IMG/VR virus record: IMGVR_UViG_3300009103_000174
Location: 1 to 21,899 of that record
DNA from: a virus
Reading direction: 5' to 3' (one strand)
DNA length: 21,899 nt
The first letter of the stretch is position 1. Every line of letters begins with the position of its first letter. Made by a program: the position numbers and the translations under genes. This document shows positions 1 to 21,899 of this stretch, in pieces. The notes under the pieces were generated by a model that ran no database searches, was not told the DNA's origin, and saw nothing but the letters and a program-made list of their open reading frames with translations.

Positions 1-602
1 CTTGTTACTTCAGTTGTTTGTAACAAATCATTAACTTGCTTAGATGTAACTATGCAGAATCTTGGATCTGAAGGATCAGTCTCATTCGCGTCCAATAATC
101 TTTTAGCTTCTCTAAGTTTACCAATTGTTAGGCCAGAATTTGCAGCCCCACCAGACTCAACGTAGTTCACAGCGATTTGGCTTGCTGCATCAAAAGCTTG
201 ACTTCCACTTCCAGTCTTACCAGTTTTTGCAGTTCCAAAAGCAGCTTCCAGGATGATGTCATCCATTTTTCTGCCCAGTGCCCAAGCGGCGTTTTGCGCG
301 TAAGGAGATGCTGGGTCGATAAGAAGTCTTATTCTATCAGTTCTGTCCACCATATCCGCCCAATCAAAATCTCTCAATGATACTTGTCTTCTATCATGAG
401 GAGTTGAGATTAGAGGAGTGTCAGAATGTCTAGAAGTAACCTCTACCGCATCAACAGATCCTATACGATCATAGTATTCAAACTCAGCTTTTTGTGATTC
501 AACACGTACGAAAGGTCTAAGTCTTGAACCTTTTTGTTGTAAAAGGTGTTCGACGTTAGCTCTGTACTGGTTGACAAAAGCCGTTGTTATTTGCGTTGAC
601 AT
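1..602 (-). CDS. Major capsid protein, N-terminal part (runs off left edge)
   Basis: This is the first 200 codons of a protein that continues beyond position 1. It begins MSTQITTAFVNQYRANVEHL and contains the stretch RKMDDIILEAAFGTAKTGKT followed by a Ser/Gly-rich loop, which resembles the phage capsid protein family found with Bbp-type portals. The ATG at 602-600 follows an excellent ribosome binding site (GGAGG at 615-611, spacing 8). It is the last visible gene of the minus-strand series portal, Bbp19-like protein, scaffold, capsid, and the order itself supports the call. A 167 nt leader with competing hairpins separates it from the scaffold gene, so expression may be adjusted separately from the genes before it. 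The family call is from recognition of the pattern, not from a search. An alternative structural role is unlikely given the position. Confidence 0.82.
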   Translation of the reverse strand, partial: MSTQITTAFVNQYRANVEHLLQQKGSRLRPFVRVESQKAEFEYYDRIGSVDAVEVTSRHSDTPLISTPHDRRQVSLRDFDWADMVDRTDRIRLLIDPASPYAQNAAWALGRKMDDIILEAAFGTAKTGKTGSGSQAFDAASQIAVNYVESGGAANSGLTIGKLREAKRLLDANETDPSDPRFCIVTSKQVNDLLQTTEVT

Positions 603-642
603 ACTATTTGCCTCCGTTAGTCATTATTAATTAATCGAAAAC

Positions 643-724
643 GCTACCCAAGTATAACCTTAGACATTTTCTCCCTTGTTTACGTCTGTGGGTACAGTCG
701 ACGGATGGACTTTTCAGCTACCCA
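643..724 (-). promoter_or_regulatory. Leader of the capsid gene with mutually exclusive hairpins
   Basis: On the minus strand TGGGTAGC occurs twice (724-717 and 650-643), and TACCCA (694-689) lies between. TACCCA can pair with either copy: with the first it closes a hairpin containing AGTC/GACT; with the second it encloses an AGAC/GTCT stem. Another small palindrome (CTACTA/TAGTAG) lies at about 731-748. The gap 603-769 has no gene, and its structure lies upstream of the capsid ribosome binding site at 615-611. Confidence 0.45.
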
Positions 725-769
725 TCATCATCTACTATATAACTAGTAGACAAATTCGTACATAACTAT

Positions 770-1642
770 TTATGAAGCTTGAATCGGAGTTTCATCAGGA
801 AACGCCAATCTATATAAACTATTCATTCTGTCTACAGCAGCTTGGTGCCCTGTATGATCTCCAGAAGAATAAGCTTTCATAAATTCAGGATCACGATTAT
901 ATCTAGCTATTTCTTGTTTCGCTTGATCAGGGGTCATTGTAAATGATCTAGCACTAGCTACATCAGATTTACCCTCTGCTATACCTTCCCCAATCTTAGC
1001 AAACAATTTTACAAACATCGGATTATTTCCATTGCCTGTACTATCTAGCCATTTTTTTAGATCATCACCGCCATAAGCATCAACTGCTCTAGTAGCTAAA
1101 TCTATTCTTTCATCATAAGCTTTACCAAGGTCTTTCTTTAACTCATTTACCCATTGTTCATTCTGAGCAGATGCAGATGTACCTTCTAGTTCAGCTTTTT
1201 TAGATATATAGTCATGATAACCATCATATATCGCTTTAGCTTGTGTTGAAGTTAAACCGGCTTTATAAGATAAATCTCTGAATTGACTTTCAAAAGCTTC
1301 ATCATAATCCAATCCTTCTGGAAGAGCTGGTCTTTCTCCAAATTTGTAACCATCTGATTTTTCAGGTCTTCCTATTTGACTATAGAAAGAACTCATTTCT
1401 TCATCAGTTGCATTACCGTCAGGAAGAGCTATTCTGTTCTTCCCAATTAGTTTTTGGCCATTTATATAACTTTTAGCCATACTACCAACATCTTTGATGT
1501 CAGATAGTGAAGGGTCATTACGTAAATCTTCAGGTAGAGAAGCTTTCCAATCAACAGGAGCACTATTTGTTTGTGCATCCGGCGCTGGAGAAGCATCTGA
1601 GCTACCCGTAATTGCGGACCCAGTCGTTTTATCGTCACTCAT
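770..1642 (-). CDS. Capsid scaffolding / assembly protein
   Basis: A 290-residue acidic protein placed between the portal module and the capsid gene, the usual place of the scaffold in podoviruses. The first 30 residues are low-complexity Ser/Ala/Pro/Thr, then a segment with WKASLPEDLRNDPSLSDIKD leads to Lys/Glu-rich, mostly helical sequence. A motif like GRPEKSDGYKF (about residues 91-101) recurs in phage scaffold-type proteins. The ATG at 1642 is preceded by GGAGGCAACAA, and its first bases overlap the end of the preceding gene by 8 nt, so the two are probably translationally coupled. Scaffolds guide prohead assembly and are then removed or cleaved. No protease domain is visible. Function is inferred mainly from gene order and composition. 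Confidence 0.72.
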   Translation of the reverse strand: MSDDKTTGSAITGSSDASPAPDAQTNSAPVDWKASLPEDLRNDPSLSDIKDVGSMAKSYINGQKLIGKNRIALPDGNATDEEMSSFYSQIGRPEKSDGYKFGERPALPEGLDYDEAFESQFRDLSYKAGLTSTQAKAIYDGYHDYISKKAELEGTSASAQNEQWVNELKKDLGKAYDERIDLATRAVDAYGGDDLKKWLDSTGNGNNPMFVKLFAKIGEGIAEGKSDVASARSFTMTPDQAKQEIARYNRDPEFMKAYSSGDHTGHQAAVDRMNSLYRLAFPDETPIQAS

Positions 1643-1889
1643 TTGTTGCCTCCATATTGAGCATGTTTTTAAAGTCCTCAGGTTTCTTACCTAGAAACTT
1701 GAGTATTGACACTACGATACGTCTCATCCCTTCACGGTGAGCTGTTTCGTGCGAATCGTTTGGAACATGTGTTGTATCCAAAACGAATCCTGTTTTACAA
1801 AGATGATCTAATACTATTTTGCCATCTTTAGAATTAAACACTGCTTGATAGTGTTCATGTAATTTTTCTAAACCTACTTTTTTAGCCAA
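1635..1889 (-). CDS. Bbp19-like small head-module protein
   Basis: An 84-residue protein with the pattern seen in the small phage proteins named after Bordetella phage Bbp19: an N-terminal helix, then a central segment (FVLDTTHVPNDSHETAHREG, about residues 36-55) with His/Asp residues, then RRIVVSILKFLGKKPEDF near the C-terminus. In related phages this gene lies between portal and scaffold, as here. It overlaps the portal gene upstream and the scaffold gene downstream by 8 nt each, giving strict co-expression. Its biochemical role is not established; involvement in head or connector assembly is an inference from position. Confidence 0.65.
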   Translation of the reverse strand: MAKKVGLEKLHEHYQAVFNSKDGKIVLDHLCKTGFVLDTTHVPNDSHETAHREGMRRIVVSILKFLGKKPEDFKNMLNMEATNE

Positions 1890-3507
1890 CTGACTGTCCT
1901 TCTCTATTTGCTTTACCAGCTTCTGCTACATTTCTTGCTGCTTCGCTTTCTTGCTTAGCTTGTTCAGCTTCCATTTGAGCTTGTTGCTGTTCTTGTCTCT
2001 CTTGTCTAACTTGTTCAACTTCCTCTTTTTCATTCATTATTTGTGGTGGTGCATCTAATAAATGATGGAAATATCTAAATGTTTCATCAGTATTCATGTT
2101 ATCTAATAGCTCAGGTTTAACTTGAAATAATGGAGCTAAACTTTCAAATAATCTAGAAACAGTAAACATTTGATTTGATTTTTGTGCTCTTGCAATAGGA
2201 GATGTATAAACAATTTTCATTTCCATTCCTTCTAATATTCCAGGAGCTTGAGGAATAAGTTTCATTCTAGACATGATTCTAAATACTCTATCAATTAATG
2301 GACCAAGAAATTCAACTTGAAGTCTACCAATCATTGGACCCATAAGTCTCATTTTCTCTTCTTGTCTAGCCATAACTTCTGTAGCTGTCATATTAGGATT
2401 ATTTTTTTGATCTGGCATTTTCATCCAATCAACATGGAATGCAGCCATAATATGTTCTCTTCTATTTTGTACCATTTCTAATCCTATATCAGGACGTCCT
2501 CTTGTTTCTAATGGTTCAATACGATCCTGAGTTCCAGATCTATAAAAATTAAGACCACCCGGAACCGTTCTTACAGGTAATATAAAACCATCATCAGGAA
2601 CTAATAAAGGTGGATCAGTCATTTTTTGAGCGGCCTTAATGATATTTTTCATCATTTGATTCACCATTTTAATATCAGGGAGGGATGTCATTGAAGGTGA
2701 ACGTCCATATATTTCGCCAGCAACTTTTTGCCAACGTGGAACCATGTATGGAAACTCATCAAAGCCGCCTTCCTCGAGAAGAGCTTTCTCTTCGACGAGA
2801 ACATAGCATGACTTGAAATTCTTTTTAGAAGGATTTTTCATAGGTTCACCATAAGTTTCTGATGGCTCAACCGCATGAATTACTTCAAATTCTCTATAAG
2901 GGTCTTTTTGTGAAATCTTAATTACTGATTCAGGAACTGCGTCTCCAAATCTTTCTAATAATTGTCTTCCTGTTCTTTTATATTTTCTATATAATGTATC
3001 TACAAAACCTTTATCATTTTCTTGTATGAAACAATCTGCTAAGTGGTATGTTCTAAATGTAATCCCAGATCCCGGAATATCTTGAACCATCATTACACCT
3101 GTTCCAAATGAACCTAAATCTAAATAAAGTTCATGTGATTGTGAATTAAAATTACTTGAAGGAAGATTAAATACTCTGTCATATAAAATATTAGTAACAG
3201 TATCTAACCATGTTTTAACAGAAAGTTCTTGATTTATTTTATCATCAAAAGTTTTAAGAGCAAACCATCTTTGAGAAGGAGAAGTTAAAAAACCGTGTAA
3301 GCCTGAAGCAAGTTGTTCATTAGCTAATGGAGCTGTTGTATCATAAATTTTTTCGTAACGATTTGTATTTCCTCTATAACGAAGTGTAGAAAAATCTCCT
3401 CTATTAGGATTTACATATTCTGCACAATCCTGCCAAAGGTTTTCCCATGGAGTTCTAAATGATTTTAAAGACTCCTGTTTAGAAATAATACGTGTTACTA
3501 AATCCAT
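1882..3507 (-). CDS. Portal protein (head-to-tail connector, Bbp type)
   Basis: A 541-residue protein matching the podovirus head-to-tail connecting protein family, whose members are about 500-600 residues long. Recognisable portions are the N-terminal WENLWQDCAEYVNPNRGDF (about 21-39), ANEQLASGLHGFLTSPSQRW (63-82), the GTGVMMVQDI segment (135-144), and a late RQEEKMRLMGPMIGRLQVEF helix with the following Leu-rich helix. The C-terminal 45 residues are Gln/Glu/Lys-rich and likely a helical or disordered extension. The protein forms the dodecameric ring at the packaging vertex and works with TerL two genes upstream. It starts at ATG 3507 directly after the short linker gene and overlaps the Bbp19-like gene at its end. 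This call is strong. Confidence 0.9.
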   Translation of the reverse strand: MDLVTRIISKQESLKSFRTPWENLWQDCAEYVNPNRGDFSTLRYRGNTNRYEKIYDTTAPLANEQLASGLHGFLTSPSQRWFALKTFDDKINQELSVKTWLDTVTNILYDRVFNLPSSNFNSQSHELYLDLGSFGTGVMMVQDIPGSGITFRTYHLADCFIQENDKGFVDTLYRKYKRTGRQLLERFGDAVPESVIKISQKDPYREFEVIHAVEPSETYGEPMKNPSKKNFKSCYVLVEEKALLEEGGFDEFPYMVPRWQKVAGEIYGRSPSMTSLPDIKMVNQMMKNIIKAAQKMTDPPLLVPDDGFILPVRTVPGGLNFYRSGTQDRIEPLETRGRPDIGLEMVQNRREHIMAAFHVDWMKMPDQKNNPNMTATEVMARQEEKMRLMGPMIGRLQVEFLGPLIDRVFRIMSRMKLIPQAPGILEGMEMKIVYTSPIARAQKSNQMFTVSRLFESLAPLFQVKPELLDNMNTDETFRYFHHLLDAPPQIMNEKEEVEQVRQERQEQQQAQMEAEQAKQESEAARNVAEAGKANREGQSVG

Positions 3508-3732
3508 TTACGCTCCTAATAATGTTTTTTTAATTATTTCAGCTTCGTCCTCTATACCTTGCCCGCCTGTTAAAATAGTTTTTCTTCTACTATATCTACT
3601 TTTCACAAGTTTTCTCGCACTCGATCCAGCGTCTGACGCACCTGCAAAAGAAGGTGCAGCCGGTACTGGCGGTGGAGGTGGTGGCTTCGGTGGACTGAAA
3701 ATAGATTTTACAGCTTTTACTGCTCCGCCCAT
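3508..3732 (-). CDS. Small proline-rich protein between TerL and portal
   Basis: A 74-residue protein with a striking Pro run (SPPKPPPPPPVPAAP at about residues 13-27), a Ser/Ala/Gly linker, then a basic patch (KLVKSRYSRRKT) and a C-terminal IIKKTLLGA. Small proteins of this layout, starting MGG or MGS and ending near KTLLG, occur between terminase and portal genes in several podovirus-like genomes; their role is unknown. The stop codon abuts the portal start with no gap, and TAA precedes ATG, so coupling is likely. The gene also abuts TerL (2 nt gap) and has a GGAGG-type ribosome binding site at about 3738-3742, inside the end of terL. It may be a head-completion or ejected internal protein, which is inference only. 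Confidence 0.6.
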   Translation of the reverse strand: MGGAVKAVKSIFSPPKPPPPPPVPAAPSFAGASDAGSSARKLVKSRYSRRKTILTGGQGIEDEAEIIKKTLLGA

Positions 3733-3734
3733 AG

Positions 3735-5030
3735 TTATCCTCCTAATACACTATATTCATTTTCAGCAAAGCTTGGGAGACTTTGCCTATTTTTATTATA
3801 ATCCCTTGTTCCCAATGCAAGGTATCTAAATGCATCTGCGGCATGACTAGTCCAGTCGTGTAAAGGTTTATCCCTATACACTTTACGTTTTTCGTCGTAA
3901 TCTTTCCGGTATTGCCGCAAAGCCTCGACTAGTACACTACATCGTTTTTCATCGAAATAACACCTAGGAATTATACTTCTTGCAGCTTCTATTCCATCCT
4001 CAATCATTACATGCGGACAAACATCGAAGCGTAATCCTAGGTCTCTAGCAACTTCAAATCTTGATTTACCAGTCCCCATTTCCCTAACCTTTATATCATG
4101 AGGAGCTATATGACGGCCATAAACATAATCTTTTTCTCTAATAATCTTAACATAATGAGGTATCCCTTCTCCCTGGTTCTCATAGTAATCTATGATTCTA
4201 TATTCCTTACCGTGTTGTTGAAAGAAAATAATAGCTGTAGAATCACCCATTCCTAGGTCCCATGAGGTATGAACCTCTAACCGAGGCTCGTAAGGAATGT
4301 TCTTTATTCGTTCTTCTCCTAAAGCTTTAGCCATTAAGCTACCATAATATGAACCAACGAGTGGAGCATCAAAACTACAATAAAATTCTTGTTGGATTAA
4401 CTCTTCAGGCATCCCTGCGTCACGTTCTTCTTCTATAGCATTTGAATCTAAAACGTTAGTATTATCAACTGTTAATCTTTGACAAAACCATCGTTCGTTT
4501 CTAGAAGCCATATTAAACATGTCATATCCGTGATTTCGACCTCTTGCGGTGTAAATAAAAACCGCCCATCCTCCATTCTCAGCCAAGATGGGACGAACGA
4601 GATCCCAGGCCCTCGGATCCTGAAGACTGTATTCTGAGAAGATGACTCCGACGGGGTTTGATCCCACCAAGCGGTCAACGTTATCTGTTCCAACAACTTG
4701 GTAAATGGAACCATTCTTAAGTTCAAGTCGCATGTCTGTGTTGTTCACAGCAGCCCATAAATCTTTTGGAAAATGCTCTATAAAGCTTCTTCCATCTTTT
4801 GTCATACCATCCCATACAATTTTTCTTCCTTGGTTATATGTTGGTAGTAAATGCCAATATAAACCTTTTCTTTTTAGTGCTGATGTGACACACCAATTGA
4901 TAGACAATAAATCTTTTCCAGCTCGTCTATGCCAGACAGCTACTGCACGTTTACCACCTTTTTCTAAATAGCTCCAAAGGTCCTTTTGGTAATCACGCGG
5001 TCGCCAATCATAAGGGACCGTAATATCCAT
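3735..5030 (-). CDS. terL: Terminase large subunit
   Basis: A 431-residue packaging ATPase-nuclease. The ATPase has an N-terminal DYQKDLW adenine-binding-type segment (13-19), a deviant Walker A HRRAGKD (34-40) and a Walker B IFSEYS (130-135, with Glu133 as the likely catalytic residue). The C-terminal RNase H-like nuclease has its first acidic residue in SWDLGMGDSTA (Asp258/Asp263), a second in APHDIKV (Asp312), and a last in HAADAFRYL (Asp400). This is the arrangement of large terminases with a 6C-type nuclease domain. It cuts concatemeric DNA and pumps it through the portal encoded downstream. The gene follows a TerS-like gene with a 2 nt gap. Length and all catalytic acids look intact. 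Confidence 0.95.
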   Translation of the reverse strand: MDITVPYDWRPRDYQKDLWSYLEKGGKRAVAVWHRRAGKDLLSINWCVTSALKRKGLYWHLLPTYNQGRKIVWDGMTKDGRSFIEHFPKDLWAAVNNTDMRLELKNGSIYQVVGTDNVDRLVGSNPVGVIFSEYSLQDPRAWDLVRPILAENGGWAVFIYTARGRNHGYDMFNMASRNERWFCQRLTVDNTNVLDSNAIEEERDAGMPEELIQQEFYCSFDAPLVGSYYGSLMAKALGEERIKNIPYEPRLEVHTSWDLGMGDSTAIIFFQQHGKEYRIIDYYENQGEGIPHYVKIIREKDYVYGRHIAPHDIKVREMGTGKSRFEVARDLGLRFDVCPHVMIEDGIEAARSIIPRCYFDEKRCSVLVEALRQYRKDYDEKRKVYRDKPLHDWTSHAADAFRYLALGTRDYNKNRQSLPSFAENEYSVLGG

Positions 5031-5032
5031 AT

Positions 5033-5326
5033 TTACTTTTCTTCTTCTTTAGCAAAGCTCACAAGATTAACATTAATTCCACCATCGACTGCTGCGTCTA
5101 ATTCAACAGCTTTTCTTTTTGGTGCAACATATTGTGCTAATTCTTTATTTGCTTGAAATCTTAATTCAGGTGTATTGCTATTATCCATAGAAATATTTGC
5201 TAATGCTTCTATTGGATCGCAACCTAGTTGGTCTAGTTTAGCTTGAACAGCTTTAGTTTTTTCTCCTAAAGCACCTTTAGGTCTACCAGCGCCTTGTCTG
5301 AATCCTCCTGCTCCTTGTGTACTCAT
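5033..5326 (-). CDS. Putative terminase small subunit
   Basis: A 97-residue protein immediately upstream of terL. It opens with the GGFRQGAGRPKGALGEKTK signature (about 7-25); the GAGRPKG motif is typical of small phage packaging or DNA-binding proteins that precede large terminases. The middle has a helical, helix-turn-helix-like segment (CDPIEALANISMDNSNTPEL), followed by a RFQANKELAQYVAPKRKAVE helix. TerS proteins recognise phage DNA and recruit TerL. Its start codon shares one base with the stop of a 16-codon micro-ORF (TAATG). The identity is inferred from position and the short motif, because TerS proteins diverge strongly. Confidence 0.68.
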   Translation of the reverse strand: MSTQGAGGFRQGAGRPKGALGEKTKAVQAKLDQLGCDPIEALANISMDNSNTPELRFQANKELAQYVAPKRKAVELDAAVDGGINVNLVSFAKEEEK

Positions 5327-5376
5327 TAAAATATAATAGCTCCTAATATAAATGCAACTACTATAGCAGCTGCCAT
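5326..5376 (-). CDS. 16-codon hydrophobic micro-ORF coupled to the TerS-like gene
   Basis: The reading frame MAAAIVVAFILGAIIF begins at ATG 5376, 4 nt after the stop of the preceding gene, and its TAA shares one base with the next ATG (TAATG). An AAAGAG sequence just upstream could serve as a ribosome binding site. The GGAGC inside the frame is the ribosome binding site of the TerS-like gene. The peptide would be a single membrane segment. It may be a genuine microprotein, or simply an open stretch that lets ribosomes travel through a short spacer. No homology can be claimed at this length. Confidence 0.3.
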   Translation of the reverse strand: MAAAIVVAFILGAIIF

Positions 5377-5380
5377 ATAC

Positions 5381-5590
5381 TTACTCTTTAGACAACAGCT
5401 GAGAGACTGTTGGACTAATAGTTTTATTTTTTCTAGCATAATCCTCCTCTAATGTTTCAAACGTCGCCGCTTGATTATCTGCTAACGGTACTTGTTTCTT
5501 TGCTTCTTCAAACGAATCAGCTTCTAGAAACATTATACGTACATTTGACGTAAAGTCCGGTCTTGTCATTATACGCACTTTCCATTGCAT
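5381..5590 (-). CDS. Hypothetical 69-residue late protein
   Basis: Not recognised. The protein has a beta-rich N-terminal half (MQWKVRIMTRPDFTSNVRIM), a segment FLEADSFEEAKKQVP that reads like a strand-helix unit, and a polar C-terminus. The pattern of xxVRIMFLEADSFEEAKxxV is that of a small alpha/beta domain. The first ATG (5590) has no clear ribosome binding site and lies 6 nt after the upstream stop. An internal ATG (residue 8) is preceded by GAAAGTG and is an alternative start. It sits at the head of the packaging operon, directly before the TerS-like gene. Confidence 0.5.
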   Translation of the reverse strand: MQWKVRIMTRPDFTSNVRIMFLEADSFEEAKKQVPLADNQAATFETLEEDYARKNKTISPTVSQLLSKE

Positions 5591-5596
5591 TGTATA

Positions 5597-5824
5597 CTAT
5601 ATAGTCTGTTTTTTAACAGGTTCACACCAAAATTTTACAGATAACATAGCATTTTGCGGAATAGTTGGAAATTCATTTAGATGTAATTCTCTTGCGTGTA
5701 AATATCCTTCAACGGCACATTCATTATGAGACTCATATATATTTATAGGTACAGGGTTTTTACATGAGTGATTTGTTCCCAGTACGATGCATGCTTGTAA
5801 CACTAGTCCATATAGTAAATTCAT
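5597..5824 (-). CDS. Small exported protein, possible lipoprotein
   Basis: A 75-residue protein and the first gene of the minus-strand series. It starts with a hydrophobic stretch MNLLYGLVLQACIVLG that could be a signal peptide. LQAC at residues 9-12 resembles a lipobox, although Gln at -2 is not typical and there is no basic N-region. The rest holds Cys21, Cys36 and Cys67 in a polar context (for example YESHNECAVEGYLHARELHL), compatible with disulfide bonding outside the cytoplasm. No strong ribosome binding site precedes ATG 5824. A surface lipoprotein expressed with late genes could block superinfection, but that is conjecture. The family is not recognised. Confidence 0.5.
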   Translation of the reverse strand: MNLLYGLVLQACIVLGTNHSCKNPVPINIYESHNECAVEGYLHARELHLNEFPTIPQNAMLSVKFWCEPVKKQTI

Positions 5825-5850
5825 AATATACTTATATATAGTAATTTTAA

Positions 5851-5878
5851 TTATTGGTATATTATATTTATTGGCCTC
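5851..5878 (-). repeat. GAGGCCAATA...ACCAATAA element, copy A
   Basis: Reading left on the minus strand the element is GAGGCCAATA, an AT spacer, then ACCAATAA. Two further copies lie facing each other at 7736-7755 (+) and 7827-7804 (-). This copy has no inverted partner nearby, and it lies in the leader of the late transcript predicted from the SP6-like promoter. Confidence 0.5.
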
Positions 5879-5916
5879 TACAGTCGCATTAGTAACTTTT
5901 TTTTGTTTATCTTCTA

Positions 5917-5934
5917 CTATAGTGTCACTTTATT
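5917..5934 (-). promoter_or_regulatory. SP6-like phage RNA polymerase promoter toward late genes
   Basis: On the minus strand, positions 5928-5917 read GTGACACTATAG, identical over 12 bases to the core of the SP6 promoter. With the six bases upstream (AATAAA against ATTTAG) it matches 15 of 18. The initiating G would be 5917, leaving a leader of about 93 nt to the first late gene at 5824. No single-subunit RNA polymerase gene is in the window, so the call rests on sequence identity and sensible position and direction. Confidence 0.5.
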
Positions 5935-5945
5935 AATTTATCCGA

Positions 5946-5973
5946 TGTATATACTTATTTTATCCGTTAGCAA
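5946..5973 (-). promoter_or_regulatory. Weak sigma70-like promoter reading left
   Basis: The minus strand shows TTGCTA (5973-5968), a 16 nt spacer and TATACA (5951-5946). The spacer includes CGGATAAAATAAG, resembling the ATCGGATAAA spacer of early promoters 2 and 3. A second ATCGGATAAA follows just downstream. It could give early low-level transcription of the late strand. Confidence 0.3.
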
Positions 5974-6011
5974 AATCCTCCCCTACCAGAGTACGCAACT
6001 TGGTGTAAGAC

Positions 6012-6109
6012 TTTTCGGGCGCGTGTCCGGGACCCCCGGGCCCTGGCCTGGTGGCTCTTGATTCACGGGCAAAAAACGTTTTTTATATCGGCACTCGAAC
6101 AATGCGCCC
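6012..6109. repeat. GC-rich nested inverted-repeat block
   Basis: Within an otherwise AT-rich spacer, 6015-6058 is mostly G and C, with CCGGG/CCCGG (6027-6031 with 6035-6039), GGGCCC and GGCC repeats. GGGCGC (6017-6022) can pair with GCGCCC (6104-6109), CGTG (6022-6025) with CACG (6064-6067), and AAAAAACGTTTTTT (6071-6084) is a perfect palindrome. It might be a structured RNA, a bidirectional transcription block, an origin or an attachment site; the sequence alone does not decide. Confidence 0.45.
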
Positions 6110-6137
6110 TTGCGTTTTATTAGCGAATCTCGACGAT

Positions 6138-6166
6138 TTGACAGGGAGAGACAAGGGTTCTTTGAT
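6138..6166 (+). promoter_or_regulatory. TTGACA-type promoter reading right
   Basis: A consensus -35 TTGACA (6138-6143) is followed after 17 nt by TTTGAT (6161-6166), a 4-of-6 match to the -10. It lies upstream of promoter 1 and would read the same early gene. Confidence 0.35.
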
Positions 6167-6232
6167 TCAATTTGATTAAGTATCAATCTATCCGTGAGTT
6201 AAAAGAATAATTAAATCAATGCATTTTATCTG

Positions 6233-6261
6233 TTTACAAACGGATTAATAGGCTGTAGTAT
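6233..6261 (+). promoter_or_regulatory. Early promoter 1 (TTTACA-17-TAGTAT)
   Basis: TTTACA at 6233-6238, 17 nt spacer, TAGTAT at 6256-6261, with CTG directly before the -35. It drives the gene at 6288, whose ribosome binding site AAAGGAG lies about 20 nt downstream. First of eight promoters that share the TYYGTTTACA box. Confidence 0.7.
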
Positions 6262-6287
6262 AGGCCTGATTCACGAAAGGAGTCATT

Positions 6288-6584
6288 ATGAGTAAATCTA
6301 AAAGAATTTACTCTTTTGAAATCCCTTCAGACTTTGAGAATCAGAAAATGACGCCTCAAGTGTACCAAATTTTGAGCGGTATTTCTGAATCTGGAGTAAG
6401 TGAGTATTCTGAAACTGAGCTTAAAACCTTTGTTCAGAAGCTTGCAGATGATGGAAAATTAAAAACTGGCCAAAAGCCATGGAGAATTTTCCAATACTAC
6501 AGAGCTCAAATGATAAACGCTGGAATTTGTAAGATGTCCAACGTTGAAGATTCTGAAGAGAAATCAGAAGCTGTAAATCAATAA
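6288..6584 (+). CDS. Early hypothetical protein, 98 residues
   Basis: Not recognised. The start is well defined: AAAGGAG then ATG at 6288, downstream of promoter 1. The protein begins MSKSKRIYSFEIPSDFENQK, then has SEYSETELKTFVQKLADDGKLKTGQKPWRIFQYYRAQMI (about residues 43-82), which reads as a helical domain with a winged-helix-like KLADDGKLKTGQKPWRIFQYY pattern, followed by an acidic tail. It is a complete monocistronic unit with its own promoter and an intrinsic terminator. As the first early gene it is a candidate host-takeover or regulatory protein, which is inference only. Confidence 0.72.
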   Translation: MSKSKRIYSFEIPSDFENQKMTPQVYQILSGISESGVSEYSETELKTFVQKLADDGKLKTGQKPWRIFQYYRAQMINAGICKMSNVEDSEEKSEAVNQ

Positions 6585-6590
6585 TAAATT

Positions 6591-6627
6591 AAAGGGAGGA
6601 TTCTTATGAGTTCTCCCTTTTTTATTT
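6591..6627 (+). terminator. Intrinsic terminator after the first early gene
   Basis: AAAGGGAG (6591-6598) pairs with CTCCCTTT (6613-6620), an 8-bp stem with a 14 nt loop, followed by TTTATTT. It separates the first early gene from promoter 2. Confidence 0.8.
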
Positions 6628-6641
6628 AATAAATTTTTCTG

Positions 6642-6669
6642 TTTACAAATCGGATAAAATGTAGATAAT
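6642..6669 (+). promoter_or_regulatory. Early promoter 2 (TTTACA-16-GATAAT)
   Basis: TTTACA at 6642-6647, 16 nt spacer containing ATCGGATAAA, GATAAT at 6664-6669; CTG precedes the -35. Drives the gene at 6693. Confidence 0.7.
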
Positions 6670-6692
6670 AAGAAATAACGAAAGAGGTTTTC

Positions 6693-7049
6693 ATGACTAT
6701 AAATGCAATAGTCTTAGAACCTTCAAAAACAAAGTCTCGTCTTTTAACAAAAGAAGATGTTTGGGGACGATATGTTAAAATTGACGACAATTATGTCAAT
6801 GTTAACGACGGAATGATTGTTGCGGACCACTTATTTGGTGGATATAATAAAATAAAAGCGCAATCATTAAAAAAATGTCCAATATTTAAAGATTATGTTG
6901 GATATAAATCCGTCACGGTAGTTTGCGACAAAAAACTACAAGACGATGTTGAATATTGGTTAGAATATGTCCACGGTGGCGGTTCTATTCAGAAGGTTAA
7001 AGACTTAAAAGATAAAGTTGGAATTCGTTCTGACTACATGTGTTGGTAA
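6693..7049 (+). CDS. Early hypothetical protein, 118 residues
   Basis: Not recognised. ATG 6693 follows CGAAAGAGG and promoter 2. The protein contains LTKEDVWGRYVKIDDNYVNV (about 19-38), a Gly-rich VADHLFGGYNKIKA, then VGYKSVTVVCDKKLQDDVEYWLEYVHGGGSIQKVKDLKD, which suggests an alpha/beta fold with a strand followed by a long helix. It is a single-gene unit with its own promoter. No terminator is seen before promoter 3. Small early phage proteins of this kind often act on host targets; no specific function can be assigned. Confidence 0.7.
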   Translation: MTINAIVLEPSKTKSRLLTKEDVWGRYVKIDDNYVNVNDGMIVADHLFGGYNKIKAQSLKKCPIFKDYVGYKSVTVVCDKKLQDDVEYWLEYVHGGGSIQKVKDLKDKVGIRSDYMCW

Positions 7050-7063
7050 AATAAATTTATTCG

Positions 7064-7092
7064 TTTACATATCGGATAAATTAGTATATATA
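7064..7092 (+). promoter_or_regulatory. Early promoter 3 (TTTACA-17-TATATA)
   Basis: TTTACA at 7064-7069, 17 nt spacer containing ATCGGATAAA as in promoter 2, TATATA at 7087-7092; TCG precedes the -35. Drives the gene at 7115. Confidence 0.68.
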
Positions 7093-7114
7093 AGAAGTAA
7101 CGAAAGGACTACGT

Positions 7115-7333
7115 ATGAGTGAAAAAACTTTTACGTATTATTCGTTAAAATCTATTGTTGGTGGAAAAATTACAAAAATAATTTCTTCAACAATGGAAGA
7201 ATATGGTGGCGATGAAGATGAAGAAGTAGAAGGTTTTGAAGTAGAAATTAACGGAAAAACTTTTTCTTGTTTTTCATTACAAGATGCAGAAGGAAATGGT
7301 GCAGGATTTCTTGATATTCGCGTTCATAAATAA
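7115..7333 (+). CDS. Early acidic protein, 72 residues
   Basis: Not recognised. ATG 7115 is preceded by AACGAAAGGA, nearly the same leader as the two genes before it. The protein has a beta-rich start (FTYYSLKSIVGGKITKIIS), an acidic loop GGDEDEEVEGFEVEI (about 31-45) and a second beta-rich part ending FLDIRVHK. This looks like a small all-beta domain with strong negative charge, a profile shared by many phage inhibitors of host proteins, though no target can be proposed. It is a monocistronic unit closed by a strong intrinsic terminator. Confidence 0.68.
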   Translation: MSEKTFTYYSLKSIVGGKITKIISSTMEEYGGDEDEEVEGFEVEINGKTFSCFSLQDAEGNGAGFLDIRVHK

Positions 7334-7353
7334 CGAGTAATATAAGAATAAAC

Positions 7354-7391
7354 AAAGGGCAGTTTAGAATCATTCTAGATTGCCCTTTTTT
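7354..7391 (+). terminator. Intrinsic terminator after the acidic early gene
   Basis: AAAGGGCA (7354-7361) pairs with TGCCCTTT (7381-7388). The loop holds a second inner stem (TAGA with TCTA), and the hairpin is followed by TTTATTT. Strong and well separated from promoter 4. Confidence 0.85.
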
Positions 7392-7400
7392 ATTTGTCCG

Positions 7401-7429
7401 TTTACAATAATTTAATTTTAAAATATAAA
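7401..7429 (+). promoter_or_regulatory. Early promoter 4 (TTTACA-17-TATAAA)
   Basis: TTTACA at 7401-7406, 17 nt spacer, TATAAA at 7424-7429; TCCG precedes the -35. Drives the two membrane microproteins from 7457. Confidence 0.7.
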
Positions 7430-7456
7430 AGAGAATAAACAAAAACGGAGGAAATT

Positions 7457-7621
7457 ATGAAAGAGTTAATTTATGCGATATATTTTGCGCTACATTTTGC
7501 AGGTGCATTTTTAGGCTTAATTATTGCAGTTCATTTAAGTTTTTGGCTAGGAATATCAATGTTTGCATTTTTTATTATTAAATTTATGATAATGATGCCA
7601 AATGTTAGTAGGCAAATATGA
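7457..7621 (+). CDS. Membrane microprotein, 54 residues
   Basis: ATG 7457 follows a perfect ribosome binding site (GGAGG, 8 nt spacing) and promoter 4. The 54-residue product has two hydrophobic stretches, about residues 7-26 (AIYFALHFAGAFLGLIIAVH) and 28-47 (SFWLGISMFAFFIIKFMIMM), with a short polar end SRQI, so a two-helix membrane hairpin is predicted. Its stop overlaps the next start as ATGA. The family is not recognised. Its place in the early region argues against an ordinary holin; a membrane-acting takeover or exclusion role is possible. Confidence 0.7.
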   Translation: MKELIYAIYFALHFAGAFLGLIIAVHLSFWLGISMFAFFIIKFMIMMPNVSRQI

Positions 7622-7692
7622 TAGTCGACAGCTTATGGTTTTATCCAATAATGGGACTAGTTGGACTAGTTATTATTTATTGGTTTAGCTAA
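7618..7692 (+). CDS. Membrane microprotein, 24 residues
   Basis: The frame MIVDSLWFYPIMGLVGLVII... starts at 7618 inside the ATGA overlap with the preceding microprotein and ends at 7692. It has a single hydrophobic segment (about residues 8-22) and the end YWFS. The ATGA coupling to a well-initiated gene is the main support. It could form a complex with the 54-residue protein. Confidence 0.5.
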   Translation: MIVDSLWFYPIMGLVGLVIIYWFS

Positions 7693-7735
7693 TATATAGA
7701 CAATTATGAAGAAAAAAAAATAAATTTTATTTGTA

Positions 7736-7827
7736 GAGGTCAATATAACCAATAACTTACTAAGCAGATGCCAAAAAACCATTGGTATTCTTAAATAATA
7801 TGATTATTGGTCTTATATATTGGCCTC
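7736..7827 (+). repeat. Long imperfect inverted repeat with inner hairpin (structured RNA or paired operator)
   Basis: Arm 7736-7755 (GAGGTCAATATAACCAATAA) pairs with arm 7804-7827: a 12-bp helix with one G-T pair, a 4 nt bulge, then 8 bp. Inside, ATGCCAA (7768-7774) pairs with TTGGTAT (7782-7788). Each arm is also a copy of the element seen singly at 5851-5878. The stretch 7693-7919 holds no supportable gene apart from this repeat and promoter 5. Confidence 0.6.
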
Positions 7828-7861
7828 AGTTCGAAGTCAATAAGCCCCAATAATTATTCCG

Positions 7862-7890
7862 TTTACAATCAGTTATAAATAATGTACTAT
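7862..7890 (+). promoter_or_regulatory. Early promoter 5 (TTTACA-17-TACTAT)
   Basis: TTTACA at 7862-7867, 17 nt spacer, TACTAT at 7885-7890; TTCCG precedes the -35. Drives the 33-residue membrane protein and the DUF932 gene. Confidence 0.7.
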
Positions 7891-7919
7891 TTAAACAATA
7901 TCAATTCAGGAGAATATTT

Positions 7920-8021
7920 ATGAAAAAATACATGTTCTACCTAGCAATTATTGGTATTCCGATCGGGTTTCTGGGTTTAACGACCCTGTTAATCTGGCTC
8001 GGTCGGATAATTTATGGTTAA
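7920..8021 (+). CDS. Membrane microprotein, 33 residues
   Basis: ATG 7920 is preceded by CAGGAGA (spacing about 6) and lies 30 nt below promoter 5. The peptide begins MKKYMFYLAIIGIPIGFLGL and continues through a hydrophobic stretch to WLGRIIYG, giving one or two membrane passes with a basic N-terminus. Its codons are richer in G and C than those of the neighbouring small genes. It is the first gene of the transcript that carries the DUF932 gene 18 nt later. Function unknown. Confidence 0.6.
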   Translation: MKKYMFYLAIIGIPIGFLGLTTLLIWLGRIIYG

Positions 8022-8039
8022 CAGAGAGGAGAAAAGCGT

Positions 8040-8987
8040 ATGTCGGCAAATATAGAATCGATGGCTTATGCAGGACAAGTTCCTTGGCATGGTCTTGGTC
8101 ACAAAGTTGGCAATGATTCAACTCCCGAACAAATGGAAATAACTGCGGGTTTAGATTGGAATGTTGATAAAGTTCCGTTTCATAACCCGAAGACTAAATC
8201 CGATTCGGAAGATTTTTTCGTGCTAGTTCGTGACAAAGACGGTAAGGAATTATCGCCTTGTGGTCATTCCTATATTCCTGTGCAAAATAGACAAGCGCTT
8301 GGATTCTTCAAGAAGTTCACAGAATCAGGACAAATGACTCTTGAGACTGCGGGTTCTTTAGACGGAGGCAGAAGAGTTTTTGTATTAGCAAAAACATCTG
8401 AAAGTTTTTCGGTTAAAGGCAAAGACAAAATAGACTCATATCTACTTTGTTATCACCCGCATATTTGGGGTCAATCGTTAAAGATTATGTGGACTCCTAT
8501 TCGTGTGGTCTGTCAAAATACTCTTATGATGGCGTTAGACGGAAAGAGTTCCGAGTTCCGTATGCCTCACATCAGAGAATTTGATGGAGACGTTCAATTT
8601 AAAGCTGAACAAGCTTTAGGTTTAGCTCACGATAAAATGGAGACATTTAAAGAACAGGCTAATTTATTAGCGTCCAAAGAATTCACAGACAAAGACCTGT
8701 GGAAATATTGGATTCTTTTATTTCAACCTTCTCTTAAAAATGAACCAAATCCAACGCCCGAAATGTTTAGCAGGACTCTTGAATATCTTAATCAAGTTAT
8801 TCATACTCAACCCGGTTCGACGGTCGCAAGAAATACATGGTGGCAAGCTTTAAATGCTGTCACGTATTATATGGACCATCAATCAGGAAGAAATAGGGAC
8901 GCAACCATGACATCAGTTTGGCTAGGTCAAAAAGCCGCGTTAAAAAGACGCGCGCTAGAGTCTGCAGTTAAATTTGCAACTCAATAA
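8040..8987 (+). CDS. DUF932 family phage/plasmid-like protein
   Basis: A 315-residue protein of the DUF932 family, also described as phage/plasmid-like protein TIGR03299. The typical opening is present: a short lead, then MAYAGQVPWHGLGHKV (about 8-23) and the DWNVDKVPFHN segment. Later come FVLAKTSESFSVKGKDKIDSYLL (about 117-139), the conserved RVVCQNTL (158-165), and the HDKMETFKEQANLL helix. Members are common in phages and plasmids but their activity is unknown; accessory roles in replication or defence have been suggested for the genomic settings where they occur. ATG 8040 follows AGAGAGGAGA. A GC-rich hairpin follows the stop. Confidence 0.85.
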   Translation: MSANIESMAYAGQVPWHGLGHKVGNDSTPEQMEITAGLDWNVDKVPFHNPKTKSDSEDFFVLVRDKDGKELSPCGHSYIPVQNRQALGFFKKFTESGQMTLETAGSLDGGRRVFVLAKTSESFSVKGKDKIDSYLLCYHPHIWGQSLKIMWTPIRVVCQNTLMMALDGKSSEFRMPHIREFDGDVQFKAEQALGLAHDKMETFKEQANLLASKEFTDKDLWKYWILLFQPSLKNEPNPTPEMFSRTLEYLNQVIHTQPGSTVARNTWWQALNAVTYYMDHQSGRNRDATMTSVWLGQKAALKRRALESAVKFATQ

Positions 8988-8998
8988 CAATCCGTGGG

Positions 8999-9019
8999 TC
9001 GGGGCTCAAAAGGCCCCGA
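8999..9019 (+). terminator. GC hairpin after the DUF932 gene
   Basis: TCGGGGC pairs with GCCCCGA around a 7 nt loop. No T-run follows, so it may be a weak terminator or an mRNA-end stabiliser. A second small hairpin GCTCC-ATA-GGAGC lies at about 9034-9046. Confidence 0.5.
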
Positions 9020-9103
9020 TTCGCATATATTCCCGCTCCATAGGAGCTCAGAGATTAACGATTTAAACCTTTTATGATAGAGACTATGGACCAAATTAAT
9101 CCG

Positions 9104-9131
9104 TTTACAAAGTATTTAAACGTGATATTAT
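9104..9131 (+). promoter_or_regulatory. Early promoter 6 (TTTACA-16-TATTAT)
   Basis: TTTACA at 9104-9109, 16 nt spacer, TATTAT at 9126-9131; ATCCG precedes the -35. Drives the gene at 9155. Confidence 0.7.
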
Positions 9132-9154
9132 AATTCCTAGAAAGGAGAGAGATT

Positions 9155-9337
9155 ATGGAACCCATGTTTTTAATTATTCATCCGGGATTAACTTACTTAA
9201 AAAAATTCCAAATCGTCACTTTGTCATATTTAAACAAGGCAAAAAAAGACTTTGATTTTAATCCAAAGTTTTCTTCAACTGACGAAACAAACCAGCCATT
9301 TACTTATACTGATGGCGCGGAATATTTTTTAAAATAA
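9155..9337 (+). CDS. Early hypothetical protein, 60 residues
   Basis: Not recognised. ATG 9155 follows GAAAGGAGAGAG, a strong ribosome binding site, and promoter 6. The product has a hydrophobic but charged N-terminal half (MFLIIHPGLTYLKKFQIVTL), a Lys-rich middle and a Thr/Asp-rich end. Residue 4 is a second Met that could also serve as start. It is a monocistronic unit between two TTTACA promoters. Confidence 0.58.
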   Translation: MEPMFLIIHPGLTYLKKFQIVTLSYLNKAKKDFDFNPKFSSTDETNQPFTYTDGAEYFLK

Positions 9338-9347
9338 AATTAATCCG

Positions 9348-9376
9348 TTTACAATTTACTCAATATATATTAGTAT
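9348..9376 (+). promoter_or_regulatory. Early promoter 7 (TTTACA-17-TAGTAT)
   Basis: TTTACA at 9348-9353, 17 nt spacer, TAGTAT at 9371-9376; ATCCG precedes the -35. Transcription would begin near 9383 and run through a structured leader of about 184 nt. Confidence 0.7.
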
Positions 9377-9382
9377 AATAAA

Positions 9383-9566
9383 GTGGGTAAAACGCATTCC
9401 ATTTATGGCATGAGAGTTGAAATAACATTCAGTTTATCTACTGTTTAAACAATGGTGGGACCGCGATTGGGGTTTCAAACAGATACCGGGCTCCGGAGTA
9501 ATGGCCAGCAAGTTCTGTTCCCTGCAATCCCTGTTCCACCGCTTAAGAGATTAAGAGAGGAGCGAT
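9383..9566 (+). ncRNA. Structured leader / candidate small RNA
   Basis: The stretch between promoter 7 and the gene at 9567 is rich in nested complementarity. A 5' hairpin pairs CAT-CCAT with ATGG-ATG (9395-9412, one mismatch). The main 87 nt domain (9454-9540) closes with GGTGGGAC (9454-9461) against GTTCCACC (9533-9540). Inside this, GATTG (9465-9469) pairs with CAATC (9525-9529), GGG (9470-9472) with CCC (9520-9522), and ACAGA (9479-9483) with TCTGT (9514-9518). The tip holds CCGG/CCGG and GGCC repeats. It is far richer in GC than the flanks and has no reading frame. It matches no riboswitch class I can name. It could be a leader that controls the next gene, or an independent RNA. Confidence 0.6.
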
Positions 9567-10010
9567 ATGGTAAACTTAATAAATAAAGATTGGAAGCCAT
9601 ATAAGACGAAACCGAGGTTCCATGAGCGTAGAGTAACTTGTCATGGTTTATGTATTTGGCAGTTAAATAAAATGCTTAGAGGTTCCGGTTATAGAATTGA
9701 ACGACAAGGCAAAATTCAATCAGTTGTGGAGCTTTTATTAATTCCCACTGGTTATAAGAAAGTTCCATTAATTGATCCATTTACAGGATACTTCTATGTT
9801 AGATTATTTCCTAGAGAAAAAACATTAAAATACTGGCAGAGGACTATTAATAATTTAATGACTCGTAAGGTCACTAAAGAATGGATTATAGAGATCTGGA
9901 AACGTAAACTTAGACCTTATTATCGCACTTATAATAATAAACCTGATTGGAAAAATATAGAAGGTGCGGCAAATCAATTATGGAAAATCCATTATGGTTC
10001 TAAAAACTAA
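9567..10010 (+). CDS. Basic hypothetical protein, 147 residues
   Basis: Not recognised. A strongly basic protein rich in Lys, Arg, Tyr and Trp, including VTCHGLCIWQLNKMLRGSGY (about 23-42), a Pro/Gly-containing middle (LIDPFTGYFYVRLFPREK, about 68-85), and a C-terminal WIIEIWKRKLRPYYRTYNNK. The charge suggests nucleic-acid binding. ATG 9567 is preceded by AGAGAGGAG. It follows the structured leader directly, so the RNA may control this gene. The last 17 nt overlap the next frame. Confidence 0.6.
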   Translation: MVNLINKDWKPYKTKPRFHERRVTCHGLCIWQLNKMLRGSGYRIERQGKIQSVVELLLIPTGYKKVPLIDPFTGYFYVRLFPREKTLKYWQRTINNLMTRKVTKEWIIEIWKRKLRPYYRTYNNKPDWKNIEGAANQLWKIHYGSKN

Positions 10011-10251
10011 ATTTATAATGACTTTAATGCTGATTCCGTTTAATACGGAATTTAGTGTTAAGTCTCCTTTATCTTATTATCAATATGATGTGCCTAGTTG
10101 TGAATACGAATGGCATGAAGATTCAAATATTTCAATATATTACGAAGACATTAATAAACATAAACTACTAGTGAAAGGACAAGATGGAACTGAATATCAG
10201 ATTGTCGGCCATTATTGTGCGGAAAAATCATATTTTCCGTTTACAATGTAA
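9994..10251 (+). CDS. Small putative exported protein, about 85 residues
   Basis: Not recognised. The frame is open from 9964; I chose ATG 9994, which gives MVLKTKFIMTLMLIPFNTEF, a basic then hydrophobic start like a signal peptide or anchor. ATG 10018 is another option. No clear ribosome binding site is seen, so translation may be coupled to the preceding gene (17 nt overlap). The rest is polar and beta-like (YEWHEDSNISIYYEDINKHK, then LLVKGQDGTEYQIVGHYCAE) with two Cys. Its final codons are made by promoter 8, whose -35 box encodes the FPFTM end, so stop codon and promoter overlap. Confidence 0.5.
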   Translation: MVLKTKFIMTLMLIPFNTEFSVKSPLSYYQYDVPSCEYEWHEDSNISIYYEDINKHKLLVKGQDGTEYQIVGHYCAEKSYFPFTM

Positions 10252-10268
10252 ATTAATTGATATATTAT
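10240..10268 (+). promoter_or_regulatory. Early promoter 8 (TTTACA-17-TATTAT)
   Basis: TTTACA at 10240-10245, 17 nt spacer, TATTAT at 10263-10268; TTCCG precedes the -35. It lies within the end of the preceding gene and would feed the long operon that begins at 10283 or 10413. Confidence 0.66.
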
Positions 10269-10282
10269 TAAAACCAAGAGGC

Positions 10283-10468
10283 ATGGTAGTCATATCTGTA
10301 GGTCCTCTGAAACTAATTTGTTTATTCATTTTAGCTTCTTTCGTGGGCGGAGCTACTAAGCAACCTAGCGGTGAGATAGTGGCTCCGTGCCTAATAATAA
10401 TGTGGAGAGATAATGAGCACAAAAGAAAAATGGTTATATATCTACAAGGACGCAAATATAGACCTTAA
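10283..10468 (+). CDS. Possible small membrane or exported protein, 61 residues
   Basis: From ATG 10283 the frame begins MVVISVGPLKLICLFILASF and continues VGGATKQPSGEIVAP, a convincing hydrophobic signal or anchor. The last 56 nt overlap the next gene in another frame, and AAGAGG lies only 2 nt before ATG, so initiation would be poor. It may therefore be a short real gene or chance. It starts about 8 nt after the transcription start expected from promoter 8. Confidence 0.35.
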   Translation: MVVISVGPLKLICLFILASFVGGATKQPSGEIVAPCLIIMWRDNEHKRKMVIYLQGRKYRP

Positions 10469-10676
10469 TGCAGTCCAACCGCCATTACCTAAACAAGCTT
10501 TAGGAATAGCAAAGATATTAAAAGATAAAGGCGCAATTAAAAGAAATGAATTACTCGGTGAAATGCAAAATTCTGTTAAGACAAAGCAAAAAGGCGGAGC
10601 TAATAGAATCCTTGCTTATTACCAAGGTATTTTGATTAAAAGAGGAGTTATAGAACTTAAAAAGAAACCCGACTAA
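10413..10676 (+). CDS. Putative winged-helix protein, 87 residues
   Basis: ATG 10413 follows GGAGAGATA. After a beta-type start (KEKWLYIYKDANIDLNA) comes LPKQALGIAKILKDKGAIKR, then NELLGEMQNSVKTKQ, a Gly/Ala turn, RILAYYQGILIKRGVIELKK. The order helix, helix, recognition-like helix, wing with a basic end fits a winged helix-turn-helix. No DNA target is visible. It precedes the nucleotide-metabolism cassette by 16 nt and could regulate it; this is inference. Confidence 0.6.
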   Translation: MSTKEKWLYIYKDANIDLNAVQPPLPKQALGIAKILKDKGAIKRNELLGEMQNSVKTKQKGGANRILAYYQGILIKRGVIELKKKPD

Positions 10677-10692
10677 CAGAGAGGAGAGCCGT

Positions 10693-11571
10693 ATGGCTAA
10701 CGCAAGAGGAAAAGAGATTGATAATACTCATTTAAGTATAGACCAAGCCGAGGAGCGAGGTTTTATACACAGGGATTATATTGCACATTGTTTAAGATGG
10801 ACACATGTCGCAAAGTACCTTCATTTAAAATCACGCTATAAAACAGCAAGTATCTTAGATATTGGTTGTGGTAAAGATATGCCACTAGCTAAAATGCTTA
10901 TGACAAGCAGAATAGCACCTGAATATTATTTAGGAGTTGAATATAATAAGATGGAAATTCCAAGTATGTTTGATAAGACTAGGTTTAAACCTAATTTACT
11001 TTCAGGATTAGATTTTACTAAACTAAAAGAACTTCCTAATAGCTTTAATTATAGTGTATGTTTTGAAGTTTTAGAACATGTTGAACCTATTAAAGCAATA
11101 GAGATATTACAACATTTACCTAAATTTCTTAAACGAGATGCTGTTTCATGGTTCTCAACTCCATGCTGGGATGAGAAAGTTGGCGCAGCTGATAATCATG
11201 TTAATGAAATGACGTATCAAGCATTTGGCTCTTTACTAGAGGAAATGGGTTATAAGATACTAAACCATTGGGGAACGTTTGCTTCTTTAAAAGATTATAA
11301 ACATAAACTATTACATAATTTAGATTGGAATATTATGTTTACAAAATTAAGTGGATACTATGATACAAATTATTTATCAACCGTATTTGCTCCAATGTTT
11401 CCTGAGCATTCAAGAAATTGTTTATGGGAAACTCAATATGTAGGACAATTGAAATTAGATGAACGTCAATTTCCAAGAATAGATAAGATAGAAAATAAAT
11501 TAGGTTCATCAGTACATTGGAGGGACTTAGTAAAATGCCTAGATTGCGCTCGAGATTATGTAAAGACATAG
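10693..11571 (+). CDS. Class I SAM-dependent methyltransferase
   Basis: A 292-residue protein with a Rossmann-type methyltransferase core. Motif I is ILDIGCGKDMPLAKML (about 54-69), the acidic end of the second strand lies in YLGVEYNKME (about 79-88), and the CFEVLEHVEP segment (about 117-126) is the usual post-motif. The DNA amino-methyltransferase catalytic motif (N/D/S)PP(Y/F/W) and the cytosine-C5 PC motif are both absent, so this is not a standard restriction-type DNA methylase. The C-terminal third (about 200-292) is not recognised and may hold the substrate site. The gene lies at the head of the cassette, overlaps the pyrophosphatase by 37 nt and follows a strong AGAGAGGAGAG site. A base- or nucleotide-modifying role is suggested by the neighbours. 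Other small-molecule or protein targets are possible. Confidence 0.8.
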   Translation: MANARGKEIDNTHLSIDQAEERGFIHRDYIAHCLRWTHVAKYLHLKSRYKTASILDIGCGKDMPLAKMLMTSRIAPEYYLGVEYNKMEIPSMFDKTRFKPNLLSGLDFTKLKELPNSFNYSVCFEVLEHVEPIKAIEILQHLPKFLKRDAVSWFSTPCWDEKVGAADNHVNEMTYQAFGSLLEEMGYKILNHWGTFASLKDYKHKLLHNLDWNIMFTKLSGYYDTNYLSTVFAPMFPEHSRNCLWETQYVGQLKLDERQFPRIDKIENKLGSSVHWRDLVKCLDCARDYVKT

Positions 11572-11918
11572 AAGCTTTTCATAAGAAATTTAAACTTGGT
11601 TATAAAGGACCACCTAGAAAATTAGATTATCCTGTTGCTGCTGCTCGTTATAGACATCAGTTTGAAGAAATACAAGAACTTTCTAAATCAATTCATACAG
11701 GAAATTTAGAGGGAACCTTAGATGCCCTAGTGGATATTGTATATATCGCATTAGGAACTGCTTATTTAAGTGGATTTAATTTTGATGAAGCGTGGTCAAG
11801 GGTTCATAGAGCGAATATGAAGAAAGTGAGATGTGCAACAAAAAGATCACCTATTGATATAGTTAAACCTGTAGGATGGAAACCACCAAATTTAAAGGAT
11901 TTATGCCAGGACAAATAA
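11535..11918 (+). CDS. MazG-like / PRA-PH family nucleotide pyrophosphatase
   Basis: A 127-residue all-alpha NTP pyrophosphatase-like protein. Key signs are the acidic helix HQFEEIQELSKSI (about 41-53, Glu44/45/48 as likely metal ligands), LDALVDIVYIALGTAYLSGF (about 62-81, Asp67), and DEAWSRVHRANMKKV (about 84-98), the AN..K signature of the phage members. Enzymes of this superfamily hydrolyse (d)NTPs to NMP and pyrophosphate; the dCTPase/dUTPase of T-even phages is generally placed in it. I chose ATG 11535, with GGAGGG ten bases upstream, over a TTG at 11517. The gene overlaps its neighbours on both sides. In this cassette a dCTP-hydrolysing role is likely, because it would supply dCMP for the enzyme encoded two genes later; the substrate is not shown by sequence. 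Confidence 0.75.
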   Translation: MPRLRSRLCKDIEAFHKKFKLGYKGPPRKLDYPVAAARYRHQFEEIQELSKSIHTGNLEGTLDALVDIVYIALGTAYLSGFNFDEAWSRVHRANMKKVRCATKRSPIDIVKPVGWKPPNLKDLCQDK

Positions 11919-12913
11919 TTATTATTGACGGACCAGATGCTGTAGGTAAAACTACATTAGCAAATTCAATTATGAAAAGGGTTCCTAACACAAAGTACCT
12001 TCATTTAACTTATAGATTTAAAGATAAGATATTTGATTATCATACTGCCGCAATTCATTTAGCAAGTAAATGGTCAATGAAACATAATGTCATTATTGAT
12101 AGATGGTGGCCGACTGAAGCTTGTTATGCTAGTGTATATAGAAATACTAGTTCATGGCCTTTACAAGGAAGATTTCATGAACGCGTTGCTTTAAAATATG
12201 GAGCAATTTATGTTATGGCTTTACCTGATGATAATACGATTGCTAGACATAAGCGATTAAAAGTTGAAAGATCTGAAATGTATGATGATATTGCTGATTT
12301 ATGTCATTTATATTTAAAATTTTATTCAGGAGATTTAAACCATAAAGACAAAGGAAATTATATAGATCAAGTTATATTATCAGGTGGATTAAAACCTTAT
12401 AACTGGTACATTCCATATACTATTTCTGCTTATGCAGGTAATATGGATTATTTTATTGACATGATAATGGAAGTTGGTAAAATGATGAGAAGTGAACAAT
12501 GGATTGATGCTCTTGCTCCTAGTGAACACAATATATTAGGTCATAAAAAGTATGGAAAATACATGTTTGTAGGAGATCAAGTTAATCCGAAATATAATAG
12601 TGTATTTTGGCCGTTTTTTGAGTATGGTAATAGTAGTTTATATTTAACAGAAGTTTTACACAACCTATGGTTGAAAGAAAGCGAGTGTTGCTTTACTAAT
12701 GTTAAGGATAAGGATGGAAAATTAGATTTGAAATATGCGCGTGCGGCAGATGAAGCTGGCATGGATATTATTGCTTTAGGTAAAACGGCTGAAAAAGCCT
12801 TAAATGAGGCAAAAATATGTCCACATCATGTCATAAAGCATCCGTCATATTACAGAAGATTTAATGGAAAAGCCAGTGATGAGATGGTAAGAGATTTAAA
12901 GGATTTTATATGA
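11903..12913 (+). CDS. dNMP kinase fused to uracil-DNA-glycosylase-like domain
   Basis: A 336-residue two-domain protein. The N-terminal half is a thymidylate/deoxynucleoside monophosphate kinase-like P-loop domain with GPDAVGKTT (10-18), DRWWP (66-70) in place of the usual DR(Y/F) motif, and a basic lid RHKRLKVERSE (115-125). The C-terminal half (about 205-336) matches the uracil-DNA glycosylase superfamily: MFVGDQVNPK (221-230) as the active-site motif, then PFF (237-239), the TNV strand (265-267), IIALGKTA (289-296) and the terminal HPSYYRRF (313-320). Expected roles are phosphorylation of a dNMP, perhaps a modified one, and recognition or excision of a base. The start chosen, ATG 11903, is preceded by AAAGGA; ATG 11876 in the same frame has no such site. 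The gene overlaps its neighbours by 16 nt upstream and by ATGA downstream. Confidence 0.75.
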   Translation: MPGQIIIIDGPDAVGKTTLANSIMKRVPNTKYLHLTYRFKDKIFDYHTAAIHLASKWSMKHNVIIDRWWPTEACYASVYRNTSSWPLQGRFHERVALKYGAIYVMALPDDNTIARHKRLKVERSEMYDDIADLCHLYLKFYSGDLNHKDKGNYIDQVILSGGLKPYNWYIPYTISAYAGNMDYFIDMIMEVGKMMRSEQWIDALAPSEHNILGHKKYGKYMFVGDQVNPKYNSVFWPFFEYGNSSLYLTEVLHNLWLKESECCFTNVKDKDGKLDLKYARAADEAGMDIIALGKTAEKALNEAKICPHHVIKHPSYYRRFNGKASDEMVRDLKDFI

Positions 12914-13734
12914 TAGCAGGTTATTCGGCAAATGATGAATGGTTTAGAACTTTAGGGTTAATACTTAAGAATAAAAAGATAGTATCACCTAGAGATAAAT
13001 CTACTATGGAAATATTAAATCATAGAGTCTGCGTTGATATGACTAATCCTATTGTGACTTATATTGTAAGAGATATAGGATATAAGTTTATGGCTGCGGA
13101 AGCTGCATTTATATTAACAGGAAGAAATACTGTTGGAATGATTTCTAAATACTCTGATATAATTTCCCAATTTTCAGATGACGGTTATTTCTTTAATGGG
13201 GCTTACGGTCCGATGTTAATAGACCAATTTACATATATTGTTGATGAACTTATTAATGACCATAATACAAGACAAGCTGTTGCTACAATATGGAGAAGAA
13301 ATCCAAGACCAAGCAAAGATATTCCTTGTACTATCTCTGTTCAATTTATGGTAAGAGATAATAAGCTTCATTGCTTTGATAATATGAGGTCTAGTGATGT
13401 TTGGTTAGGTTGGCCTTACGACATATTTAATTTTAGTATGTGTTCAGCTTTTATTTCTTTATTATATAAATTAAGAACTGGACATGCATTACCACTAGGT
13501 AATATATATTTAACAGCATCAAGTCAACACTTATATGATTATAATTATGATAAAGCAATTGAAGTATTACAAAATCCTAAAACATTACCATATCCTTCAT
13601 TTGATATAAGTCAGTTTAACGATCCAAAAGAATTAACACAATGGCTTATTAATAGAGCTAATAAAGGGGATTTAATAGAATATCCTCAGAAACAAGAGGA
13701 ACATTTTGAATACGAACCATTACCCGGTAATTAA
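12910..13734 (+). CDS. Thymidylate-synthase-fold dCMP hydroxymethylase or methylase
   Basis: A 274-residue enzyme of the thymidylate synthase fold. Conserved sites are an early Glu (about 64, in AAEAAFILTG), the nucleophile Cys140 in DIPCTISVQF, the phosphate-binding MRSSDVWLG (159-167), and HLYDYN (207-212). The position that is Asn177 in E. coli thymidylate synthase (PFNIASY) is Asp171 here (WPYDIFNF). In T4 dCMP hydroxymethylase this residue is also Asp, and changing the Asn to Asp in a thymidylate synthase is known to shift it toward dCMP. I therefore predict dCMP as substrate, giving 5-hydroxymethyl-dCMP or 5-methyl-dCMP with a folate cofactor. ATG 12910 overlaps the previous stop as ATGA. 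The C-terminus is extended and polar and overlaps the deaminase start by 29 nt. Confidence 0.78.
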   Translation: MIAGYSANDEWFRTLGLILKNKKIVSPRDKSTMEILNHRVCVDMTNPIVTYIVRDIGYKFMAAEAAFILTGRNTVGMISKYSDIISQFSDDGYFFNGAYGPMLIDQFTYIVDELINDHNTRQAVATIWRRNPRPSKDIPCTISVQFMVRDNKLHCFDNMRSSDVWLGWPYDIFNFSMCSAFISLLYKLRTGHALPLGNIYLTASSQHLYDYNYDKAIEVLQNPKTLPYPSFDISQFNDPKELTQWLINRANKGDLIEYPQKQEEHFEYEPLPGN

Positions 13735-14242
13735 TGATAGACCAAGTAAAACAACATATTTTCTCGCTATGGCGAAACTCGTATCGACTCGTGGCACGTG
13801 TGCTCGTCGTCGCGTTGGTTGTGTGCTATCTGATAAGCATGGTTTTGTTCTTGCTACTGGATACAACGGTAACGGTAGGGGCCAAAGACATTGTATCGAA
13901 ACCCCCTGCTCTGGAGCAAAATACAAAAGCGGAGAAGGACTTGAAAAATGCGAAGCAATACACGCGGAACAAAACGCTATTCTCCAATGTAAGAATACTG
14001 AACATATTGAGAAAGCTTATATCACCGTAAGTCCGTGTGTAACGTGTGTTAAGTTATTATTAAATACTTCCTGCAAGGAAATCGTCTACTTGGAGGAATA
14101 CGTAAATATAGACGCAGAGAGGATATGGAAGAATGCCAATAGATTATGGACCCCAGCAACTACCGCTTTGGAAACCCGAGTCGAGGTGGACAGCACCACA
14201 GGATTTCCCAGACTTGTCTGGAGCAAAACTAATCGCAATTGA
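13706..14242 (+). CDS. Deoxycytidylate (dCMP) deaminase
   Basis: A 178-residue zinc deaminase. The substrate loop RGTCARRRVGCVL (about 29-41) is followed by GYNGNGRG, the zinc/catalytic HAEQNAI and SPCVTCVKLLL, which supply the His, Glu and two Cys ligands. It converts dCMP to dUMP, the precursor of dTMP. The start is TTG 13706 with AAGAGGA five bases upstream; no ATG precedes the conserved core except one inside it (13769), so the non-ATG start is the only sensible one. The last 110 nt (TPATTALETRVEV onward) overlap the polymerase start in another frame and are not part of the usual domain. Arg codons here are CGT/CGC, whereas the genes upstream prefer AGA, hinting at a different origin. Confidence 0.88.
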   Translation: MNTNHYPVINDRPSKTTYFLAMAKLVSTRGTCARRRVGCVLSDKHGFVLATGYNGNGRGQRHCIETPCSGAKYKSGEGLEKCEAIHAEQNAILQCKNTEHIEKAYITVSPCVTCVKLLLNTSCKEIVYLEEYVNIDAERIWKNANRLWTPATTALETRVEVDSTTGFPRLVWSKTNRN

Positions 14243-16031
14243 TTGCGAGACTTATGACCCAAACTTATTAACTAACGGACCAGGAGGAGTTAGAAAAGAT
14301 GGAAGACTTATTGGAATTTCAGTGGCAGCGAATACAGGATTTAGAGGATACTTCCCAATTGGACATGCAGGTGAAGGTAACCTTAACCGCAACCGTGTCT
14401 TACAATGGGCAAAAGCCACTTTCGAAACAGGCATTGACAAAGTTGGAGCAAATATCCTCTACGACCTTGAATGGCTTAGGACCGTTGGGATTGAAGTCAA
14501 AGGCAATAAATACGACATACAAGTTGCAGAACCACTCCTTGATGAAGAAAGAAAAGAAGGATATAGTTTAGATATTCTTTCAAAAAGATATTTAGGAAGA
14601 GGTAAAGATGAATCCTTACTAAACGCTGCAGCACAAGCTTATAATATTAATCCTAAAAAAGAAATGTATAAACTTCCTGCTCATTATGTAGGAGAATATG
14701 CAGAGATAGACGCAGTTAATACTTTAGAAATATTTAAAAAACAATTACCTCTTCTTGAAGAGCAAGACTTAATGGGTATTTTTAAGTTAGAGACTGATTT
14801 AATTCCTTTAATTTTAGATATGAGATTTAAAGGTGTAAGAATAGATATTAATAAAGCTGAAAAACTAAATAAGAGATATAAAAAAGAAGAATCTAGACTT
14901 TTAAAATATTTAAGAGAATTTGCTGGATTTGCTGTTGAACCTTGGAGTAATCAACAATTAGGAGTTGTTTGTGAACGTAATAAGATTTGGTTTCCTCAAA
15001 CTCAGGCTGGAAATCCTTCTTTTACTGGAGATTTTTTAAGTACTAGCAAAGAAATGTTTTTAACTTCTGTTTCTGAATATAGAAAAGTTAATAAAATGAG
15101 GAGAGATTTTATAGATAAAGTATGTTTAAAGATGAATGTTAATGGTAGAATACATGCTCAATTTCATCAATTAAGAAAAGATTCTGATGGAACGAGGACC
15201 GGGAGATTTAGTTCAAGTAATCCTAACTTACAACAGATACCAGCTAGAGATGAATACTGGGGACCATTAATAAGGTCTTTATTTTTACCTGAAAAAGATA
15301 ATACATGGTTTAGACTAGATTATAATCAACAAGAACCTAGAATGTTAGTCCACTATGCTCGATTAAGAGCAATTAAAGGTTCTAAAGAAGCATGTGAAGC
15401 ATATCATGAAAAAGATGCAGACTTTCACACTATGGTTGCTGAAATGGCAGGTATTAAAAGAAAAATAGCTAAAACAATTAATTTAGGAATTATGTACGGG
15501 ATGGGTACATTTAAACTAGGACAAATGTTAGGCTTAAATTATAATGATGCCACAATTCTGCTTGAAAAATACCATGAAAAAGTCCCATTTGTTAAAGGAT
15601 TAATGCATGAGGCTTCAAAAGCAGTAACATATCGTGGCGAAATTAAGACATTACTAGGGAGAAAAAGACATTTTAATTTTTGGGAACCTTCTGATTCTAG
15701 ATTAAAATGGCCAAACAAAGAAATGCCATTAAGAAAAGAAGATGCAGAAGAGATATGGAAAGGTAGACCATTAAAAAGAGCATATACGCATAAAGCTTTA
15801 AATGCTTTAATTCAAGGAGCATCTGCAGATTTAACTAAAAAAGCAATGTTAGATTTATATAATGAGCTTAAAATTGTTCCTCATTTACAAGTACATGATG
15901 AACTAGATATATCTCATATAGATAATCCCGCAATTAAGTGGGTAACAGACATAATGGAAAATTGTGTTAAATTAGAAGTACCTTTAAAAGTATCTGTTGA
16001 AAAAGGTAAGTCCTGGGGAGAAGCAAAATAA
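14133..16031 (+). CDS. Family A DNA polymerase with 3'-5' exonuclease
   Basis: A 632-residue replicative polymerase. Exonuclease motifs: Exo I IAIDCETYDP (Asp37, Glu39), Exo II GANILYDLEW (106-114) and Exo III YAEIDAVNTL (Asp193). Polymerase: TGRFSSSNPNLQQIP (356-370), motif A RLDYNQQEPRML (Asp396), motif B RKIAKTINLGIMYG (443-456) and motif C QVHDELD (Asp589). Motif B has Leu451 where E. coli Pol I has Phe762 and T7 has Tyr. The opening QQLPLWKPESRW is typical of marine podovirus polymerases, so ATG 14133 is trusted despite a 110 nt overlap with the deaminase. The first 400 nt are richer in GC than the rest. It acts with the primase, helicase and nuclease encoded downstream. TAATG joins it to the next gene. 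Confidence 0.93.
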   Translation: MPIDYGPQQLPLWKPESRWTAPQDFPDLSGAKLIAIDCETYDPNLLTNGPGGVRKDGRLIGISVAANTGFRGYFPIGHAGEGNLNRNRVLQWAKATFETGIDKVGANILYDLEWLRTVGIEVKGNKYDIQVAEPLLDEERKEGYSLDILSKRYLGRGKDESLLNAAAQAYNINPKKEMYKLPAHYVGEYAEIDAVNTLEIFKKQLPLLEEQDLMGIFKLETDLIPLILDMRFKGVRIDINKAEKLNKRYKKEESRLLKYLREFAGFAVEPWSNQQLGVVCERNKIWFPQTQAGNPSFTGDFLSTSKEMFLTSVSEYRKVNKMRRDFIDKVCLKMNVNGRIHAQFHQLRKDSDGTRTGRFSSSNPNLQQIPARDEYWGPLIRSLFLPEKDNTWFRLDYNQQEPRMLVHYARLRAIKGSKEACEAYHEKDADFHTMVAEMAGIKRKIAKTINLGIMYGMGTFKLGQMLGLNYNDATILLEKYHEKVPFVKGLMHEASKAVTYRGEIKTLLGRKRHFNFWEPSDSRLKWPNKEMPLRKEDAEEIWKGRPLKRAYTHKALNALIQGASADLTKKAMLDLYNELKIVPHLQVHDELDISHIDNPAIKWVTDIMENCVKLEVPLKVSVEKGKSWGEAK

Positions 16032-16486
16032 TGTGGATATTTACTAATCATGGATTTTATAGTATAGTTAAGGATAAGTCTAGTGAAACGAATTTGTTAG
16101 TTAGAGCTAGGAAAAGAGAGCATTTAGAGGTATTATTTGATAGCAGTAGAATTACATATAGTCCAAAACGAGATTACCAATACAGAGTTAACGCACATAG
16201 GGATGAAGTAAGTGATTTATTATACTATTCCACTAATGATATTACTTATACTAATTTTAAAAATTCAATTACAGATTCAACACTTAATAGAATGGCCAAT
16301 ATTTTATGGTCAATTATATTTGGATGGTTAGATGAGCGAAAAGGAACTTTGGCAACTGATAAGAAGAAACGTCCCAGGACATCTCTTAAGGATAGAGAAT
16401 TTAATTGGCGCGGGAATTCCAGATTGTCATCTAACACACAAGGGAAAACAGATGTGGTTAGAATTAAAGATTGGAAAAGGAAATAA
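16031..16486 (+). CDS. Conserved phage protein (MWIFTxxGFYSIV family)
   Basis: A protein of up to 151 residues. The first 100 fit a conserved phage family of unknown function beginning MW(I/L)FT..GF(Y/F)S(I/V)V, with LLVRARKREHLE (about 22-33), RDYQYRVNAHRDEV (about 47-60) and YTNFKNSI (about 73-80), ending near NRMANILWSI. The remaining 50 residues are basic and low in hydrophobic residues, and they overlap the next gene by 155 nt. They look like a frame shadow that extends the protein because the expected stop is missing. ATG 16031 shares a base with the polymerase stop (TAATG). The family is usually near replication genes. Confidence 0.72.
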   Translation: MWIFTNHGFYSIVKDKSSETNLLVRARKREHLEVLFDSSRITYSPKRDYQYRVNAHRDEVSDLLYYSTNDITYTNFKNSITDSTLNRMANILWSIIFGWLDERKGTLATDKKKRPRTSLKDREFNWRGNSRLSSNTQGKTDVVRIKDWKRK

Positions 16487-16730
16487 TGTACAATTTCAAA
16501 ATTCACAAATCGCATTTTTTGCTGAAGCTAAAAAACACGGTTCAACTTGTAAAGTTCTTATGCGAAAAAATGATTTACTCTATCTTATTAACAGTGAAGT
16601 TATTATCAATTCTGTTTACAAAAGTATTAAAGGTGATAGAGTGTCTATTAATATCAACGAACTATCAAATGCATGGATATGGGGAATGCCATGGAATTGG
16701 AAAGAGATTGTTCAGAGGATATATGAATGA
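16332..16730 (+). CDS. PD-(D/E)XK nuclease, VRR-NUC/resolvase type
   Basis: A 132-residue nuclease. Its pattern is a first helix with LLRIENLIGAGIPDCHL (18-34; Glu22 and Asp31), then QMWLELKIGKG (40-50; Glu44 and Lys46), then QNSQIAFFAEAKKHGSTCKV (56-75). This is the PD...ExK arrangement of the VRR-NUC type, as seen in phage Holliday-junction-type or structure-specific nucleases. It probably resolves branched replication or recombination intermediates before packaging. ATG 16332 has a weak GGATGG site and lies in the preceding gene. The overlap of 155 nt is unusually long for this genome. The C-terminal 45 residues include WIWGMPWNWKE and are not part of the core. Confidence 0.8.
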   Translation: MSEKELWQLIRRNVPGHLLRIENLIGAGIPDCHLTHKGKQMWLELKIGKGNNVQFQNSQIAFFAEAKKHGSTCKVLMRKNDLLYLINSEVIINSVYKSIKGDRVSININELSNAWIWGMPWNWKEIVQRIYE

Positions 16731-16739
16731 GAGAGTAGA

Positions 16740-17054
16740 ATGGCAGTATATGTAGTACAAGAAGTTCCTAATCGTAATGTGCTTCCTGCACAGAAATTTG
16801 GTGAGCTTATTTTAATGTTACCTCCGGGTGATGTTGTATTATCTGCAGCACCTACTGTAAGTCGTTTAAAAAAGAAATTAAAGGACTTCAAAGATGGAGA
16901 TTATATTCTTACTATGGGCGATCCAATTGCAATAGCATTAGCTGGAGCCATAGCAAGTGATATTAATAATGGGAAAGTTAATTTCCTGAAATGGGATAGA
17001 CAAGAACGAGTTTATTATCCTGTTAAATGTAACATATATGGAAGGGCAGCATGA
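16740..17054 (+). CDS. Conserved phage protein of the replication module, 104 residues
   Basis: A compact protein with MAVYVVQEVPNRNVLPAQKF (1-20), LMLPPGDVVLSAAPT (about 26-40), a helix RLKKKLKDFKDGDYILTMGD (42-61), IAIALAGAIASDINNGKVNF (63-82) and LKWDRQERVYYPV (83-95). The same series of motifs occurs in small phage proteins between polymerase and ssDNA-associated genes, and is always listed as unknown. ATG 16740 has GAGAG upstream. It overlaps the next gene as ATGA. Confidence 0.75.
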   Translation: MAVYVVQEVPNRNVLPAQKFGELILMLPPGDVVLSAAPTVSRLKKKLKDFKDGDYILTMGDPIAIALAGAIASDINNGKVNFLKWDRQERVYYPVKCNIYGRAA

Positions 17055-17617
17055 AACTAAAACCAAAGAAAAATAAAGTAATATTAGAAACAGAAAATAA
17101 AACTATAACAGATTCTGAATTAACTCACGTATCCAATCTTATTGGTACTATAGAAGAAACTCAGAAATCTTTAGAGTTGAAAGAAGAAGCAGTCAAAACA
17201 ACAAAAGATTTTTTAAGAAAATTAACTGAAGAAGATCTTCCTAATAAGCTAGCTGAAATAGGATTAACTAGTGTTGAAACTAAGAATGGAGATAAAGTTA
17301 CTATTAAGCCATTTTATAGAGGACATATTAGTAAAGAAAAACAAGCTGCAGCTTATAAATGGTTAAGAGAAAATAATCACGCAGACTTAATTAAGAATGA
17401 AGTTAAATCTGTATTTGGTAAAGGTGAGGATGCTTTAGCCATTAATATAAAAGAGTTCCTAAATAAATCAGGAATAAGTTTCACTGATAAGGAGAGTGTT
17501 CACCCGCAATCTCTATCAGCGTTTATCAGAGAACAAACAGAGAAGGGGAAAGCCCTACCTCATGATCTGTTGGGTGTTCATATAGGGCAAATTGCTAAAA
17601 TAAAGAGAGGAGAATAG
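17051..17617 (+). CDS. Conserved phage protein with N-terminal coiled coil, 188 residues
   Basis: Residues about 20-70 form a charged heptad-like helix (HVSNLIGTIEETQKSLELKE, then EEAVKTTKDFLRKLTEEDLP), then a small beta element TSVETKNGDKVTIKPFYRGH and helices (KWLRENNHADLI). The C-terminal part contains the ALPHDLLGVHIGQIAKIKRG end. Proteins of this shape occur next to the gene that follows in many phages, so the pair probably works together. Function is unknown; a replication or recombination accessory role fits the position. It starts in an ATGA overlap. Confidence 0.68.
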   Translation: MKLKPKKNKVILETENKTITDSELTHVSNLIGTIEETQKSLELKEEAVKTTKDFLRKLTEEDLPNKLAEIGLTSVETKNGDKVTIKPFYRGHISKEKQAAAYKWLRENNHADLIKNEVKSVFGKGEDALAINIKEFLNKSGISFTDKESVHPQSLSAFIREQTEKGKALPHDLLGVHIGQIAKIKRGE

Positions 17618-17618
17618 C

Positions 17619-18359
17619 ATGAATCAAGTAACAAAGAAAAATTCTGGTGCACTTCAAGTAATTGACTATGCAGCAGATGCAAACGTAGGTCTGGAAAAAA
17701 TGACAGCTGCGGATTTAGCTATTCCATTTATCTCTTTGATCCAAAAAACTAGTCCTCAAATTGAAGAAATCGACGGTGCTAAACCTGGTATGATCTTTAA
17801 TAGTGTGACTAACAAGCTTTATAAAGAAATTAGTGTACTCCCTTGTGGGTACAAAAGGTCTTTTGTAGAGTGGAAGCCGCGTGAAAAAGGTGGGGGCTAT
17901 GTCGGTGAACATGCACCTGACAGTGAGCTAACATCTAGACCACGTAATGATCGAGGAGAAATACAGCTTGAGAATGGAAACATCCTAGTTGAAACAGCAT
18001 ATCAATTTATACTATTATTAGATGGTACAAATGCAGAGACTGCTGTAATTAGTATGAGTTCTACTCAACTTAAAAAAGCTCGAAGATGGAATAGTATGAT
18101 GATGGGACTTAAAGTTCCTCATCCAAATGGTACGATGGTTACGCCTGCTTCTTTTAGTCATAGTTATAAGATAACTAGTGTACAGGAAAAGAATGATAAA
18201 GGTTCTTGGTATGGCTGGGACATACAAATTGTTGGTCCAGTTAAAGATACAAACCGATATCAAATGGCAAAAACTTTTGCAGGAGGAGTTAAGAGTAACG
18301 AAGTTAAAGTTGCACCTCCAAAGCAAGACGGAAATCAATCACCAAAACGTGACTTTTAA
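17619..18359 (+). CDS. Conserved phage protein, candidate ssDNA-binding protein
   Basis: A 246-residue protein with LAIPFISLIQKTSPQIEEID (about 33-52), AKPGMIFNSVTNKLYKEI (54-71), VEWKPREKGGGYVGEH (about 83-98), and a C-terminal GSWYGWDIQIVGPVKD. The sequence is beta-rich with conserved Lys and aromatic residues and a disordered tail ending SPKRDF. The position between polymerase and primase, and the beta-rich aromatic pattern, suggest an ssDNA-binding protein that replaces a normal SSB, but the acidic tail usual for SSB and T7 gp2.5 is missing. ATG 17619 follows GAGAGGAGAATAGC. Confidence 0.6.
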   Translation: MNQVTKKNSGALQVIDYAADANVGLEKMTAADLAIPFISLIQKTSPQIEEIDGAKPGMIFNSVTNKLYKEISVLPCGYKRSFVEWKPREKGGGYVGEHAPDSELTSRPRNDRGEIQLENGNILVETAYQFILLLDGTNAETAVISMSSTQLKKARRWNSMMMGLKVPHPNGTMVTPASFSHSYKITSVQEKNDKGSWYGWDIQIVGPVKDTNRYQMAKTFAGGVKSNEVKVAPPKQDGNQSPKRDF

Positions 18360-18374
18360 CGTTGGAGGCCGGTT

Positions 18375-19886
18375 ATGGAGAATAAATTTAGTTCTCTCTT
18401 TTCCGGCCTTGAACGCGCCCACGGTACATACGAAATAAAAGATTCCCGTGCCGATGGTAAACTGACGGGCAAGGCTATAACGGTAAGAGAAAACGTTACT
18501 ATACAAAAATGGAAAGACCACTTAGACGGGGTCAAAGGTCTAGGAATCATTCCTATTAATGATGAATCCAAAGTAAAATTTGGTGCCATTGATGTTGATG
18601 ATTATAAAGGTCTTAATCTAAAAGAATTATCTAAGAAAATATTTACTTTAAAATTACCATTCATTCCCTGTAGATCAAAATCAGGAGGAGTTCATTTATA
18701 TTTATTTTGTAAAGATTGGATTCCTGCTTCTATAATGAAACATAAATTAGAAGAATTATCATCTACTCTAGGCTTTGGAGGATGTGAAGTCTTTCCAAAA
18801 CAAATTCAAATATTAGCTGAAAGAGGAGATGTAGGTGGTTGGATTAATATGCCATATTTTAATTGCAAAAATACAGATAGATTTGCAATACATAATGGAA
18901 ATAATCTTTCACTTGAACAGTTCTTAGAGTTAGCTGAATCAAAACTACTAACACAAGAGGAGGTAGAAAAATTAAAGATTCCTGTTAACTCTGAGTTAAA
19001 GGAAGGACCTCCTTGTTTGCAAGTCTTAACACAACAAGGTTTTCCTGAAGGGACCAGAAATAATGGCTTATTTAATTTAGCTGTCTATACTAGGAAAGCA
19101 TATCCTGATACATGGCAAGCTAAGATTGAAGAGTTCAATATTAAGTACATGGACCCTCCCTTAAAAAGTACTGAGGTTTTAGAGGTTATAAAATCTGCAA
19201 GCAAAAAAACTTATCAGTACACGTGTAGCCGGGCTCCTATTGCGCCGCATTGCAATTCATCCGTTTGTAAACTCCGAAAGCATGGGATCGGAAATGATGG
19301 ACGTATGCCGGCTATACATTCTTTAACTAAATATAATTCTAATCCTCCTATCTGGTTTCTAGATATAGAGGGAAGTGGGAGAATAGATTTAGATACGGAT
19401 GATTTACAGAACCAGAGGAGATTTCAGAAAAGGTGCATGGAAAAATTAAATATGATGCCGGCAAAAATGAATGATAATTCATGGAATCAGCTCATTAACC
19501 ATTTATTTGAGAATCTAAATGTGATAGAAGCTCCTATAGATGCTAGTTCTGTTGGTCAATTATTTGAACTTATAGAAAGATTTTGTACTAGTAGAGCACA
19601 AGCATTAAGTAAGGACGAAATATTACTTGGGAAACCGTGGACCGAGGATAACAAGCACTATTTCAGAATTTCAGATTTGATGGCGTATTTTGATCGTCAG
19701 CATTTTAGGGAATTTAAAGTACATCAAGTTACATCGTACTTAAAGCAACGAAAAGCTGAACATCATTTTTGGAACATAAAAGGAAAAGGAGTTAATTTAT
19801 GGTCATTACCTGCTTTTGCTAAACAAGAGAACGGCCATGATGTACCTAAGGATGTAGAAGATGACAAGGAAGAAGTACCGTTTTAA
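18375..19886 (+). CDS. Archaeo-eukaryotic-type (AEP) primase
   Basis: A 503-residue protein with a primase/polymerase domain of the AEP superfamily, close to the TOTE-type primases. Motif I is FGAIDVDDYKG (69-79; Asp73, Asp75), motif II is RSKSGGVHLYLF (100-111; His107), and EVFPKQ (137-142) is also typical. Four Cys follow: Cys213 in PPCL, then Cys283, Cys292 and Cys297 in a CSRAPIAPHCNSSVC pattern, probably a metal site. The C-terminal 170 residues are helical with a basic YLKQRKAEHHFW segment and an acidic end. No helicase domain is fused; the helicase is a separate gene downstream. It makes primers for the family A polymerase. ATG 18375 follows GGAGG. The N-terminal 200 nt and the Cys region are richer in GC than the rest. 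Confidence 0.8.
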   Translation: MENKFSSLFSGLERAHGTYEIKDSRADGKLTGKAITVRENVTIQKWKDHLDGVKGLGIIPINDESKVKFGAIDVDDYKGLNLKELSKKIFTLKLPFIPCRSKSGGVHLYLFCKDWIPASIMKHKLEELSSTLGFGGCEVFPKQIQILAERGDVGGWINMPYFNCKNTDRFAIHNGNNLSLEQFLELAESKLLTQEEVEKLKIPVNSELKEGPPCLQVLTQQGFPEGTRNNGLFNLAVYTRKAYPDTWQAKIEEFNIKYMDPPLKSTEVLEVIKSASKKTYQYTCSRAPIAPHCNSSVCKLRKHGIGNDGRMPAIHSLTKYNSNPPIWFLDIEGSGRIDLDTDDLQNQRRFQKRCMEKLNMMPAKMNDNSWNQLINHLFENLNVIEAPIDASSVGQLFELIERFCTSRAQALSKDEILLGKPWTEDNKHYFRISDLMAYFDRQHFREFKVHQVTSYLKQRKAEHHFWNIKGKGVNLWSLPAFAKQENGHDVPKDVEDDKEEVPF

Positions 19887-19899
19887 AAGAAAAGGTGAT

Positions 19900-20160
19900 A
19901 TGGCTGAGGCAGATACTTACGCCCAAGTTGAAGTAACTTGGATTGATCCTATGTCTGATTCATCGTGGTTAGAGATTAAAGAATTTTTAAAAATGAAACC
20001 TGCAACATGCAAAACAACTGGAAGATTATACACTAGAAAAGATAGTTGTACTTATATTTTTGGTGATTGGTCTAGTGATAAGGAAGGAAATATAGATACA
20101 GTCGGAAATGTTACAGTGATTCCAAATAGTTTAATAAAAGAAATTAAGGTAAAGAAATGA
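19900..20160 (+). CDS. Conserved small phage protein, 86 residues
   Basis: The start at ATG 19900 follows AAAAGGTGAT and gives MAEADTYAQVEVTWIDPMSD. ATG 19861, inside the primase gene, is an inferior alternative. The pattern VTWIDPMSDSSWLEIKEF, then ATCKTTGRLYTR, then NVTVIPNSLIKEIKV is shared by many small phage proteins of unknown function, often with WxD...SW...C.(S/T).G and ending IP...I..I. A small beta-barrel-like fold is probable. It starts a train of coupled microproteins: its stop overlaps the next start as ATGA. Confidence 0.68.
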   Translation: MAEADTYAQVEVTWIDPMSDSSWLEIKEFLKMKPATCKTTGRLYTRKDSCTYIFGDWSSDKEGNIDTVGNVTVIPNSLIKEIKVKK

Positions 20161-20246
20161 ATAGAGATAAAATTTTTATAATTATATTTTTAACACTTAG
20201 CTCTATTATAATATTATCCTTATATATGTTGGTGACAATTCAATGA
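20157..20246 (+). CDS. Membrane microprotein, 29 residues
   Basis: The frame MNRDKIFIIIFLTLSSIIIL and a short end (SLYMLVTIQ) forms one transmembrane helix after a charged N-terminus. It begins and ends in ATGA overlaps with its neighbours, which is the main evidence that it is translated. Function unknown. Confidence 0.55.
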   Translation: MNRDKIFIIIFLTLSSIIILSLYMLVTIQ

Positions 20247-20413
20247 CCGTAACAAATAAGGAGGCAGAGAAATTTGATGAACAATTAGAAAAATTAAGAA
20301 AAGAAAAAGAAAGAGAATTATTAATGAAAAAATTTAAAGAGAAAGGTGGGCAAGTAGAAAAATTAAAACCTCAAAGAATAACTGCTCAAATGAAAAGAGA
20401 TGCTAAAATATGA
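20243..20413 (+). CDS. Charged microprotein, 56 residues
   Basis: A highly charged, helical protein (EAEKFDEQLEKLRKEKEREL in residues 7-26, then LMKKFKEKGGQVEKLKPQRI) with no hydrophobic stretch. ATG 20243 and TGA 20413 both lie in ATGA overlaps. It may bind nucleic acid or pair with the coiled-coil protein two genes later. Not recognised. Confidence 0.6.
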   Translation: MTVTNKEAEKFDEQLEKLRKEKERELLMKKFKEKGGQVEKLKPQRITAQMKRDAKI

Positions 20414-20496
20414 AAACAATTAAAAAACATTGGGGTTGGACTTGCGTTATAATTTGGGCTTGCTGTTTTGTAACACATTTATGGTATATATTATGA
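20410..20496 (+). CDS. Membrane microprotein, 28 residues
   Basis: The frame MKTIKKHWGWTCVIIWACCF, then VTHLWYIL, has a basic start and one hydrophobic helix rich in Trp and Cys (Cys12, Cys18, Cys19). It is flanked by ATGA overlaps on both sides. Function unknown. Confidence 0.52.
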   Translation: MKTIKKHWGWTCVIIWACCFVTHLWYIL

Positions 20497-20783
20497 GTAA
20501 TAATTACGAAGAACTTTTAAAAATGTGGAGAGAGGAAAAAAAGAAAAGACAAGAAGCTGAGGGAGAACTATCTATTGTTAAAGCTACAACTGTTCATAAC
20601 TCCCCTGAAATGAGAGATACTAAAAAAGAATTAGAAGAAGTAAAAAATGATAACAAAAGATTAGCTTTACAGGTTGAAGATCAAAAAGACTTAAATAAAT
20701 TTCATCGAAAATTAAATGGAAAATTACAAACTGAATTAACAGAGAGCCAGAAAAAAGAATGTAAATGCAACACCAAAACTTAA
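20493..20783 (+). CDS. Coiled-coil protein, 96 residues
   Basis: Starting at ATG 20493 (ATGA overlap), the protein MSNNYEELLKMWREEKKKRQ continues with heptad-like Lys/Glu/Leu sequence nearly to the end, broken around VKATTVHNSPEM (about residues 29-40), and ends KECKCNTKT. A longer frame to the left, from a TTG at 20430, is unlikely because it would run through the preceding microprotein. It overlaps the helicase start by 19 nt and may assist the helicase or primase. Confidence 0.66.
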   Translation: MSNNYEELLKMWREEKKKRQEAEGELSIVKATTVHNSPEMRDTKKELEEVKNDNKRLALQVEDQKDLNKFHRKLNGKLQTELTESQKKECKCNTKT

Positions 20784-21899
20784 ATATTATACTAGGACCA
20801 CCCGGCACAGGAAAGACAACAAAACTTTTAAGCCTTGTTGAGCGTCATCTTTCTGAGGGGATACGCCCAGAACATATAGGGTATTTAGCATTTACTAAAA
20901 AAGCTGCTGATGAAGCTGCAGAAAGAGCTTTCATAAAATTTGATTATACTAAGGATGATCTTCCTTATTTTAGAACCATTCATAGTCTTTGTTTCAGACA
21001 ACTTAATTTAAAACGAAGTGATGTAATGACCAAGACACATTATCAAGAGCTTGGAGAAATGTTGGGGTTAGAAGTTGATGGCGGAACTGATATGGGTGAA
21101 GGTCAGATCTTTGGTATGAAGACAGGAGATAAGTTATTCTTCTTAGAAAATCTATCTAGAGTTAAACAAATTTCTTTGCAGATGGCTTATAATAAATATA
21201 ATGATGATGACGTTCAGTGGTTTGAATTAGAAAGATTACAAAGAGCACTAGTTAAATATAAAGAAAAAAGAAAGATAATTGATTATACAGATATGCTTGT
21301 TAAATGTCTGAATATTAAATCATTTCCTAAATTAAGAATCTTATTTGTGGATGAAGCACAAGACTTATCAAAAATACAGTGGGATATAATAAATGAAATT
21401 GGAAAAGATACTGAAGTAATATATGTAGCTGGGGATGATGATCAAGCTATATACCGATGGGCAGGCGCTGATGTTGATCAATTTATAGGGTTAGAAGGAA
21501 TTAGTACTGTTTTAAATAAATCATATAGAGTTCCAACTTCGATATGGGAATTAGCAACTAAATTAAGTGTTAGAATTAAGTCAAGAATACCTAAAGAATT
21601 TAAACCTAGAGAAGAAAAAGGAGAAGTAAGATATTATATGGACCCTGAAGATGTAGATTTATCTAAAGATTCCTGGTACTTACTAGCTCGGAATGGATAC
21701 ATGTTAGGTCAATTAGAAAATATCTGTATTAAAAACGGTTATCCATTTACTATCGTAGGACGAAGGTCACCATTGAACGCTGAGGCTTTGCAAGCAATAC
21801 GCTTTTGGACACGATTGTCCAAGGGTGAGTCCATTGTGGGGAGCGGCATTAAGTTAATATATAAATATATGGTGACCCGCTGTCCGCGTGGAATTAACC
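20765..21899 (+). CDS. Superfamily 1 DNA helicase, UvrD/Rep type (runs off right edge)
   Basis: The frame from ATG 20765 is open to the end of the window (378 codons). Motifs in order: Q-motif region MQHQNLNIILG, Walker A GPPGTGKTT (11-19), motif Ia LAFTKKAADEA (about 49-59), FRTIHSLCF (motif Ib, about 76-84), Walker B LFVDEAQDLS, motif III VAGDDDQAIYRWAGAD, and motif IV LNKSYRVP. This is a 3'-5' UvrD/Rep-type or related phage helicase that would unwind DNA for the polymerase and primase. The C-terminal motifs V and VI lie beyond the edge. A weak AAAGAA precedes the ATG, which overlaps the coiled-coil gene. The last 120 nt are richer in GC. Confidence 0.92.
   Translation, partial: MQHQNLNIILGPPGTGKTTKLLSLVERHLSEGIRPEHIGYLAFTKKAADEAAERAFIKFDYTKDDLPYFRTIHSLCFRQLNLKRSDVMTKTHYQELGEMLGLEVDGGTDMGEGQIFGMKTGDKLFFLENLSRVKQISLQMAYNKYNDDDVQWFELERLQRALVKYKEKRKIIDYTDMLVKCLNIKSFPKLRILFVDEAQDLSKIQWDIINEIGKDTEVIYVAGDDDQAIYRWAGADVDQFIGLEGISTVLNKSYRVPTSIWELATKLSVRIKSRIPKEFKPREEKGEVRYYMDPEDVDLSKDSWYLLARNGYMLGQLENICIKNGYPFTIVGRRSPLNAEALQAIRFWTRLSKGESIVGSGIKLIYKYMVTRCPRGIN

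Follow-up and report, generated by a model that had tools for sequence, protein, structure and literature searches.

The window analysed here is the whole of an IMG/VR record, 21,899 bases in length. Between positions 10693 and 14242 lie five overlapping open reading frames, all on the plus strand, which start at 10693, 11535, 11903, 12910 and 13706 (the last with TTG) and overlap successively by 37 nucleotides (between the methyltransferase and pyrophosphatase genes), 16, 4 and 29 nucleotides. This five-gene set and its overlaps, as given in the original prediction, were borne out by the ORF listing, Pfam and PHROGs. An alternative start at 11876 is possible for the kinase gene. The features of the cassette, and the polymerase gene adjoining it, are:

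10693..11571, plus strand: class I SAM methyltransferase, 292 aa, predicted tailoring enzyme (Methyltransf_23, 8e-9)
11535..11918, plus strand: MazG/PRA-PH-like all-alpha NTP pyrophosphatase, 127 aa, predicted dCTPase (PRA-PH, 2.7e-9; phrog_671, nucleotide pyrophosphohydrolase, 2.9e-23)
11903..12493, plus strand: N-terminal half of the kinase gene, encoding a dNMP kinase domain whose P-loop reads GxDxxGK (phrog_761, thymidylate kinase, 8e-12)
12539..12910, plus strand: uracil-DNA-glycosylase (UDG)-fold domain fused to the kinase (Foldseek match to UdgX 6iod, prob 1.00)
12910..13734, plus strand: thymidylate synthase (TS)-fold enzyme, dCMP hydroxymethylase-like, 274 aa (Thymidylat_synt, 1.8e-17; residue tests)
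13706..14242, plus strand: dCMP deaminase, 178 aa, TTG start (dCMP_cyt_deam_1, 1.2e-17; phrog_174, 6e-34; motifs HAE at 86 and CVTC at 111)
14133..16031, plus strand: family A DNA polymerase (DNA_pol_A, 3e-64)

The family A polymerase group is the commonest neighbour of the cassette, present on the same strand in 74 loci. The deaminase and polymerase genes of the window share 110 nucleotides (14133-14242), and an overlap of identical length is found in locus L002 (genes 8800-9318 and 9209-11146), where it has been kept although the neighbouring TS diverges by about 20% at the protein level. Elsewhere in the window, a primase gene (18375-19886) encodes a PriCT-1 domain and an AEP-TOTE domain (PF22548, 5.6e-9), a type named after TOTE conflict systems. 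Upstream of the cassette there is a DUF932/TIGR03299-like gene (8040-8987), and 41 loci have a homologue at a comparable offset. GC skew changes sign at 5900-6300, where minus-strand virion genes, with matches to head-tail adaptor, terminase and major head proteins, meet the plus-strand early genes in a divergent layout.

Relatives were collected by scanning IMG/VR with a profile of six TS proteins, keeping the best 80 of 448, and six cassette parts were scored with home-made HMMs. In this first set, built around the best 80 of 448, a TS gene is present in 86 loci, and 50 of these show the order methyltransferase, pyrophosphatase, kinase with UDG-fold domain, TS and deaminase, as do 55 of 119 distinct TS loci in an enlarged, de-duplicated set from IMG/VR and phage genomes, indicating that the order is not due to chance. 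Loci within the sets are related and the sets overlap, so that these counts are of non-independent events; in particular, the 55 loci cannot be taken as independent because many share a replication module, with DUF932 upstream and family A polymerase, VRR-Nuc-like and primase genes downstream. The cultured phage AXL3 has the identical five-gene order, and pelagiphages with T7-like RNA polymerase genes carry the cassette without the methyltransferase; thus, the cassette moves between types of phage. In PW916, the methyltransferase, pyrophosphatase, TS and deaminase are annotated in cassette order, with no annotated gene in the place of the kinase. Two variants of the layout were also noted: a ThyX gene with an inserted LAGLIDADG domain lies between the pyrophosphatase and kinase genes inside one cassette (L051:3010-4893), and the pyrophosphatase and kinase form a single fused protein of 325-351 aa in four loci (L061, L068, L078 and L385).

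The TS-fold protein of the window was aligned with E. coli TS, the SPO1 dUMP hydroxymethylase, a T4-like dCMP hydroxymethylase and MilA. The E. coli TS sequence served as the ruler, and PDB profile alignments to other TS proteins agree at the Asn177 site. In the sequence alignment, Asp171 (codon GAC, 13420-13422) stands at the position of Asn177, as originally predicted, and Thr141 at that of His147, while Cys140 (codon at 13327), Arg121, Ser161, Asp163, Tyr99, His207 and Tyr209 are kept. Asp occupies the Asn177 site in 86/86 TS proteins of the first set, in 42/42 and 15/15 distinct TS proteins paired with a methyltransferase, and in 45/45 distinct TS proteins paired with a carbamoyltransferase; Asn at this specificity site, which would have told against the original prediction, was looked for by sequence alignment, and the residue proved to be Asp in the protein of the window as well as in all the relatives that were aligned. 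The C-terminal tail of TS is absent, with no residue at the E. coli C-terminal position in 82 of the 86 proteins, that of the window included. The protein thus departs from ThyA at Asn177, at His147 and in the tail, and it scores far below the NCBIfam ThyA cut-offs. These departures bear on the explanation suggested by the authors on AXL3 and PW916, that such genes serve ordinary nucleotide metabolism, with a thymidylate synthase and a dTMP kinase making dTTP from dCMP. The gene names and the deaminase suit a dCMP-dUMP-dTMP route, but the dUMP-selecting site is Asp in all relatives, the tail and His147 are missing, AXL3 and the L065 genome each encode a separate ThyX, as does the cassette of L051 within its own bounds, and AXL3 DNA resists enzymes with G/C sites, all of which makes a thymidylate route very improbable.

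The closest solved relative of the TS-fold protein is the CMP hydroxymethylase MilA (profile match, 3.3e-34). At the positions of the MilA ribose-preference residues Ala176 and Lys133 there are Ser161 and Arg121, both in 86/86 proteins and of the deoxy type, and therefore dCMP is the expected substrate. Three residues ahead of the nucleophile the T4 enzyme has an acid, a signature for water activation that it needs for hydroxymethylation (PMC6400193); the window has Asp137 (codon at 13318) there, and 85 of the 86 first-set proteins have an acid, a count to be read with the fact that one of the two search patterns used for the set itself contained this Asp. A second T4 signature, Ser or Thr two residues before the active-site Tyr, is replaced by Gly97 in the window and by Gly in 85/86; this Ser is not universal among hydroxymethylases, since the SPO1 dUMP hydroxymethylase has Ala there. 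In an association study, the positions of Asn177 and His147 were the top two separating modified from unmodified contigs, and Asp177 TS, PF01503 and PF00383 domains went with modified-cytosine contigs (PMC8670742).

The same residues bear on whether the enzyme might instead be a dCMP methylase, as in phage Xp12, making 5-methylcytosine directly and leaving the methyltransferase with some other job. A single Asn-to-Asp change converts TS to such an activity (cited in PMC8670742), and Gly97 takes the place of the Ser of the T4 water network; against this, the acid at -3 that the T4 enzyme requires for hydroxymethylation is in 85/86 first-set proteins, the tail with which TS closes its site for methylation is absent, and the same TS type pairs with carbamoyltransferases, a characterised relative of which needs the hydroxymethyl group and ignores 5mdCTP. 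A dCMP methylase is accordingly improbable, and the enzyme is most likely dCMP-hydroxymethylase-like, a predicted activity for which the alignment, the acid signature, the gene context, the AXL3 digests and the published association (PMC8670742) all argue. The original reading of the cassette as one for cytosine modification is supported; as a correction to it, the TS-fold enzyme is unlikely to make plain 5-methylcytosine.

The original prediction named a kinase here, and the UDG-fold domain that the gene also encodes had been missed. AlphaFold gave a confident two-domain model (pLDDT 91.9, pTM 0.90), in which Foldseek matched the first half to B. subtilis YorR (2axp/3kb2, prob 1.00) and also to thymidylate kinases; for the second domain, at about residues 222-345, the match was to UdgX, as listed above. 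The motifs G-[DE]-x-x-N, WP[FW], N275 and HPxxxRF of this domain are conserved across 65 fused proteins, so that the fold, motif A and the HP motif B of the UDG superfamily are all present; in these 65 relatives the Fe-S cysteines of family 4/UdgX are not conserved. Some kinase relatives have no UDG-fold domain. One example is podovirus MW202510 (L005:14850-15338), which has a short kinase without the UDG half and, downstream of the primase, a separate gene annotated as a G:T/U glycosylase. When IMG/VR was scanned with the kinase as a lone sequence, no relatives came up, since patterns of that sort reach close relatives only; profiles succeeded. We would guess that the UDG-fold domain removes deaminated or wrong bases, or sorts nucleotides.

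The methyltransferase has a generic class I fold (model pLDDT 88.6), and fold searches gave generic class I matches only, with both N- and O-methyltransferases among them; such matches leave the choice of methylated atom undecided. Its motif IV is ExxEH (E125, E128, H129), followed later by H169; E128, H129 and H169 are kept in 121/121 distinct relatives and E125 in 120/121. The motif IV of HEN1 was reported to differ from the one in base methyltransferases (PMC1397878), and the methyltransferase of the window is HEN1-like in this respect, in contrast to the (D/N/S)PP(Y/F/W/H) of base methyltransferases, although its profile matches to HEN1 and UbiG are weak and an attempted alignment of H169 with the metal-binding His of HEN1 did not establish a correspondence. 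The HEN1-like motif IV and the conserved later His favour an oxygen acceptor, hence 5-methoxymethylcytosine as a candidate product. The methyltransferase is a phage-specific family: a search of about 85,000 genomes of bacteria and archaea gave five relatives, each of them on a contig of a metagenome-assembled or uncultured genome and some of these contigs phage-like; five records were found in the phage collection and none in the plasmid collection.

When IMG/VR was scanned with the methyltransferase as anchor, a TS-fold gene was present in 65 of 80 loci, and in the other 15 the expected place of the TS gene coincides with an end of the locus, or with the methyltransferase itself being the terminal gene. 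The TS is of the Asp type in all 65 evaluable viral loci. In the original prediction the target of the methyltransferase was unknown; with this linkage, it is probably a tailoring enzyme. Two TS lineages are paired with it, the GAYG type of the window and an SNYG type, which has the T4 Ser signature and a different gene order; the methyltransferases of the two kinds of loci are 58-62% identical whereas their TS proteins are only 21-29% identical, and the methyltransferase has therefore passed between cassettes that are only distantly related. The pairing has a single clear exception, a methyltransferase relative at L384:4932-5882, on a 305-kb contig, with no TS gene within 5 kb.

In two loci, L021 and L044, a carbamoyltransferase (Carbam_trans_C, 1e-24 and 6e-24) occupies the methyltransferase slot directly before the pyrophosphatase, kinase, TS and deaminase genes, and the TS is of the GAYG type. 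The cassette of the window encodes no carbamoyltransferase according to the ORF listing, Pfam and the part HMMs. Conversely, a carbamoyltransferase-anchored scan gave 55 loci, 43 of them with TS and none with the methyltransferase; over all sets, which overlap in contigs, the methyltransferase was found in 163 loci, the carbamoyltransferase in 57 and both together in none. A TS tree with 123 rows requires six or more switches between the two labels; this is a quick tree, and its well supported branches alone force fewer changes. A related carbamoyltransferase acts on 5hmdC in DNA and on 5hmdCTP but not on 5mdCTP (PMC8670742), and for this reason the GAYG-type TS very probably makes a hydroxymethyl product. 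Because the methyltransferase and the carbamoyltransferase are interchangeable beside the same precursor-making enzyme, the simplest reading is that both use one and the same precursor. On this reading the methyltransferase is probably another way of tailoring 5-hydroxymethylcytosine, and its product is perhaps 5-methoxymethylcytosine. A third kind of tailoring enzyme may be encoded at L082:3800-4798, where the gene immediately preceding the pyrophosphatase, in the tailoring slot, specifies a 332-aa protein with no Pfam match. Six carbamoyltransferase loci (L251, L254, L258, L261, L265 and L280) have two TS-fold genes each, one of which often has a changed motif (QMRSSNFLTLLPYD) without the usual Asp after RSS.

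A sub-question within the hydroxymethylcytosine reading, rather than a full rival to it, is whether the methyltransferase acts on host RNA, on protein or on N4 of cytosine. The generic fold matches to N- and O-methyltransferases and the L384 relative fit such a target, to which we give nearly an even chance; the adjoining Asp-type TS in 65/65 evaluable viral loci, the exchange with a carbamoyltransferase family active on the hydroxyl of 5hmC, and the HEN1-like motif IV point instead to tailoring.

AXL3 DNA resists 35 of 37 restriction enzymes, and the only two that cut, TasI and Tru1I, are the two tested enzymes with A/T-only sites; the authors of that study took the genes to serve dTMP supply and did not settle on a modification (PMC7504290). 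The digests fit cytosine modification by the cassette, and by themselves they do not distinguish modified cytosine from modified guanine. Guanine modification was considered and gained no support from the TGT and QueC families, which have no matches in AXL3, nor is there a match in AXL3 to the C5-DNA-methylase family (PF00145), the enzyme that C5 methylation of the DNA by that route would use.

Given the gene content, gene order, residues, folds, co-occurrence and mutual exclusivity observed here, it is likely that the cassette supplies phage DNA with a modified deoxycytidine nucleotide, hydroxymethylated and then, as proposed here, tailored by the methyltransferase. We infer the chemical steps and their order as follows. 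The pyrophosphatase would convert dCTP to dCMP, and the TS-fold enzyme would place a hydroxymethyl group on C5 of dCMP, from methylene-tetrahydrofolate and water. The kinase half would phosphorylate the hydroxymethylated product, and host NDP kinase would make the triphosphate, the latter step being established biology; the adjoining family A polymerase would presumably incorporate it. The deaminase would turn leftover dCMP into dUMP, feeding the thymidine supply. The methyltransferase would tailor the hydroxymethylated cytosine, as nucleotide or in DNA, in the role played by the O-carbamoyltransferase in sister cassettes, and the modified cytosine would hide the phage genome from host nucleases. 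A more specific proposal is tentative and on balance doubtful: that the methyltransferase, interchangeable with O-carbamoyltransferases, O-methylates the 5-hydroxymethyl group to give genomic 5-methoxymethylcytosine, and that the UDG-fold domain tied to the kinase polices deaminated or wrong bases. No relevant paper on 5-methoxymethylcytosine in phages came up in the literature searched. If the reading of the cassette is right, a SAM-dependent methyltransferase joins glucose, arabinose and carbamoyl transfer among the finishing routes of hydroxymethylcytosine in phages, the published and unexplained restriction resistance of AXL3 is accounted for, and AXL3 is a cultured phage in which the base could be identified directly. 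The interchangeable methyl/carbamoyl slot would also be a usable rule for finding more DNA-tailoring enzymes.

Synthesis of hydroxymethylcytosine by phages is known; the methyltransferase in the tailoring slot and the kinase-UDG fusion are new. Like the T4 gp42 pathway, the cassette follows a logic of dCTP removal, hydroxymethylation, kinase and deaminase, and its TS-fold enzyme has Asp at the specificity site, the catalytic Cys and no TS tail, with Asp at -3 where the T4-like protein used for comparison has Glu. Unlike T4, it belongs to a separate TS-fold lineage with Gly for Ser94, forms a compact operon in small podo- and siphoviruses, has a methyltransferase instead of glucosyltransferases, and fuses the kinase to a UDG-fold domain. 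The MetaGPA 5hmC carbamoyltransferase clusters (PMC8670742) likewise have Asp177 TS, PRA-PH and dCMP deaminase neighbours and a group-transfer enzyme before the pyrophosphatase, but the slot in the window holds a methyltransferase; neither a methyltransferase nor a UDG domain nor a thymidylate kinase comes up in the main text of that paper. MilA, of mildiomycin, shares the Asp, the Cys and the -3 acid and differs in Ala176/Lys133 as against Ser161/Arg121, which is why a deoxy substrate is expected in the window. AXL3 and PW916, unlike the phage of the window, are siphoviruses with another replication module and a cassette annotated as thymidylate metabolism, and AXL3 is 33% identical to the window in the methyltransferase and 42% in TS. 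Finally, the C-terminal half of the kinase is like UdgX and family 4-type glycosylases in fold and motif layout, and unlike them it has no conserved Fe-S cysteines and is fused to a nucleotide kinase.
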